In this document: positions 1-64,000 of the stretch, piece after piece
Layout: every line of letters begins with the position of its first letter
Position numbering within the stretch: the first letter of the stretch is position 1
NCBI RefSeq assembly: GCF_000633455.1
Contig: NZ_AYMG01000017.1
Location: 124,001-188,000, forward strand
Source: Pedobacter jeongneungensis
Lineage (GTDB): Bacteria; Bacteroidota; Bacteroidia; Sphingobacteriales; Sphingobacteriaceae
Length of the DNA stretch: 64,000 bases
Direction: 5' to 3'
Translations under genes and position numbers: made by a program
Notes under the pieces: generated by a model
What the model was told of the DNA's origin: nothing
The model's input: the letters and a program-made list of their open reading frames with translations, nothing else
Databases searched by the model: none

Positions 1-1
1 T

Positions 2-226
2 AAAGATTTCATAGATATTTACTATTTATTGAAAATAGTGAGTTTACAAGAAATATTAGATAACTACTGTCTAAAATATCCTGACGTAAACACATCTATG
101 GCTAAATCATCTCTTTCTTACCATGCTGATATTGATCTAAATGTACCGGTTATCCTGATGGATAAAACCCTGAAGTGGAAAAATATTGCGGATTGTATTC
201 TGTTGGCAGTTAAAAATCTTCACTGA
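2..226 (+). CDS. C-terminal part of an unknown protein (cut by window edge)
   Basis: The frame is open from base 2 to a TAA at 224-226, so this is probably the tail of a longer gene starting outside the window. A TTG at 29 could start a 65-residue protein but nothing favours it. The visible part is about 75 residues, mixed helical, with no signal peptide, membrane segment or motif I recognise. A 300-base gap and a convergent hexosaminidase gene follow. Function unknown. Confidence 0.45.
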   Translation, partial: KDFIDIYYLLKIVSLQEILDNYCLKYPDVNTSMAKSSLSYHADIDLNVPVILMDKTLKWKNIADCILLAVKNLH

Positions 227-311
227 CAATAACACTTAGGGATAAAGAAAAGATAGCGGCTGAGCTATCTTTTCCTGAAATCATATTTAAAATTATAATA
301 ATGATGATTAA

Positions 312-2348
312 TTATCTCGGCTCAACCACATTCAACCGATTATAAGGGCTTAAATTATAGGTGAAATTTCCGTTGCTATCTGTGCCATTGATGCCTTTTA
401 CACTAGCCTTAAGTGTATATTTTGCTTTCGGGTTATAGTTGTTCAATTGTAAATGGTACAAAAAGCTTTTCGTTTTGTGTGTTCCCCTAAATTTATCGGC
501 AATTCCGGTATGCTCATCCTGAACAACCACTTTTCCGTTTTCTAACAGTTCTACTTTTTTAATTTCCATAAAATTAGCTCCGCTGGTGTAATAAAAGCCG
601 GCCATAATCCTTCCTTCGGAATAGGTTTTTTTGGTTACATCCCATTCTAAGTTCTGGTAATCGTTGCTCAATTGCTGCGGTCCCCATTTTCCTGTAATAT
701 ATCCGCCTGGTTTATAATAGTCGATTTTTAGCGCATCAAGGCGGTTTAGATTTAGGTTAAGGCGACCCTTGAAATTCTCCAGATCGCGTTTCCCTTTAGG
801 GATCCAGCCGATTTCGGCAAGCGCCAAAAGCCTTGGGAAATTTTGGATATTCATATCTTTCAGCTCTTGAGTAATCGCCGTCCACTGATTGGCCTGTACC
901 CCTAAAACAAACTTCCCTTCGTCAGGGCTCAATCCCGTTTCTGGCTCATAATTGTACACTTTTTCCAATGAATTGATGTTGCCATAAGCCAGGTCACTCA
1001 TCGTGCCATCGTTCCTGTCGGCCTGGGTAATGTCGAAGTAGAACGGATCGGTCGGGGTAGCCACTGCATAAAAGCCATTTTTCGCAGCATCGGCAATAGC
1101 CTCGTCACCCAACCACGACATAATTGCCGTTTCTTTCGTCAGGTTTTTCGCATCGCTTAAAATATCGTTCCAACCAATCGGTTTTTTCCCTTTTTGCTTA
1201 ATAATGCTTGAAATTCTGCTCACGAAATAACTTTGCAATTCGTTGGTGTTTTTGAGTGATTTTTCTTTCATAAAAGCTTGCACATGGGGTTCTTTCTCCC
1301 AAAGTACGTGACGCACTTCATCACCACCAAAATGGATATATTCTGCCGGGAATAGTTGCGCAAGTTCGGTGAATACGTCGTCCAAAAATTCATAAACCTT
1401 TTCGTTTGTCGGGTCTAAGGTATTCGGTGTAAACTGGTTACCCCAGTGCGACCAGGAATCTAAAAACGGAAAGATATAATCGGGTTTGCGGTTTTGGTTT
1501 ACGCCAAGTTCAGGGTAGGCCAGTACTGTTGGCCACGAATGCCCCGGAACATCAATTTCGGGTATAATCCTGATGTTGCGTGCTGCAGCATATTTAACCA
1601 GCTCGCGGATTTGTTCCTGGGTATAAAAACCGCTTCTTTCTGCAGGCTGTTTTGAACCCGCATCAAAAACTGTTGTTTGTTTAGAAGTAAGTTTAGGGTA
1701 TTTCTTGATCTCGATCCTCCAGCCCTGGTCGTCGGTTAAATGCAGATGGAGCACATTTAATTTATAAAGTGCCATTACATCCATATATTTCTTCATTACA
1801 TCCACGCCATAAAAGGTGCGGCTAACATCCTGCATATATCCCCGCCAGCTGTAACGGGGCTTGTCGATAATTTCGCCGCAGGGAATAGTCCAATTTGCTT
1901 TATTGCTCTTTTTGCTTTCGATCTGGCTTGGCAGGAGCTGCCTTAAAGTTTGTGTGGCATTAAAAATTCCTGCTCCTGTTTTGGCATAAACCCGGATAGA
2001 TTGTGGACTGATCTTTAAATGATAACCTTCATTGCCCAGGCTGTTCAAGGTATCAGATATAATGAAGAGGATGCCTTCCTGTTCATTTTTTGCAGGAGTG
2101 GTTTTGAAGTTGATGCCTGTACTGCTTTTTAATAAGGCGGTAAATACACCGATTGGTGCCAGTGCATCCTTAGTATAATAAAATGTTGTGTTTGGTTTGA
2201 GCTCAAATGTCCCCTGACTGGCATTCACCGAGAGTGGTTTTGGGATAATATGGTTTGAAGGTAGGCTCTTCGTTTCAGTTTGCTGAGCAAAACAAACGGA
2301 GTGACTTATGCTCAGTGCGAGTGAAATTTTTAGAAATTTGGTTATCAT
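312..2348 (-). CDS. beta-N-acetylhexosaminidase, GH20
   Basis: Glycoside hydrolase that removes terminal GlcNAc or GalNAc from chitin fragments or glycans in the periplasm. The ATG at 2348 gives a clean signal peptide (MITKFLKISLALSISHSVCFAQ). The more upstream start at 2393 would put 15 non-signal residues in front. After an N-terminal GH20b-like domain (about 30-160) comes the TIM barrel with HFGGDEV; D343-E344 are the catalytic pair (the Asp polarises the substrate acetamido group, the Glu is the acid/base). The last ~130 residues resemble an appended beta-sandwich. The length (678) is normal for Bacteroidota enzymes. It stands alone, with a LacI-type palindrome 71 bases upstream. No Shine-Dalgarno is visible. 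Confidence 0.95.
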   Translation of the reverse strand: MITKFLKISLALSISHSVCFAQQTETKSLPSNHIIPKPLSVNASQGTFELKPNTTFYYTKDALAPIGVFTALLKSSTGINFKTTPAKNEQEGILFIISDTLNSLGNEGYHLKISPQSIRVYAKTGAGIFNATQTLRQLLPSQIESKKSNKANWTIPCGEIIDKPRYSWRGYMQDVSRTFYGVDVMKKYMDVMALYKLNVLHLHLTDDQGWRIEIKKYPKLTSKQTTVFDAGSKQPAERSGFYTQEQIRELVKYAAARNIRIIPEIDVPGHSWPTVLAYPELGVNQNRKPDYIFPFLDSWSHWGNQFTPNTLDPTNEKVYEFLDDVFTELAQLFPAEYIHFGGDEVRHVLWEKEPHVQAFMKEKSLKNTNELQSYFVSRISSIIKQKGKKPIGWNDILSDAKNLTKETAIMSWLGDEAIADAAKNGFYAVATPTDPFYFDITQADRNDGTMSDLAYGNINSLEKVYNYEPETGLSPDEGKFVLGVQANQWTAITQELKDMNIQNFPRLLALAEIGWIPKGKRDLENFKGRLNLNLNRLDALKIDYYKPGGYITGKWGPQQLSNDYQNLEWDVTKKTYSEGRIMAGFYYTSGANFMEIKKVELLENGKVVVQDEHTGIADKFRGTHKTKSFLYHLQLNNYNPKAKYTLKASVKGINGTDSNGNFTYNLSPYNRLNVVEPR

Positions 2349-2418
2349 TTGTGGTTTTTTGTTTTGGTTACCCACCAAATTAGAGATAAACAACCGATAA
2401 AGAAAGACAAAATAATGG

Positions 2419-2430
2419 GCAAACGTTTGC
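2419..2430. promoter_or_regulatory. LacI/PurR-type operator palindrome
   Basis: The sequence GCAAACGTTTGC is a perfect 12-bp palindrome with the central CG typical of LacI-family operators. It lies about 70 bases before the hexosaminidase start, so it probably controls that gene. No LacI-family gene is in the window; the regulator would act in trans. Confidence 0.55.
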
Positions 2431-2502
2431 GTAATCGTTTAGTTCATTGCTGGAATTTTTGTTGTGGCATTTTTTCCCCCACATCCGATATTAATTGAGG
2501 TA

Positions 2503-2525
2503 AAAGTGGGCGGATCTCCCACTTT
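2503..2525. other. perfect inverted repeat in the hexosaminidase-mraZ gap
   Basis: AAAGTGGG and CCCACTTT flank a 7-base loop. The gap 2349-2790 otherwise holds the LacI-type operator and the MraZ boxes. The arms contain GTGGG, close to the MraZ half-site, but in inverted rather than tandem array, so its role is unclear; it could also be a weak bidirectional terminator. Confidence 0.35.
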
Positions 2526-2706
2526 ATGAAGGCTATAGGTGAGCGCTTTTTGATAAAAATCAGAAAATATGGACAAAAATGGGCGGACGTGACATTTTGC
2601 TTTAAAATATTTTAATCAGCTAATTATCAGTGTTTAATGCGCTTTTAGGTATGCTGAATAGTTTATTATAAGTATATTGTGAGGCCATTTATGTAACAAA
2701 AAGGAT

Positions 2707-2745
2707 GTGGAAAACTTTTTTGTGGTAAAAAGTGGTAAAAAGTGG
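2707..2745 (+). promoter_or_regulatory. MraZ operator: GTGG boxes at 10-bp spacing
   Basis: GTGG occurs at 2722, 2732 and 2742, each followed by TAAAAA or TAGAAC, so the unit repeats exactly every 10 bp; a further GTGG is at 2707. MraZ of other bacteria binds three or four TGGG/GTGG boxes with the same period ahead of its own gene. The array ends 46 bases before the mraZ start, where it would let MraZ autoregulate the whole dcw operon. A TTTACTTTTA stretch at 2754-2763 may be the -7 region, but no -33 element fits. Confidence 0.75.
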
Positions 2746-2790
2746 TAGAACTCTTTACTTTTACACTAGATAAAAAGTGTAGATACCACT

Positions 2791-3258
2791 ATGACCCAAC
2801 TTTTAGGAGAATTCGATTGTAAACTTGACGCAAAGGGCCGCCTTATGGTGCCTGCTGCGCTTAAGAAACAATTGCCTAATGCCGAAAATGATGGGCTCAT
2901 TATAAACCGTGGTTTTGAGAAAAACCTGGTGATCTATCCTAAGCAAGTTTGGGATGCTGTTGTGGCCGATCTTGCCAAGCTTAATATTTACGATCAGGAA
3001 AACCGTGCTTTTGTTAGGGCTTTTACGCGTGGGGCAACCGAGCTGTCGCTTGATGCAGCCGGCCGTGTGTTGTTGCCTAAATCTTTGGTAGAATATGCCG
3101 GGATTGGTAGCGATCTTGTGTTGGCTTGTCAGTTAGATCGCATAGAAGTATGGGATAAAAAATCTTACGAAGATATTTTTGATGATGTTCCGGCCAATTT
3201 TGCAAGCCTTGCCCAAAAAGTAATGGGTGATAAGAAAGGAGGTGCAGATGGCGAATAA
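2791..3258 (+). CDS. mraZ: transcriptional regulator MraZ
   Basis: First gene of the division/cell-wall cluster; DNA-binding protein that forms ring oligomers and regulates the operon that follows. The 155 residues hold two AbrB/SpoVT-type swapped-hairpin domains (about 7-55 and 80-125), the first with the family signature CKLDAKGRLMVPAALK and the second with LDAAGRVLLPKSL. The ATG at 2791 begins MTQLLGEFDCKLD, as in close relatives. The gene overlaps rsmH by 11 bases. A GTGG box array precedes it and fits autoregulation. Confidence 0.97.
   Translation: MTQLLGEFDCKLDAKGRLMVPAALKKQLPNAENDGLIINRGFEKNLVIYPKQVWDAVVADLAKLNIYDQENRAFVRAFTRGATELSLDAAGRVLLPKSLVEYAGIGSDLVLACQLDRIEVWDKKSYEDIFDDVPANFASLAQKVMGDKKGGADGE
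3236..3244 (+). promoter_or_regulatory. strong Shine-Dalgarno for rsmH
   Basis: AAGGAGGTG lies inside the end of mraZ, three bases before the ATG at 3248. This selects 3248 over the in-frame ATG at 3227. Such a perfect site is unusual in a phylum whose genes mostly lack Shine-Dalgarno sequences. Confidence 0.8.
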
Positions 3259-4153
3259 TTACCATGTTCCTGTAATGTTGCAGCCTTGTATCGATGGTTT
3301 GAATATCAATCCTGATGGCGTGTATGTTGATGTAACTTTTGGTGGCGGAGGTCATTCAAAAGAGATTTTAAAACATTTGGGTCCAAAAGGAAGATTAATT
3401 GCTTTTGATCAGGATCCTGATGCGCAAGCCAATATTCCGGCTGATGACCGTTTTATTTTTATCGATCAGAATTTTGGTTTCTTAAAAAATAACCTCCGTT
3501 TAAAAGGTTTCAGGCAGGTTGATGGTATTCTGGCTGATCTTGGTGTTTCCTCGCATCAGTTTGATGTGCCGCAACGTGGTTTTTCTATCCGTCATAACGC
3601 TGATCTCGATATGCGTATGGATCAACACCGCGATTTAACCGCCGCCGAAATTTTAAATACATACACGGAGGATAAACTGCATAAAATTTTCGGGATTTAT
3701 GGTGAGGTGAAAAATGCAAAATCTTTGGCTCGTGCCATTGTTACTTCGCGTTTGGAGCAGCCTTTTACTGATATAGACAGTTTAAAATCGGCTATTGCGG
3801 GTTATATCCCCAAAGGGAAAGAAAATAAATATTTGGCGCAGGTTTTTCAGGCGCTGCGTATTGAGGTGAATGCTGAAATCCAGGTGCTTGAAGATTTTTT
3901 ACAGCAAGCTGCTGAGGTGTTAAAACCTGGAGGTCATTTGGTGGTAATGTCTTATCATTCATTGGAAGACAGGCCGGTTAAAAACTTTATGGCTAAAGGT
4001 AAGTTTCAGGGCGAGGTAGAAAAAGATTTTTTTGGCAATCAGCAAAAGCCATTTAATGTAATAACAAGAAAAGCGATTATTGCCACTGATGAGGAAATTG
4101 CCCTGAATAACCGGGCACGCAGTGCGAAACTTAGAATTGCGGAGAAGATATGA
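3248..4153 (+). CDS. rsmH: 16S rRNA (cytosine1402-N4)-methyltransferase
   Basis: Methylates N4 of C1402 in 16S rRNA using S-adenosylmethionine. The 301-residue protein begins MANNYHVPVML. The SAM-binding loop is DVTFGGGGHSKEIL (about 28-41), followed by the family segments ILADLGVSSHQFD and RGFSIRHNADLDMRMD and the C-terminal SYHSLEDRPVKNF. The start is set by the Shine-Dalgarno at 3236. It overlaps mraZ by 11 bases and its stop shares ATGA with the next start, so translation is probably coupled. Confidence 0.97.
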   Translation: MANNYHVPVMLQPCIDGLNINPDGVYVDVTFGGGGHSKEILKHLGPKGRLIAFDQDPDAQANIPADDRFIFIDQNFGFLKNNLRLKGFRQVDGILADLGVSSHQFDVPQRGFSIRHNADLDMRMDQHRDLTAAEILNTYTEDKLHKIFGIYGEVKNAKSLARAIVTSRLEQPFTDIDSLKSAIAGYIPKGKENKYLAQVFQALRIEVNAEIQVLEDFLQQAAEVLKPGGHLVVMSYHSLEDRPVKNFMAKGKFQGEVEKDFFGNQQKPFNVITRKAIIATDEEIALNNRARSAKLRIAEKI

Positions 4154-4572
4154 ACAGGTTTAGGGAAGAGATAGAGGAAGAAGAGATTGGGCCCGAACCA
4201 GAGCTGAAAGCTGCGCCCAAACGGCCAAAAACTGCTGAAGAAAAAATGGATAGCAATTCATTTATCAGCAAGCTTTTTAATGATGGATTAGTAAGTAAAG
4301 AGGCGGCAACTGATGCTCTGCCTTATTTGTGTTTTTTGGCCCTTTTGGGAATGGTATACATTGCCAACAGCCACTTTGCGGTAAACAACGTTCGCCGTAT
4401 TGATAAATTAAATAAAGAAGTAAAAGAATTAAGATGGGAGTATAAATCGTTAAAGGCCGACCTGATGTTTAAAAGCAAATTGACAGAGGTTGCCAAAAAG
4501 GTTGATACCCTTGGAATAAAAGAACTGATTGAACCACCAAAAAAAATAATTGTTAAAAGCGATGAATATTAG
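4150..4572 (+). CDS. ftsL: FtsL-like small division membrane protein
   Basis: Position between rsmH and ftsI and architecture identify it as FtsL, the bitopic subunit of the FtsQLB divisome complex. It has a ~50-residue acidic/charged cytoplasmic tail, one membrane segment (about 58-76, PYLCFLALLGMVYIANSHFAV), then a short periplasmic coiled coil (about 80-120, KLNKEVKELRWEYKSLKADL). The sequence itself is poorly conserved, as usual for FtsL, so the call rests on synteny and topology. The 5' end overlaps rsmH by 4 bases and the 3' end overlaps ftsI by 11. Confidence 0.8.
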   Translation: MNRFREEIEEEEIGPEPELKAAPKRPKTAEEKMDSNSFISKLFNDGLVSKEAATDALPYLCFLALLGMVYIANSHFAVNNVRRIDKLNKEVKELRWEYKSLKADLMFKSKLTEVAKKVDTLGIKELIEPPKKIIVKSDEY

Positions 4573-6664
4573 AGCAAACATCTTGCTTCGTGTATATCTG
4601 GCATTTGGCTTAATTGTGCTTTTTGCTTTCGCGGTGTTTTTACGCCTCGGTCAGGTACAGTTTGTGCAAGGAAAAAAATGGAAAGCTATGGCAGATAGTC
4701 TTTCTACAAGGTACGTAAATGTTGAGGCTACCCGTGGCAATATCTATTCTAATGATGGCAGTTTGTTGGCTACTTCGGTGCCTGAGTACGAACTGCGTAT
4801 GGATATGTTTGCTGGTGGTATCGCTGAAGATAAAGTATTTAATGAGAAGGTAGATTCGCTGGGATATAAACTTTCGGAGCTTTTTAAAGATAAAACAGCG
4901 AAAGAATATGCCCGTTATCTGCGTTTGGGCCGTCAGGATAGTGCCCGTTATTTATTGATCCATCGTAAAGTAGGTTATGCCGATCTTAAAACCATCAGAA
5001 CTTTTCCGTTATATAATATCGGTAAGTTCAGTGGCGGTTTAATCGCGGTTCAACAGAACAAACGTATTCTTCCTTTTCAGGCTTTAGCTGCCCGTACCAT
5101 TGGTTACAAAAATGAAAATGTTAAAAACGGTGTAGGTCTAGAGGGTGCGTATAAAGAATATATTAACGGTGAAACCGGAAAAAGATTGATGCAGCGTATT
5201 GCCGGTGGTGTTTACATTCCGGTTAACGAAGAAGCTGAAGTAGCGCCGAAAGATGGAGCGGATATTATTTCCACCATTGATGTAAACATGCAGGATTTAG
5301 CGCAAAGTGCTTTAGAGAAACAACTGATTAAATCGCAGGCTGATCATGGTACAGTGATTTTAATGGAGGTGGCAACCGGAGAAATCCGGGCAGTGGCCAA
5401 TTTCTCTAAAGTGGAAGAAGGCGTATATAAAGAGCAGTTTAATTACGCTATTGCGGGTAACCAGGATCCGGGTTCGACTTTTAAATTGGCTTCTTACATG
5501 GCGCTTTTAGAGGATAAACTAATTGATACCAATACCATGATTGGTACGGGATATTATCAGATTCCAGGTAAACTGATTACAGATTCGCATCCAAAAATTG
5601 AAACGGTTACCGCAAAAAAAGCATTTGAAACGTCTTCCAATGCTGCAATTGCAAAGCTGATCAATACACATTATGGTAACGATCCGATAAAATTTACCGA
5701 CCACCTTTATGATTGGCAGTTGAACAAAAAAATGGACCTGCAGATTCCGGGTGAGGCAATGCCGGTAGTTAAAAACCCTAAAACAAACAGAAGTTGGAAT
5801 AAAAACATGACCCTTCCTCAAATGGCTTATGGTTATGAAATGCAGTTAACACCATTGAAAATGCTTTCATTATATAATGCGGTGGCCAACAATGGTAAAA
5901 TGGTAGCGCCAATTTTTGTAAAAGAGATCAGAAGGCTGGGTAACCCGATTGAGCAGTTTAAGGCAAGGGTAATTAACGATAAAATATGTTCGGATGTTAC
6001 CTTAAGTAAAATAAAAAAAATGCTTGAAGGGGTAGTAACCGAAGGGAGTGGTAAACAGATTGTTTATAATCCGCTTTATCCGATTGCTGGTAAAACAGGT
6101 ACTGCTCAGGTGGCTGATGCGAATAAAGGATATAAAGGGAAAAAACAATATCAGGCTTCTTTTGTAGGGTATTTCCCGGCTGATAAACCCAAATATTCTT
6201 TGATTGTAGTAATCAACGATCCAAAAGGTGCTTATTACGGTGCTACAGTTTCGGGTCCGGTGTTCAGGGAAATTGCCGATCGTATTTATGCCAGTGACAT
6301 GCAGATGTATAACGATGTGCCAACCCGTTTAGTGGGAAATACAGGTAATCCGCCAACAAAAGCAGGACAGAGTAAAGCGACTCAGAAAGTATATAAAGCA
6401 TTTGGGTTTAAACCGCTTTTTGCTTCAAAATCTGAGTATTATAATATTATAGATACCAGTGCCGGAACAGTTTTTCAGGAAAACAACGAACGTAAAGGTG
6501 TAATGCCTAACGTTTCGGGGATGGGCTTAAAAGATGCATTGTACCTTTTGGGTAATGCGGGTTTAAAAACCAAGGTTTCGGGTTCTGGAAAAGTAATCAG
6601 CCAATCCATTATCGCCGGAACAAAGGTGGGTAAAGGCGTTGGTGTACAAATAGAGTTGAATTAA
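4562..6664 (+). CDS. ftsI: septal peptidoglycan transpeptidase (PBP3/FtsI) with a C-terminal PASTA domain
   Basis: Class B penicillin-binding protein that cross-links septal peptidoglycan together with FtsW. The ATG at 4562 is preferred to a TTG at 4550. Order: membrane anchor (about 8-28), dimerisation domain (about 40-240) and transpeptidase domain with SxxK at S305 (STFK), SSN at 358-360 and KTG at 511-513. The last ~60 residues (GVMPNVSGMGLKDALYLL onward) form a PASTA domain, as in SpoVD/PBP2x-type proteins rather than E. coli FtsI. The 700-residue length fits Bacteroidota homologues. It overlaps ftsL by 11 bases. Confidence 0.96.
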   Translation: MNIRANILLRVYLAFGLIVLFAFAVFLRLGQVQFVQGKKWKAMADSLSTRYVNVEATRGNIYSNDGSLLATSVPEYELRMDMFAGGIAEDKVFNEKVDSLGYKLSELFKDKTAKEYARYLRLGRQDSARYLLIHRKVGYADLKTIRTFPLYNIGKFSGGLIAVQQNKRILPFQALAARTIGYKNENVKNGVGLEGAYKEYINGETGKRLMQRIAGGVYIPVNEEAEVAPKDGADIISTIDVNMQDLAQSALEKQLIKSQADHGTVILMEVATGEIRAVANFSKVEEGVYKEQFNYAIAGNQDPGSTFKLASYMALLEDKLIDTNTMIGTGYYQIPGKLITDSHPKIETVTAKKAFETSSNAAIAKLINTHYGNDPIKFTDHLYDWQLNKKMDLQIPGEAMPVVKNPKTNRSWNKNMTLPQMAYGYEMQLTPLKMLSLYNAVANNGKMVAPIFVKEIRRLGNPIEQFKARVINDKICSDVTLSKIKKMLEGVVTEGSGKQIVYNPLYPIAGKTGTAQVADANKGYKGKKQYQASFVGYFPADKPKYSLIVVINDPKGAYYGATVSGPVFREIADRIYASDMQMYNDVPTRLVGNTGNPPTKAGQSKATQKVYKAFGFKPLFASKSEYYNIIDTSAGTVFQENNERKGVMPNVSGMGLKDALYLLGNAGLKTKVSGSGKVISQSIIAGTKVGKGVGVQIELN

Positions 6665-6695
6665 GGTATAAGGTAAAAGGTACAGGGTTTAAGGT

Positions 6696-6737
6696 CTTGC
6701 TACTCAATACTTATTACTTGCTACAAAAAGAATAAAA
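6696..6737 (+). repeat. intergenic CTTGnTACT repeat, copy A
   Basis: The segment starting CTTGCTACTCAATACTTATT lies in the 76-base ftsI-murE gap, ending 3 bases before the murE ATG. A second copy precedes murD (9574-9616); about 35 of 42 positions agree. The unit itself is built of TTGnTACT/nATACT sub-repeats. It is not coding and shows no strong hairpin. Confidence 0.7.
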
Positions 6738-6740
6738 AAA

Positions 6741-8198
6741 ATGCAATTACAGGATTTACTTTATGGCGTAACGATTAAAGAATTGGTTGGAAAAACCGAT
6801 AGGGAAATCAATGCGCTTAATTTCGATTCGCGTAAAGTGGCCAAAGATGATGTTTTCTTTGCTGTAGTTGGCACGGTAGCGGATGGACATCAGTTTATCG
6901 ATCAAACCGTAAAACAGGGAGCAGGGGTAGTTATCTGTGAGAGTTTGCCAGAGATCGACGATTATACCGTAACCTATGTTAAAGTAGAAAATACTTCGGT
7001 GGCCCTTGGCATTATGGCTGGTAATTATTTCGGAAATCCATCGGCAGATTTAAAACTGATCGGCATTACCGGAACAAACGGCAAAACCACTATTGCTACG
7101 ATTCTATTCAAGTTATTTAAAGATTTAGGGTATAAAACCGGGCTTTTATCAACGGTTGAAAATTATATTAACGATACTGTTGTTACGGCAACACATACTA
7201 CACCGAATCCGATTGCGCTAAACGAGCTGTTAAGGCAGATGGTTGATGCAGGTTGCGATTATTGTTTTATGGAAGTGAGTTCTCATGCGGTATCACAGCA
7301 CCGTATTGAGGGATTAACATTTGCTGGAGGAGTTTTTTCTAATATCACTCACGATCACCTGGATTTTCATAAAACTTTTGATGCTTATCTGAAAGCGAAA
7401 AAGGCATTTTTTGATGGTTTGCCTAAATCAGCATTTGCATTGACCAATATTGATGATAAAAACGGTATGGTGATGTTACAGAACACCAAAGCGTATAAAA
7501 AAACTTATGCGCTGAAACAACTGGCCGATTTTAAAGCAAAAATTATCGAAAACCAGTTTAGTGGTCTGCATTTAGATATCGATAACGAAGATGTTTATTT
7601 CAAGCTGGTAGGTTCTTTTAATGCCTATAACCTTTTGGCTGTTTATGGAACGGCAGTTTTATTGGAACAGGATAAGTTAAAGGTATTGACCTTGTTGAGT
7701 CGTTTATCAGGCGCTGAAGGTAGGTTTGACTACATCACTTCTGAAGATAAGATTATCGGTATTGTTGATTATGCACATACGCCTGATGCCGTTCAGAATG
7801 TATTGAGCACCATCGCCAATATCCGTAAAGGAACCGAACAAGTAATTACGGTGATAGGTTGTGGTGGCGACCGCGATAAAACTAAACGCCCGATAATGGC
7901 ACAGGTGGCCTGCGATTGGAGTGATAAAGTGATTTTAACTTCTGATAATCCACGCACTGAAGATCCGCAAACCATAATTAAAGAAATGGAGGAAGGTGTT
8001 TCACCAACCAATAAGCGTAAAACCTTATCCATATTAGATAGGAGAGAAGCAATAAAAACAGCTTGTCATTTAGCAAAGCCGGGAGATATTATCCTGGTGG
8101 CAGGTAAAGGACATGAGAAATACCAGGAAATTAATGGCATAAGGAACCATTTTGATGATAAAGAAATTTTACTTGAACAACTAAAACCAATTAGCTAA
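6741..8198 (+). CDS. murE: UDP-MurNAc-L-Ala-D-Glu:meso-diaminopimelate ligase
   Basis: Cytoplasmic Mur ligase adding the third stem-peptide residue to UDP-MurNAc-dipeptide with ATP. The three-domain Mur architecture is complete in 485 residues: N-terminal UDP-binding domain, ATP loop [10 protein letters not shown] near 108-118, and C-terminal domain. D402-N403-P404-R405 is the DNPR motif, the known mark of meso-DAP-specific enzymes, so the wall is expected to be DAP-type. The stop overlaps the mraY start by one base (TAATG). A CTTGnTACT repeat fills the gap before it. Confidence 0.97.
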
Positions 8199-9445
8199 TG
8201 TTATATTTATTATTCGAATACCTACATAAGCATTACGATATCCCCGGATTGAGGTTGTTTCAGTACATCACCTTCCGCGCTTCCATTTCTATTATTTTGT
8301 CGCTGATCATCACTACGGTATATGGCCGTAGGCTGATCGATTTTTTGCATAAAAAACAAGTAGGTGAAACCGTAAGAAACTTAGGTCTTGAAGGCCAGAT
8401 GCAAAAACAGGGTACACCTACCATGGGTGGTATTATTATCCTGTTGGGTATTCTTATTCCAACTTTATTATTTGCAAATATTTCCAATATCTATGTGATT
8501 TTGATGATCATTACTACGATTTGGATGGGTGCCATTGGCTTTTTAGATGATTATATCAAAGTTTTCAAAAAAAATAAAGAAGGCTTAGCTGGTCGTTTTA
8601 AAGTGGTTGGTCAGGTAGGCCTGGGGTTGATTGTAGGCACCACCATGTATTTCCACCCGAATATTGTAGTAAGAGAAACCGTTCAGGATAATGTAAAAAA
8701 TACTTCAAGCGTACCTATGGTATTGCGTCAAAAAGGAGAAACATTTTATTATACCCAGGATGTAAAATCGACTAAAACCAACATGCCTTTTTATAAGAAC
8801 AATGAGTTCGATTACGCGAAGGTGTTAAAGTTTTTAGGCGGCGATTATCAGAAATATGCTTTTATCATATTCCTGGCATTTACGGTATTTATCATTACAG
8901 CAGTTTCTAATGGTGCCAATATTACTGATGGTATCGATGGCCTCGCTACCGGAACCTCAGCGGTAATTGGGATCACCCTGGGTATTTTGGCTTATGTATC
9001 GGGTAACACCATTATGGCTGATTACCTGAATATCATGTATATCCCCAATTCGGCGGAGCTGATGATTTTTGCAGGTGCATTTGTCGGCGCGTGTGTGGGT
9101 TTCCTTTGGTACAACTCTTATCCCGCCCAGATTTTTATGGGTGATACCGGAAGTTTAGCCATAGGAGGCATTATAGCAGCATTTGCATTAATGATCCGTA
9201 AAGAACTTTTGATCCCGATTTTATGTGGAATCTTCCTGGTAGAGCTGGTGTCGGTAATTATGCAGGTATCTTATTTTAAGTATACCAAAAAGAAATTTGG
9301 CGAAGGACGGAGGATTTTCCTGATGTCGCCTTTGCACCACCATTACCAAAAGAAGGGTTATCACGAAGCAAAGATTGTAACACGTTTCTGGATCATCGGA
9401 ATTATGCTGGCAATTATGACGATAGTGACATTGAAGTTGAGGTAG
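8198..9445 (+). CDS. mraY: phospho-MurNAc-pentapeptide transferase
   Basis: Integral membrane enzyme that transfers phospho-MurNAc-pentapeptide to undecaprenyl phosphate, giving lipid I. Ten or so membrane helices in 415 residues. Diagnostic segments: GTPTMGG (about 70), [16 protein letters not shown] (about 115-130), [12 protein letters not shown] with catalytic Asp residues (about 243-254), and the HHH motif in [12 protein letters not shown] (about 375). An extra soluble insertion of roughly 50 residues (about 160-210) makes it longer than E. coli MraY, as is common in Bacteroidota. One-base overlap with murE. Confidence 0.97.
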
Positions 9446-9573
9446 GTTGAGGTTGAAGGGAAAAACTGAAAGATAAAGAGAGAATAATAAAAATAAAACG
9501 TGGTGATATTAATGTCTATGTGCTTGATAATAACCACTTGATACTAAAAAATAAAATGTAATAGTATTCCTGT

Positions 9574-9616
9574 CTTGATACTCGATACCCATTACTTGAT
9601 ACTAGAAAAAATAAAA
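9574..9616 (+). repeat. intergenic CTTGnTACT repeat, copy B
   Basis: The segment starting CTTGATACTCGATACCCATT ends directly at the murD ATG and matches copy A before murE. The rest of the mraY-murD gap (9446-9573) contains further TTGATA/TGATACT fragments (for example near 9519-9547), suggesting a degenerate longer array. No promoter or terminator is evident in it. Confidence 0.7.
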
Positions 9617-11005
9617 ATGAGCACAAATAATACCACATCAGGCAATACTAGGTCAGCGATGGCAGGGCATGGCCGTGTAGTTATTTTAGGTGCTGGCGAA
9701 AGTGGTGTTGGCGCGGCAAAATTAGCCCAGGCAAAAGGCTTTGATGTTTTTGTGTCTGATTACGGTGTCATTACCGATAAATATAAAGCCGCTTTAGAAA
9801 AGTTAGCTATTCCCTTCGAGTCTGAAAAACATACCGAAGAGCTGATTTTAAATGCTAGCGAAGTAATTAAAAGCCCTGGTATTCCGCCAACCGCACCAAT
9901 CATTAAAAAATTGGTTGCTAAAGGGATCTCAGTGGTTTCGGAAATAGAATTCGCTAAAAGATATACTAACGCAAAGACCATCTGCATAACCGGTTCAAAT
10001 GGTAAATCGACCACCAGTTTGTTAACCTATCACATTTTAAAAAATGCTGGTTTGAACGTGGGTTTAGCGGGTAATATTGGGCAGAGCTTTGCTGCGCAGG
10101 TGGCTACAGAAGATTACGAATACTATGTGCTTGAGATCTCGAGTTTCATGCTCGATGATATGTTCAAATTTAAAGCCGATATCGCGGTTTTATTGAATAT
10201 TACACCAGATCATTTAGACCGTTATGATTATAAACTGGAGAATTATGCTGCATCTAAAATGCGCATCGTTCAAAACCAGACCATAGATGATGTTTTTATT
10301 TACTGTGCCGATGACGAAGAGAGCCTAAAAGCCATCGCGTTAACTAAACCTTTGGCAAAAACCTTTCCATTTTCAATTATCCAAAAAGTTGAAACTGGTG
10401 CTTATTTAGAAGAAACTACTATACATATCCTTACAGAACCAAATAACGAACTAACCATGTCTATTTCAGATTTAGCCTTACAGGGCAAGCACAACATTTA
10501 TAATTCTATGGCATCAGGCATCGTGTCGAAAGTTTTAGAATTAAGAAATGAAACCATCCGCGAAAGCATGGGCAATTTCAAAAATATTGAGCACAGGTTA
10601 GAGCATGTGGCCAAAATTTCGGGGATTGATTTTATTAACGACAGTAAAGCTACCAACGTAAACTCTACCTGGTATGCTTTAGAGAGCATGACCAGTGATG
10701 TGGTGCTGATTATGGGTGGCGTAGATAAAGGGAACGATTATAACATGCTTAAAGATCTTGTTAAAAGTAAGGTGAAGGCTATTGTATGTTTAGGTAAAGA
10801 TAATAAACGTATTCACGATGCTTTCGAAGATGATGTTGAGGTAATCGTAAATACTTTTTCGGCAGATGAGGCGGCGCAGATTGCTTTTCATTTAGCCAAA
10901 CGAGGTGATGCGGTATTATTATCGCCGGCCTGTGCAAGTTTTGATTTGTTTAAAAATTATGAAGACCGCGGTAACCAGTTTAAAGCGGCAGTTAGAGAAT
11001 TATAA
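9617..11005 (+). CDS. murD: UDP-MurNAc-L-alanine:D-glutamate ligase
   Basis: Adds D-glutamate to UDP-MurNAc-L-alanine in the cytoplasm. The ATG at 9617 is chosen over an ATT-type start at 9575, which would run through the intergenic repeat; it gives 462 residues, near the family norm, with a short Ser/Thr/Asn-rich leader before the Rossmann-like GRVVILGAGESGVGAAKLA. The ATP loop is ITGSNGKSTTSLL (about 122-134); further marks are NITPDHLDRYD and the C-terminal SPACASFDLFKNYEDRG. Thirteen bases and a strong Shine-Dalgarno separate it from ftsW. Confidence 0.96.
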   Translation: MSTNNTTSGNTRSAMAGHGRVVILGAGESGVGAAKLAQAKGFDVFVSDYGVITDKYKAALEKLAIPFESEKHTEELILNASEVIKSPGIPPTAPIIKKLVAKGISVVSEIEFAKRYTNAKTICITGSNGKSTTSLLTYHILKNAGLNVGLAGNIGQSFAAQVATEDYEYYVLEISSFMLDDMFKFKADIAVLLNITPDHLDRYDYKLENYAASKMRIVQNQTIDDVFIYCADDEESLKAIALTKPLAKTFPFSIIQKVETGAYLEETTIHILTEPNNELTMSISDLALQGKHNIYNSMASGIVSKVLELRNETIRESMGNFKNIEHRLEHVAKISGIDFINDSKATNVNSTWYALESMTSDVVLIMGGVDKGNDYNMLKDLVKSKVKAIVCLGKDNKRIHDAFEDDVEVIVNTFSADEAAQIAFHLAKRGDAVLLSPACASFDLFKNYEDRGNQFKAAVREL

Positions 11006-11006
11006 T

Positions 11007-11012
11007 AGGAGG
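11007..11012 (+). promoter_or_regulatory. Shine-Dalgarno for ftsW
   Basis: AGGAGG lies 7 bases before the ftsW ATG at 11020, immediately after the murD stop. It is the second perfect site in this cluster after that of rsmH. Confidence 0.75.
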
Positions 11013-11019
11013 CTAAAAT

Positions 11020-12207
11020 ATGTTTCAGGCATTACTTAATAAAACAAAAGGCGACAGGTGGATCTGGTTGATCATCATCCTGCTTTCGCTTATATCAGTA
11101 ATGGCTGTATATAGTGCAACAGGTACTTTGGCCTATAAAAAAGGGGAAGCTGTAGAAAAGCTTCTGCTCACCAAACACCTGATTTTTGTATTGATGGGCA
11201 TAGGCATGATCTATATAGCCCATTTGCTCGATTATCGGTATTATGCAGGTATTTCTAAAATATTAATGATTATTACCATCCCACTTTTGGTTTATACATT
11301 GATTTTTGGTACAAACCTGAACGATGCATCCCGTTGGGTAAAAATTCCTGTTATCGGATTGACTTTTCAAACGTCCGATTTGGCAAAACTGGCGCTGATT
11401 ACTTTTTTAGCAAGGATGCTGACCAAAAAGCAGGAAAATATTAAAGATTTAAGAGAATCATTTATTCCCATTATGGCTTCTGTTTGTACAGTTTTCGTGC
11501 TTATTGCATTGGCAAACATGTCTACAGCCTTAATGTTATTCGGCGTAAGTATTCTACTGTTAATTATTGGTCGTATCAGTATCAAGCAGATTTCAATTGT
11601 TTGCGCTGGTGGTTTAGTGTTATTGTTAATTGTAGGTTTCTTAGGTCCAAGGAGAGAAACTTATAAATCACGTATAAAAACCTTTATGCATCCCGAATTG
11701 GTGCATTCAGATAAAACTTTCCAGGCAGATCAGGCAAAAATTGCTTTGGCTACTGGTGGTGTTTTTGGTAAAGGACCAGGTAATAGTACGCAGCGCAATT
11801 TCCTGCCACACCCATATTCCGATTTTATTTTCGCCATTATTATTGAAGAATGGGGAACCTTGGGAGGAATTGTAATTATGGTGCTTTACCTGGTGCTTTT
11901 ATATCGATGTATCAAGATTGTAACCCGGGCACCCAAGGCATTTGGGGCACTCCTGGCAGCCGGACTAAGTTTCAGTTTAACCATCCAGGCTTTTGCCAAT
12001 ATGGCCGTAGCAGTAGGTTTAGGCCCGGTAACTGGTGTTCCACTTCCATTAGTGAGTATGGGCGGTACATCGATGATTTTTACCAGTGTGGCCTTCGGGA
12101 TTATACTGAGCGTAAGCCGTGATGTAGAAGAGAATGCAAAACTGACACCGAAAGAAGAGAAGACAAATAATAAAATAATTGTTGGAGAGATTCCGGCGAT
12201 AGCATAA
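11020..12207 (+). CDS. ftsW: septal SEDS glycosyltransferase FtsW
   Basis: SEDS-family membrane protein that polymerises septal glycan from lipid II together with the FtsI transpeptidase. About ten membrane helices across 395 residues. Family signatures: SLISVMAVYSATGTLA in the first helix, LGGIVIMVLYLVLLYR, and the C-terminal GLGPVTGVPLPLVSMGGTSM loop. Its place between murD and murG and the FtsI partner upstream favour FtsW over the paralogue RodA. It is followed by a 311-base gap filled by intergenic repeats. Confidence 0.95.
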   Translation: MFQALLNKTKGDRWIWLIIILLSLISVMAVYSATGTLAYKKGEAVEKLLLTKHLIFVLMGIGMIYIAHLLDYRYYAGISKILMIITIPLLVYTLIFGTNLNDASRWVKIPVIGLTFQTSDLAKLALITFLARMLTKKQENIKDLRESFIPIMASVCTVFVLIALANMSTALMLFGVSILLLIIGRISIKQISIVCAGGLVLLLIVGFLGPRRETYKSRIKTFMHPELVHSDKTFQADQAKIALATGGVFGKGPGNSTQRNFLPHPYSDFIFAIIIEEWGTLGGIVIMVLYLVLLYRCIKIVTRAPKAFGALLAAGLSFSLTIQAFANMAVAVGLGPVTGVPLPLVSMGGTSMIFTSVAFGIILSVSRDVEENAKLTPKEEKTNNKIIVGEIPAIA

Positions 12208-12217
12208 GAAGATTAAT

Positions 12218-12249
12218 CGTCATTGCGAGGAAGCATGACGAAGCAATCT
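12218..12249 (+). repeat. CGTCATTGCGAGG-type intergenic repeat
   Basis: CGTCATTGCGAGG followed by AAGCATGACGAAGCAATCT is the short palindromic intergenic element seen scattered in many bacterial genomes, including Bacteroidota. The halves CGTCATTGC and GCATGACG pair into a hairpin. It sits 10 bases after the ftsW stop. Confidence 0.6.
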
Positions 12250-12274
12250 ATTTAAAAAGGATATAAAGAAAATA

Positions 12275-12497
12275 ACCACAGAGGACATAGAGAAAGGCAC
12301 AGTGAAACACAAAGAAATGTTTGTATAGTTGTCCAATCTTTAATAAACTTGGTAATAAACGCTTTGTGCCTTGGTGAACTTGTGGTGAAATATAAGCTTA
12401 GTGAACTCGATGGTAAAAAAAATAAAACTTGGCTCTCTTTGCCGTTGAAATAAAAAATACTCAGTGCCCTCTGTGAAAACTAAGTGTACTCTGTGGT
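12275..12497. repeat. CCACAGAGG/CTCTGTGG composite inverted repeat in the ftsW-murG gap
   Basis: The left part carries ACCACAGAG (12275-12283) followed by GACATAGAG, AAGGCACAG and AACACAAAG units. The right part carries the complements, CCCTCTGTG (about 12470) and CTCTGTGGT (12489-12497); a middle CTTTGTGCCTTGGTG lies near 12362. The whole 220-base stretch could fold back on itself. This is the non-coding content of the 311-base gap; apparent frames in it are by-products of the repeats. Confidence 0.65.
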
Positions 12498-12518
12498 AAA
12501 AAATAGATAAACAATAAA

Positions 12519-13622
12519 ATGAATAATTCCCCAAAAATTATCATATCAGGTGGTGGCACCGGCGGGCACATTTTTCCCGCCGTAGCCATAGCCAACGCGC
12601 TAAAGCGCTTGGTGCCCGCTTGTGAAATTTTATTTGTGGGTGCTAATGGCCGCATGGAAATGGAAAAAGTTCCTGCTGCCGGATATAAAATAATTGGTTT
12701 AAATATCAGTGGGATGCAACGTGGCTCGATCGTAAAAAACCTGTCGCTTCCATTTAAAGTAATTGGCAGTGTGCGCAGGGCCATGCAGATCATTAAAGAT
12801 TTTAAACCAGATGCCGTTGTTGGCGTTGGTGGTTATGCTTCGGGGCCTTTATTGTATGCAGCCTCTTTAAAAGGGATTCCGTACCTCATCCAGGAACAGA
12901 ATTCTTATGCAGGTGTAACCAATAAGTGGCTGGGAAAAAAAGCATCGAAGATATGCGTTGCCTTTGATGAAATGGATCAATTTTTTCCTGTAGATAGGAT
13001 CTTAAAAACAGGAAACCCTGTGCGTAAGGAAGTGGTTGATATTCAGGGGAAACACTTTCAGGGTGCGGAGCTGCTAAAATTAGATCCTTTGAAAAAGACC
13101 ATTATGGTTACCGGAGGAAGTTTGGGTGCCGGTACACTGAATAAAGCAATTGAAAAACATTTGCCCGAAATCCTCGCACAAGATGTGCAGGTGATCTGGC
13201 AAACAGGAAAATATTATTACCAGGGGATTATTGAAAGATTGGGATTAGAATATCACCCAAATGTTCGCATCCTGGAGTTTTTAAACAAAATGGATCTGGC
13301 ATATGCCGCTGCAGATGTAATCATCAGTAGGGCTGGAGCAGGAACCATTGCTGAGCTTTGTTTGATTAAAAAACCGGTGATTTTAGTGCCCTCGCCCAAT
13401 GTTGCAGAAGACCATCAAACCAAAAATGCGATGGCTTTGGTAAAAAACGGAGCAGCACTATTAATTAACGACCGTTCTGCTGAAGATACTTTGGTTAAAG
13501 CGGCACTTGAACTTTTAAATAATAAAGAACAAAGCGAAAAGCTTGCGGAAAACATAGGTAAAATGGCCTTGCAAGAAGCCGACGAAATTATTGCGGGCGA
13601 AGTATTGAAATTGATTAAATAA
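12519..13622 (+). CDS. murG: undecaprenyldiphospho-MurNAc-pentapeptide GlcNAc transferase
   Basis: Peripheral membrane GT-B glycosyltransferase (family GT28) converting lipid I to lipid II with UDP-GlcNAc. The 367 residues have the N-terminal glycine loop SGGGTGGHIFPAVAIANAL, GVGGYASGPLL and QEQNSYAGVTNKWL for acceptor binding, a second glycine-rich TGGSLGAGTLN, and the UDP-GlcNAc site ISRAGAGTIAELCLIKKPVILVP. Start ATG at 12519. It lies after the repeat-filled gap and 107 bases before murC. Confidence 0.97.
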   Translation: MNNSPKIIISGGGTGGHIFPAVAIANALKRLVPACEILFVGANGRMEMEKVPAAGYKIIGLNISGMQRGSIVKNLSLPFKVIGSVRRAMQIIKDFKPDAVVGVGGYASGPLLYAASLKGIPYLIQEQNSYAGVTNKWLGKKASKICVAFDEMDQFFPVDRILKTGNPVRKEVVDIQGKHFQGAELLKLDPLKKTIMVTGGSLGAGTLNKAIEKHLPEILAQDVQVIWQTGKYYYQGIIERLGLEYHPNVRILEFLNKMDLAYAAADVIISRAGAGTIAELCLIKKPVILVPSPNVAEDHQTKNAMALVKNGAALLINDRSAEDTLVKAALELLNNKEQSEKLAENIGKMALQEADEIIAGEVLKLIK

Positions 13623-13635
13623 GGCATGAAAAAAT

Positions 13636-13716
13636 AGATGTGAGATATGAGAAAGAAGATTTGAGATTAGGCATTACGTCGAAAATCTCACATCTCAAAT
13701 CTCAGGTCTCACATCT
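13636..13716. repeat. TGAGAT/ATCTCA imperfect long hairpin before murC
   Basis: Outer arms 13636-13652 and 13700-13716 pair at 15 of 17 positions; inner arms 13657-13668 and 13691-13702 pair at 11 of 12. The unit is made of AGATNTGAGA repeats and their complements (CTCACATCTCAAATCTCA). It ends 13 bases before the murC ATG and fills the murG-murC gap. Confidence 0.7.
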
Positions 13717-13729
13717 CAACTCAAAAAAA

Positions 13730-15085
13730 ATGGAATTAAGCAAAATAAACAGGGTTTTCTTTGTAGGTATCGGTGGTATCGGCATGAGCGCGCTTGCCCG
13801 TTATTTTGCTAAACGCGGACAGGTGGTTTGCGGTTACGATAAAACACGTACCAAGCTGACCGAAACTTTGGAACAGGAAGGAATTTTGATTACCTATCTT
13901 GATGACGATGCTTCTTTACCATGCGCATTTTTGGATCATCATGAAGATACCCTTATAGTATACACGCCCGCAATTCCTAAAGATTCTAAAATTTTAAATC
14001 ATTTTATTAATAAAAGCTTTTCGCTTAAAAAGCGTTCAGAGGTTTTAGGTATTATCAGTAAAGGCATGTTCTGCATCGCCGTTGCTGGTACGCATGGCAA
14101 AACAACAACATCATCTATTGTAGCGCATATTTTAAAAGATACCGGTTACGATTGTACAGCTTTTTTGGGTGGAATAACCAGTAACTACAATAGTAATGTG
14201 CTTTTTGGCGATAACAATGTGGTGGTAGTAGAGGCTGATGAATATGACCGTTCTTTCCTGACATTGCATCCTGATGTAGCTGTGGTTACCTCGATGGATG
14301 CCGATCATTTAGATATCTACGGAGATAAAAGCCACCTCGAAGAATCTTTCAGGTTATTTGCCGGGCAGCTGAAGACCGAAGGTACACTTTATGCACATGA
14401 AGGATTGCCTTTAGAAAATAGCATCAGTTATGCCGCTAGCCCTACAGCAACGGCAAAAGCTGAGAATTTGAGGGTAGAAGGATCGAAATTTGTATTCGAT
14501 TATGCAGATGCCACACAGCGCATAAATGATATCAGCTTGATGCTTCCAGGTAAGCACAATGTAGAAAATACAACCGTTGCCATTGCCATCGCGTTACAAT
14601 TGGGTATTGATGCTGAAAAAGTAAAACAAGCCGTTGCAAACTTTAAAGGAGTTAAACGCCGTTTCGAATATATTGTGAATAATGGCGATCAGATTTACAT
14701 TGATGACTATGCACATCACCCTGAAGAACTGAGAGCCTGTTTTGACGCAGTGAGACAGCTTTATCCTGATAAGAAGTTAACGGTGATTTTTCAACCGCAC
14801 CTTTTCACGCGTACAAGGGATTTTGCGGATGAATTTGCAAAAGTTTTAAGTACCGCAGATGAGCTGTTACTGTTAGAAATTTATCCGGCAAGAGAATTGC
14901 CCCTTGAAGGCATAAACGCGCAGTTTTTGTTGGATAAAATCACTTTGGCAGATAAACAAGTATGTGGAAAAGATTTTGTGGTTCAGCATGTTAAGGACAC
15001 AAAACCTGAATTAATTTTAACAGTAGGAGCGGGCGATATCGATACCGTTATTGAGCCCTTAAAAAATATATTGAACAATGCTTAA
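13730..15085 (+). CDS. murC: UDP-MurNAc:L-alanine ligase
   Basis: First amino-acid ligase of the stem peptide, cytoplasmic. The ATG at 13730 gives 451 residues starting MELSKINRVFFVGIGGIGMSALARYF, the usual MurC N-terminus; the earlier frame start at 13640 would read through the intergenic hairpin. ATP loop VAGTHGKTTTSSIVAHIL near 116-133; EADEYDRSFL, DADHLDIYGD and DDYAHHPEELRA are further MurC marks. It overlaps ftsQ by 8 bases. Confidence 0.97.
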   Translation: MELSKINRVFFVGIGGIGMSALARYFAKRGQVVCGYDKTRTKLTETLEQEGILITYLDDDASLPCAFLDHHEDTLIVYTPAIPKDSKILNHFINKSFSLKKRSEVLGIISKGMFCIAVAGTHGKTTTSSIVAHILKDTGYDCTAFLGGITSNYNSNVLFGDNNVVVVEADEYDRSFLTLHPDVAVVTSMDADHLDIYGDKSHLEESFRLFAGQLKTEGTLYAHEGLPLENSISYAASPTATAKAENLRVEGSKFVFDYADATQRINDISLMLPGKHNVENTTVAIAIALQLGIDAEKVKQAVANFKGVKRRFEYIVNNGDQIYIDDYAHHPEELRACFDAVRQLYPDKKLTVIFQPHLFTRTRDFADEFAKVLSTADELLLLEIYPARELPLEGINAQFLLDKITLADKQVCGKDFVVQHVKDTKPELILTVGAGDIDTVIEPLKNILNNA

Positions 15086-16313
15086 ACGGATAAACTGGAG
15101 CGCAATTTTTACTGGCTTTGCCTGGCTGATTAGCCTGGCGGGCGTGGTTGTGCTTTTGAGTTTCATCAACGTTAAAAAGCAGACAGTTAAATGTACCGAT
15201 GTTAAAATCCTGATCCCTGGTGCCGATAATTTTATTGAGCGCGAAGAGATTGATGCCATTCTGAAAGAAGATCAGGGGGTATTATTGGGGCGTAACCTCG
15301 AAAATATCAATATCCATAAGATCGAGAAAAAGCTGCAGTCTAACCCATATATCGGTTTTGCAAAGGTATATGTGGATATGGATGGTGTATTACATATCGA
15401 GGTGAAGCAAAGACAACCGATCCTCCGCATTCTGAATGAGAACGGGCAGGATTTCTATATTGATAACGATGGGTTGAAAATGCCGATATCATCAAACTTT
15501 ACCGCTAACGTACTGGTGGCAACAGGCCACATTAGTGAGGTTTTTGGTAGCCGCGTAGATACGTTGCATACGCAATTGGCAAGAGATCTGTATAAAACAG
15601 CTCAATATATTAAAAAAGATACGCTTTGGGATTCGCAGATCGAACAGATTGTGGTTGATCAGAAAAACGACATCGAACTGATCCCGAGAGTGGGCAATCA
15701 GCGCATCATTTTAGGTGATGCAGATTCCCTGGAAAAGAAAATGAAAAACCTTTTATTGTTTTATAAAAAAGCAATGCCGCAGGTAGGCTGGGATACTTAT
15801 AAAACCATCAATATTAAATATACCAACCAGATTGTTTGCGAAAAAAGAGATTCAACAGGTTTAGGAAAAAAAGCAAAAACATTTTCGGCGGCTGATAGTT
15901 TGAGGATACAGCGAAACGTAACTGATTCATTAATAAAAAATACCATTAGTACGGTAATGGACGATCGCCCAGAAGCTGATCAGCCGGAAGCCGTACAGCC
16001 TAAAAAGCCCGAACCTAAAAAACCGGAGCCCAAAAAGGTAGAAACAAAGAAGGTAGAGCAAAAGAAAACTGAACCTAAAAAGGTTGAGCCTAAAAAAGCC
16101 GAACCAGTTAAAACAGAAACAAAAAAGCCGGTAGTTGTGCCGGCCGCCAAACCAAAGGAAACAAAACCAGCGGATAAAAAGGAAAAACCGAAGCAAACGG
16201 GAACAACACAGCCAAAGCCGGCAAAATCTGAGGCGCAATTGAAAAAAGAGAAAGAAGCAAGAGAAAAAGAAATTAAAGCCCTGGAAAAACAGTATAAAAC
16301 TCAGCAAAATTAA
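15078..16313 (+). CDS. ftsQ: cell-division protein FtsQ with a long Lys/Pro/Glu-rich tail
   Basis: Bitopic divisome protein. One membrane segment (about 8-28, AIFTGFAWLISLAGVVVLLSFI) is followed by a POTRA-like domain (about 38-105, LIPGADNFIEREEIDAIL onward) and the FtsQ/DivIB beta domain to about 260. Residues ~295-411 form a low-complexity tail of PKKPE/PKKVE/TKKVE-like repeats ending in a charged helix. Typical FtsQ is about 250-290 residues, so the tail accounts for the excess. It lies between murC (8-base overlap) and ftsA (5-base gap). Confidence 0.92.
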   Translation: MLKRINWSAIFTGFAWLISLAGVVVLLSFINVKKQTVKCTDVKILIPGADNFIEREEIDAILKEDQGVLLGRNLENINIHKIEKKLQSNPYIGFAKVYVDMDGVLHIEVKQRQPILRILNENGQDFYIDNDGLKMPISSNFTANVLVATGHISEVFGSRVDTLHTQLARDLYKTAQYIKKDTLWDSQIEQIVVDQKNDIELIPRVGNQRIILGDADSLEKKMKNLLLFYKKAMPQVGWDTYKTINIKYTNQIVCEKRDSTGLGKKAKTFSAADSLRIQRNVTDSLIKNTISTVMDDRPEADQPEAVQPKKPEPKKPEPKKVETKKVEQKKTEPKKVEPKKAEPVKTETKKPVVVPAAKPKETKPADKKEKPKQTGTTQPKPAKSEAQLKKEKEAREKEIKALEKQYKTQQN

Positions 16314-16318
16314 CGAAT

Positions 16319-17677
16319 ATGGACAAGGCAAAATTTACCAGTCAGTCGCCCATTGTAGTAGGATTGGATATCGGTACTACAAAAATTTGTGTTATCGTTG
16401 GTCGTAGAACACAACACGGTAAGATAGAAATCTTAGGAATAGGCAAGGCAGAATCGGCGGGTGTGACACGTGGAGTGGTTTCTAACATTCAAAAAACCGT
16501 ACAGGGCATTGCTCAAGCAGTTGAAGTAGCAAGCGGACAATCCAATGTAGAAATACAGGTGGTAAATGTGGGTATTGCTGGTCAGCACATTAAGAGCTTA
16601 CAGCACAGAGGAATTTTAACAAGAAGAGAATTAAACAACGAAATCGGTAAAAAAGACATCGATAAGTTGATTGATGATATGTTTAAACTGGTAATGCCAC
16701 CGGGTGAAGAGATCATCCATGTATTGCCACAAGAATTTACCATCGATAACGAACCGGGCATCAAAGATCCGATCGGTATGGCAGGTGTGCGCCTTGAAGC
16801 CAACTTCCATATCATTTCAGGTCAGGTTACCGCGGTAAAAAACATTATTAAATGTGTTAACAATGCAGGACTTCAAACTCAGGATTTAATCCTTGAGCCA
16901 TTGGCTTCTTCTGAATCGGTGTTGAGCGAGGAAGAAAAAGAAGCTGGTATTGCATTGGTTGATATTGGTGGTGGTACTACAGATATTGCCATTTTCCACG
17001 AAGGTATTATCCGCCACACGGCAGTAATTCCTTTTGGTGGCAATAGTGTTACCGAAGATATCAGAGAAGGTTGCTCAGTGATGCGTAACCAGGCTGAATT
17101 ATTAAAAACACGTTTTGGTTCTGCACTTGCTGAGGAGAACAAAGAAAACGAAATCATTTGCGTTCCTGGTCTGCGTGGCCGTGAACCAAAAGAAATTTCG
17201 GTTAAAAACCTGGCCTATGTAATTCAGGCCCGTATGGAAGAAATTATTGAGCACGTGTATTACGAGATCAAATCTTCCGGCTATGAGAAAAAACTGATCG
17301 GTGGTATCGTAATTACCGGTGGAGGTGCTTTGCTGAAACACTTATCGCAGGCAGTAGAATATGTAACTGGCTTAGATTGCCGCATTGGTTATCCGAACGA
17401 GCATTTATCTAAATATGAAGATATGCCTAAAGCCATTTACGATGACCTTAAAAGCCCGATGTATGCAACCAGTGTGGGTTTGTTGATCAAAGGAATCCAG
17501 AAAGCAGAAGAGCTGATCGAAGAAATGAAACAGCCAGGTGTTTTTGTTGAAAAACCAAAAACAGGAAAAGAAAAAGAGAAACGCGGACCAGGTTTGTTCG
17601 ATAAATTACTTGCAAAAACAAGAACATTCATTCAGGATGATATGAATGTAAGTGATGAAGATTACTTAAAAAGTTAA
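16319..17677 (+). CDS. ftsA: cell-division protein FtsA
   Basis: Actin-like ATPase that tethers FtsZ filaments to the membrane. The 452 residues include phosphate-1 loop VVGLDIGTTKICVIVG (about 13-28), the SHS2/1C domain, phosphate-2 ALVDIGGGTTDIAIF (about 212-226), adenosine motif GGIVITGGGALLKHL (about 325) and a C-terminal segment GPGLFDKLLAKTRTFIQDDM that looks like the amphipathic membrane helix. Five bases after ftsQ. The 130-base gap to ftsZ has unusual structure. Confidence 0.97.
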   Translation: MDKAKFTSQSPIVVGLDIGTTKICVIVGRRTQHGKIEILGIGKAESAGVTRGVVSNIQKTVQGIAQAVEVASGQSNVEIQVVNVGIAGQHIKSLQHRGILTRRELNNEIGKKDIDKLIDDMFKLVMPPGEEIIHVLPQEFTIDNEPGIKDPIGMAGVRLEANFHIISGQVTAVKNIIKCVNNAGLQTQDLILEPLASSESVLSEEEKEAGIALVDIGGGTTDIAIFHEGIIRHTAVIPFGGNSVTEDIREGCSVMRNQAELLKTRFGSALAEENKENEIICVPGLRGREPKEISVKNLAYVIQARMEEIIEHVYYEIKSSGYEKKLIGGIVITGGGALLKHLSQAVEYVTGLDCRIGYPNEHLSKYEDMPKAIYDDLKSPMYATSVGLLIKGIQKAEELIEEMKQPGVFVEKPKTGKEKEKRGPGLFDKLLAKTRTFIQDDMNVSDEDYLKS

Positions 17678-17698
17678 TTATTTTTCCACAAAGAAAGA

Positions 17699-17750
17699 GT
17701 TTTCCACATTATTAACACTTGTGGAAAACGTCTGTTGAAAAAGTGTTAAT
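17699..17750 (+). other. interlocked inverted repeats (possible pseudoknot or switch) between ftsA and ftsZ
   Basis: GTTTTCCACA (17699-17708) pairs perfectly with TGTGGAAAAC (17720-17729). ATTAACACTT (17711-17720) pairs perfectly with AAGTGTTAAT (17741-17750). The second pair's left arm lies in the first pair's loop and the first pair's right arm lies in the second's loop, so the two stems either exclude each other or form an H-type pseudoknot. A further TTTTCCACA is at 17682. Whether RNA or a DNA-binding protein uses it is unknown. Confidence 0.6.
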
Positions 17751-17807
17751 ATTACATTGAGTAATGAACAGAATTTAAAAATTTTTAAACAACTGATTCA
17801 TAAAGAT

Positions 17808-19439
17808 ATGCAGTTCGAAATGTTAAAAGATAAGTCTTCAATCATCAAAGTAATTGGTGTTGGAGGCGGTGGCGGCAACGCAGTGAACCATATGTACCTT
17901 TCAGGTATCACTGGTGTGGATTTTATTATTTGTAATACAGATGCCCAGGCTTTGGAATCTAGCCCTATACCTAACAAGGTACAATTAGGCGCTAGTTTAA
18001 CCGAAGGTATGGGGGCTGGTTCTATCCCTGAGGTTGGTAAAAACTCGGCGATAGAAAATATAGATGATATTAAGGCGATGTTAGGTAATACCACCAAAAT
18101 GCTTTTTATTACAGCAGGAATGGGTGGTGGTACCGGTACAGGAGCTTCTCCGATTATTGCCAAAGCCGCTAAAGAACTTGATATTTTAACTGTGGCCATC
18201 ATCACCACGCCATTTTCTTTCGAAGGAAAGAGACGTAGGTTACAAGCTGATGAAGGAATGGAAGAGTTAAAGAAATATGTAGATTCTTACCTGGTGATCT
18301 CTAACGATCGCCTGCGCGAAATTTTCGGAAACTTAACTCTTGGTTCTGCTTTCGGTCAGGCCGATGATATTTTAACAACTGCTGCAAAAGGTATCGCAGA
18401 GATCATTACTGTTCCGGGTTATATCAACGTGGATTTTAAGGATGTGCGTACCGTAATGAAAGATAGTGGTGTAGCCATTATGGGTAGCTTTGCTGCCGAA
18501 GGTGAAGATCGTGCCTTACAGGCAGTAGAAGGCGCTTTAGCTTCTCCACTTTTAAAAGACAATGAAATTGAAGGTGCCCGTTACATTCTATTGAATATCA
18601 GCTCTGGCTTACGTGAAGTAACAATGGATGAAGTTTCGATCATTACCGATTACATCCAGGAAAAAGCAGGCTTATCTGCCGATTTGATCTGGGGTAACTG
18701 TACAGACGAATCTTTGAGTGACAAACTTTCGGTTACCATCATTGCTACCGGATTCCAGACTTCAGAAGAACGCGTAAAAGAAGAAAAAAATAAAAAGAAA
18801 ATATCACTTTTAACACCAGAAGAAGCGCCATTGGTTCGCCCTGTTGAACCTGTAAATTCTTTTATGCAGCCAAAAGAGGTTCCTTCTTATGAGCCTGTTT
18901 TGAAAGTTAAAGAAGAAGTTTCTCAGGCAGATCTTTTTGGTGGAATGTTCAATAAATCTGAAGCTCAAAAAAATCAGGAGCCTGAGAATAATGTGGTTCG
19001 CCATACTTTAATGGAAGAAGAGCCGCAAGTTGAAGAAGCACAGGAAACCGGATTTGAATTTGAGGTAAAACTGGCCGAAACCAATTTTGTGTTCGAAACA
19101 CCAGTAGCTCAGATGCCGCCAATGCCAGAGCCTGAACCAGAAATCGAATTGCCGGTTGTTGGTTTAGACGATGATAAAAGCGACGAATCGATGGAAGAGC
19201 AGCTGAAAAAATCTAAAGAACGTATCTTACGTTTAAAAGATTTAAGCATGAAATTGCGCACCACCAATGGTTTACAAGAACTGGAAAATGAACCTGCTTA
19301 CAAACGTAAGCAAATGCAGTTGCAACAGGTACAGCATTCGTCTGAATCGCAGGTGAGCCGCTTTACTTTAAGCAACGATCAGGATGGCGGTACAGAGATC
19401 AGACCGAACAATTCTTTCTTGCACGATAACGTTGATTAG
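17808..19439 (+). CDS. ftsZ: cell-division GTPase FtsZ
   Basis: Tubulin-like GTPase forming the Z ring. The ATG at 17808 (MQFEMLKDKSSIIKVIGVGG) is taken as start; a TTG at 17757 would add 17 residues and lies 7 bases after the paired repeat region. GTPase domain: VGGGGGNAVNHM (about 17-28) and tubulin signature MGGGTGTGASP (about 104-114). The polymerisation T7 region is VDFKDVRTVM. After about residue 320 comes a ~220-residue acidic linker, longer than in E. coli, and a conserved end ITEIRPNNSFLHDNVD-like peptide (here TEIRPNNSFLHDNVD). A strong terminator follows, closing the dcw operon. Confidence 0.96.
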   Translation: MQFEMLKDKSSIIKVIGVGGGGGNAVNHMYLSGITGVDFIICNTDAQALESSPIPNKVQLGASLTEGMGAGSIPEVGKNSAIENIDDIKAMLGNTTKMLFITAGMGGGTGTGASPIIAKAAKELDILTVAIITTPFSFEGKRRRLQADEGMEELKKYVDSYLVISNDRLREIFGNLTLGSAFGQADDILTTAAKGIAEIITVPGYINVDFKDVRTVMKDSGVAIMGSFAAEGEDRALQAVEGALASPLLKDNEIEGARYILLNISSGLREVTMDEVSIITDYIQEKAGLSADLIWGNCTDESLSDKLSVTIIATGFQTSEERVKEEKNKKKISLLTPEEAPLVRPVEPVNSFMQPKEVPSYEPVLKVKEEVSQADLFGGMFNKSEAQKNQEPENNVVRHTLMEEEPQVEEAQETGFEFEVKLAETNFVFETPVAQMPPMPEPEPEIELPVVGLDDDKSDESMEEQLKKSKERILRLKDLSMKLRTTNGLQELENEPAYKRKQMQLQQVQHSSESQVSRFTLSNDQDGGTEIRPNNSFLHDNVD

Positions 19440-19459
19440 ATCAAACCAAATATAATTTT

Positions 19460-19487
19460 AAAGCCCCGATGTAAAACCGGGGCTTTT
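19460..19487 (+). terminator. rho-independent terminator after ftsZ
   Basis: AAAGCCCCG and CGGGGCTTT pair across a 9-base loop, followed by TTTTT. It lies 20 bases past the ftsZ stop and marks the end of the dcw operon. Confidence 0.9.
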
Positions 19488-19544
19488 TTGGCATAAAATT
19501 AGCGTGTTAAAAAATCTTAATTGACACCTAAAAGATCAAGTTGG

Positions 19545-19575
19545 TTGATTTTAAGACGAATAAAGCTTAAATTTG
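19545..19575 (+). promoter_or_regulatory. Bacteroidota-type promoter for the alpha-oxoamine synthase
   Basis: TTG at 19545-19547, a 20-base spacer and TAAATTTG at 19568-19575 match the sigma-ABfr consensus (TTG...TAnnTTTG). Because the -7 element covers the TTG at 19573, translation cannot begin there; this pushes the start to the TTG at 19609. Confidence 0.75.
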
Positions 19576-19608
19576 CAAAATTCTTATTATAAAAAAACAG
19601 ATAATACA

Positions 19609-20850
19609 TTGGATATATTTGATAAAATAGCAAAACACATGGGGCCGCTTGGTCAACACCAGAAATGGTCTCATGGGTATTTCTCTTTTCCAAAATTAGA
19701 GGGAGAAATTGCACCTCACATGCAGTTTCGCGGAAAAGAGCATTTGGTTTGGAGCTTAAACAACTATTTAGGTTTAGCCAATCACCCGGAAGTTAGAAAG
19801 GCAGATGAAGAAGCTGCAGCTAAATTCGGTATGGCTTACCCGATGGGTGCCCGAATGATGAGCGGTAACTCTAACTATCACGAGCAGTTAGAGCAAGAAC
19901 TTGCAGAATTTGTTGGCAAGCCTGATGCATTTTTATTAAACTATGGTTATCAGGGCATGGTATCCATTATCGATACTTTAGTTGATCGGAATGATGTAGT
20001 AGTGTATGATGCCGAATCTCACGCCTGTATTGTAGATGGTTTACGTTTGCATATGGGTAAACGCTTTGTTTACAAACATAACGATATAGAAAGTGCACGT
20101 AAACAATTAGAGCGTGCTACAAAGCTTGTTGAAGAAACAGGTGGTGGTATTCTTTTAATTACTGAAGGTGTTTTCGGAATGAGCGGTGCCCAGGGAAAAT
20201 TAAAAGAAATTGTTGAGCTTAAAAAAGAATTCAATTTTCGTATCCTGGTTGATGATGCACATGGTTTTGGTACGATGGGTAAAACTGGTGCAGGTACACA
20301 CGAAGCACAGGATTGTATCGATGGTATTGATGTTTACTTTGGTACTTTTGCAAAATCTATGGCGGGTATTGGTGCTTTCGTAGCTTCAACAGAACAGATT
20401 ACCAACTTTTTAAGGTATAACATGCGTTCTCAAACATTTGCTAAGGCATTGCCAATGCCAATGGTAATCGGTTTATTAAAGCGCTTAGAATTGCTGAAAA
20501 GCCAGCCTGAGTTGAAAGATAAACTTTGGGAAATCGCCATGACTTTACAAAAAGGTTTACGCGAACGTGGTTTCGACTTAGGTGTTACCGATTCGGTAGT
20601 TACCCCTGTTTTCTTAAAAGGAGAACTTTCTGATGCCACGGCAATTACCTACGATTTACGCGAAAACTATAGCATTTTCTGTTCAATTGTTGTATATCCG
20701 GTAATTCCAAAAGGAATGATCGAATTACGTTTAATTCCTACTGCAGTTCATACATTGGAAGACGTACAACGTACTTTAGATGCTTTTAGCGAAGTAGCCG
20801 AAAAATTAGAAAACGGATACTATAAGGAGAATCTTTTCGCAACTGTTTAA
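19609..20850 (+). CDS. alpha-oxoamine synthase family PLP enzyme (Spt/KBL/BioF-like)
   Basis: Fold-type I PLP enzyme that condenses an amino acid with an acyl-CoA, releasing CO2. The substrate is not determined by sequence: serine palmitoyltransferase, cysteate acyltransferase and 2-amino-3-ketobutyrate CoA ligase are all possible; the first two fit the sphingolipids or sulfonolipids of this phylum. The family core is present: NNYLGLANHPEV, GARMMSGN, VDDAHGFGTMGKTGAG (Asp binding the pyridine N) and GTFAKSMAGIGAFVAS with the PLP lysine. The TTG at 19609 (MDIFDKIAKHMGPLG) is chosen because the promoter overlaps the upstream TTG. 413 residues. Terminator at both sides, so monocistronic. Confidence 0.85.
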   Translation: MDIFDKIAKHMGPLGQHQKWSHGYFSFPKLEGEIAPHMQFRGKEHLVWSLNNYLGLANHPEVRKADEEAAAKFGMAYPMGARMMSGNSNYHEQLEQELAEFVGKPDAFLLNYGYQGMVSIIDTLVDRNDVVVYDAESHACIVDGLRLHMGKRFVYKHNDIESARKQLERATKLVEETGGGILLITEGVFGMSGAQGKLKEIVELKKEFNFRILVDDAHGFGTMGKTGAGTHEAQDCIDGIDVYFGTFAKSMAGIGAFVASTEQITNFLRYNMRSQTFAKALPMPMVIGLLKRLELLKSQPELKDKLWEIAMTLQKGLRERGFDLGVTDSVVTPVFLKGELSDATAITYDLRENYSIFCSIVVYPVIPKGMIELRLIPTAVHTLEDVQRTLDAFSEVAEKLENGYYKENLFATV

Positions 20851-20868
20851 AATCACCTAAAATTTTAC

Positions 20869-20903
20869 AAAGCCCTTTAAATGCATTTAAAGGGCTTTTT
20901 TAT
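20869..20903 (+). terminator. rho-independent terminator
   Basis: A perfect 30-base palindrome (AAAGCCCTTTAAATG and its complement) followed by TTTATTTTT, 18 bases after the alpha-oxoamine synthase stop. Confidence 0.88.
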
Positions 20904-20916
20904 TTTTGTTGTTTTT

Positions 20917-20979
20917 TATAAAATACTGATTTTTAGTATTTTATATTGTTTTTCTGTCGCTTTTATGTTTATAAACATA
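20917..20979. promoter_or_regulatory. two perfect inverted repeats upstream of the Hc1-like gene
   Basis: TATAAAATACT (20917-20927) pairs with AGTATTTTATA (20935-20945). Then TATGTTTATAAACATA (20964-20979) is a 16-bp perfect palindrome. Both lie in the 260-base gap before the 58-residue Hc1-like gene and may be operators; the region has no coding frame I believe. Confidence 0.5.
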
Positions 20980-21110
20980 CTAAATGTGGAAAAAAACGAT
21001 TTAGAAGGCCGTTTTTTATTGCACCAAAAATTTTTTTATTTCAGTAAACCCTTTAAATTAGAGTAGAAAATTAAAAATCAAACCTTAAAAGAACCATAAA
21101 TTAATTAAAA

Positions 21111-21287
21111 ATGAAAAAATTCGAAGAAGTAAAGAGTTTAGTGACAGCTTTGGAAGCTGATGCAGACAAATTTTATAACAAAGGTAACAGCGCTGCTGGT
21201 ACCCGTGTACGTAAAGGTATGCAGGATCTGAAAAATTTAGCTCAGGCGATCCGTTTGGAAGTACAAGACACTAAAAACAAAGCTTAA
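21111..21287 (+). CDS. histone H1-like Hc1 family protein
   Basis: A 58-residue Lys-rich helical protein, MKKFEEVKSLVTALEADADK then FYNKGNSAAGTRVRKGMQDL and a short tail. It matches the small Hc1-like proteins common in Bacteroidota, named after chlamydial Hc1, which binds and compacts DNA. Nucleoid binding here is inferred from family only. ATG preceded by an A-rich leader, no Shine-Dalgarno. Strong terminator 23 bases downstream. Confidence 0.85.
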   Translation: MKKFEEVKSLVTALEADADKFYNKGNSAAGTRVRKGMQDLKNLAQAIRLEVQDTKNKA

Positions 21288-21309
21288 CAATCAAAATATT
21301 TTTATCTGA

Positions 21310-21337
21310 GCCTTGGGATATTTCCTGAGGCTTTTTT
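21310..21337 (+). terminator. rho-independent terminator after the Hc1-like gene
   Basis: GCCTTGGGA and TCCTGAGGC pair over nine positions (two G-U pairs), followed by TTTTTT. Confidence 0.85.
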
Positions 21338-21577
21338 GTTTAACACAATTTTGAAAAACTTGTAGTGCATAAACATGTTAAATATTGTAAAATATATAAG
21401 ACAATTTATCATTGATTAGGTAATTTGTTAGCTTTCTTCTTTTACAAACCGTATATTCATTTCGGTTAATTCGGCTAAGAATCCAAAATTTAAACTTCAC
21501 TACTTAAGCATTATTATTGCCTGGCATTTAATTGTAAAACATAACAGAATACCAAACCGCTCTCAAAAAGATATCCG

Positions 21578-21601
21578 GTTTATCTGGCTACTCAGATAAA
21601 C
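21578..21601. promoter_or_regulatory. inverted repeat upstream of the Crp-AraC regulator
   Basis: GTTTATCTG and CAGATAAAC form a perfect 9-bp inverted repeat with a 6-base centre, 34 bases before the GTG start. It could be an autoregulatory operator or a leader hairpin. The remainder of the 348-base gap 21288-21635 shows only the preceding terminator. Confidence 0.45.
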
Positions 21602-21635
21602 ATGTATAAATAATTAACATTATTAACGGTATTAA

Positions 21636-22616
21636 GTGTCAGATTTACATTATAATCGAGCAAATAGCGAAGACGTCGGGCTTATCCTGGATGTTATGCG
21701 CACCGTACATCCCGTAGATGTTAAATTAACCGAAGCGTTTGATAAACACCTTTTGCGTTTAAAGATAAAAAAGGGACAGATCCTTTTCAGGGAAGACGAA
21801 GTGTGTGAGTACATGTATTTTATTGTGAAAGGTGCGTTAATGGGTTGTACTACACATAATAAGCAAAAAATTACCACTTATATATCTGTTGAATTTGATT
21901 TTGTTAGTTCCATCTCCGGCCTCCATGGATCTGATTACTCCAAAGAATATGTGGTGGCTGTTGAAGATACCGAATTGTTGGCCATGCACAATAATGAGCT
22001 TAACCAGCTCTTCGAATATCATTTCGAACTAAATTACATTTTCAGGGTAGTTTTGGAAAAATATTACAAAGATGCCCAGCAACGTGCACATATTATACGC
22101 GTAGGAAATGCAAAAGAAAGATATCTCTATTTTGCCAAAACCAATCCAGGTTATTTAGACCGTTTGCCTTTAGAGCTGATCGCCTCCCTTCTGAATGTTA
22201 AAACTTCAACGCTCTTGTCCATAAGAAAAAGCTTTTCTCTTTCTAAAGATCATGCAGAAGAGCTTCAGGAATGGGGACAAAAGTTAGAGTTGTATGTTAA
22301 TAAACATCAGTCATTCCGTAATAAGAATATCAGGCTTCAATCCCTTGCCCTTGATATAGGAATTAGTAGTCACAGGCTTTCTGTTGTATTAAACAACTAT
22401 TTTAATAAGAGTTTTATCGATTACATTAATCAATACCGCATTAACTGGATTAAAGACAGCATCAGAAATCCACAAATCATGCAAAACTTTACCTTAGAGG
22501 CATTGGCCTACAGCGCCGGCTTCTCGTCACGTAGTGCCTTTTATAGCGCTTTTAAAAAGCTTGTTGGAATGAGCCCGGTAGCGTACTTAAAAAACCTCTC
22601 TGATGAAAAACGTTAG
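21636..22616 (+). CDS. transcriptional regulator: cyclic-nucleotide-binding-like domain fused to AraC-type HTH
   Basis: Residues ~35-135 read as a Crp-type beta-roll (LRLKIKKGQILFREDEVCEYMYFIVKGALMGCTT), followed by a long helix and a linker domain. Residues ~225-325 form an AraC-family double HTH (LQSLALDIGISSHRLSVVLNNYFNKSFIDYINQYR, then FTLEALAYSAGFSSRSAFYSAFKKLVGMSPVAYL). Crp domains normally pair with their own winged helix, so this arrangement is unusual. The GTG at 21636 is used; an ATG at 21696 is an alternative just before the sensor domain. The inducer and targets are unknown. A hairpin overlaps its stop codon. Confidence 0.8.
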   Translation: MSDLHYNRANSEDVGLILDVMRTVHPVDVKLTEAFDKHLLRLKIKKGQILFREDEVCEYMYFIVKGALMGCTTHNKQKITTYISVEFDFVSSISGLHGSDYSKEYVVAVEDTELLAMHNNELNQLFEYHFELNYIFRVVLEKYYKDAQQRAHIIRVGNAKERYLYFAKTNPGYLDRLPLELIASLLNVKTSTLLSIRKSFSLSKDHAEELQEWGQKLELYVNKHQSFRNKNIRLQSLALDIGISSHRLSVVLNNYFNKSFIDYINQYRINWIKDSIRNPQIMQNFTLEALAYSAGFSSRSAFYSAFKKLVGMSPVAYLKNLSDEKR

Positions 22617-22630
22617 CTTAACGTTTTTGT
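22608..22630 (+). terminator. hairpin overlapping the stop of the Crp-AraC gene
   Basis: AAACGTTA and TAACGTTT pair across GCT, then TTG and a later T-run. The left arm contains the TAG stop codon at 22614-22616. Confidence 0.5.
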
Positions 22631-22802
22631 TACGTAAACACTTGCCAGAGGTACTTTTTTTGATATAGTTGTGTTGATTTATAATACAGGACAAACTTGT
22701 TTCTGCATTATAGGTAATAAGCATTTTGTTTAATTAATTTAGTATATCAAACATACACTATAGAATTTATAGGTTAATAAAATTGCTAAAATTGATTAAA
22801 CT

Positions 22803-23285
22803 ATGATTAGAATTATGCGCTCATCAGATTGGGACGAAGTCAGTGCTATTTATCGGGAAGGAATCGAAACAGGTACTGCAAGTTTTAGAAGCCCGGATAT
22901 TTCCTGGAAAGACTGGGATTCATCACACCTTAAAGCCTGCAGATTTGTGGCTTTACAAAATAAAGAAATTATAGGTTGGAGTGCGCTTTTGCCAGTATTA
23001 GCCAATTATGATGTTGGTGGGGTTGGAGAAATTGAGGTGTATGTTAAACCTGGTTACAAAGGGCAAGGGATTGGTTCTTCTTTATTAAATGCTTTAATTA
23101 CTGAAAGCGAAAACAAAGGTATCTGGATGCTTCAGGCGGGTATCTTCCTTCAGAATTCTGCTTTGTTAAAAATCCATGAAAAGGCTGGCTTTAGGGTAGT
23201 AGGGTATCGAGAGAAAATAGGTAAAGCAAAAGGCGTATGGCAGGATAATCTGCTAATGGAAAGAAGAAATAAATTAATTGCCTGA
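22803..23285 (+). CDS. GNAT N-acetyltransferase, phosphinothricin/methionine-sulfoximine type
   Basis: Acetyl-CoA-dependent transferase of the Pat/Bar/MnaT group, which acetylates phosphinothricin, methionine sulfoximine or related amino acids. The 160 residues contain IYREGIETGTASFR near the N-terminus (substrate loop of this subgroup), GEIEVYVKPGYKGQGIGSSLL (acetyl-CoA pyrophosphate loop, about 77-98) and GFRVVGYREKIGKAKGVWQDNLLMER. The actual substrate cannot be told. ATG at 22803 with A/T-rich leader; single gene followed by an intergenic repeat. Confidence 0.88.
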   Translation: MIRIMRSSDWDEVSAIYREGIETGTASFRSPDISWKDWDSSHLKACRFVALQNKEIIGWSALLPVLANYDVGGVGEIEVYVKPGYKGQGIGSSLLNALITESENKGIWMLQAGIFLQNSALLKIHEKAGFRVVGYREKIGKAKGVWQDNLLMERRNKLIA

Positions 23286-23333
23286 TCTGATAAAAAAGAA
23301 GGTTGTATTACAGAGGTAAATTTCTTTATATGC

Positions 23334-23392
23334 TGTCATGTTGAGCCGGTCGAAACACATTAAACAAGTCCTTCGACAAGCTCAGGATGACA
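23334..23392. repeat. TGTCATnnTGAGC...GCTCAGGATGACA intergenic palindrome
   Basis: TGTCATGTTGAGC (23334-23346) and GCTCAGGATGACA (23380-23392) pair at 11 of 13 positions, continued inward by GGTCGAA and TTCGAC. This is the widespread CTTCGACAAGCTCAG-type intergenic element. It lies between the GNAT gene and a convergent lipoprotein gene. Confidence 0.65.
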
Positions 23393-23423
23393 AATCTATA
23401 TTTCTAATAGGTTCCCTTTTTTT

Positions 23424-23714
23424 CTACCTGATAAATTTATAATCATCAATTCGATCTGATTTAACAAATCGGCTCAATTTTCCCTGATAAAAATAAAAGA
23501 AGGTATATGGTTCTGGCTTAGGAATGAATGTTGTAGAGATACTGCGGTATATATTTGTACCATCATCACTAGCCAACATCAATTCAGCAGACCGGTTAAC
23601 CCGTTTAAATTCATTTTCTGGCATACCAATAGTAATAGAAGATTCTTGGTACGACCTGCTTTTGCAGCCCATGGCCATTATTGCCACCAGGCCAATTAAA
23701 ATTAATTTTCTCAT
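23424..23714 (-). CDS. small predicted lipoprotein, unknown function
   Basis: 96 residues. The first 17 form a lipoprotein signal, MRKLILIGLVAIMAMGCKS, with Cys17 as the likely lipid site. The rest contains SSITIGMPENEFKRVNRSAE, reminiscent of the SmpA/BamE-like start in which a short helix follows IGMPxxE, then YTFFYFYQGKLSRF. I do not assign a family. Alone between a repeat and a 200-base gap before dapA. Confidence 0.7.
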   Translation of the reverse strand: MRKLILIGLVAIMAMGCKSRSYQESSITIGMPENEFKRVNRSAELMLASDDGTNIYRSISTTFIPKPEPYTFFYFYQGKLSRFVKSDRIDDYKFIR

Positions 23715-23860
23715 TGTGTGTGTTTATTTGTGTGTGGAGAAACGCAATTCAATAATAATGCCCTGAACGACACTAAGACATCTATCAAACTAAAATTTTT
23801 GTTTTTAGTTCTAATGTGTTGATTATGAGTTTATTTCTTTTGGTAATTTTTTATTTACAC

Positions 23861-23912
23861 AAAAAAACAGACTGCTATCTTTTGCACTTTTAGCAAAATC
23901 AAACAGTCTGTT
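23861..23912 (-). terminator. terminator after dapA
   Basis: Read on the minus strand, AACAGACTG and CAGTCTGTT enclose a second stem (TTTTGC and GCAAAA) and are followed by a run of T. It starts 24 bases past the dapA stop. Confidence 0.8.
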
Positions 23913-23936
23913 CCTGAATATTATCGTTTATAGGGA

Positions 23937-24824
23937 TTAAGCTACTACACTTAATTTTTCTACCTCTGCTATAATTAATTGTTCTAAGGCCGAAGAAGCT
24001 TTAACCAATGGCAATCGCACGGTATCTCCACAAATACCAAGGTGTTTAAGTGCGGCTTTAACTCCGGCAGGATTACCTTCTGCAAAAGCCAAACGAGTAA
24101 ACTCAATTAAGCTTAAATGTGCAGGTAAAGCTGCTTTATAATCGCCGGCCAGGCACAGGTTTACCATATCGGTAAACTGTTTAGGCAATGCATTTCCGAT
24201 TACCGATATAATACCGGCCGCTCCTAAAGCAATCATGGGTAAAGTAACCGGATCATCGCCTGAGATTAAAAGAAAATCTTTAGGTTTATCTCTCATAATC
24301 TGGTTAAACTGATCAAAACTTCCTGAAGCTTCCTTTGTTGCAATGATGTTTTTAAAATCATGTGCCAGTCTGCAGGTTGTTTCCGGACTCATATTGCTCC
24401 CGGTACGGCCTGGTACATTGTATAAAATCAGATCCAGAGGAGAAATTTCAGCTAAATGTTTATAGTGCTGATAAATGCCTTCCTGTGTGGGTTTATTGTA
24501 ATAAGGACTAACCGATAAAATGGCGCTGTAACCTGTGGTATCGAATGATTTAATGTCTTCAGCAACAGCAAGTGTATTGTTACCCCCAATTCCGGCAACC
24601 AATGGTAATCTGTTATTGTTAATTTCAGCAGTATAGGCCCACACCTTCTTCTTCTCGTCCTTGGTCATTGTAGCGGTTTCGCCGGTTGTACCTAAAGAAA
24701 CGAGGTAATCTATCCCTCCGTCTACCAAATGATTAATCAGGTTTTTTAAGCCATTATAATCAACTGATCCATCTGTGTTGAAAGGCGTAACCAATGCTAC
24801 ACCAGTACCCTGAAATTTGTTCAT
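23937..24824 (-). CDS. dapA: 4-hydroxy-tetrahydrodipicolinate synthase
   Basis: Condenses pyruvate with aspartate semialdehyde, the first step toward diaminopimelate and lysine; this supplies the DAP used by MurE. The 295-residue TIM barrel has GTTGETATM (about 45-53), YNVPGRTGSNM with the proton-relay Tyr (about 135), and the Schiff-base lysine in IATKEASGSFDQ (about 163). ATG at 24824. Divided from ligA by a repeat-containing 242-base gap; own terminator downstream. Confidence 0.96.
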   Translation of the reverse strand: MNKFQGTGVALVTPFNTDGSVDYNGLKNLINHLVDGGIDYLVSLGTTGETATMTKDEKKKVWAYTAEINNNRLPLVAGIGGNNTLAVAEDIKSFDTTGYSAILSVSPYYNKPTQEGIYQHYKHLAEISPLDLILYNVPGRTGSNMSPETTCRLAHDFKNIIATKEASGSFDQFNQIMRDKPKDFLLISGDDPVTLPMIALGAAGIISVIGNALPKQFTDMVNLCLAGDYKAALPAHLSLIEFTRLAFAEGNPAGVKAALKHLGICGDTVRLPLVKASSALEQLIIAEVEKLSVVA

Positions 24825-24847
24825 TATATAATTTTACTTTTTGTTTT

Positions 24848-25063
24848 TACCACGGAACCACGAAGGTAACGAGGTTTTATCTTTTGTTTTTACAAACAGT
24901 TTAATTTTTTACCACTAAGCCACAAAGGCACCAAGGTTTTGTTTTTTATAAATAGCCATTTATGATTAGCAATTTCATTCATCCCTTAAAGTTTTAAAAT
25001 GGTTTTTAAAGCAATAGGGATACTTTTAATTAATTAACTTTGTGTTTTCGTGCCTTTGTGGTA
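24848..25063. repeat. TACCAC(AA)GGCACnAAGG repeat cluster between ligA and dapA
   Basis: Two direct units (TACCACGGAACCACGAAGG from 24848 and TACCACTAAGCCACAAAGGC from 24910) are followed by an inverted one (CTTTGTGTTTTCGTGCCTTT from 25038). It belongs to the same broad class of accessory intergenic repeats as the ftsW-murG gap. It occupies almost the whole 242-base gap and ends 4 bases from the ligA stop. Confidence 0.6.
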
Positions 25064-25066
25064 AAC

Positions 25067-27082
<2,016 letters not shown>

Positions 27083-27111
27083 TTACAAATATAAAAAAAG
27101 GTAAAGAGTGA

Positions 27112-28617
27112 TTAATATTTAAGTTGTAATAGTTGTAAATCTACTTTTTTGCTAAAAATACCCATACGCTCCACAAATGGGATAACAAAGCTATCATTTA
27201 ACCAACTGATATATTCTGTGTTGGCATAATATGAATTTTTTATATCATCCTTAGAGATCATATTAATTTTATTCATTTTGCCTGATTCAAGATCCATTTC
27301 GGCATATAGCGTAGCAACAGCTGTAATACCATCTGTTTGATTTGCTAACATACGCAAGGTGTTGTTTGCCAGATTGAAGGATACCTCAGAACCTTCTCCC
27401 ATGGCACTGCTGACATAATCTCGGGGAATAAATTGATGATATAAGGGCTTCATTTCACTATTATAGGCATTTATTAAAACTGACCCTTCGGAAGTTGAAG
27501 TTCCATGGCTACTACTATATACAGAGCGGGGAGAGATGGTAACCAATAATTTATCGTTGTATTCTGTGATTTGCCTAATATCCATAAACTTGCTATTGGA
27601 AAAATTTAAATCCCTGAATTTTTTATTGGCTGGTACAAAAGACTTTTGAAGTTCTTTAAGGTGATCTTTATCGAATACTTCTCTCGTTGATGTATAGGTG
27701 CCATTATTAAAATCAATTTTAGCAATTAATGTGGAACGTTCCTTATTTGCATTTTTATAAAAGATGCCAATGTAATTTACCAGGGACTTCTTGCTGCTTG
27801 CAAAACTGATTGTTGAAATATCGTCCTGACTAATTGCATCGACAGGGATGCTTACCGTTTTAAGAGGGGTTGGGGTATTACTGAGATAGATTGCCACATT
27901 ACATTTTCCCTTGGCTGCATCTACTGTACTGATAATGAAACTGCCGTCATCTCCGCAAGATGCTTTCCATGTATCGCCGTCGGGCATATCGGGTTCCATT
28001 TTTTGTATCTGCTCCAATTTGTCATTAAAGTCGATTACAGTATAGCTTTGCGACTCATTAAAATCCTTTTCCAGTTTTAATGCTGTAAAGAAACCAACAA
28101 CAGGTAATCCAATATGTACCTTTCGTTTTAAGCCTGTTAGCCTTGTAGCCATTTTAAAATAGGAGCCATCTTTGGCTATGAAGAATTCTGGTGTTTCAAC
28201 AAAATCTTTACTTCCCTCATAAATTATCTTTTCTGAAACGAGTTTGCCGGTTTTTTCTTCTAACAGATAAGCTTTAAACTGGTTGGTAAAACTTTTGAAA
28301 AAACTACGGTCAGAAGCTGCTATAATTATGACATCGTTTTTGAACTTTCCAATGGCCATTGGAAAACCAGAAAGTTCAGTTAACCACTTTTGGTTTAATT
28401 TATCATCAACGGTAACAACGGCAAAATCTGCTTTGGGAACATCAACAATCATTGCAATGGCATTGCCGGATAAATCTACTTTTGATCCGGATTTGCTATC
28501 ATAGGAAGCTTTTATATTCCAGGTAGGCTTTTTAATCACATTTACCTGCGTTTGGGCAAGGCAACTAAAATGGTAAAAAATTGATAATAGAAATAAGAAC
28601 GTTAGTTTTGTTTTCAT
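27112..28617 (-). CDS. secreted protein of unknown function
   Basis: The ATG at 28617 gives a signal peptide (MKTKLTFLFLLSIFYHFSCLAQ) and 501 residues; the longer frame start at 28728 overlaps the upstream gene and would hide the signal. The mature part is beta-rich with repeated patterns such as KADFAVVTVDDKLNQKW and KFKNDVIIIAAS, suggesting a propeller-like exported protein, but no domain is recognised. It lies between ligA and an AcpH-like gene, both on the same strand. Confidence 0.7.
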   Translation of the reverse strand: MKTKLTFLFLLSIFYHFSCLAQTQVNVIKKPTWNIKASYDSKSGSKVDLSGNAIAMIVDVPKADFAVVTVDDKLNQKWLTELSGFPMAIGKFKNDVIIIAASDRSFFKSFTNQFKAYLLEEKTGKLVSEKIIYEGSKDFVETPEFFIAKDGSYFKMATRLTGLKRKVHIGLPVVGFFTALKLEKDFNESQSYTVIDFNDKLEQIQKMEPDMPDGDTWKASCGDDGSFIISTVDAAKGKCNVAIYLSNTPTPLKTVSIPVDAISQDDISTISFASSKKSLVNYIGIFYKNANKERSTLIAKIDFNNGTYTSTREVFDKDHLKELQKSFVPANKKFRDLNFSNSKFMDIRQITEYNDKLLVTISPRSVYSSSHGTSTSEGSVLINAYNSEMKPLYHQFIPRDYVSSAMGEGSEVSFNLANNTLRMLANQTDGITAVATLYAEMDLESGKMNKINMISKDDIKNSYYANTEYISWLNDSFVIPFVERMGIFSKKVDLQLLQLKY

Positions 28618-28654
28618 GAAATTGTTTGGTTTTTCGCCAAATATATTAAAATAT

Positions 28655-29329
28655 TTAAGCCAATTTCCCCTCAATTTCCTTAAAAATATCCATAAAATCT
28701 TTTTGTAAAACCGCTTTAAAAATCCCAAGTTCGAAAGTAAGTTGTTGCAGCTGTATTTCGTTCAATGTTTCGGGCCAGAGGCGCATGCATATCCTGTTAA
28801 GCGCATAACTGATGTTTTCGAGTTGCTGATAGCTTAAGAGGTATTTACTGCTGATAAACTTCTCCAGGAAGTTAAAAAATACTTCCGGCTCCTTGAGCTT
28901 ACAGTGTTCCAGGAAATCGCTTAAAGATTCTTTTTTTACGGTATTGAGCTTATCGTAAAAATGATGTACCTGAATGAGGTTATGTTCGATCAATAAATGA
29001 TCAAGTAAAAGCTCTAAGCCAATATGGGCAAGAAATGAGGGCCTTACAGCGGTGTTTTCTACAATCGGCTTAATAAGCTGTTTAAGTTCGGTGGTTTTCT
29101 CCAGAAAAAAATCAGATGAGTGGAAAAACAGATCTACTGCTAAATGTCTCTTCCAGCCAACTAACAGATTTTCTTCATCAGGATTTCCTTTAAACAGGAA
29201 TTCATTCTTTTGTGGGTATAAATTAGCCTCTTTAGAAGCATTTTTGACCAGATCGGGCAAAACAGTTCCCATTACCACATTGGCATCAATATTAGCCCTA
29301 TCGAAATAGTAATGGGATAAAAAGTTCAT
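28655..29329 (-). CDS. ACP phosphodiesterase-like (DUF479) protein
   Basis: Starts MNFLSHYYFDRANIDANVVMGTVLPD, very like AcpH-family proteins, which begin MNFLAH and continue G(N/T)LLxDF. GWKRHLAVDLFFHSSDFF and LELLLDHLLIEHN carry the spaced His/Asp residues of that metal-dependent family. AcpH removes 4'-phosphopantetheine from acyl carrier protein; here this is a family-level inference and the sequence is divergent. 224 residues, ATG at 29329. Confidence 0.65.
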   Translation of the reverse strand: MNFLSHYYFDRANIDANVVMGTVLPDLVKNASKEANLYPQKNEFLFKGNPDEENLLVGWKRHLAVDLFFHSSDFFLEKTTELKQLIKPIVENTAVRPSFLAHIGLELLLDHLLIEHNLIQVHHFYDKLNTVKKESLSDFLEHCKLKEPEVFFNFLEKFISSKYLLSYQQLENISYALNRICMRLWPETLNEIQLQQLTFELGIFKAVLQKDFMDIFKEIEGKLA

Positions 29330-29498
29330 TTTGCAAGGTAATGTTTTCTTGTATAGTTGTAAAGTGCGAAAAGTAAAATATTAATAGCGTGTTCAAAATC
29401 AATCCATTTGAATTCATCCTGCTTTGAAACATGTACTGGCTAAGTATATTTAAAGCCGCAAAAAATGATTTTAAGAACTGTTTTACAAAACCAACTAA

Positions 29499-29531
29499 TT
29501 TGCTTTAAACTAAGCTAAAATTTTATCTTTG
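29499..29531 (+). promoter_or_regulatory. Bacteroidota-type promoter for tyrS
   Basis: TTTG at 29499-29502, 21-base spacer, TATCTTTG at 29524-29531, 27 bases before the tyrS ATG. A good match to the phylum consensus. Confidence 0.7.
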
Positions 29532-29558
29532 CACGCACATTATTAAAGTGTTTGTACA

Positions 29559-30845
29559 ATGACGAATTTTGTTGAAGAGTTAAGATGGCGTGGCATGCTG
29601 CATGATATTATGCCGAATACTGAAGAAAAGTTAAAAGAGGGTATGACATCTGGTTATATCGGTTTCGACCCTACTGCAGATTCGTTGCATGTTGGTCACT
29701 TAACGCAGATCATGACGCTGATCCATTTTCAAAATGCAGGTCACAAGCCATTTGCTTTGGTGGGTGGAGCTACAGGTATGGTGGGCGATCCATCAGGGAA
29801 GTCTGATGAGCGTAATCTTCAAACGCCCGAAATGATCGAGCATAACCTAAAAGGAATGAAAAAGCAATTGGCTAAATTCCTGAAATTTGAAGAAGGTGGT
29901 AATGGAGCGGTAATGGTTAACAATGCGGATTGGTTTAAGGATATGAACCTTTTTACCTTTATCAGGGATGTTGGTAAACACATTACCGTAAACTACATGA
30001 TGGCAAAAGACAGCGTTAAAAGACGTTTGGAAGGCGATTCTGGTTTGTCTTTTACCGAATTTTGTTACCAGTTGATTCAAGGTTACGATTTTTACCATTT
30101 ATGGAAAAATGAAAACTGTTTGGTGCAGATGGGTGGTTCCGATCAATGGGGAAACATTGTTACAGGTACAGAGCTAATCAGAAGGAAAGATGCCGGAACA
30201 GCTTATGCAATTACCACGCAGCTGATCAAAAAAGCAGATGGAACAAAATTCGGTAAAACCGAGAGTGGTGCCGTTTGGTTGGATCCTGAGAAAACCTCAC
30301 CATATAAATTTTACCAGTTTTGGTTAAATGCATCAGATGATGATGTGAAAAAATGGATCCGCATTTTTACCCTTAAAAATAAAGAAGAGATTGAGGCTTT
30401 GGAAAAAGAACACGATGCTGCACCACACCTGCGTATTCTTCAAAAAGCGTTAGCAGAAGATATCACCATCAAAACGCACTCGGCAGAAGCTTTAGAAACT
30501 GCTATTAAAACATCCGAATTTTTATTTGGAAACGGATCATTAGAGTTCTTAAGGGGCTTATCTGATGCAGCAGTATTAGATATATTTGATGGGATTCCCC
30601 AGTACAAGATTCTGATAGAAGAACTTGGCGCCGGAATTGATGCAGCAAGTTTACTGGCCGAAAAATCAGCAATTTTCCCTTCAAAAGGAGAAGCTAAAAA
30701 AACCATTCAAGGTGGAGGCGTTTCTGTAAATAAAGAAAAAGTAGCTGAAATGGCTCAGGTATTTAATGCGGATCATTTAATAAACGATAAATTTATCGTG
30801 GTTCAAAAAGGAAAGAAAAACTACTTTCTTTTAATTGCAGAATAA
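29559..30845 (+). CDS. tyrS: tyrosyl-tRNA synthetase
   Basis: Class I aminoacyl-tRNA synthetase charging tRNA-Tyr. The 428 residues carry the HIGH-type motif as HVGHL (about 46-50), the tyrosine-site segments YIGFDPTADSLHVGH and QLIQGYDFYHLW, a KMSKS-type loop written KFGKTESGAVWLD (about 232), and a C-terminal S4 RNA-binding domain (about 360-425, FPSKGEAKKTIQGGGVSVNKEKV). ATG at 29559. Monocistronic between its promoter and the terminator at 30850. Confidence 0.97.
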   Translation: MTNFVEELRWRGMLHDIMPNTEEKLKEGMTSGYIGFDPTADSLHVGHLTQIMTLIHFQNAGHKPFALVGGATGMVGDPSGKSDERNLQTPEMIEHNLKGMKKQLAKFLKFEEGGNGAVMVNNADWFKDMNLFTFIRDVGKHITVNYMMAKDSVKRRLEGDSGLSFTEFCYQLIQGYDFYHLWKNENCLVQMGGSDQWGNIVTGTELIRRKDAGTAYAITTQLIKKADGTKFGKTESGAVWLDPEKTSPYKFYQFWLNASDDDVKKWIRIFTLKNKEEIEALEKEHDAAPHLRILQKALAEDITIKTHSAEALETAIKTSEFLFGNGSLEFLRGLSDAAVLDIFDGIPQYKILIEELGAGIDAASLLAEKSAIFPSKGEAKKTIQGGGVSVNKEKVAEMAQVFNADHLINDKFIVVQKGKKNYFLLIAE

Positions 30846-30849
30846 AATT

Positions 30850-30888
30850 TTCGGGCCCAATGAAATTAAAAGATTGGGCTCGAATTTA
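30850..30888 (+). terminator. hairpin after tyrS
   Basis: TTCGGGCCCAAT and ATTGGGCTCGAA pair over 12 positions (one G-U) four bases after the stop. The T-run is weak, but the decayed fic gene on the other strand ends just past it, so it may serve both. Confidence 0.7.
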
Positions 30889-30912
30889 AAATTACATTAA
30901 AGAAAATTAGAG

Positions 30913-31406
30913 TTACCTGCTTTTTAAGAATTTTTCTTTAACCTTGAAGCTTTCTATCAATCGGTCGGCTATAAAGTTGAGCATTGATCCTGGACTATTC
31001 TCTTCTGCCTCAAAACTGTTCATATAATCCAACTTATTTATCGATTTTATGAAAATTGGCGGGTATTTAGATTTAAGTAGGATGATGTTCATTATGATTC
31101 TCGCGATTCTTCCATTTCCATCACCAAAGGGATGAATATTGTTTAGGAACTGAAAATGAAAGTCTGTTACAATTTTTAAGATATGGTCATCTTTCCATTA
31201 GGAATTAAAATTTGGGGCAACAAACTCTTTAAGTAATTGTATGGTTTGCCCGTAAGTCAGTGCATTACCTTCAATCTTATTTGAGTTGTAAGTGAAATCT
31301 ATCTTGATTTTTTCAATGAAGTCTTGGTCCCAGTCTTTGTTTGTACCAGCTTCATCTATTTTTTTTTTAGGCGCTCAATTTTTTTTAATTTTGCTGAAAT
31401 CTCCAT
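30913..31406 (-). pseudogene. decayed Fic-domain AMPylase
   Basis: The remnant carries the Fic inhibitory motif SNKIEG (31267-31284, an [ST]xxxE[GN] helix) and the catalytic HPFGDGNGR (31108-31134), then NIILLKSKYPPIFIKSINKLDY as in Fic proteins that modify target hydroxyls with AMP. It is broken three ways: a one-base deletion in an A10 run (31359-31368) just after the start, an in-frame TAA at 31198-31200, and loss of roughly 100 residues normally found between the two motifs. Its ATG (31404-31406) overlaps the stop of the upstream small gene by one base, showing former translational coupling. Confidence 0.85.
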
Positions 31407-31645
31407 TAAAGAAACTTAATATCATAATCAAACCCTTTGGTCTTAATTTTAAGAAGCCAGTTTCTATAAAGGTTTTTCCCGATAACAGGTTTTCCCTCTT
31501 TAATCATCAGGGTTTCTCCAAAAATAAAATGCTGGAGATCCTGCCGGAATTCTTTACGGACATCGTGTAGAAATATTGTTTCCTTTTTATCCGGGATTTC
31601 AGACAGGTGTTTTAATCGCTTTGATATTAGATTCAAACTTGGCAT
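31406..31645 (-). CDS. small protein coupled to the fic remnant
   Basis: 79 residues, MPSLNLISKRLKHLSEIPDK then ETIFLHDVRKEFRQDLQHFIFGETLMIKEGKP. No signal or membrane segment. It precedes the decayed fic gene with a TAATG overlap, so it was probably the partner (perhaps an antitoxin-like regulator) in a two-gene module; the function itself is not recognised. Intact, although its partner is dead. Confidence 0.6.
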   Translation of the reverse strand: MPSLNLISKRLKHLSEIPDKKETIFLHDVRKEFRQDLQHFIFGETLMIKEGKPVIGKNLYRNWLLKIKTKGFDYDIKFL

Positions 31646-31805
31646 TTCTATTTTTAAGATTTATCCTATATGTCAAAATTAACAGTTTTTGATCAATTTT
31701 TCTATATAAAGGATATAAAGTTGGCTTTCTTTCAGAAAAAACCTTTCCCACGATGATATCAGATCTAAAAGCTTTTATCTTAAGTTTACTTTATTTGTTT
31801 TTGAT

Positions 31806-33785
31806 TTACTCCTGATCCGGCAACCTGTCCTTTTCATCTTTCTTGCGGTTAAAACGGTAAACCAATGTAGCGGTGGTTAATCTTCCGATACCCTTAAAAC
31901 TCGATTCTAAATAATAAGTAGCTGTTGAGGTAATCTGTTTATCGATAAATGAATCGAAAATGTTGTTCACCGCTATGGTTAAAGATACCTTATCTTTAAA
32001 AAAATCTTTACTTAAAGCAATGTTGGCACGGTACTGCGCTTTATTTACCGATTGGATATCGGTATTTTTAGCCCTATAGTTAAAACTGAATTCGATCGAA
32101 AAACTCTTTTGGAACTTCATGCGCGAATTGATACGGGTAAACCAGGTATGGTCTTCAGATCCATATTTTTTATCTTCAAAAGTACCCTGCTGTTTAAAAG
32201 CATAGTAATTAAAATCCCACGATAGGCGCCACCAGGATAGGGGATTGTAAGTGGTCGATATTTCGAGCCCATAACGATCTTCGTAATCTAAATTGACAGG
32301 GGTGTTTACAAAACCATTAGCAGATTGCTTGAGTATAAATTCGAAGTAATTGGTGGCATGTTTGTAATACACAGATGGATTGAAAGTGAGTTTCCCCCAT
32401 CTTTGTAATGCACCCAGTTCGAACGAATTAGTGTACATTGGATTTAAATCAGGGTTGCCTACGGTTAAATTTCTTGTGTCTGATAAACCTGAAAAGGGGT
32501 TTAACTGCCAAAACTGCGGCCTGTTTATTCTTCTGCTATAACTCAACCTCAAATCTGTGCTCTTTTGCAGTTTATAGGTAATATTTGCGGTTGGGAAAAG
32601 ATCGATATAATCCTTAGAAGCCTGAAAAGAACCCTGCCGGTCTGAAATGCCAATATCCGATAGTTCTGCCCTTAAGCCCAGCAGATAATTGAATTTTTTA
32701 AATTTGTTCTCATACTGAAAATAAGCACCATAAATGTTCTCATTGTACTTAAGCTTATTATCATAGGTGGGGAGCAGTACATCATCCGCCATTGCCCAAT
32801 AATCGCTTCTGATCGATCGGATATTTCCTCTTATACCGGCCTCGAATTTCGAACCGCCGGAAAAAGTACCCACAAAATCGCTCTGAATAAATATTGCATC
32901 ACTACTTTCAATGTCCCTTGAGGTTAAACGGTTAATGTTGCTTAAAGCTGGGAAAGTTTTTTGCTGGATAATATCCTGGTTCTCATCATCATTCCAAAAA
33001 ACATACTGTAAACTCGTATTCCATTTCTGATCCTTATTATCAAAGGTTTTTACATAATTCAGTTCGAGCTGATTGTATTTTTGCGGCTCCCGGTAATTTT
33101 CGAAACGTTTAATCACGCTATCGGGTGCATCATTTTTATCGTAATAATTGTACCGGTAACTGGTAGTATCTTTATTTACCAGTAAATCATGATAAAAACT
33201 GCCTGTTAAGGTGTTTTTTGGATTGATGTAGTAATCCATTCCGATATAAGCATTATAAAGGTCGTCATTTCTACCCTGCTCATTATGCTGTCTCAGTATG
33301 GTCTGTATTCCATTATTCAAAACATTTTGATAGCGCTGTTCCGACCCGTATAGGTTTCTATACCTGTAACCGATATTGGTAAAGATGTTGATTTTTTCGG
33401 TTTTATAGCTCAGGTTTAAATTGCCATTATAATTTGCCGGATCACCAATACCTACCTGTACTGAGCCGTTAAAACCGCTTAGTGTATTCTTTTTTAATAC
33501 AATATTGATAATGCCTCCACCACCCTGTGCTTCATATCTGGAAGAGGGGTTGGTAATCACTTCCACCTTTTCAATATTGCTGGCCGGTATCTGTTCTAAT
33601 CCATTGTTATTGGTCAGCATGGATGGTTTTCCGTTAATCAATACCTGTACACTTCCATTTCCACGTAAACTTATGGCGCCATTGGCATCTACATTTACAG
33701 AAGGCACATTGTTTAAAATGTCATTTGCAGTGCCTCCTTTCGAGATAAGATCTTTACCCACATTAAATACTTTTGGCAATGACAT
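31806..33785 (-). pseudogene. C-terminal part of an outer-membrane TonB-type receptor split by an IS1595-family element
   Basis: Holds the plug (GTANDILNNVPSVNVDANGAISLRG and IEKVEVITNPSSRYEAQGGGGIINIVLKK) and a 22-strand-like barrel ending in TLVYRFNRKKDEKDRLPDQE; the type resembles the OMP_b-brl_3 group. There is no signal peptide: the first residues MSLP come from the terminal repeat of the element. Joined to the part at 39665-40072 after removal of the element it gives one 786-residue protein, reading LSLDKKV-FNVGKDL across the junction. Without the signal and N-domain the fragment should not reach the outer membrane. Confidence 0.9.
33767..33774. repeat. target-site duplication, left
   Basis: ATACTTTT abuts the left terminal repeat and is repeated exactly at 39673-39680. 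Eight bases is the duplication length known for IS1595-family elements. Confidence 0.92.
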
Positions 33786-33800
33786 ACTACTTTACACTAG
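33775..33800 (+). repeat. terminal inverted repeat, left
   Basis: Begins GGCAATGACATACTAC and ends TTTACACTAG. It differs from the right end at two positions (9 and 13). On the minus strand it supplies the in-frame ATG of the downstream receptor fragment. Confidence 0.92.
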
Positions 33801-33880
33801 CTTTTATTGTAAAAGCAAACTTATATGATAACTTTAAAAAGTCAAGTACTAACATTATTTAAATTTCGTATCGTTTTTAA

Positions 33881-35173
33881 TTAGGTTTTCAACTCTATAT
33901 AACATTCTAGTTTTTTAAAGACTCCGTTAATTCTAGTTCCAATACCTTCTACGTTTACTACTTTACTTTCATTTAAACTTTTAGTGAAAATTGAATTAGA
34001 CAAACTATCACCTACCGTATAAACATGTAATTTAACTCTGTAATAATCTTCTGTGTCATCTGGGTACAAACGAGCTCGTCCTTTTCCAGTTTCTGTGTTC
34101 ATATCATAAACTAATATCCTGTATGATTGAGGAGTCGGATCAACAATAATATTCTCAATATATAACTCTTCCTCATTGTGTAAAATTTTAGAATCAATAA
34201 GGGCTTTATAATCCTCAATCAGATAGCCTATCGTTGAAAAACCTCCATTATCGTCTGTATATCCTAGTAAAATAGAGTCAAAACTATTATTGCTTTTTAA
34301 ATACTCTGTAACCTCAGAAAGTTTTTCTGCTGAACTACTGATATTTTCAACCAAAATATCCGAAACAGCTGACAGGGGTTCAGTATTATAACTTGTAAAT
34401 ATTTCTTCATACTTACTTTTAAGATCAGAAAAGCCTTTGGATTTTTCTGGATTATCTTCTAAAAAACCATCATCCTCTTCTGGCAGGGAATATGAAATGT
34501 AGTTTAAATAAGTCTGGAGAAATTCGCCAACCTTTTTTTTATCGATTGGGAACATACTCATTTGCTGTTCTTGTTTAAACTCTATATCAAAATTAAGTCT
34601 ATAACTAGCTGCTTGAGAAGGTTGAGAATATACGATTGGATTAAGTTGAAATACATTTAGCGTTTCTAAACTGTCTTGAAGGTAATTGTATATTCGCTCA
34701 TTGACATTATTTATATCATTAACTTTTGCTTTGTGTAGGTCAGCTAATTTTCCTTTTAAGCTAAAAGCAAAATTTAGATTATTTTGAGTTTGTTTTTGTA
34801 GAGGGATAAATGATTTGATATGAGGTAAATAATCAGCTGGGATACTTTCTAATGGCACATGGAACGTATCTATTATATGGTCATTTATATCTTTATCGAT
34901 TATGAATAACGATTCATTAGTTTCTATCAAACTCCTATATGAGATTTTCCCGTTGTAAAAATCAACATATTGTTTATCACTAACAATTATTAAAAAATAT
35001 CTAAATAAATCAGTCTCATCATCTTCATATGAATATGAGCCAATAAGTTTATTTCCATAGTTATTTGTTCCCGAAAATAAGATAGGAAATTCATCATAAT
35101 GAAGAATTTTATAATTACCCGTAATTACAGGTAATGATGTTTTAATTCTATATTGAAGGTTTAATTCAAACAT
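33881..35173 (-). CDS. passenger protein of unknown function (430 aa)
   Basis: Last gene of the minus-strand run that starts with the transposase. No signal peptide or membrane segment. The N-terminus, LPVITGNYKILHYDEFPILFSGTNNYGNKLIGSYSYEDDE, looks like a compact beta domain; the middle is helical and acidic, and the C-terminal third (SDSILLG-like SFDSILLGYTDDNGGF and YRVKLHVYTVGD) is again beta-rich. I recognise no catalytic motif. It overlaps the 147-residue gene by one base (TAATG), so the two are probably made together and may act as a pair, for example a defence or toxin module; that is inference. Confidence 0.7.
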   Translation of the reverse strand: MFELNLQYRIKTSLPVITGNYKILHYDEFPILFSGTNNYGNKLIGSYSYEDDETDLFRYFLIIVSDKQYVDFYNGKISYRSLIETNESLFIIDKDINDHIIDTFHVPLESIPADYLPHIKSFIPLQKQTQNNLNFAFSLKGKLADLHKAKVNDINNVNERIYNYLQDSLETLNVFQLNPIVYSQPSQAASYRLNFDIEFKQEQQMSMFPIDKKKVGEFLQTYLNYISYSLPEEDDGFLEDNPEKSKGFSDLKSKYEEIFTSYNTEPLSAVSDILVENISSSAEKLSEVTEYLKSNNSFDSILLGYTDDNGGFSTIGYLIEDYKALIDSKILHNEEELYIENIIVDPTPQSYRILVYDMNTETGKGRARLYPDDTEDYYRVKLHVYTVGDSLSNSIFTKSLNESKVVNVEGIGTRINGVFKKLECYIELKT

Positions 35174-35616
35174 TACGATATAACTAAGGGAATCATTTCT
35201 ATTAATTCAAGACTATCAATTGAGAACGAATCTTCCTTATAAAAGTCATAATGAAATTCATTATATTCGATTTGATCAGGTGTATATTTTGTTAAACCAC
35301 TATTTGGTTTAAAACTTACAAGACAAAGGTTATTTTTTGACTGAGGACTTAAAGCCAGTGTTGTCAAATATTTTTTCATAAGTAAATCAGAACTCTGGGA
35401 ATTCCAAATTTCAAAAGAGAGAGCATTCTTACCACAAACCTCATTGCAGTCATTTTTGTCTTCTGCAACTTTTCCTCTTTCAGCGTGAGTTCTAAAGTCA
35501 CGATCTTTAAGAGTGGGAGATTTAGTTACCTTTCTAACAAATTTATCGGTATTATTTTCGATCGTATCGGTGAGGCAATTACATGTATTGCCTTCCGAGA
35601 TTTTAGTGAACTGCAT
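35173..35616 (-). CDS. passenger protein of unknown function (147 aa), paired with the 430-aa gene
   Basis: Starts MQFTKISEGNTCNCLTDTIE and carries five cysteines, most in the first half (CNC and CNEVC), which could bind metal or be incidental. The C-terminal half, FKPNSGLTKYTPDQIEYNEFHYDFYKED, is acidic and aromatic. No known domain recognised. The stop is shared with the ATG of the 430-residue gene, indicating coupling. 74 bases separate it from the gene upstream in the run. Confidence 0.65.
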   Translation of the reverse strand: MQFTKISEGNTCNCLTDTIENNTDKFVRKVTKSPTLKDRDFRTHAERGKVAEDKNDCNEVCGKNALSFEIWNSQSSDLLMKKYLTTLALSPQSKNNLCLVSFKPNSGLTKYTPDQIEYNEFHYDFYKEDSFSIDSLELIEMIPLVIS

Positions 35617-35690
35617 AATGAGGGCGTATTACATTTTTTATTATGTGCTATTTAATAAATATTCGCTAAATAAAAAAATGATAATTGTTT

Positions 35691-36110
35691 TTATTTTTTA
35701 GGAGGTGGGACTTTTAATAACCCACTGAGCAACTGATCAAATGTAGGTTGAGGTTTTTCTTTAATTTCTTGCTCACCTGTTAATTGCTTCAATGCTAAAT
35801 AAGAAAGTTCTTTTAGCAATTCTGCAGCCTTTGCTGATAAGGTTTCAGTCTCTGCTTTCTCAACAAGATTGAAGAGTATTTCTGGTATCTCCTTTAGATA
35901 TAAACCATTGTTCCATTTCTTTTTGGAGTTCCAAAAGGCAACTGGTTTAATGTCTTTAATCTCATTAGCAGTAACATTTAAAAGCTTTGTTATGCTGCTA
36001 TATGCAATCAAAACAGCATTATTATCTAATACTGCATAGTTGATTTTAGTACCATTAAAATCAAACTTGTCTTCATGAACAACAATTAAATCTTTATCTT
36101 CTTTAGGCAT
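35691..36110 (-). CDS. transposase-coupled accessory protein, unknown
   Basis: 139 residues overlapping the transposase end by 8 bases, so co-translated with it. The N-terminal half, VVHEDKFDFNGTKINYAVLDNNAVLIAYSSITKLL, is followed by VAFWNSKKKWNNGLYL and a helical Leu/Lys-rich segment ending in PPPKK. The pattern (short antirepressor-like beta start, then helices) hints at a DNA-associated role but I do not assign one. Confidence 0.65.
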   Translation of the reverse strand: MPKEDKDLIVVHEDKFDFNGTKINYAVLDNNAVLIAYSSITKLLNVTANEIKDIKPVAFWNSKKKWNNGLYLKEIPEILFNLVEKAETETLSAKAAELLKELSYLALKQLTGEQEIKEKPQPTFDQLLSGLLKVPPPKK

Positions 36111-37032
36111 TGTCCCTTGCGCTTATAAGTTTTGAATAGCTCAATCTACCTGCAATATTACCTAAAACATAATTAAATCTCTGTGAAGTTGAATTATGTC
36201 TGGTATTGAATCTTAATACAAACTCATCAACATAACTCTGAAGGTGATGTTTACTAACCCAATGATACTGTGAATCCACACCTCTTTTAAGATGTGACCA
36301 AAAATTTTCCACACCATTGGTAGATGCCATCTGGTTAACAAATTCCTTAGCACCATGATTAACCCTTTGATGAATATATTTTTCATGAAGCTTATTATAA
36401 GCCAACCACTCATCAGTATAAACTGTTGCGCCAAGTGGTATCATGCTTTCAATCATTGGTTGAAGAGTAGACATACCAACATTATTTACGACTTTAGCAT
36501 AAACATTTCCACCTCGTTCTCTCATGCCAACTACAGGTTTCTTTGATGTAACATTTCGACCTTGCGTTTTACCTGCTTTTTTGTTTTTATGTTTATTCTT
36601 TTCTTTACCGCCCATGTATGTTTCATCTACCTCAACATGGTCTGTAAATTCAGCTTGAAAATCTGGATGCTCAAAAGCATAACGCAATCTATGTAGAATG
36701 AACCATGCTGTTTTCTGGGTTACATCAATATCCTTTGCTAATTGATGAGAAGAAATCCCTTTCTTATGAGAAGAGAATACATACAAAGCTAAAAACCATT
36801 TCTGTAAGGGAATTTTGGTATTATCAAAGATAGTTTGAGTTTTTACATTAAAGTATTTGCCAGTGTTTTTACACTTGTACTTGTTACCAGCACAGGTATA
36901 AACTTTGGATTCAGTATCAAAAGGCGATACCACATCACCATTCCACCTAATCTTTTCCAAATGATCAATGCATGATTGTTCATCAGGGAATTTCTGTAGA
37001 AGATCGATAATACTTTTAAACTCTGGAATCAT
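36103..37032 (-). CDS. IS1595-family transposase (ISXO2-like DDE domain)
   Basis: 309 residues. An N-terminal zinc-ribbon-like segment (CxxGNKYKCKNTGKYFNVKTQTIF style, about 47-70) precedes an HTH and the DDE domain with D136 (VDETYMGGK), D207 (YTDEWLAYN) and E242 (NGVENFWSHLKRG). VDETYxGGK is a signature of this family. The frame is intact, so the element may still move. It overlaps the 139-residue gene downstream by 8 bases. The 79-base gap upstream has TGTAAATA/TATTTACA arms that resemble the inner part of the terminal repeats. Confidence 0.93.
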   Translation of the reverse strand: MIPEFKSIIDLLQKFPDEQSCIDHLEKIRWNGDVVSPFDTESKVYTCAGNKYKCKNTGKYFNVKTQTIFDNTKIPLQKWFLALYVFSSHKKGISSHQLAKDIDVTQKTAWFILHRLRYAFEHPDFQAEFTDHVEVDETYMGGKEKNKHKNKKAGKTQGRNVTSKKPVVGMRERGGNVYAKVVNNVGMSTLQPMIESMIPLGATVYTDEWLAYNKLHEKYIHQRVNHGAKEFVNQMASTNGVENFWSHLKRGVDSQYHWVSKHHLQSYVDEFVLRFNTRHNSTSQRFNYVLGNIAGRLSYSKLISARDNA

Positions 37033-37111
37033 GGTGTAAATATAGTATTAAAATTTTGAAAAATAAAATTTCAAGAAGTTATTTACACTATTTGCAAATC
37101 ATAAATATTAC

Positions 37112-37396
37112 ATGATATTTATGGATATGGAAAATTTATATAATGAAAAGGATAAATCTTTGTTCGTTTTTTTGGAATTATACACTTGTGCAAATAGCTA
37201 TATAGAGTCGTTAACTTACATTAATAACACAGATAAGTTTAGCAATGAAGAAAAGGTTGAATTATCAATAAAAAAACTAAATAATTACCTTAAAGAGAAT
37301 TATGATTTAACTCTGGAACTTTCGAAAATGGATATTTCAGAACTAAGAAACCTACACAGTTCAGCTCTGCAGGATTTTCAAATTCATCCTCTGTAA
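37112..37396 (+). CDS. passenger protein, unknown (94 aa)
   Basis: A mostly helical, acidic protein (NLYNEKDKSLFVFLELYTCA then KLNNYLKENYDLTLELSKMD) starting 80 bases divergent from the transposase. Its last 107 bases overlap the convergent 111-residue gene on the other strand. No domain known. It could be a real divergent gene or a chance frame; the helix pattern and position favour a gene slightly. Confidence 0.4.
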   Translation: MIFMDMENLYNEKDKSLFVFLELYTCANSYIESLTYINNTDKFSNEEKVELSIKKLNNYLKENYDLTLELSKMDISELRNLHSSALQDFQIHPL

Positions 37397-37625
37397 TTAA
37401 TTCATATCGCTTTAAAATGTATTTATTTACAATTGAGTCAAGTCTAGTGTTGAAAACATGTACCCTTGCATAATTTATATAGCTAATATGCTGAGGGAAT
37501 TGTTCAATAGTAATTTCCCAAGCTTTTAGGTCATATTCAAACAATTCGTAATCACTTAATTTGATTCGTTCTATCGAACTATGAATATTCTGTATTTTTT
37601 TATTTGTCTTTTCTTGTGAGTTCAT
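37290..37625 (-). CDS. passenger protein coupled to an XRE regulator, unknown (111 aa)
   Basis: Starts in a 4-base ATGA overlap with the XRE gene, so the two are translated together. Residues ~10-80 (YELFEYDLKAWEITIEQFPQHISYINYARVHVFN) are amphipathic helices. It could be a toxin or structural partner of the XRE protein, but no catalytic motif is visible and it resembles nothing I can name. Its 3' end overlaps the convergent 94-residue frame. Confidence 0.6.
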   Translation of the reverse strand: MNSQEKTNKKIQNIHSSIERIKLSDYELFEYDLKAWEITIEQFPQHISYINYARVHVFNTRLDSIVNKYILKRYELITEDEFENPAELNCVGFLVLKYPFSKVPELNHNSL

Positions 37626-37852
37626 TCTTCTAAAAGTTTATCAATAGTTACACCCAATGCATTTGATATAGCATGAGCGGTACTAATCGTACAATTAACA
37701 ATTCCTCTTTCCACAGTACTAATTGTGCCCAACTCCACATCACAGAGTGTAGCAAGGTCATTCATCGTCAACCCTTTTGCATTACGGTACTTTCGTACGT
37801 TTGCACCAAATAACGTAATTACTTTATCATTCCTGGGGTTCTTGGTTGCCAT
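37622..37852 (-). CDS. XRE-family HTH regulator
   Basis: 76 residues with one Cro/C1-type HTH: VRKYRNAKGLTMNDLATLCD and VELGTISTVERGIVNCTIST, then a C-terminal dimer-type helix. ATG at 37852; a TTG one codon earlier is less likely. On the minus strand TAGTTTTG (37858-37865) fits a -7 element and would give an almost leaderless message. A palindrome at 37890-37901 lies between it and the divergent lipoprotein gene, so it probably represses both. Confidence 0.85.
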   Translation of the reverse strand: MATKNPRNDKVITLFGANVRKYRNAKGLTMNDLATLCDVELGTISTVERGIVNCTISTAHAISNALGVTIDKLLEE

Positions 37853-37877
37853 CAAAACAAAACTAATTCACTAAAAT

Positions 37878-37908
37878 TTTGGATCATGCACGACATGTCG
37901 TATATTTG
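37878..37908 (+). promoter_or_regulatory. promoter with XRE operator palindrome
   Basis: TTTG at 37878-37881, 19-base spacer, TATATTTG at 37901-37908: a near-perfect Bacteroidota promoter for the FISUMP lipoprotein gene. The perfect palindrome ACGACATGTCGT (37890-37901) occupies the spacer and touches the -7 element, so a bound regulator would block it. Confidence 0.75.
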
Positions 37909-37935
37909 AATTTTAACTATTTTAAATAATCATGT

Positions 37936-38610
37936 ATGAAGAAAACTCTAATCCTTCTAGCTTTCATAGCTCTTATCTCCTGCAAAAAATCAGATTCAAA
38001 TCCTTCCGAACTCAAACCTTTACCACCATCAACCGATGGTAGGAAAACAGGAACTGTAAACATTAATGGTATCGAATACTCAACTGTTGTAATTGGTAAC
38101 CAAACTTGGACTAGCGTTAATTACAACGGAAACGGTGGAATGGTAAACCCAAAAGCTACTGGTGATAACTATGGTAAACACTACACCTACAAAGAAGCAC
38201 AGGCGATTACTTTACCCAATGGATGGAGGTTGCCCTCAGAAAATGATTTCGTTGAACTTATGAGAAATTATGATGGTACTTATGGTTATAGTAACACAAC
38301 TACGCCATATTCAAATGATTTTCAGGTAATTGATTTAATGTCTAAAAGTAGTTGGGTGATTCAAGGAAATAAATATTTACCGACTAATAAATCTGGTTTT
38401 AACGCTATTGCAGCAGGGACATATAATGTAACCTTCAAATACTTTGTTCAAGAGGGATATCAAACTGGGTTTTGGTCTCTACCTTATTACAGACCATTTA
38501 CTATTACTAATGAATTCACTAATGGGGTAGGCATATTTAAATTCTCTAGGGGATTTTCCACAGATAACGCAGAGGCTAGATATTCAATAAGATTTGTGAA
38601 ACCCAATTAA
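37936..38610 (+). CDS. lipoprotein with a FISUMP (Fibrobacter major paralogous) domain
   Basis: 224 residues. Signal with lipobox: MKKTLILLAFIALISCKKSD, lipid-bearing Cys16. The domain GTVNINGIEYSTVVIGNQTWTSVNYNGNG and KEAQAITLPNGWRLPSENDFVELM are the FISUMP hallmark, a family of exported proteins of unclear role in Bacteroidota and Fibrobacter. It is carried inside the IS1595-family element and likely controlled by the divergent XRE protein. The next gene follows after 24 bases. Confidence 0.85.
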   Translation: MKKTLILLAFIALISCKKSDSNPSELKPLPPSTDGRKTGTVNINGIEYSTVVIGNQTWTSVNYNGNGGMVNPKATGDNYGKHYTYKEAQAITLPNGWRLPSENDFVELMRNYDGTYGYSNTTTPYSNDFQVIDLMSKSSWVIQGNKYLPTNKSGFNAIAAGTYNVTFKYFVQEGYQTGFWSLPYYRPFTITNEFTNGVGIFKFSRGFSTDNAEARYSIRFVKPN

Positions 38611-38634
38611 CATCAAAATTAAATCTATTAATTA

Positions 38635-38895
38635 ATGGAACAAAACGAAAACGATCAAAAGCTCAAATCTTGCTTAGGTGCATTTGTATTAATTGCTGTA
38701 GTGTCACTCGGAATTTATTTAGCTGTTGAGCTAACGGGTTCTGATTCAGATTGCATAAGGATGCGTGTGAATGGTGCAGTTAAATGCAAATGTGATTTCA
38801 AATCATACGAGGACTGGAATAACTTCAAAGAGGATACCAAAGGATTAAATCACGATGGCTGGGAAGCTGTAGCAGTTGATGATCCATGTAAATAA
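38635..38895 (+). CDS. small membrane protein, unknown
   Basis: 86 residues with one membrane segment (about 11-32, SCLGAFVLIAVVSLGIYLAVELTG) followed by an acidic outer part with four cysteines (CIRMRVNGAVKCKCDF and a final PCK). Probably co-transcribed with the lipoprotein gene. No family recognised. Confidence 0.65.
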   Translation: MEQNENDQKLKSCLGAFVLIAVVSLGIYLAVELTGSDSDCIRMRVNGAVKCKCDFKSYEDWNNFKEDTKGLNHDGWEAVAVDDPCK

Positions 38896-38966
38896 TTAAA
38901 AATGTTGATTTTTAAATTTTCTATGTTATTGTTGTAATTAATAAAGTATTTATAAGAAATAATAAC

Positions 38967-39140
38967 ATGGAAATAACATTAAAAGATATTGAAAAACTAT
39001 TGGATTCTAAATTAGAACCAATTAAGAATGACCTTAATTCAATGAAAACTGATTTATCTGCTATTAGGATTCACGTAGAATCTATTAATAATAGATTGTA
39101 TAAACTTGAAGATAGAATTGTTAGATTAGAAATTCATTAA
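38967..39140 (+). CDS. small coiled-coil protein, unknown (57 aa)
   Basis: Reads MEITLKDIEKLLDSKLEPIK then NDLNSMKTDLSAIRIHVESI, with heptad-like Leu/Ile spacing through to LEIH: a small coiled coil. A/T-rich leader, terminator 6 bases after the stop, so the frame ends where a transcription unit ends. Function unknown. Confidence 0.6.
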   Translation: MEITLKDIEKLLDSKLEPIKNDLNSMKTDLSAIRIHVESINNRLYKLEDRIVRLEIH

Positions 39141-39146
39141 ATATTT

Positions 39147-39170
39147 AAGCCCCAAATTTTGGGGCTTTTT
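39147..39170 (+). terminator. terminator after the plus-strand passenger genes
   Basis: AAGCCCCAAA and TTTTGGGGCTT pair, followed by TTTTA. It separates the plus-strand unit from a convergent 126-residue gene that ends at 39179. Confidence 0.85.
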
Positions 39171-39178
39171 ATTTATAA

Positions 39179-39559
39179 CTAGTTACCTTCATCTCTTTTA
39201 CGTCTCGCCTCTTCTGCTAAACTAGGCATTATCTTTTCTCCTAAATTTTGAAGATCAAGTGGTAAGTTCGAAATACCACCATCATCATACTGGTCAAAAT
39301 CATCATCAGGTTCATCTGGGAGCTGTGATGTATCAAAATACACTCGGTTACCTTCAAGTCCATCAATCTTATCAAGAACTTCCTGTGAAGAACCATCTTT
39401 GAAAACTACATAATAACCGTAAATGAATCCATCTTCACTATTGTCAGTCTCTATCTCAAAATTAGTTTCTCCTAATTCATCATACGAAATGCCTAACTCT
39501 TCAGCAATACTTCTATCTCTTTTTTCTTCATTTAATTCATCTAATTGTCTACTGCTCAT
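39179..39559 (-). CDS. acidic passenger protein, unknown (126 aa)
   Basis: Starts MSSRQLDELNEEKRDRSIAE and contains ELGISYDELGETNFEIETDN, DGFIYGYYVVFKDGSSQEVL and an Asp-rich stretch (PDEPDDDFDQYDDGG). No membrane segment or signal. Such acidic short proteins occur in Bacteroidota accessory regions but I cannot assign a role. It lies 87 bases from the right end of the element and reads inward. Confidence 0.65.
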   Translation of the reverse strand: MSSRQLDELNEEKRDRSIAEELGISYDELGETNFEIETDNSEDGFIYGYYVVFKDGSSQEVLDKIDGLEGNRVYFDTSQLPDEPDDDFDQYDDGGISNLPLDLQNLGEKIMPSLAEEARRKRDEGN

Positions 39560-39646
39560 AAATTTTATATTTAATGTAAATGCAATTTAAGGATTATAAC
39601 CTTGAAATTTTACAACTATGTTTTACATTTGACTTAGTAATGATAT

Positions 39647-39672
39647 CTAGTGTAAAGTAATATATCATTGCC
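39647..39672 (-). repeat. terminal inverted repeat, right
   Basis: On the minus strand it begins GGCAATGATATATTAC and ends TTTACACTAG, matching the left end at 24 of 26 positions. Confidence 0.92.
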
Positions 39673-40072
39673 ATACTTTTTTATCAAGACTTAGCTCCAC
39701 AGTAGTTTTTTCTGCAGTTATATCAACCGATTTCAATAGCTGTACATCTTCTTTGAGTATAATATCTTCGATTTTAAGGTTTTTGGTTATTTCCCTGTTT
39801 TCGAGCAGTTGTGTTTTATAGGCAATAAACTCGATTTTAACGTGATACCTGCCAGGTTGTGAGAAGAGCACAAATTCACCCTTAGCATCGGTAACGGAGC
39901 TTTTTATAACGCTACGGTCGGTTGAAGATAAAAGCTTAATACCTACGTTTTCGAGTGGTTTTAACGTTTTTTCATCTAACACCCTTCCGGTAAGTTTAAC
40001 TTCTGTTTGGGCAAAACTTTGCAGGGCAGAGAATAACAGGAGTAGGAAACACAGTTGCCTCATTTGATTCAT
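39665..40072 (-). pseudogene. N-terminal part of the split outer-membrane receptor
   Basis: Signal peptide (MNQMRQLCFLLLLFSALQSFAQ) and a carboxypeptidase-regulatory-like domain (KLTGRVLDEKTLKPLENVGIKLL to about residue 110), then SVDITAEKTTVELSLDKKV. The frame then runs into the element (WQ, stop). The rest of the protein is at 31806-33785. In the intact form this would be a TonB-type outer-membrane receptor or barrel protein; here only an exported stub could be made. Confidence 0.9.
39673..39680. repeat. target-site duplication, right
   Basis: ATACTTTT, identical to 33767-33774. Deleting the element plus one copy yields codons GAT AAA AAA GTA TTT AAT GTG, which restore the receptor frame. 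Confidence 0.92.
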
Positions 40073-40273
40073 GGTTGGTTTATTTTTCTACGAATATGGA
40101 TATTAGTGTAAAGTCAAAACTTAATGAGAGATAGATAGGATTGTATAGCAGCTAAAAAAGAACATTTTAAAGGCGAAACCTTTTTATATGCTTTTCAACC
40201 TTATTTATATGCAGTTTTACCCTCTTCGTCGACTACCTATATCTGAATACTTAAGAATTGTATATTTGTGTAG

Positions 40274-41389
40274 ATGCCGTTAATCGAGAGGATAGCCAAG
40301 TTTAGTACCGCACACCGGTTCCTCAGCCATGTTATTTTCTGGCTGATCACCACCGTTGTGTTTTTTAACCGGTATGATATAGGAGAATACAATGATTTTG
40401 GTAATATCCTTGTCAGGCATACTTTCTATATTTCATTCACCATTATTGCTTCTTATTTTCTGGCCTATATTATTATTCCCAGATTGATTACGGCAACAAA
40501 TTATTATCCAATAGCGGCTTATTTTTTTATAGGAAGTTATGTCATTTGCGTAAGTGCCAGGATTGTTGTGGTGCACATTTTGGAACCCATTATAAGAACA
40601 CCACCATTTGACCAGGAATCTGTTTGGGAAATTATGTTGGATGTACCTAAACTCATTACCCATTACTTTGCGCTAACTTTTTCTGCGGCATGGATTTTTG
40701 CCTTCATCAAATTGATCAAAGAACAATATACTGCGCAGCAGCACAAACTTTCTGTCGAAAAAGAAAGAGCAGAGACAGAGTTGAAAGCACTAAAAGCGCA
40801 GCTAAATCCACATTTCCTTTTTAATACCCTGAACAATATTTATTCGCTGTCGTTGGTGAATTCTCCCATTACTTCAAAATCTATTGCTGGCCTGTCAGAA
40901 ATATTGGATCATGTACTGTACAGGTGTAATGGAATGTATGTTCCTTTATCTGCCGAGATCAATCTGATTAAAAATTATACTGAGCTTGAAAAATTAAGGT
41001 ATGGTAACCGTTTAGAAGTGAATTTTAAGCATTCAATAGATCGGGAGGCCAATATTGCCCCTTTGATTTTACTTTCTCTGGTAGAAAATGCCTTTAAACA
41101 CGGTGCAGGAGAAGATATTGGGCAGCCGGTAATCAATATCGATTTGAAATTAACAGATAACCGTTTCCGCTTTATGGTTTCTAATGGTTTTATTCCGAAC
41201 AGGGAAGAAGGGAATGATAGAATTGGCATCAATAACATCACCAAACAGCTCCAGTTGCTTTACCCCGGATTATATGATTTAAGTATTTTTGACCAAGATA
41301 ATATCTTTGTCGTATTGCTAAATATTAACTTGCAAAACCATTTCATTAAACAACAGAATCACTATGAACGTCAGATGTCTTTTAGTTGA
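40274..41389 (+). CDS. LytS-type sensor histidine kinase
   Basis: Membrane kinase of the two-component LytS/LytTR group. Four membrane segments in the first ~150 residues are followed by a coiled linker (KLSVEKERAETELKALKAQ) and the His_kinase core LNPHFLFNTLNNIYSLS, with H180 the expected phospho-acceptor, and a HATPase segment (LLSLVENAFKHG, about 270). TATATTTG at 40261-40268 resembles a -7 element but would leave an almost leaderless message and no -33 fits. It overlaps its response regulator by 26 bases; that partner is broken. Confidence 0.9.
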   Translation: MPLIERIAKFSTAHRFLSHVIFWLITTVVFFNRYDIGEYNDFGNILVRHTFYISFTIIASYFLAYIIIPRLITATNYYPIAAYFFIGSYVICVSARIVVVHILEPIIRTPPFDQESVWEIMLDVPKLITHYFALTFSAAWIFAFIKLIKEQYTAQQHKLSVEKERAETELKALKAQLNPHFLFNTLNNIYSLSLVNSPITSKSIAGLSEILDHVLYRCNGMYVPLSAEINLIKNYTELEKLRYGNRLEVNFKHSIDREANIAPLILLSLVENAFKHGAGEDIGQPVINIDLKLTDNRFRFMVSNGFIPNREEGNDRIGINNITKQLQLLYPGLYDLSIFDQDNIFVVLLNINLQNHFIKQQNHYERQMSFS

Positions 41390-42077
41390 TGATGAACCTT
41401 TGGCTATTCAACTGATACAGAATCATATTAGTTAATTGGATACCTTTGAGGTGGTGGGTACCTGTTCAAATGCAATTAAGGCGTTGGAGGTGCTGAGGTC
41501 TATACCAGTAGATCTCTTGTTCCTGGATATTAAGATGCCTCAGATTACAGGGATTGATTTTCTTAAAACATTAAAAAATCCACCTGCTGTAATCATTACA
41601 ACGGCTTACCGTGAATACGCAATAGAGGGGTACGACCTTGACCTGGTGGATTATTTGTTGAAACCCATTACCTTTGACCGGTTTTTTAAAGCGGTAGACC
41701 GTTATTTGAGGTTAAAAAAACCTGTTGCTAAACCAGAAATATCAGCTCCCGCAACTCAACAATTTTTACACATAAAAGCTGGTGGTAAATTCCATAACCT
41801 GAATAAAGAAGAACTTTTATATGTAGAAAGTTTAAAGGATTATATTGTGATTCACTGCACAGATAAAAAAATCACCGCTAAATACAAAATCGGCGATTTG
41901 GAGGCCGAACTGGAAGAAAATGCTTTCTTGCGTATTCACCGCTCATTTATTGTTAACCTGAAAAAGATAACGGCCTTTACTGCCTATGATGTTGAAATTG
42001 GGACAAAAGAACTCCCTATTGGCGCAAGTTATAAAGAATATGTGTTTAAAAAGCTACAACATGCTGCACTTAAATGA
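41364..42077 (+). pseudogene. LytTR-family response regulator broken by a nonsense codon
   Basis: Reading from the ATG at 41364, MNVRCLLVDDEPLAIQLIQN ends HIS, then TAA (41433-41435, codon 24), then the frame continues LDTFEVVGTCSNAIKALEVL through the phospho-acceptor D55 (LLFLDIKMPQ) and the LytTR DNA-binding domain (about 130-235, FLHIKAGGKFHNLNKEELLYVESLKDY). Without the TAA it would be 237 residues. A CAA-to-TAA change explains it. Restart at the TTG (41436) would lose the first strand and the acidic pocket residues D9 and D10, so phosphorylation should fail. Confidence 0.9.
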
Positions 42078-42161
42078 TTTTAACCTGTAATACCGGCAGA
42101 AATTATACTAAAAAAGCCACTTTTCGGGCGGCTTAATTGAGATGTTAATTTATAAAGGAAA

Positions 42162-42338
42162 CTATTTAAATACGTAAAATTTATTAAAACATTTGTAGCA
42201 TTTGTATCTTTTGATCGATACCCATGGCATTAGTGTTTTAAATATAAAACCTCTCGGTACCCTATAAGTCTCAAAATTTTTGCATTTCGGACATGATGGA
42301 CAGGTTGAAACCACAGTTAATTCCTTCGGGGATATCAT
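42162..42338 (-). CDS. small zinc-ribbon protein, unknown (58 aa)
   Basis: From the ATG at 42338: MISPKELTVVSTCPSCPKCK then NFETYRVPRGFIFKTLMPWV and a KCYKC motif. Two CxxC knuckles (CPSCPKC and CYKC) fit a small zinc ribbon of the kind frequent in Pedobacter. A longer frame to 42419 would add a hydrophobic leader of doubtful value. It lies convergent to the response regulator and 97 bases below the GTPase stop. Confidence 0.5.
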   Translation of the reverse strand: MISPKELTVVSTCPSCPKCKNFETYRVPRGFIFKTLMPWVSIKRYKCYKCFNKFYVFK

Positions 42339-42435
42339 AATAAGTATAGTTGTTTGGGAAATCAAATTTAAACAAAATAAATGCAAATAATGTAGTAGAA
42401 AAACTACCATTTTATTCATTTCGTCGACTATTTTA

Positions 42436-43635
42436 TCATATTACCTGCTCAAAGGGGTTATTGAATGCTTTTCTTGCTTTATAATCTTTAATTTCGTTAG
42501 TAGTTAATAAACATGTAGTTAGTGATTTTTTTAGTTCCTCGCTGTCCATTTCCTGACCGATAAAAACCAGTTCATTCTTACGGTCGCCAAAGTCATTATC
42601 CCAATCTGCATGTATTGCTGTTCTGTTTTCCACATAATCGCTGTATTGTTCGCGTTCCTGCAGGTTCATACTTGCCCACCAAACACCAGCCGGATCGATG
42701 CGTAAAGAACCACCTGCCTGCGAAAAATTAATGGCTTGCTCGGGCATGGCGGCAAGATAAAATATACCTTTTGACCGGATCACATTCTGCGGGAATTCTT
42801 TATTGATATAATTCCACAACCTTTCAGGGTGAAAGGGTTTGTTAGAGCGAAATACCATCGAGCTGATGCCATATTCTTCGGTTTCTGGCTGATGGATTTC
42901 TTCCAGCTCTTTTTTCCATCCTGCACCTTCTGATGCCGATTCGAAGTCGAATAACCCTGTATTTAAAATCAGGGCAGGATCTATTTCTCCAAAAAGTGTT
43001 TCGTAAATTTTAGCGCCGGGATTTAATTTGCCGATCAATGCCTTTAATACTTTGATATCATTATCGCTTACCAGATCAACCTTATTTAATAAAATTACAT
43101 TGGCAAATTCAATCTGATCGGTAAGCAGGTTTACAATGGTTCGCCTATCCGCCAAATCATCAACCATGTTCCTATCCGCCAGTTTTTCTGCCGATCCAAA
43201 ATCCTTATAAAAATTATAGGCATCTACCACAGTTACCATGGTATCCAATTGGCTAAACCTACTTAGATCGATACCCGAGGTTTCATCAATAAATGAAAAC
43301 GTTTGTGCTACTGGGATAGGTTCTGATATTCCGGTACTTTCGATCAACAAATAATCGAAACGGTTTTCTTTTGCCAGTTTTTCCACTTCGATCATCAGGT
43401 CTTCCCGCAAAGTACAGCAGATACAACCATTGCTCATTTCGACCAGCTTTTCTTCAGTTTTAGATAAGGTGTATTGGTTTTTAACCAAAGAGGCATCAAT
43501 GTTTACCTCGCTCATGTCGTTCACAATTACAGCTACTTTTAAATCTTGCTTATTCTTTAAAATAGCGTTTAGTAAAGTGGTTTTGCCACTGCCCAGGAAA
43601 CCGCTTAATACGGTTACCGGTAATTTCTTTATCAT
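42436..43635 (-). CDS. COG0523 GTPase / zinc metallochaperone-like
   Basis: G3E GTPase of the CobW/YeiR/ZigA/ZagA group, thought to deliver metal (Zn) to target proteins under starvation. The ATG at 43635 gives 399 residues starting [26 protein letters not shown]. The Walker A is GFLGSGKTT, the metal-binding CxCC is [15 protein letters not shown] (about 65), and NKVDLV is the base motif. The C-terminal CobW_C domain starts near 250. It is divergent from the MerC-like gene, with two candidate Zur boxes in the promoter; this suggests zinc control. Confidence 0.9.
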
Positions 43636-43640
43636 GTTAA

Positions 43641-43703
43641 TGCAATTATGTTGCAAATATAGCGTTGAATATTTTAAATGCAACTGTATTGCTTTTATAT
43701 TTG
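43641..43703. promoter_or_regulatory. divergent promoters with two candidate Zur-box palindromes
   Basis: TGCAATTATGTTGCA (43641-43655) and TGCAACTGTATTGCT (43679-43693) share TGCAAY-N3-RTTGC. On the minus strand a promoter fits TTG (43681-43683) with TATATTTG (43654-43661), so the boxes overlap its -7 and -33. On the plus strand TATATTTG (43696-43703) lies 20 bases before the MerC-like ATG, without a good -33. The boxes are centred 38 bases apart. A Fur/Zur-family gene lies in the same locus. Confidence 0.7.
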
Positions 43704-43722
43704 TAGACTAAATTTATTTTTA

Positions 43723-44118
43723 ATGAAATTACGGAGCTACAAAATCAACCTCGACCGGATCGGTATTACCGCCTCAACACTTTGTGCCATACATTGTGCA
43801 GCTTTGCCATTTTTGATTACTGTATTACCAATGTGGGGTATGGACTTTTTGGCCAACGAAGCGGTTGAAATTACGATGATCGTGGTTTCATTGATTCTGG
43901 GTATCTGGAGTTTAAGTTCTGCTTACCGGAAACAGCACCGCCGCATTATACCAATTTTAGTGCTTATTGCAGGTTTTGCTTGTATTGCAATGGGGCATTT
44001 CTCGGGGATTGAGCTATTGGAGCCTATTTTGATTCCTTTAGGAGGCTTTACCATTGCTGCTGCACATTTCATCAACCTGCGGATGCTCAAATCCTGCCCG
44101 TTAGATCATCAACACTAA
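43723..44118 (+). CDS. MerC-domain membrane protein
   Basis: 131 residues from the ATG at 43723 (MKLRSYKINLDRIGITASTL). Four membrane segments; CAIHC (about 22-26) is the CxxxC-type motif seen in MerC-family proteins that handle mercury or other soft metals. Hydrophobic helices follow (FLITVLPMWGMDFLA, ITMIVVSLILGIWSL, IIPILVLIAGFACIAMG, ILIPLGGFTIAAAHFI) and the tail ends CPLDHQH. In this context a zinc role is more likely than mercury. First gene of the operon running to 47444. Confidence 0.82.
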   Translation: MKLRSYKINLDRIGITASTLCAIHCAALPFLITVLPMWGMDFLANEAVEITMIVVSLILGIWSLSSAYRKQHRRIIPILVLIAGFACIAMGHFSGIELLEPILIPLGGFTIAAAHFINLRMLKSCPLDHQH

Positions 44119-44128
44119 AAATAGCCTT

Positions 44129-44293
44129 ATGTCTAAAAATTATAAAATCCTGTTTATTCCTGCTTTGCTGTTCATCACGATGTTGAATCCTGCGTGTAAG
44201 CACGGCACAAATGATGGCATAGACCTTTACAGGCGTTATGCCATCAAAAATATCATGGTAAAAAAAATGCAAAAGGTGGTGCCTCATGATTAA
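44129..44293 (+). CDS. 54-aa predicted small lipoprotein
   Basis: MSKNYKILFIPALLFITMLN then PACKHGTNDGIDLYRRYAIK and 14 more residues: a signal of about 22 residues followed by Cys23 (weak lipobox LNPAC), then a basic helix. It begins 10 bases after the MerC-like gene and overlaps the ABC ATPase start by 8 bases, so it is in the operon. Function unknown; it may be the substrate-capturing or accessory lipoprotein of the transporter. Confidence 0.6.
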   Translation: MSKNYKILFIPALLFITMLNPACKHGTNDGIDLYRRYAIKNIMVKKMQKVVPHD

Positions 44294-44912
44294 CATCAAA
44301 TCATTATCTCATGTTTATGAGCAGGGAAGAAGAATAAAATTCCCTGATTGGGAAATTGCAGATATGGAGCAATGGCTTTTACTTGGTGCATCGGGCTGTG
44401 GCAAGAGTACCTTACTGAATATCATTTCTGGTTTGTTAAAGCCAACGCATGGTGAGATTTTGATCAACAATACCAATATCTATGATTTAACCGCAAGGAA
44501 TATGGACAGATTTAGGGGTAGGCATATCGGCATTATTTTTCAAAGACCTCATCTGATCCGCTCGCTTAATGTGCTTGATAACCTGGAGCTTGCTGCGGTA
44601 ATGGCTGGTTTGCCCATTGATCAGGAGCGTAATCTTTTACTTTTAAAAGAGCTTGGTATTATAGGATTGGCCAAAAGGTATCCGGATGAACTGAGCCAGG
44701 GGCAGTTGCAAAGGGTTTCGGTAGCGCGGGCATTGGTGAATAAACCCGACCTGTTGATTGCTGATGAACCTACTTCTAGTTTGGATGATGAAAATGCGGC
44801 GCAGGTAATTAAGATGTTGACCAGCCAGGCGAAAGATAACGGTGCTGCGCTGATTATTGCTACACACGATCAAAGGGTTCGGGACCATATTGCTAAAACC
44901 TATCTACTCTAA
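44286..44912 (+). CDS. ABC transporter ATPase, LolD/MacB-like
   Basis: 208-residue ATPase with Walker A LLGASGCGKSTLLN (about 33-46), Q-loop, signature LSQGQLQRVSVARALV (about 135) and Walker B LLIADEPTSSLDDE. This subgroup drives transporters that act on lipoproteins or move substrates across the envelope. ATG at 44286 within the end of the small lipoprotein gene; stop overlaps the permease by one base. Probably part of a metal-linked exporter, as in the Zur-regulated PA4063-PA4066 locus of Pseudomonas (from memory). Confidence 0.9.
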   Translation: MINIKSLSHVYEQGRRIKFPDWEIADMEQWLLLGASGCGKSTLLNIISGLLKPTHGEILINNTNIYDLTARNMDRFRGRHIGIIFQRPHLIRSLNVLDNLELAAVMAGLPIDQERNLLLLKELGIIGLAKRYPDELSQGQLQRVSVARALVNKPDLLIADEPTSSLDDENAAQVIKMLTSQAKDNGAALIIATHDQRVRDHIAKTYLL

Positions 44913-46123
44913 TGAATATTTTTACAATCAGCAGCAAAAACCTCGTCAGGAATAAACTGACCACCATCCTGAACATTATTTTAGTTGCTTTTGGTGTGGG
45001 CATCTTATCCATACTTTTTCTGGCATCCAATCAGATTGGCAATAAACTCGAAAAAAATGCGAAGGATATCGATCTTGTGGTGGGGGCTAAGGGAAGCCCA
45101 TTGCAATTGATATTAAGCAGCATTTACCACATCGATTACCCAACAGGCAATATCCCGGCTAAAGATGCTTACCAATTGGCACATAACCCAATGGTTAAAC
45201 GGGCTGTTCCGTTGGCCCTGGGTGATAATTACAATGGATACCGCATTGTGGGCACCGATACCACTTTCAGTCATCTTTATGGTTTATCCATCCAGAGAGG
45301 GGGTTTCTGGCAAAAAGATTTAGAGGTAACCATTGGCAGTACAGTAGCCTCTGAATCGAAACTGAAAATTGGCGATTCTTTTTTTGGTGCGCATGGTTTA
45401 ACCGGCAATGGTGATATCCATAAGCAGCACGCCTATTTGGTAAAGGGAATTTTAAAGCCGCAGGGCAACATTACCGATAACCTGATCCTGACCAATATTG
45501 GCAGCGTGTACAAAATGCATGAAGAAAAACATGAGGAAAGCCATCATTCCCCGGCAGCGGAAGCCAAAGAAATTAATGATAAACAGATTACGGCCTTATT
45601 GATCCAGTATAAATCGCCGATGTCGGTTATTCTCTTTCCAAGGATGGTAAACCAGAGTACCAATATGCAGGCGGCCTCACCAGCGATGGAAAGCGCCAGG
45701 CTTTTTTCACTGATTGGAGTTGGGATTGATACCCTGCAATGGTTCGCGGTGTTTATCATGGCCATAGCGGCACTAAGTATTTTCATCAGCTTGTATAATG
45801 CCATGAAAGAGCGGAAATATGATCTGGCAGTGATGCGCTGTCTGGGTGCATCCAAATCTAAACTGTTTTTTCTGGTGATGTTTGAAGGTATTTTGGTTAC
45901 ACTGATCGGTGCCTGTTTGGGCTTATTGATCGGACATATTGCCCTCGAGGTAATCGGGGCTTATCAGGAATCCTCACAGGCGAAATTAACGGGGCTCACT
46001 GCAGTTCCGCAAGAAGTATATTTAATCTGGATCGGATTGTTTATCGGGGCTGTAGCCTCGCTTATTCCGGCCATGCAGATATACAAGGTTGATATTGCAG
46101 CAACTTTAACGAAAGACCGTTAA
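44912..46123 (+). CDS. ABC transporter permease, FtsX/LolE-like
   Basis: 403 residues with the MacB/FtsX layout: N-terminal membrane helix (LNIILVAFGVGILSILFL), a ~230-residue periplasmic MacB_PCD-like domain and three C-terminal membrane helices, including YDLAVMRCLGASKSKLFFLVMFEGILVTLIGACLG, the ERKYDLAxMRxLGAS cytoplasmic loop typical of LolE/FtsX-type permeases. A His-rich stretch (HEEKHEESHHSP, about 205-215) in the outer domain may bind zinc. Partner of the ATPase just upstream. Confidence 0.88.
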   Translation: MNIFTISSKNLVRNKLTTILNIILVAFGVGILSILFLASNQIGNKLEKNAKDIDLVVGAKGSPLQLILSSIYHIDYPTGNIPAKDAYQLAHNPMVKRAVPLALGDNYNGYRIVGTDTTFSHLYGLSIQRGGFWQKDLEVTIGSTVASESKLKIGDSFFGAHGLTGNGDIHKQHAYLVKGILKPQGNITDNLILTNIGSVYKMHEEKHEESHHSPAAEAKEINDKQITALLIQYKSPMSVILFPRMVNQSTNMQAASPAMESARLFSLIGVGIDTLQWFAVFIMAIAALSIFISLYNAMKERKYDLAVMRCLGASKSKLFFLVMFEGILVTLIGACLGLLIGHIALEVIGAYQESSQAKLTGLTAVPQEVYLIWIGLFIGAVASLIPAMQIYKVDIAATLTKDR

Positions 46124-46126
46124 GTG

Positions 46127-46564
46127 ATGAAGAAATTAGGTTTGTTAGTTTTTTTATGTTTAGGTTTCCAGGTAATGGCGGCGCAGGTTCGGGTACACAC
46201 CGACTTGCGTACGCCAACTTGGAATATCATTGGGATGAGGTATGATGCCGAACTTGCACCTGGCAAATGGGGAAGTGTTTTCCCACCTGCTTTAAAAGCT
46301 TTAAACAATAAAGTAATCGAACTGCCGGGTTACATCATCCCCACCAAAGTAGGCGCTAAATTCAGCGAATTTATGTTCTCCATTGTACCGATCGCTTCCT
46401 GCCCTTATTGCGGTTCGGGCGATATTCCTGCAATGATCCAGGTAAAAATGATGACGGCTATTCCGATTACAGAAAAACCAGTCAAACTCAAAGGAATATT
46501 CATCATTAACGATTCGGGTGATGACCGGAGCGAGTTTTTTCTTTTAAATGCAAAACAGTTATGA
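46127..46564 (+). CDS. secreted DUF3299-like protein, copy 1
   Basis: 145 residues with signal peptide (MKKLGLLVFLCLGFQVMAAQ). Core: NNKVIELPGYIIPTKVGAKF, then EFMFSIVPIASCPYCGSGDI and MIQVKM. The G-Y-(I/V)-(I/V)-P and C-rich pattern resemble DUF3299; the CPYC pair could bind metal. The ATG at 46127 follows 3 bases after the permease stop; the next gene shares ATGA. It is about 65 percent alike copy 2, so a tandem duplication. Confidence 0.8.
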   Translation: MKKLGLLVFLCLGFQVMAAQVRVHTDLRTPTWNIIGMRYDAELAPGKWGSVFPPALKALNNKVIELPGYIIPTKVGAKFSEFMFSIVPIASCPYCGSGDIPAMIQVKMMTAIPITEKPVKLKGIFIINDSGDDRSEFFLLNAKQL

Positions 46565-46998
46565 TGAAAAAATATATAACGGTTTTACTGATATTGATCT
46601 CTTCTACGTGCTTTGCACAGGTAAATGTACATACCGATATGCGTACGCCCACCTGGAACCTGATTGGCCTGAAGTATGATAAACAGGTTAAACCGCTGGT
46701 ATGGCAGGCAATTTTTCCACCCGCGTTAAAAGCAATCAATAATAAGGTGATCGAACTGCCTGGTTTTATTATCCCTACAAAAGTTGGCAATAGCTTTACC
46801 GAATTTATGTTTTCAATTGTGCCGGTGGCTTCCTGCCCATATTGTGGTACCGGCGATATCCCTTCAATGATAGAAGTTAAAACGTTAAAGCCGGTTACCT
46901 GGACAGAAGAACCCATTACCCTTAAAGGAAAATTTGTAATCAATGATTCTGGTGATAGCCGGTCAACCTTTTTTTTATTAGATGCCGTGAAAAAATGA
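46561..46998 (+). CDS. secreted DUF3299-like protein, copy 2
   Basis: 145 residues. Signal MMKKYITVLLILISSTCFAQ, then VNVHTDMRTPTWNLIGLKYD and VIELPGFIIPTKVGNSFTEF, SCPYCGTGDIPSMIEVK. The start overlaps copy 1 by 4 bases (ATGA); an ATG at 46564 is equally possible. Same predicted fold and Cys pair as copy 1. Confidence 0.8.
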   Translation: MMKKYITVLLILISSTCFAQVNVHTDMRTPTWNLIGLKYDKQVKPLVWQAIFPPALKAINNKVIELPGFIIPTKVGNSFTEFMFSIVPVASCPYCGTGDIPSMIEVKTLKPVTWTEEPITLKGKFVINDSGDSRSTFFLLDAVKK

Positions 46999-47444
46999 AA
47001 AAGCTATATTTTATTTTCCTTTTGTTATTGGTGAACGTTGCTGTAGCGCAAACACAGAAACATAATCCTAACGATCAGTTGCGTTCCCTAAACTGGGATG
47101 TAATCGGTTCGGTAAAATTCGAGCTGACCGAAAAGAACGAACTTTTTCCGATGTTCTCTGAATCGATCAAACGTTTTGATAACCGCGAATTTGACCTCAC
47201 AGGTTACCTGATCCCTATAAAAAGCGGACAGAAACAACAGAAATTCTTGCTGGCCACGCTACCCATCAACCAGTGTTATTTTTGTGGACAGAACGGTGTT
47301 CCGGTGATGATTATGATAGAAATGGAAAATGCTACAGCTTACAGCGAAAAACCGATCCATGTAAAGGGGATTTTAAAACTGGAACAGAAAGATGCGAGTT
47401 ATGCCCCACCAATCACCATCAAAAATGCCAAACTCATTAATTAA
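46995..47444 (+). CDS. secreted DUF3299-like protein, divergent copy 3
   Basis: 149 residues. Signal MKKLYFIFLLLLVNVAVAQ. FDNREFDLTGYLIPIKSGQK matches the GYxIP strand; the Cys pair is CYFCGQNGVPVMI. It is clearly homologous to copies 1 and 2 but much diverged, and has lost the NVHTDxRTPTWN start. 4-base overlap with copy 2. Last gene before the Fur/Zur-type regulator. Confidence 0.75.
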   Translation: MKKLYFIFLLLLVNVAVAQTQKHNPNDQLRSLNWDVIGSVKFELTEKNELFPMFSESIKRFDNREFDLTGYLIPIKSGQKQQKFLLATLPINQCYFCGQNGVPVMIMIEMENATAYSEKPIHVKGILKLEQKDASYAPPITIKNAKLIN

Positions 47445-47464
47445 TTGCTTATTTTTGTATTGCT

Positions 47465-47902
47465 ATGGAAAACAAAACAGAGCGTTTCGAAAAACTTTTA
47501 GTTAAAAACGGATTAAAAAGAACTGCGCCACGGTTACAGGTGCTGGAAATTTTGAGCGGGAGAGATTCTGCAACTTCACAGCCCTATTTAGAACAGGTAA
47601 TGGGTAAAGATGCAGATCGCGTTACCTTGTACCGCGTATTGCAGGCTTTTGAAGAAAAAGGGATTATCCATAAGGTTTTAGATCAACAGGGAACAGCAAA
47701 TTATGCCATCTGTTCGGATGGTTGCAGTGCGCATGAGCATCACGATGAGCATGTGCATTTTAACTGCGATAACTGCCATAAAATTTATTGTTTAGATGCC
47801 GTTAAAGTTCCGGCGTTAAAAGTTCCTGCAGGTTTTAAGGTAGAGCATTTAAACCTGATCGCTACCGGAATATGTGCCAGTTGTTCGGATAAGGTAAATT
47901 AA
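47465..47902 (+). CDS. zur: Fur-family metal regulator, probably Zur
   Basis: 145 residues. The winged helix is in the first ~80 (LVKNGLKRTAPRLQVLEILS, then DRVTLYRVLQAFEEKGIIHKVL). Then comes HEHHDEHVHFNCDNCHKIYC with the family's metal-binding His-rich loop and first structural CxxC, and a second CASC near the end. The neighbours (COG0523 GTPase, Cys-pair proteins, exporter) point to zinc rather than iron. It starts 20 bases after copy 3 and is probably in the same transcript; TATTTTTG at 47450-47457 may give it an extra promoter. Confidence 0.85.
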   Translation: MENKTERFEKLLVKNGLKRTAPRLQVLEILSGRDSATSQPYLEQVMGKDADRVTLYRVLQAFEEKGIIHKVLDQQGTANYAICSDGCSAHEHHDEHVHFNCDNCHKIYCLDAVKVPALKVPAGFKVEHLNLIATGICASCSDKVN

Positions 47903-48886
47903 TTACTGTACCAAAAGGTTACAGCCCCTTATATCCGCATTGTCAAACCTGCCCAGTACTTCAAAACTTTGATCGGGATTGATCCTGCCTAAATCCTGAG
48001 TGGCAATAAATGAGCATGAATTGATGTTTGCCAGATCGATTACGTTAATTCCACCGGTTCTGCCATTTTGGATTAAACTCAAAGGATCATTGGTATCGCG
48101 GATCAGCACCTGCATCCAGTTTGGACAGTTGAAAATACCTTCACCTAGAGAATAAGCCTGAGAAAGTAATTCTGTCATCCCGTATTCACTGTGGATGGCT
48201 TTTACGCCAAATCCTTTGGTTAACTGTTCATGCAGCTCTTCGCGCACCATTTCTTTGCGTTTACCTTTCATGCCACCAGTTTCCATTACAATCAGTTCAG
48301 GGAAATCGATATCGAAATTTTCAATGAAATCAAGCAAGGCATAGGTAACACCAATTAAAACAGTTTTCTGTTTTTTCGATTTAAGATCGAGCAGGGTTTG
48401 CAACAGTTCATCGTGGTTGTATAAAAAGTAGCCACTTTGCGGATGTGCGCTTTTTTCAATCAGATCGTTCACCATATAGATCAAAGACGAGCCTGAACGT
48501 TGCTGGTAGGAAGGAAGCAGCGCTAAAAAGCAATATTCGGCAACATCTCCATAAAACTCGGTAAAGGCCTGCAGATAACTTTGTTCATACAGTTTTACAT
48601 CGGTTACATGGTGGCTACTCTGCACCATACCTGTTGTGCCCGAGCTGCTGAAAGTGATTTCTACAGGAGCTGAATTGCTCAATACTGAATGGCTTTTAAA
48701 AAAACTGATCGGTAGAAATGGAATCTGCGCCACTTCTGTTATTTCATCAGCATCAACCCCCAAATGAAAGATATATTCGCGGTAAACATTACAGTTCTGC
48801 GCCTGTAATTTAAAAATATTCAGGGCAAGCATATTAAACTCATCCGCACTTTTTATAGAAAATATATCCTCAGCTGTTAAATTCAC
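47903..48886 (-). CDS. LuxE-like acyl-protein synthetase
   Basis: 327 residues of the LuxE/ANL-type family (adenylates an acyl group and passes it on). ITFSSSGTTGMVQSSHHV is the Ser/Gly-rich ATP loop (about 80-95); GVTYALLDFI, METGGMKGKRKEMVREEL and HSEYGMTELLSQAYS are further marks, the last matching the adenylate-forming SEYGxTE motif. A GTG at 48886 is chosen: the alternative TTG at 48901 lies in a TACTTTTG -7-like motif (48891-48898). The acyl substrate is unknown. It converges with the Fur/Zur-type gene. Confidence 0.8.
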   Translation of the reverse strand: MNLTAEDIFSIKSADEFNMLALNIFKLQAQNCNVYREYIFHLGVDADEITEVAQIPFLPISFFKSHSVLSNSAPVEITFSSSGTTGMVQSSHHVTDVKLYEQSYLQAFTEFYGDVAEYCFLALLPSYQQRSGSSLIYMVNDLIEKSAHPQSGYFLYNHDELLQTLLDLKSKKQKTVLIGVTYALLDFIENFDIDFPELIVMETGGMKGKRKEMVREELHEQLTKGFGVKAIHSEYGMTELLSQAYSLGEGIFNCPNWMQVLIRDTNDPLSLIQNGRTGGINVIDLANINSCSFIATQDLGRINPDQSFEVLGRFDNADIRGCNLLVQ

Positions 48887-48905
48887 GCTGCAAAAGTACA
48901 AAGCA

Positions 48906-49265
48906 TTATGCTATTTTTTCGTCAGTTTTTTTCGCCAGCATGGCCATACGGAACTGATATCCGCAATAACCACTAATGCCAGCCACCAAACCGCTTAAAA
49001 TACCGGTAACCAATAATAATGCCCACCAAAGTTTTATGCCCGTCATTACCGCCACACGGCTGGCAAGTACATTGTCATTAGGGAGACTCTTAAAAAGTGC
49101 ATAACCGATCCAGAGTAAGAAAATAGCAAGAAACGATTGCCAAAAGGCTATTTTTCCTGTTTTGCCAATGATGCCACAGGTAGCGAAGGAAATTACAATG
49201 ATGGTCCACCAGGGAGCGATCATTTGTAAGAAAAAGCAGATTATTGCGATAACGATGAAAACCAT
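48906..49265 (-). CDS. small membrane protein, unknown (119 aa)
   Basis: Three membrane segments: IVIAIICFFLQMIAPWWTII, KIAFWQSFLAIFLLWIGYAL and GIKLWWALLLVTGILSGLVAGI. No catalytic motif. It follows the penicillin acylase gene after 5 bases and is probably in its transcript. Confidence 0.7.
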   Translation of the reverse strand: MVFIVIAIICFFLQMIAPWWTIIVISFATCGIIGKTGKIAFWQSFLAIFLLWIGYALFKSLPNDNVLASRVAVMTGIKLWWALLLVTGILSGLVAGISGYCGYQFRMAMLAKKTDEKIA

Positions 49266-49270
49266 TTTAC

Positions 49271-51700
49271 CTATTTAGAAATTTTTAAACGAGAGATAAC
49301 TGTGCCCGATTTATCGTCAGGACTTTGCATATAAAACAGATCGTATAGTTTACCATTTGCCCAGGTATCGATCATGTTATCATAGAATTTACTTCCGGGG
49401 TTACCCGATTGGCCCCCGGGATAAACACCGTGTCCTTTTGGCGTTTTACCAAGCTCAATCACCATTCTCCATGATGGTCCGTTGCTTTCTCCCAGTGCAT
49501 TAATAGTCGATTTCGCACCTCCGATCTGTAGAATTTTAGATCCGAATCCCGGTATTTTGGCCAGGTGCGGTACATTGCTCTGCTTTACATTTGCCCAGTC
49601 CCAATCTTTATTTATCGGCCCAAAACGTCTCTCCAAACTATCGCAGCTATATTTAAAAGATTCATTTACCAGATCAGTAAGTGTTTCTTTTTTAGGTGTG
49701 TTGATGTTGTCGTACCAGGATGCATTTGGTTCTTTTAGAATCATTTCTACCGTGCGGTCTCTGGATGGGTAACGCATCGGGATTCCTTTTACCTCAAATT
49801 CATCCGCCCAGATATCGTAAGTTAAACGTTTAGTCCATATTTCGAATACGCTGGCTGCAATTTCGTGCGCATCATAACGTTTGTTCCATTTGTTCACATA
49901 AGATAATGCTTCCTTTTGCGTGGCGTTTAACTGTTCGTTATTTAATAAAGGTAATAATGCCGGAACCAGGTTTTGGGCCAAAATGCTGTAATTATCTGTC
50001 TGCATTAAACGAATGCTATCCATGGTGGCCTTGTTCATGGCCGATAAACGGTCGTTAATTCTCTTTCCACGTTCGTAAGGCGAAAATTCCCAGTTAATGT
50101 AATATGGATAAGTGGTATCGGTAGAAGATTGATTGGCCGAGCTTACAAAACCACGAGGCGGATTTTTTACCGTTGGGTTCTGCGTATTTGGGATCCAGCC
50201 CTGCCAATCGTAAGCCGGATCAGTACCATCAAGGATAAATTTACCCTGGTCTTTCCATTTCAAAGGAAATTTACCATTTGGGGTAATGGCGATATCGTTA
50301 TCCACACTGGCAAAAACAAAATTCTGAGCAGGTGCCGTATAAAAAGTTAATGCTTTGCGGTAATCGTTATAATTTTTTCCCCGGTTGAGGTAATAAAAAG
50401 TCATCAGCTCATTCGATTCTTCATGGGCAATCCACCTTAACGCATCGCCAACCGGTACATTATCGGCCCTGCCATATTTTGGTTTCTGGAAATAAACTAC
50501 TGGCCCGTGGTGGGTGTAATAAACGGTATCTATTTCATCTTTTTCACCGCGGATTTTGATCGTTTCCAGGCGTTTCTTTGTCGCTTTCCACTGGTTATTG
50601 TACCAGTACTCGTTATGTGATGAATCCTTAAACTTGATCTGATAAAAATCCAGTACATCGGCAGCTACATTGGTTACGCCCCAGGCAATTTTCTGGTTAA
50701 AGCCGATAATAACCCCAGGTGCACCAGGCAGGGAAACACCATATGTATTTACGCCAGGGGCATGTAGCTGGATCTGGTACCAGATTGATGGAAGCGTTAA
50801 ATCTAAATGCGGATCGTTTGCCAAAATTGGGTAACCCGAAGCCGTTTTAGCCCCAGATAGCGCCCAGTTATTACTGCCAATACCTTCTACCTTTTCTTTT
50901 GTTTTTACTTCTCCCGTTTGGGCCTGCGTAAAGCTTTCTGGTGTTTTAGGGATTGTTAGAGGTGAGAAATTCCATTTGGTGCCTACCGGGATAATCGGAT
51001 CTTCACGGAACGGATAATCTGGGAAAAGATTTTTGGTCACCTCCGGCCCGAATTTCTTCAGGATGTTGGTCATGTAAAATTCGTCTGATCCCATGGCCAA
51101 AACGGCCGACATCTGCTTTAGCAGTAAAGCACATTTTACAGGTGTCCAGTCTTCGGGTTTAAAATCGAGTATTTTATATTCTAAAGGATAATTGGCATGC
51201 GAAAGCGTTTTGATATAAGCATTGATCCCTTCGGTATAAGCGAGGATCATTTCTTTTGCTTTTGGATCGGCCATCATGCCTTTTAAAGAATTTTCGGCAC
51301 CGTACACCATGCCCATTCTGCGTTGGTAACGGTCAACCTCAATGGCTTTACTGCCCACCACTTCACTGATTCTGCCTGCAGCAAAACGGGTCTGAAAATC
51401 CATCTGCCAGAGGCGGTGCATAGCGGTTACGTAACCTTGTGCCAGGTAAAGATCGTGATCGTTTTGCGCAAAAATATGGGGAATCATGCGGTCATCAAAA
51501 ACGATTTCGATTTTATCTATCGCTCCTTTAATTTTCGCTTTATGGTTAAACATAAAGTGATTATTCTCTGCATTTTGCCAGAAACCCATAAAAGGATTAA
51601 GGAATTTTAACAAAGGAGGTGTACTACCTAATTTGGTATTAAATAAAAAAGCTAGTGCTATCGGAACGATGACGCAGAATAAGGCCTTAATTTTATTCAT
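49271..51700 (-). CDS. penicillin acylase (S45 Ntn-hydrolase)
   Basis: 809-residue precursor. A signal/anchor of about 22 residues is followed by the alpha part, and the nucleophile S276 opens the beta chain in EGIGSNNWALSGAKTASGYP; autocatalytic cleavage before this Ser is expected. GFNQKIAWGVTNV is the family segment following the active site. S45 enzymes hydrolyse N-acyl amides; some act on N-acyl homoserine lactones or N-acyl amino acids, and the substrate here is not predictable. Periplasmic. ATG at 51700. Confidence 0.93.
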   Translation of the reverse strand: MNKIKALFCVIVPIALAFLFNTKLGSTPPLLKFLNPFMGFWQNAENNHFMFNHKAKIKGAIDKIEIVFDDRMIPHIFAQNDHDLYLAQGYVTAMHRLWQMDFQTRFAAGRISEVVGSKAIEVDRYQRRMGMVYGAENSLKGMMADPKAKEMILAYTEGINAYIKTLSHANYPLEYKILDFKPEDWTPVKCALLLKQMSAVLAMGSDEFYMTNILKKFGPEVTKNLFPDYPFREDPIIPVGTKWNFSPLTIPKTPESFTQAQTGEVKTKEKVEGIGSNNWALSGAKTASGYPILANDPHLDLTLPSIWYQIQLHAPGVNTYGVSLPGAPGVIIGFNQKIAWGVTNVAADVLDFYQIKFKDSSHNEYWYNNQWKATKKRLETIKIRGEKDEIDTVYYTHHGPVVYFQKPKYGRADNVPVGDALRWIAHEESNELMTFYYLNRGKNYNDYRKALTFYTAPAQNFVFASVDNDIAITPNGKFPLKWKDQGKFILDGTDPAYDWQGWIPNTQNPTVKNPPRGFVSSANQSSTDTTYPYYINWEFSPYERGKRINDRLSAMNKATMDSIRLMQTDNYSILAQNLVPALLPLLNNEQLNATQKEALSYVNKWNKRYDAHEIAASVFEIWTKRLTYDIWADEFEVKGIPMRYPSRDRTVEMILKEPNASWYDNINTPKKETLTDLVNESFKYSCDSLERRFGPINKDWDWANVKQSNVPHLAKIPGFGSKILQIGGAKSTINALGESNGPSWRMVIELGKTPKGHGVYPGGQSGNPGSKFYDNMIDTWANGKLYDLFYMQSPDDKSGTVISRLKISK

Positions 51701-51921
51701 AATGGTTAGCTAACAAGTCAGTTCACTAAGATAGCGCAAAATGACGGTTTATGTTCAATGCAAAATACAACAAACTGTATATCAATCAAAATTATAATTT
51801 ACATTGAGATTATTATGCTAACATAATTTGTTTAATTCAAAAAAAGAGTTTAAGTTTATATAACTAATAATACAAACAACAGAATTAACTAATCACCCAA
51901 TAACCAAATTAACAATCTTTT

Positions 51922-54789
51922 ATGAGCAGAATTTTTACACAGATCTTCTATGTGTTATTATTAATGTGTGCAATTAATGTTGCTGCACAGGCACAGAGCA
52001 TTACGGTGAGCGGAACCGTGAAAGATAAGCAATCAAAAGAAGGCCTTGCAGGCGTAAGTTTAACCATCAAGGGACAGTCAGGCGGTACGGCATCTGCCAG
52101 CAATGGAAGTTTCAGTTTTACCACAACGGCAAAAGTCCCTTTTACTTTAGTAGCCTCTTATGTGGGTTACGGTACGGTAGAACAACAGATTACCGGAAGT
52201 ACTACAGGTATTAACTTCGAAATTGAAACTGCTGTTGTATTAGGCGGCGATGTGGTGGTTTCGGCTTCACGTACGCCAGAACGTATTTTAGAATCACCGG
52301 TTTCAATCGAACGGATGAGTGCAGCCTCAATCAGGGAAATAGCCGCTCCATCATTTTATGATGCCTTAAATAATATGAAAGGTGTAGAAAGCAGCACACA
52401 GAGTTTAACTTTTAAATCAATCAATACCCGTGGATTCAACTCGAACGGAAACACGCGTTTTAACCAATATATTGATGGAATGGATAACCAGGCGCCGGGC
52501 CTGAATTTCTCGGTAGGTAATATTGTGGGCATCACCGAACTTGATGTAGATAATGTAGAGTTATTGCCAGGTGCTTCCTCAGCGCTTTATGGTGCTGGCG
52601 GAATTAACGGTACCTTATTAATGACATCAAAAGATCCTTTTAAATATCCTGGGAATAGTTTTCAATTTAAAACCGGTATGAACCATGTTAACGATGGCGA
52701 CAGTAAAGTACAGCCGTTTAAACAATTAGATGTACGTGTGGCAAGATCGTGGAACAATAAGTTTGGGGTAAAAGCAGCATTCTCGTTTTTACAGGCCAAA
52801 GATTGGTTCGGTAATAACTATTCAAACTTTGACAGGGTAGCCAGAACGGCTAAATCCGGTGACAGAAGCAGCGATCCCAACTATGACGGTATCAACGTAT
52901 ATGGTGATGAAGTGAGCCAGAATATGCGTAATGTGGCTCAGAGTGTATTGGCAGCAGGAACAGCAACGTTTATTAAAAATTATGGATTAGCAACAGGTGG
53001 TGGAGTGCCAAGCCAGGCACAGATTACGAATTTTCTTGCTACAAATGCTCAAACGCAACCTTTTTATGTAGGTTTAAACACACCAGGATTAATTCCTAAT
53101 CAAAATATATCAAGAACAGGATATAATGAAGAAAACCTGGTTGATTATGATACCAAATCGTTAAAAGCATCAGGAGCATTATATTACAACATCAGCAATA
53201 CAGTTCAGGTAGTTGGTCAGGCCAATTGGGGCACTGGAACTTCTGTTTACACCGGTTCTGACCGATATTCATTGCGTAATTTTAACATCGGGCAATACAA
53301 ACTGGAGCTAAAAGGAGAAGACTTTTTCTTAAAAGCCTACACCACCCAGGAACGTTCCGGCGATTCTTATATCTCTTCTATTTTAGGAAGTTATATCAAT
53401 GAGGTATCTAAACCATCAACTACCTGGTTTCCTCAGTATATCGGTAATTATGTAGGTGCAAGGGCTGCGGGACAAACAGATGCACAGGCACAGGCTTTTG
53501 CCAGGAGTGTTGCCGATCAGGGACGTTTTGTGCCAGGCAGCGCACAGTATGAGGTAGCAAAAGATAAAATTTTGAACACTACTATCAGTGCGACCAATAT
53601 TAATTCTGTTGATCCTTCTAAAAGTGTTTACGGCGCTAAATTCGATGATAAATCGAACCTGTACCACTACGAAGGCATGTATAACTTCACCAACCTTTTT
53701 AATAAGGTAGTGGAGTTTCAGGTAGGTGCATCTTATCGTTTATACGATTTAAATTCGGCAGGTACCATTTTTAATGATTTAAATGAATCTATCGACATTA
53801 AAGAATATGGTGCTTTCGCGCAGATTGGTAAAAAACTCTTTAACGATAAAGTTAAATTTACTTTTGCCGGCCGTTATGATAAAAGCCAGAATTTTGAAGG
53901 CAGGTTTACTCCAAGGATAACAGGTGTATTCACTGTGGCCAAGAACAATAACATCAGGGTTTCTTATCAAACAGGCTACCGTAATCCAACTACCCAGAAC
54001 CAATATATCGACCTTTCGGTAGGTGGCGGATCTCAAAGACTGATAGGTGGTTTACCTGAAATTATGTTCAGTAAATATCATCTAGACAGCAACAAACCAT
54101 TTACAGATGTAAGTTACCGTGCGTTTTTAGCTTCAGCAGCAAGCGGAGCGCCTAATCAGGCACTTTTACAACAATATACTTTTGATGCAAAAGGTGTCCG
54201 TCCGGAAAGCGTTCAGTCTTACGAATTAGGCTACAAAGGTTTAATCCTTCCTAATTTATTGATTGATGCTTATGGTTATTACAACATTTACAAAGATTTT
54301 ATTACCGCTGTTGATGTATATCAGAACGTGAACGGAAGTTTTGTGAAATTCGGTGTTCCCGTAAATGCAGCAGGCAAAGTAACTTCATATGGTGCTGCTT
54401 TAGGACTGGATTATCTGGTTGGTAAATATGCCATTAGTGGTAACGTTTCTTATAACCAGATTGGCGATCTTCCTGAAAATTACATTAACGATTTCAATAC
54501 GCCAAAAATCCGTTACAATCTGGGCCTTGGCAATAAAGAAATCATCAAAAACTTTGGTTTCAACGTTTCTTACCGTTGGCAGGATCAGTTCTACTGGAAT
54601 TCTTCTTTTGCCTCAGGTCAGGTGCCAGCCTATAGCTCGCTTGATGCGCAGGTTAGTTTAAGAATCCCTTCGGTACAATCGGTAATTAAACTGGGTGGCT
54701 CGAACGTATTGAACAAATATTATTTTACTTCTTACGGAAACCCATCAGCCGGGGCAATTTATTATATAGCTTATAGCTTTAATCCATAA
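51922..54789 (+). CDS. TonB-dependent receptor with carboxypeptidase-regulatory-like domain
   Basis: 955 residues. Signal peptide (about 1-24), carboxypeptidase-regulatory domain (about 27-105), a plug with VSASRTPERILESPVSIERM and GINGTLLMTSKDPF, and a large beta barrel ending in SAGAIYYIAYSFNP with a terminal aromatic. A classic SusC/OmpA-unlike FecA-like design; the substrate is unknown. Terminator 22 bases downstream. It is divergent from the penicillin acylase and stands alone, without a SusD partner. Confidence 0.93.
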   Translation: MSRIFTQIFYVLLLMCAINVAAQAQSITVSGTVKDKQSKEGLAGVSLTIKGQSGGTASASNGSFSFTTTAKVPFTLVASYVGYGTVEQQITGSTTGINFEIETAVVLGGDVVVSASRTPERILESPVSIERMSAASIREIAAPSFYDALNNMKGVESSTQSLTFKSINTRGFNSNGNTRFNQYIDGMDNQAPGLNFSVGNIVGITELDVDNVELLPGASSALYGAGGINGTLLMTSKDPFKYPGNSFQFKTGMNHVNDGDSKVQPFKQLDVRVARSWNNKFGVKAAFSFLQAKDWFGNNYSNFDRVARTAKSGDRSSDPNYDGINVYGDEVSQNMRNVAQSVLAAGTATFIKNYGLATGGGVPSQAQITNFLATNAQTQPFYVGLNTPGLIPNQNISRTGYNEENLVDYDTKSLKASGALYYNISNTVQVVGQANWGTGTSVYTGSDRYSLRNFNIGQYKLELKGEDFFLKAYTTQERSGDSYISSILGSYINEVSKPSTTWFPQYIGNYVGARAAGQTDAQAQAFARSVADQGRFVPGSAQYEVAKDKILNTTISATNINSVDPSKSVYGAKFDDKSNLYHYEGMYNFTNLFNKVVEFQVGASYRLYDLNSAGTIFNDLNESIDIKEYGAFAQIGKKLFNDKVKFTFAGRYDKSQNFEGRFTPRITGVFTVAKNNNIRVSYQTGYRNPTTQNQYIDLSVGGGSQRLIGGLPEIMFSKYHLDSNKPFTDVSYRAFLASAASGAPNQALLQQYTFDAKGVRPESVQSYELGYKGLILPNLLIDAYGYYNIYKDFITAVDVYQNVNGSFVKFGVPVNAAGKVTSYGAALGLDYLVGKYAISGNVSYNQIGDLPENYINDFNTPKIRYNLGLGNKEIIKNFGFNVSYRWQDQFYWNSSFASGQVPAYSSLDAQVSLRIPSVQSVIKLGGSNVLNKYYFTSYGNPSAGAIYYIAYSFNP

Positions 54790-54810
54790 GAATTCTAATA
54801 ATGCTTAAAG

Positions 54811-54843
54811 GCCCTTCATACATTACGTTTGAAGGGCTTTTTT
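54811..54843 (+). terminator. terminator after the TonB-dependent receptor
   Basis: GCCCTTCA and TGAAGGGC pair around an 11-base loop, then TTTTTTG. Confidence 0.88.
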
Positions 54844-54929
54844 GTGAAATACGCTTTTGTTCGTTTGATCTTGCTTGAAGAAAAGCCGTAAAATTTGTAG
54901 TTAATGATTAGGTCGCTAGTGGAACAGTG

Positions 54930-56057
54930 CTAGAGATTGTTTTTCAAAAACTCCTTTAATTCCACAGTGGAAAGTCCTGTAGCTACAATCTTACCTTGCT
55001 GGTTAACCAACAAACTTGTTGGGAAAATATGGACACCATATTTGCTGGTTTCAATGCCGTTCAAATCTAAATATTGAGGCCATGTTAGTTTATATTTATC
55101 GATAGCAAGTTTCCAATCTTCTACATATTTAGTTTTATCTGTTGATATTCCAATGATTTCGAATCCCTTATCGTGGAATGCATTTCTGATAGCTTTTAAG
55201 TCTTCAAACTGTGCGATACAAGGCATGCAATGGCTATACCACATATCTATAAGTGTTAATTTGTTTGAATCGTAATGGTTGCTTGCAATTTTTTTTCCTT
55301 TTAAATCAACAATGTTAAAGTTTGGTATTGTTTCTCCAATAGCTATCTGCTTCGAAGATAAAATCCGTTGCAAGGTAGCCTGGCCAAGCCTTGATGTTTT
55401 GAGCAAAGGTGAAAAACGTTCAAAGGTATTTCCCAAAGTAGCATTATAACCAAAATTTAAAAGGGCGTACAATTTGTAAAGCGCATAATAAGAATTTGGA
55501 TTTTCCTTAACAAACGAGAAAAGTGTAGCATCGTGAACAAAATAAGTTGCTTTCAGCTCCTGCATTGATTTAAGCTCAAGTTCTTCGGGGAATTTTCTGC
55601 CATAAATATTAAACAAACTATCATAATGTAACCGGTATTGCTTGCGTTGGTCCTCTACGCTCTTAAATGCCTTGTCATAACTCTTAGCATCCTTCATAAC
55701 CAGATTATCATTTATTGGATCTCCGTAATTTAATGCAGTATCAATAGAAATCTGCTGCGCTCCTGTGCTTATAGCTGTACCCGCAGATTGATATTTGTCT
55801 CCAATTTTAAAGTACATCCATACGGGGCCATCTATCTGTCCGTTAAATTTGAACTTTCCTTTATTTATTTTGGCCGTTACTGGTTTAAAGCCAGTTGGGT
55901 AAAGCGCTGTGTTTAATTCATTAGGGATGATTTGAACAGTTCCTGTATCAAGGTTTACCTCTCCGGAAATGGTAAAGTTTTTTAAGTTTTTTGTTTGCCC
56001 GAGGGTAAATAGTGGAAACGACGAGGCAAAGATTAAGGCGACGGCAATTTTTTTCAT
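54930..56057 (-). CDS. thioredoxin-like (TlpA/AhpC-TSA) periplasmic protein with DUF4369-like N-domain
   Basis: 375 residues. Signal (MKKIAVALIFASSFPLFTLGQ), then a beta domain (about 28-115, NFTISGEVNLDTGTVQIIP) of DUF4369 type, a helical linker, and a thioredoxin fold (about 235-375) with CxxC motif in WYSHCMPCIAQFEDL. This combination is frequent in Bacteroidota and probably reduces thiols or mediates disulfide exchange in the periplasm; the target is unknown. ATG at 56057. Confidence 0.88.
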   Translation of the reverse strand: MKKIAVALIFASSFPLFTLGQTKNLKNFTISGEVNLDTGTVQIIPNELNTALYPTGFKPVTAKINKGKFKFNGQIDGPVWMYFKIGDKYQSAGTAISTGAQQISIDTALNYGDPINDNLVMKDAKSYDKAFKSVEDQRKQYRLHYDSLFNIYGRKFPEELELKSMQELKATYFVHDATLFSFVKENPNSYYALYKLYALLNFGYNATLGNTFERFSPLLKTSRLGQATLQRILSSKQIAIGETIPNFNIVDLKGKKIASNHYDSNKLTLIDMWYSHCMPCIAQFEDLKAIRNAFHDKGFEIIGISTDKTKYVEDWKLAIDKYKLTWPQYLDLNGIETSKYGVHIFPTSLLVNQQGKIVATGLSTVELKEFLKNNL

Positions 56058-56143
56058 GTTAGCGCTATTGGTAAAGCTATTAATGGAGCATTATTAAAAA
56101 TGTAATATAGTTTTTAATGAAAAGTTTTTTGCGGTAACCGATG

Positions 56144-56161
56144 TTATCTTATGTTAAAATT
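56144..56161. repeat. 18-bp operator-like repeat, left copy
   Basis: TTATCTTATGTTAAAATT is identical to 58932-58949, in the operator region of the AbiEi gene. The two copies bracket the four-gene toxin-antitoxin island. Confidence 0.65.
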
Positions 56162-56207
56162 TGCCTTGATTTTTTTTAACGCTATTCTTTAGGTGATTCG
56201 GTTAATT

Positions 56208-56846
56208 TTATTTATCCATTGCTTCGGTTAGATCTTCCTTTATAAATTCCCAGATTTTTCCTTTTAGACAGATTGGATCAAAATCATTATCTGCCTGATG
56301 AAAATTAGTGAAGTTTTCCCTGATCTGAACTTCATCGTGCGTCCATTCGAAACGTTTTTTATGCAGTTCGATCATTGCTGTTGGGTTATAAATGTCTAAA
56401 AGTTCGTGCAGATCCCAAAAGTCTTTTTTTCTCCCGCCTCTTAGTACAATATCCATCTTCATTGCAATAATTTCTGGTATGGATGCCATCCGGATTTTTT
56501 CTTGATATACGGGTTTTTCAAAAAATGGATCCATACTGTAAAAGAGGTCAAGTTTAACAACATTGTCTTTTTCTGTGCCAACAAGGTAGGATTTTCCTAA
56601 ACCGGCAAATAGTCCGAAATCGCCTTGAACATAATTGAACTTTTTTCTTAACAGTCTTTCAATGCGTTCAAAATCAATTGATCCGTACTTTGCATCAGTA
56701 AAAAGGTCTATGTCAACTGATAAACGATGACCAAGATAAAGACTTAGTGCAGTTCCACCAACCAATCTAAACTCTGCTAATTCGGGAACCTGCATCAGCT
56801 CAAGTAAAGTCTTTTTTAATAGTTGATTAACTGTATTCCAATACAT
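56208..56846 (-). CDS. AbiEii-like nucleotidyltransferase toxin
   Basis: 212 residues. The nucleotidyltransferase core is EFRLVGGTALSLYLGHRLSVDIDLFTD (about 27-52): GG, then H/R/S, then DIDLF with two Asp residues. KMDIVLRGGRKKDFWDLHEL (about 128-147) is the second signature of the AbiEii/DUF1814 group. Toxins of this group transfer nucleotides (to tRNA in MenT-like members) and stop growth. It lies 11 bases after the HTH gene that is probably its antitoxin. Confidence 0.85.
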   Translation of the reverse strand: MYWNTVNQLLKKTLLELMQVPELAEFRLVGGTALSLYLGHRLSVDIDLFTDAKYGSIDFERIERLLRKKFNYVQGDFGLFAGLGKSYLVGTEKDNVVKLDLFYSMDPFFEKPVYQEKIRMASIPEIIAMKMDIVLRGGRKKDFWDLHELLDIYNPTAMIELHKKRFEWTHDEVQIRENFTNFHQADNDFDPICLKGKIWEFIKEDLTEAMDK

Positions 56847-56857
56847 AATTATTTATG

Positions 56858-57340
56858 CTATGATTTTCTTAGGTTAAAGGAATTATTGGTCATTTTAACC
56901 TCATCAACTTTTTGTTTCCCGTAAAATCTGATTATTTCATCTTTTTCATCATCATTTCCCCGCTCCATTACCCTTTTAATAACTGCTTGATATTGTTTTT
57001 GCCAGTTTATTTTTTCGAACTCAGTGTCCCAAAAGAGAATCTGTCTAATAATTGAAAAATCAGGTTTATCGTTTGAAGTTTTTTTGTCTTTTTCTTTTTG
57101 TATTTCATAATAGGCCTGGAGTAGGAACATCGTGCCTTCTTCCAAGCCAAGACTCTGGTCTAATTTAATCGAAAGAGAGGCTGTTATCCCTCTTTTGCCT
57201 TTTGTAATGTCATTTAAAGTTTGTGGATATTCATTCAGTGAAAGTGCGAACGGACCTTTTTTAAATCCTTTCCTTTTAAGTTCCCGTTCCAAAATAATCC
57301 CTGGATGGATTCCTTTAAATTTACTGATCAATTTTTCCAT
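56858..57340 (-). CDS. HigA-like HTH antitoxin
   Basis: 160 residues from the ATG at 57340. The first 75 form an XRE HTH in HigA style (IHPGIILERELKRKGFKKGP then LSLNEYPQTLNDITKGKRGIT and LEEGTMFLLQAYYEIQKEK); IHPGxxL is the HigA start signature. A charged C-terminal helix follows (about 85-160). It precedes the AbiEii-like gene and probably neutralises it, an unusual pairing since AbiEii normally pairs with AbiEi. Confidence 0.8.
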   Translation of the reverse strand: MEKLISKFKGIHPGIILERELKRKGFKKGPFALSLNEYPQTLNDITKGKRGITASLSIKLDQSLGLEEGTMFLLQAYYEIQKEKDKKTSNDKPDFSIIRQILFWDTEFEKINWQKQYQAVIKRVMERGNDDEKDEIIRFYGKQKVDEVKMTNNSFNLRKS

Positions 57341-57406
57341 AATCAAAAATAAACAAAAATGTTTATAATTTATTGCTTATATTTAAGTTTTGTTTTCTCA
57401 AATGCC

Positions 57407-58258
57407 TTAACTGATTTTTAGTTTTTCAACCAGATCATGGAAATATTGTGTTGACCATATTTCGAGTTTTTTAGGATCCTTAATAAAACGTGAGATATCT
57501 GCCTTAACAAAATCTAATTTTACATGATTAATCTTTTCGCTTAATAAAGCCCTAAATTCTGCTTCACTGATTTTATCCTTTTTCCAATCGCCACTATCTA
57601 TCGCTCGCAGGAGGAAGTGATTGAGGTTAAGTTCATAACCTTTTTTAATATACCATTCCATGTCGTACCAATCGCGCCCTTTAACATTGGTGCCCCATTT
57701 GCGGAATAAAAGTGCGTGCATTTTTCCAGCGAAAAGATCAGGAAGTGAAAGACACTTTACATAAAACGAAAAGGGTTGCAACAATAGTTTTTCTTCTGTT
57801 GCAAAACCCAGTGGCGGTTCTATGTCTACCTCGATTTTGATTTTGATATTTGCCATTTCTTTAAGCCCGTTTTGAGGGATAATCTCTTTCAAGACGAGTT
57901 CTTTCCAGATGGTTTCTGATTTTAAAAATGCTGAATTGATATTATTATTTATTGTTTTCTTTTTTTTAGTAATGGATACTTGCATGCCCAGTGCCGCAAA
58001 TTCGTTTACAATAGCATCCTGGTATTTTTCTAAGGAAAAATCAGGATTTTGGGCGAGCAGGGAAAAATCCAGGTCTTCTGAAAAACGGTCTAAACCATAA
58101 AATATCCTCAACGCTGTTCCCCCATAAAATGCTGCCTTTTCAAAAAAGCCAGCCCGGTTTAGTCCGGCAAGAGCAATTTCCTGCATAATTTCCCTTAATG
58201 CATCTTTTGCCTCTTCTCTGTTAGCTGGATGATAGCTATCTAGCCAGTCTTTTATCAT
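57407..58258 (-). CDS. AbiEii nucleotidyltransferase toxin
   Basis: 283 residues with FYGGTALRIFYGLDRFSEDLDFSLL (about 42-66), the GG...R.S.DLDF core of the DUF1814/AbiEii family, and GKMHALLFRKWGTNVKGRDWYDMEWYIKKG (about 178-207), the K...R....GRDWYD signature. It overlaps its antitoxin gene by 4 bases. Type IV toxin-antitoxin toxin, also active against phages in AbiE systems. Confidence 0.9.
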   Translation of the reverse strand: MIKDWLDSYHPANREEAKDALREIMQEIALAGLNRAGFFEKAAFYGGTALRIFYGLDRFSEDLDFSLLAQNPDFSLEKYQDAIVNEFAALGMQVSITKKKKTINNNINSAFLKSETIWKELVLKEIIPQNGLKEMANIKIKIEVDIEPPLGFATEEKLLLQPFSFYVKCLSLPDLFAGKMHALLFRKWGTNVKGRDWYDMEWYIKKGYELNLNHFLLRAIDSGDWKKDKISEAEFRALLSEKINHVKLDFVKADISRFIKDPKKLEIWSTQYFHDLVEKLKIS

Positions 58259-58893
58259 AGTGTCTCGATCATTTTAGTTAGCATTTCCAGGCTTGTACTT
58301 TTAGGGGCATGTTCAAGCCAGCTATTTATAGTTGATGTATCAAATTTTGCAATTTCAATTTCTTCCATCCGCAGATTTCTGAATACATAATCTTTTGCTG
58401 TGGAAACGCTCCTTAAATTAATACCTGCTGTTGTGACAATTTTATCACATAAGGCTTTTTCCGGGGTTGCAACCATTGCTTTCTGATCTTTGGAAAAGTT
58501 TATCATGGCCAAGCCGAAAGCATAGTAGGGCAAAGAAAGGTTTGTATAGGTGAATAGCCCTATTTGAGTTTCGAATTTTCTTGATGCCTTTGTTGTCATT
58601 GAGGTAACTGCGTAAACTTTTTCCGGGATGAGCCCGTAATGCGACAATGCGCTCTCCATCGAAAGATAACTCGGCCCGAGTATATGGTTAGCCAATAATG
58701 CGTTTTCAGGCCTCTCCGTTCCGACAGATCTCCCTACAATATAAAGTCCTTTTTTTATGGGTTCGATCAATCCATCAGCCTTTAATGCCAGTATTTTATC
58801 ATTTGGTCTTTTATAATCTTTTAATAAATCGACCAACAGTTGATGGGTTATCGGTTGATGAGATTTGCCTATAAGAGCTGTCTGGATATTCAT
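58255..58893 (-). CDS. AbiEi antitoxin and autorepressor
   Basis: 212 residues: an N-terminal winged helix (ITHQLLVDLLKDYKRPNDKI) followed by the C-terminal AbiEi domain (LLANHILGPSYLSMESALSHYGLIPE, ATPEKALCDKIV). AbiEi acts as antitoxin and as repressor binding inverted repeats ahead of its own gene; strong inverted repeats lie just upstream at 58908-59012. First gene of the island. Confidence 0.9.
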   Translation of the reverse strand: MNIQTALIGKSHQPITHQLLVDLLKDYKRPNDKILALKADGLIEPIKKGLYIVGRSVGTERPENALLANHILGPSYLSMESALSHYGLIPEKVYAVTSMTTKASRKFETQIGLFTYTNLSLPYYAFGLAMINFSKDQKAMVATPEKALCDKIVTTAGINLRSVSTAKDYVFRNLRMEEIEIAKFDTSTINSWLEHAPKSTSLEMLTKMIETL

Positions 58894-58907
58894 AATGTAA
58901 AAATTAA

Positions 58908-59012
58908 ATAAGATAAACGATTTTTATCCGATTATCTTATGTTAAAATTACATTTAATAATTTATATTGCCAAATTTAAATAGGATAAACGGTTATTTTT
59001 AGTTTATCCTAT
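58908..59012. promoter_or_regulatory. AbiEi operator region: two inverted repeats
   Basis: ATAAGATAA (58908-58916) pairs with TTATCTTAT (58932-58940). ATAGGATAAAC (58980-58990) pairs with GTTTATCCTAT (59002-59012). The two palindromes share A(T/A)AxGATAAACG and TTATCyTATGyTAAA words. AbiEi repressors of other bacteria bind such long inverted repeats. They fill the first 120 bases of the 336-base gap to the GH31 gene. Confidence 0.75.
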
Positions 59013-59093
59013 GCTAAATTTACATATTTAAGTAGTCTTCGCTATAATAATTTATCATTCATCTCAGCCATATCTTACTTAAATGCCCTAGGT

Positions 59094-59112
59094 TAGTGTA
59101 AAACTTACACTA
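59094..59112. promoter_or_regulatory. palindrome upstream of the GH31 gene
   Basis: TAGTGTAA and TTACACTA pair perfectly around AAC, 118 bases before the GH31 start. A possible operator; the remaining bases of the gap (59113-59229) show no clear promoter. Confidence 0.4.
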
Positions 59113-59229
59113 TTAAATGCATCTTTTATAAAAAAGCTACATCCCTTTTATAAAATATTTGTATTATAGTACTTTCTTAAGCACATCCCGGTTTAAGAGC
59201 TATGAATTTAAAAATTTGAATAAATAAGG

Positions 59230-61692
59230 ATGGAAGCGCAAAACGACAAACCGAATGAAACAAATGACCTGATCGAAAAAGAGCAGGAAATACAGCATTT
59301 AAACAATCCGGTTGATATATCGGTAAAACCAATCGTTAAACAATACCTCGGCGAAGTTAAAAAAGTAAAGAAAGAAGGTAACCGTTTTTATTTTTCAGAT
59401 GGCGATGCAAGGGTAGAGGTAAGGGTAGTAAGTGATGATATTATCAGGGTGCGCCTTGCGCCACATGGCGTTTTTCTGGATGATTTTTCTTACGCTGTGC
59501 CGGAAGTAGATCAAAAAGTTTCTGTTTTTAAAATGCAGGAGCACGAAGATCACTATACCATTTCTACACACTCTGTAACCTGTAAGATCGAAAAAGCAAA
59601 CTTTCATGTTTCTTTCTCTGATAATATTACCAATGTGGTGATGGTTGACGAAGCCAACTCCATGCACTGGGAAGAAAATGTAGATTTTGGCGGTTATTAC
59701 ATTTATGCAACTAAAAAATGCCATCCTGAAGAAAATTTCTTTGGCTTAGGTGATAAATCGGGCAATTTTAACCTGCGTGGCCGCCGTTTCGAAAACTGGA
59801 ATACCGATGCTTATTCTTTCGGCTGGAACCAGGATCCGCTATACAGAACTATACCTTTCTATATCGGTTTACATAACCAGGCTGCCTATGGTATCTTTTT
59901 CGATAATACCTTTAAATCGTATTTTGATTTTGGGAACGAAGATGTAAATAAAACCAGTTTCTGGGCTGATGGTGGCGAACTGCAGTATTATTATATCCAC
60001 GGTCCGCACATTATGGATGTGGTTAAACGTTATGCAACCTTAACAGGAACGCATCCTATGCCTCCAAAATGGACACTAGGTTATCAGCAGTGCCGCTGGA
60101 GTTATTATCCCGAAACAAAGGTTAAAGAAATAGCTAAACAGTTCAGAGACCGTAAAATTCCTTGTGATGCCATTTACCTGGATATCGATTATATGGACGG
60201 TTACCGCTGTTTTACCTGGAATAAAAAATACTTTCCAGATCCACGCAGGATGATCAAAGAACTTTCTGATGATGGTTTTAAAACCGTTGTAATGATCGAT
60301 CCCGGAATTAAGGTTGATGATGATTACTGGGTTTTTAAAGAAGGTAAAGAGAAAAGATTTTTCTGTCGCCGCAGCGACGATTATTATATGGAAGGGCATG
60401 TTTGGCCAGGCCGTTGCCAATTTCCTGATTTTACCAATCCAAAAGTACGTGCCTGGTGGGGCAATCTGTACAAGGAACTGGTAGATATGGGCGTGGCAGG
60501 TTTCTGGAACGATATGAACGAACCTGCAGTATTCGGTTCGGGGACTTTCCCTAACGATGTACGCCATAACTATGATGGTTACCGTGGTTCGCACCGTAAA
60601 GCACACAATGTTTACGGTATGCAAATGGTACGCTCTACTTACGAAGGGCTTAAAAAACTGATGCGCAATAAACGTCCGTTTACCATTACAAGGGCAGGTT
60701 ATTCGGGCATGCAGCGTTATGCCAGCGTTTGGACGGGTGATAATATTGCTACATGGGAACACCTAAAAATAGGTAATATCCAGTGTCAGCGCTTGTCTGT
60801 TTCTGGTGTGCCTTTCTGCGGAACTGATATTGGCGGCTTTAGTGGTGAACCAGATGGTGAATTGTTTACCCGCTGGATTCAATTGGGTACTTTTTCTCCT
60901 TTTATGCGGGCACACTCTGCAGGTGACACTGCCGAACGTGAACCCTGGAGCTTTGGCGAATTTTTTGAAGACATTAACCGCAAGTTTATCGAGTTAAGGT
61001 ACCGTTTAATGCCTTACCTGTATTCTGTGTTCTGGGAACACCACCGTTATGGCTTCCCGATTTTAAGGCCGTTGGTCATGCTAGAGCAGGAAAATATCAG
61101 CAACAGTTTCCGTCAGGATGAATTCTGTTATGGTGATAAGCTGTTGATCTGCCCTGTTTTAGAACAAGGTGCAATCTCAAGAAAAGTATACCTGCCAAAA
61201 GGAACATGGTACAATTTCTGGACCAACGAAATCCTGGATGGCGGTAATGAATATACCGTTGATGCCAAGATAGACAGTATGCCAATGTTCGTGCGTGCAG
61301 GTACCGTTTTACCCGAATATCCGGTAATGCAGTATGTGGATGAAAAATCGATCACCGAGGTAATCCTGAATATTTATCATAGCGATTACGAAGTGAACTC
61401 GTACATGTACGAAGATCACGGCGATACCTTTGCCTACGAACAGGATATTTACCTGGAAAAGAAATTTACCGTAAAAGGAGATAGTCAGGCCATTAAGGTT
61501 AACCAGCGTAACGAAGGATTATATACACCAAATTACGAATTTTATGTTTGCAATATTATCGGCGTAAAATTCCAGGTTAAAAAGATCATCATAGATAATA
61601 AAGAAGTTCAGGATTTTTATACCGACGATCAGAACATCCTGCATTTCAAATGCAATAAAAATTTCTTAGAAATTCAGATCTTAAGTCTGTAA
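59230..61692 (+). CDS. alpha-glucosidase, GH31
   Basis: 820 residues. A beta-sandwich N-domain (to about 260) and a GH31 barrel. D428 in GFWNDMNEP is the nucleophile; D566 in HSAGDTAEREPW is the likely acid/base. The enzyme releases alpha-glucose from non-reducing ends. There is no signal peptide and the first 30 residues are charged (MEAQNDKPNETNDLIEKEQE), so a cytoplasmic role in maltodextrin or glycogen use is likely. Next to glgB, 58 bases away. Confidence 0.94.
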   Translation: MEAQNDKPNETNDLIEKEQEIQHLNNPVDISVKPIVKQYLGEVKKVKKEGNRFYFSDGDARVEVRVVSDDIIRVRLAPHGVFLDDFSYAVPEVDQKVSVFKMQEHEDHYTISTHSVTCKIEKANFHVSFSDNITNVVMVDEANSMHWEENVDFGGYYIYATKKCHPEENFFGLGDKSGNFNLRGRRFENWNTDAYSFGWNQDPLYRTIPFYIGLHNQAAYGIFFDNTFKSYFDFGNEDVNKTSFWADGGELQYYYIHGPHIMDVVKRYATLTGTHPMPPKWTLGYQQCRWSYYPETKVKEIAKQFRDRKIPCDAIYLDIDYMDGYRCFTWNKKYFPDPRRMIKELSDDGFKTVVMIDPGIKVDDDYWVFKEGKEKRFFCRRSDDYYMEGHVWPGRCQFPDFTNPKVRAWWGNLYKELVDMGVAGFWNDMNEPAVFGSGTFPNDVRHNYDGYRGSHRKAHNVYGMQMVRSTYEGLKKLMRNKRPFTITRAGYSGMQRYASVWTGDNIATWEHLKIGNIQCQRLSVSGVPFCGTDIGGFSGEPDGELFTRWIQLGTFSPFMRAHSAGDTAEREPWSFGEFFEDINRKFIELRYRLMPYLYSVFWEHHRYGFPILRPLVMLEQENISNSFRQDEFCYGDKLLICPVLEQGAISRKVYLPKGTWYNFWTNEILDGGNEYTVDAKIDSMPMFVRAGTVLPEYPVMQYVDEKSITEVILNIYHSDYEVNSYMYEDHGDTFAYEQDIYLEKKFTVKGDSQAIKVNQRNEGLYTPNYEFYVCNIIGVKFQVKKIIIDNKEVQDFYTDDQNILHFKCNKNFLEIQILSL

Positions 61693-61697
61693 CATTT

Positions 61698-61727
61698 AGC
61701 CCCAAATGCTGTTTAGTGTTTGGGGCT
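61698..61727 (+). terminator. hairpin between the GH31 gene and glgB
   Basis: AGCCCCAAA and TTTGGGGCT pair around a 12-base loop. The tail TCATTTATC is weak, so it may attenuate rather than stop transcription into glgB. Confidence 0.6.
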
Positions 61728-61750
61728 TCATTTATCTAGCCAAAATATCT

Positions 61751-63712
61751 ATGTCAGCAAAAAAAGTTCCTGCAAAAAAAGCAGCCTTACCAAAAATCGA
61801 TAAAAAGAAATCCGTTTGGGCACACAGTTTATTTACCGATTACGACATTGATCTTTTCCTTGTTGGGAAACATTTTAGGCTGTATGAAAAAATGGGCTCA
61901 CATTTAATTAGTGTTGACGCTACAGCCGGAACCTATTTTTCAGTTTGGGCGCCAAATGCCATCAATGTAAGTGTGGTTGGTAATTTTAACGATTGGAGCA
62001 ATTCATCGCATCCGCTAAACAAGCGCTGGGATAAATCGGGCATTTGGGAAGGTTTTATTCCTGGCATTGCAAAAGGCGAGGTGTATAAATACTTTGTTAA
62101 AGGCTTTGATGAATCAGAACATTTAAAAGGTGATCCTTATGCCCGCAGATGGGAACATCCACCGCAAACGGCCTGTATCGTTTGGGATACCGATTATACC
62201 TGGAAAGATAAAGCCTGGCTTAATAAAAGGGCAAAAATCAATGCTTTAGATCAACCCATTTCCGTTTACGAAATACATTTGGGTTCCTGGGAGCGTGATC
62301 CCGATAACCCTGAGCGCGTACTGAACTGTAGGGAAGTAGCCAGCAGGCTCGTACCTTATGTAAAAGAAATGGGTTTTACCCATGTAGAACTGATGCCGGT
62401 AATGGAATTTCCTTATTTTCCAAGTTGGGGATATCAGATTACAGGTTATTTTGGTGCCAGCTCGCGTTATGGTTCACCACAGGATTTAATGTACCTGATT
62501 GATGAACTACACAAAGCCAATATTGCCGTAATACTTGATTGGGTTCCTTCTCATTTCCCCGGCGATAGGCATGGTTTATATGAGTTCGATGGTACGCATC
62601 TCTACGAACACGCCGATATGAAAAAAGGCTTTCATCCTGATTGGAAATCCTACATTTTCAACTATGACAGGAACGAGGTACGCTCTTTCCTCATCAGTAA
62701 TGCTTTGTTCTGGTTAGATCAGTATCATGCCGATGGATTGAGGGTTGATGCTGTGGCCTCTATGTTATACTTTAATTTCTCAAGAGAAGATGGTGATGCT
62801 GCCACTAATGAATACGGTGGAAGTGAAAATATTGGTGCCATCCAGTTTCTGCAGGATTTGAATGTGGCCGTTTATGGTAATTTTGAAGGCGTGCAGACCA
62901 TTGCCGAAGAAAGCAGTACTTATCCGGGGGTAACCCATCCGGTGCATAATGGCGGATTGGGTTTTGGAATGAAATGGATGATGGGCTGGATGAACGATAC
63001 GCTTAAATATTTTAAAGTAGATACCCTTGGCCGGAAACACCATCACCACCAGTTGAGCTTTAGCATGACTTATGCCTTTACCGAAAACTTTATGCTGCCT
63101 TTTTCGCATGATGAGGTGGTGCACGGCAAATCGCCCATGCTGTATAAAATGCCTGGCGACGACTGGCAGAAATTCGCCAACCTAAGGGCGCTTTACGGTT
63201 ACATGTTTACCCATCCAGGAGCAAAATTGCTATTTATGGGCAATGAGTTTGGCCAAACCAACGAATGGAATTTTACACAATCTTTAGATTGGCATTTGCT
63301 GCAATATCCGCCACATAAAGGCATGCAGGAAACGGTTAAAGCCTTAAATTTCCTGTACAGGAAAGAACCTGCTTTATATCATTTCAACTTTAGCTACGAA
63401 GGTTTCCAGTGGCTCGATGCCGATAATGCAAACGAATCGGTATTTACCTATATGCGTAAAGGGCCAAAGGCAAAAGATACTTTGATTATTGCCATAAACC
63501 TCACTCCTGTAGTCCGCGAGAATTATAAAATTGGTGTTCCTTTTAAAACCAGGTGGAAAGAAATTTTCAATACTGATGATATTGTATATTATGGAGGTGG
63601 CATTAATAACCGAGGGGATATTGTGCCTCACTTAGAAGGTTATAATGGACAGGAATATTCGATAATTGTTGATCTGCCACCGCTAGCTGTGGTTATTTTC
63701 AAGAGCAAATAA
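61751..63712 (+). CDS. glgB: 1,4-alpha-glucan branching enzyme
   Basis: GH13 enzyme forming alpha-1,6 branches in glycogen. The ATG at 61751 gives 653 residues starting MSAKKVPAKKAALPKIDKKK; the frame start at 61706 would read through the hairpin. A CBM48 (about 45-140, SVWAPNAINVSVVGNFNDW), then the catalytic barrel: LDWVPSHFP, DGLRVDAVASMLY with the nucleophile Asp, IAEESSTYPGVTHPV with the acid/base Glu and PFSHDEVVHGKSPM. Shares function with the alpha-glucosidase upstream: glycogen build and break. Confidence 0.96.
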   Translation: MSAKKVPAKKAALPKIDKKKSVWAHSLFTDYDIDLFLVGKHFRLYEKMGSHLISVDATAGTYFSVWAPNAINVSVVGNFNDWSNSSHPLNKRWDKSGIWEGFIPGIAKGEVYKYFVKGFDESEHLKGDPYARRWEHPPQTACIVWDTDYTWKDKAWLNKRAKINALDQPISVYEIHLGSWERDPDNPERVLNCREVASRLVPYVKEMGFTHVELMPVMEFPYFPSWGYQITGYFGASSRYGSPQDLMYLIDELHKANIAVILDWVPSHFPGDRHGLYEFDGTHLYEHADMKKGFHPDWKSYIFNYDRNEVRSFLISNALFWLDQYHADGLRVDAVASMLYFNFSREDGDAATNEYGGSENIGAIQFLQDLNVAVYGNFEGVQTIAEESSTYPGVTHPVHNGGLGFGMKWMMGWMNDTLKYFKVDTLGRKHHHHQLSFSMTYAFTENFMLPFSHDEVVHGKSPMLYKMPGDDWQKFANLRALYGYMFTHPGAKLLFMGNEFGQTNEWNFTQSLDWHLLQYPPHKGMQETVKALNFLYRKEPALYHFNFSYEGFQWLDADNANESVFTYMRKGPKAKDTLIIAINLTPVVRENYKIGVPFKTRWKEIFNTDDIVYYGGGINNRGDIVPHLEGYNGQEYSIIVDLPPLAVVIFKSK

Positions 63713-63730
63713 AGTCATTTTCCTTTTTAT

Positions 63731-63849
63731 ATTACGCCAAAACTACCATTAAATGTATAGTTTTGGCGTGATATAGTTTTTTATAATACGCCAAAACAAC
63801 TATAAAAAAACACTTTTGGCGTGATATAATTATTTGTAATACGCCAAAA
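63731..63849. repeat. five copies of a TACGCCAAAA decamer, palindromic clusters
   Basis: ATTACGCCAAAACTA (63731-63745) pairs with TAGTTTTGGCGTGAT (63758-63772), 14 of 15. A second pair is TACGCCAAAA (63787-63796) with TTTTGGCGTG (63814-63823). A third forward copy is at 63840-63849. It fills the 178-base gap between glgB and the ATPase gene. May be operators for that gene, or transcription-stopping hairpins. Confidence 0.7.
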
Positions 63850-63862
63850 CTTATAAATTTAT

Positions 63863-63870
63863 TACCTTTG
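63863..63870 (+). promoter_or_regulatory. -7 element of the ATPase gene
   Basis: TACCTTTG, 20 bases before the ATG at 63891, matches TAnnTTTG. The last TACGCCAAAA decamer lies 13 bases upstream, near the expected -33 position, where a TTTG is absent. Confidence 0.55.
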
Positions 63871-63890
63871 TTGTTGTAAATTAATTGTTT

Positions 63891-64000
63891 ATGGAGCAGG
63901 TAGTGGGTAGGACTGAAGAAAGATTGTTGTTAAATAAGATTGAGAAATCTGGCGAATCAGAACTGATCGCTATGTATGGACGTAGGCGGGTTGGAAAAAC
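63891..64000 (+). CDS. ATPase of the AAA/DUF234 type (start only; cut by window end)
   Basis: The visible 36 residues, MEQVVGRTEERLLLNKIEKS then GESELIAMYGRRRVGKT, contain a Walker A (GRRRVGKT) and match the N-terminus of the archaeal-type ATPases with a DUF234 tail frequent in Bacteroidota. It continues past the window. Function of this group is not settled. Confidence 0.75.
   Translation, partial: MEQVVGRTEERLLLNKIEKSGESELIAMYGRRRVGK

Follow-up and report, generated by a model that had tools for sequence, protein, structure and literature searches.

A conserved cluster of likely DnaA boxes ahead of ftsZ in Pedobacter jeongneungensis and other Sphingobacteriaceae

The region immediately ahead of ftsZ in Pedobacter jeongneungensis is likely to be a cluster of binding sites for the replication initiator DnaA and not a folded RNA. 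Judged from the sequences of the site and its relatives, the cluster is probably an operator that controls the ftsZ promoter, with DnaA as the presumed binder. The window analyzed was a 64,000-nucleotide stretch of contig NZ_AYMG01000017.1, in which the array occupies the intergenic gap between ftsA and ftsZ. The identities of both genes were assigned with NCBIfam equivalogs, and the ATG of ftsZ is at 17808-17810. The features of the region, with conservation given for 78 Pedobacter sequences, are as follows:

16319-17677, plus strand: ftsA coding sequence, the upstream gene (TIGR01174, above cutoff, E 6.3e-111)
17682-17690, plus strand: DnaA-like box 1, TTTTCCACA (TTTTCAACA in 33 sequences, TTTTCCACA in 32, TTATCCACA in 11, TTATCAACA in 2, no other form)
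17700-17708, plus strand: DnaA-like box 2, TTTTCCACA, which is arm A of the inverted repeats (identical in 77 of 78)
17709-17717, plus strand: weak DnaA-like box 3, TTATTAACA, the 5' part of arm B (TT....ACA retained, middle variable)
17720-17728, minus strand: DnaA-like box 4, TTTTCCACA, which is arm A' (TTTTCCACA in 70 of 78, TTATCCACA in 2 of 78)
17733-17741, minus strand: DnaA-like box 5, TTTTCAACA (always 4 bp past box 4)
17744-17755, plus strand: TGTTAATATTAC element, overlapping arm B' (98% mean majority identity)
17776-17807, plus strand: conserved untranslated leader of ftsZ (90% mean majority identity)
17808-19439, plus strand: ftsZ coding sequence (TIGR00065, above cutoff, E 8.9e-112)

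The 9-mer TTTTCCACA falls within the DnaA-box consensus TTWTNCACA, and three exact copies are found within 47 bp, near the putative promoter. The same 9-mer serves as the mioC (R5) box of E. coli (PMC5835720) and as the oriC box of cyanobacteria (PMC6323995). In total the array contains up to five boxes in the orientation + + + - -, with boxes 2 and 3 directly abutting (0 bp).

The first-pass annotation had described this region as two interlocked perfect inverted repeats with the geometry of an H-type pseudoknot or a two-state switch. The repeats are real: the arms are exact and follow the order A-B-A'-B'. Arm A and its partner (17699-17708/17720-17729, GTTTTCCACA/TGTGGAAAAC) are 10 bp long, as had been stated, while arm B and its partner (17710-17720/17741-17751) are 11 bp, one longer than the annotated length. 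That such an arrangement is improbable by chance was also borne out, since only 2 of 60 simulated windows, each 64 kb long and matched in dinucleotide composition, contained an interleaved pair of perfect 10-bp repeats, a count which is itself inflated by shifted versions of single repeats. The repeats thus exceed chance, and they are accounted for by repeated, oppositely oriented 9-mers resembling DnaA boxes. The arm A pair consists of two convergent TTTTCCACA copies, and arm B combines weak box 3 with the separate conserved element TGTTAATATTAC. The copy of TTTTCCACA at 17682-17690, which forms a further perfect 10-bp inverted repeat with 17719-17728, was absent from the text of the first-pass annotation.

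A pseudoknot or two-state riboswitch in the ftsZ leader is very improbable. The perfect interleaved arms speak for such a structure, and the window RNA folds at z -2.2, though through stem A alone. However, B and A' overlap by one base, 17720, and the full stems are therefore mutually exclusive. Pairing within each stem was compared among 37 Pedobacter sequences with pairing to shuffled partners (500 shuffles). Stem A reached 91.6% pairing versus 91.1% in the shuffles, with 132 of 500 shuffles as high, and stem B at 77.7% versus 77.4%, with 198 of 500 as high. Double-sided changes amounted to one pair per stem, equal to the shuffled mean. The only stem that RNAalifold returned was stem A, at 7 pairs; none of these pairs was compensated, and the covariation term was slightly unfavourable. 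Arm A' has become TGTGGATAA in two loci (L106, L109) and has decayed in four others (L094, L097, L103, L104), and arm A is still TTTTCCACA in these species, so that the pairing is broken and unrepaired. Arm B is free to vary, with TTCTTAACA, TTATGAACA, and TTCCAAACA among its many forms, whereas B' hardly changes. Across 78 distinct Pedobacter sequences each arm changes independently and inside the DnaA-box alphabet. No plausible Rfam family was found; the single match, to mir-1422, an animal microRNA family, scored 31 bits where the gathering score is 60. In other words, the arms vary in relatives without compensation in either stem, the outcome that the annotation had itself named as refuting an RNA switch, and this candidate was rejected.

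The pattern of conservation follows the boxes. Mean majority identity among the 78 Pedobacter sequences was 0.93-1.00 in boxes 1, 2, 4, and 5 and 0.88 in box 3, versus 0.69-0.75 in the spacers. Variation remained within TTWTNMACA in box 1, in box 2 with one exception, and mostly in boxes 4 and 5. Outside box 3, substitutions were almost exclusively T/A at position 3, C/T at position 5, and C/A at position 6. The A at position 6 that is frequent in boxes 1 and 5 (TTTTCAACA) is outside the strict E. coli consensus. Box 5 matched TTWTNMACA in 73 of 78 sequences, 10 of which were strict TTWTNCACA, and box 3 matched TTWTNMACA in 39 of 78 and TTWTNCACA in only 2 of 78. The suggestion that a control site for ftsZ lies here is thus well supported by conservation.

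Immediately downstream of the boxes, the TGTTAATATTAC element is probably the core promoter of ftsZ. Its TAATATTAC part is the probable core because it is still present in g26, a genus whose boxes have been lost. The Bacteroidota -7 motif is TAnnTTTG (PMC7366714). A perfect match to it is present in some species only, as TACGTTTG or TACATTTG (for example at L049, L055, and L120), and for that reason the element is best called a putative promoter. No intrinsic terminator was found at the site. The conserved leader at 17776-17807 could be a translation-initiation element. A TTG at 17757 is in frame with ftsZ, and 42 of 78 Pedobacter sequences have an open frame back to this point, but the TTG itself is present in only 26 of 78; it is not conserved and is unlikely to be the ftsZ start.

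The array was also found beyond Pedobacter. Of 40 loci from 21 further genera of the Sphingobacteriaceae, 34 had two or more boxes, and TTWTCCACA occurred 69 times in the 40 loci versus 0.3 in shuffled sequences. In 20 loci from 20 other families of the class, the equivalent 200 bp contained no TTWTCCACA. Spacing was conserved along with the boxes in the other genera of the family: the gap between minus boxes was 4 bp in all 20 such pairs, the gap between plus boxes was 9 or 10 bp in 28 of 33, and the main value between plus and minus boxes was 11 bp. The array was absent from genera g26 (L121, L141), g32 (L127, L147), and g44 (L146). These genera have no boxes at all; the first of them keeps GTAATATTAC, and the other two have small genomes of 1.8-2.3 Mb.

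The tandem arrangement of boxes is very specific within the genome. The pattern TGTKGAWAA-N4-TGTKRAWAA has exactly two matches in the 6.7-Mb genome, one at ftsZ (C17:141720) and one at dnaA (C27:10335); the pattern was written after both sites had been seen, and the informative part is the absence of further matches. In 40 Pedobacter genomes the tandem pair had 48 matches, made up of 36 at ftsZ by coordinates, 9 at dnaA, and 3 of the ftsZ type from genomes in which ftsZ was not located (G176, G177, G178), while the reversed control pattern had a single match. The dnaA gene is a typical target of DnaA, and the same type of box occurs there: dnaA promoters of 28 Pedobacter genomes contained the same interchangeable variants, TTATCCACA, TTATCAACA, and TTATTAACA. 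Among the matches listed for convergent TTWTCCACA pairs in 53 genomes of the family, at least 60 in number, 50 were at ftsZ and 10 at scattered sites.

In the P. jeongneungensis genome itself, close TTWTCCACA pairs occurred at three loci only: at ftsZ, near umuDC-like genes, and near hcp-like genes. At the second locus a palindromic pair, TTATCCACA-N5-TGTGGATAA (L117:9219-9241, which is C38:223218-223240), lies 56 bp upstream of an operon for an S24 peptidase and a Y-family polymerase, on a contig that carries apparent conjugation genes. At the third, a tandem TTTTCCACA-CC-TTTTCCACA (L119:5659-5678, which is C1:560658-560677) precedes genes for two similar 131-aa proteins, and of these the first matches TssD/Hcp.

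A single DnaA is encoded in the genome (PF08299, 101.5 bits), and its box-reading helix is intact. The protein retains the signature GGRDHSTV, and alignment with domain IV of E. coli DnaA (1j1v) showed that R399, R407, D433, H434, and T436 are kept and that T435 is replaced by S. Several other Pedobacter genomes (G018, G019, G013, G014, G023, G024) contain three or four full-length DnaA homologues, 81-91% identical to the main DnaA of P. jeongneungensis, and upstream of one such copy in G019 there is a divergent box pair of its own, TGTGGATAA-C-TTATCCACA.

It is conceivable but unlikely that the array is bound by another transcription factor with a DnaA-box-like site that also controls dnaA. 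A tandem gap of 4 bp and the change from C to A in some boxes depart from E. coli practice and would suit such a factor, but the T/A freedom at position 3 and the retention of TT and ACA fit DnaA, as do the occurrence of the boxes at dnaA and the conserved DNA-binding helix of DnaA.

Clustered DnaA boxes might also mark the chromosomal replication origin. That the ftsZ array is the origin is extremely improbable given the GC skew of a complete close relative (G027), which was sampled genome-wide and then in detail at 5.30-5.62 Mb. Skew in this genome is positive on both sides of ftsZ, at 0.66 Mb, with no sign change; its turning point is near 5.38 Mb, in the vicinity of a GidA/MnmG-like gene. 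The ftsZ array is therefore not at the skew minimum, from which it is about 1.6 Mb away, and was rejected as oriC. Around the minimum itself (L208, L209 on G027:C1) are genes resembling nadA/nadB as well as gidA/mnmG. There was no cluster of three strict DnaA boxes within 300 bp at the minimum, and one-mismatch boxes at 5.380 Mb showed a mild excess that is suggestive only. Because the minimum is also separated from dnaA by about 0.95 Mb, the origin apparently does not coincide with this gene.

The position of the array also bears on whether the boxes serve chiefly to titrate DnaA or to switch its nucleotide state, in the manner of datA or DARS, without regulating ftsZ. Multi-box clusters are typical of such loci, and E. 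coli has boxes upstream of ftsZ that do not control ftsZ transcription (PMC8203912). A titration site could be anywhere, however, whereas this cluster is found in the ftsA-ftsZ gap in one genus after another, at a fixed spacing to TAATATTAC, and in the relative about 1.6 Mb separate it from the skew minimum. A role limited to titration or nucleotide switching is thus quite improbable. A regulatory function is favoured because the boxes are intergenic, beside a conserved promoter-like element, and family-wide.

The preferred reading is that of a double-stranded DNA operator made up of two or three plus boxes followed by two minus boxes 4 bp apart, just upstream of the conserved putative core promoter of ftsZ in the ftsA-ftsZ gap. 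DnaA would bind this array cooperatively and regulate ftsZ transcription from a promoter at TAATATTAC, would employ this tandem box pair at the dnaA promoter as well, and FtsZ supply would then follow the level or the ATP/ADP state of DnaA. Activation is judged slightly likelier than repression, since the boxes are upstream of the putative core promoter. Both the promoter position and the cell-cycle timing of this control are points that we infer. The 4-bp gap may be a lineage feature of DnaA cooperation because it is identical at dnaA and ftsZ.

A broader proposal, somewhat less probable than an even chance, is that DnaA of the Sphingobacteriaceae has a very small regulon defined by a lineage-specific, 4-bp-spaced tandem box, with ftsZ and dnaA as its two members genome-wide. 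If this is correct, one operator type hard-wires replication initiation and synthesis of the division protein, and ftsZ is the more strongly conserved target. That the box cluster has been kept throughout the family suggests a direct link between the start of replication and the division protein. It has long been asked whether FtsZ supply is under the direct control of replication initiation, and published reports say that it is in Caulobacter and that it is not in the case of the E. coli boxes. An ftsZ operator that is found family-wide, and shared with dnaA and almost nothing else, makes this link directly testable in the Bacteroidota.

The principle that DnaA acts on ftsZ is known from Caulobacter, while the family-wide array, its fixed geometry, and the pairing with dnaA in the Bacteroidota look new; a literature search found no paper on DnaA-controlled division genes in this phylum. 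In Caulobacter crescentus, DnaA binds the ftsZ promoter in vitro and activates transcription (PMC3193534; PMC8203912). The Pedobacter region resembles this system in having DnaA boxes in the ftsZ promoter region, but Caulobacter belongs to a different phylum and has two boxes, whereas Pedobacter has up to five in a fixed + + + - - array that, among the families tested, is confined to the Sphingobacteriaceae. In B. subtilis DnaA is bound in vivo at the ftsL promoter (PMC8203912), which is likewise the promoter of a division gene, though of another gene in another phylum. Three boxes upstream of ftsZ in E. coli are located in ftsQA and were reported to have no role in ftsZ transcription (PMC8203912). 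Those boxes are inside coding genes, while the Pedobacter boxes are intergenic and next to a conserved promoter-like element. Paired boxes at E. coli purH, polA, mutH/DARS2, and mioC are bound by DnaA upstream of regulated genes (PMC11317965), and in this respect the Pedobacter pairs are similar. The E. coli double boxes require a gap of 2-3 bp, and binding is lost when 1 bp is added (PMC11317965); in Pedobacter the minus pair is always 4 bp apart and boxes 2 and 3 are separated by 0 bp, so the 4-bp gap at both ftsZ and dnaA sets these sites apart from the E. coli type.
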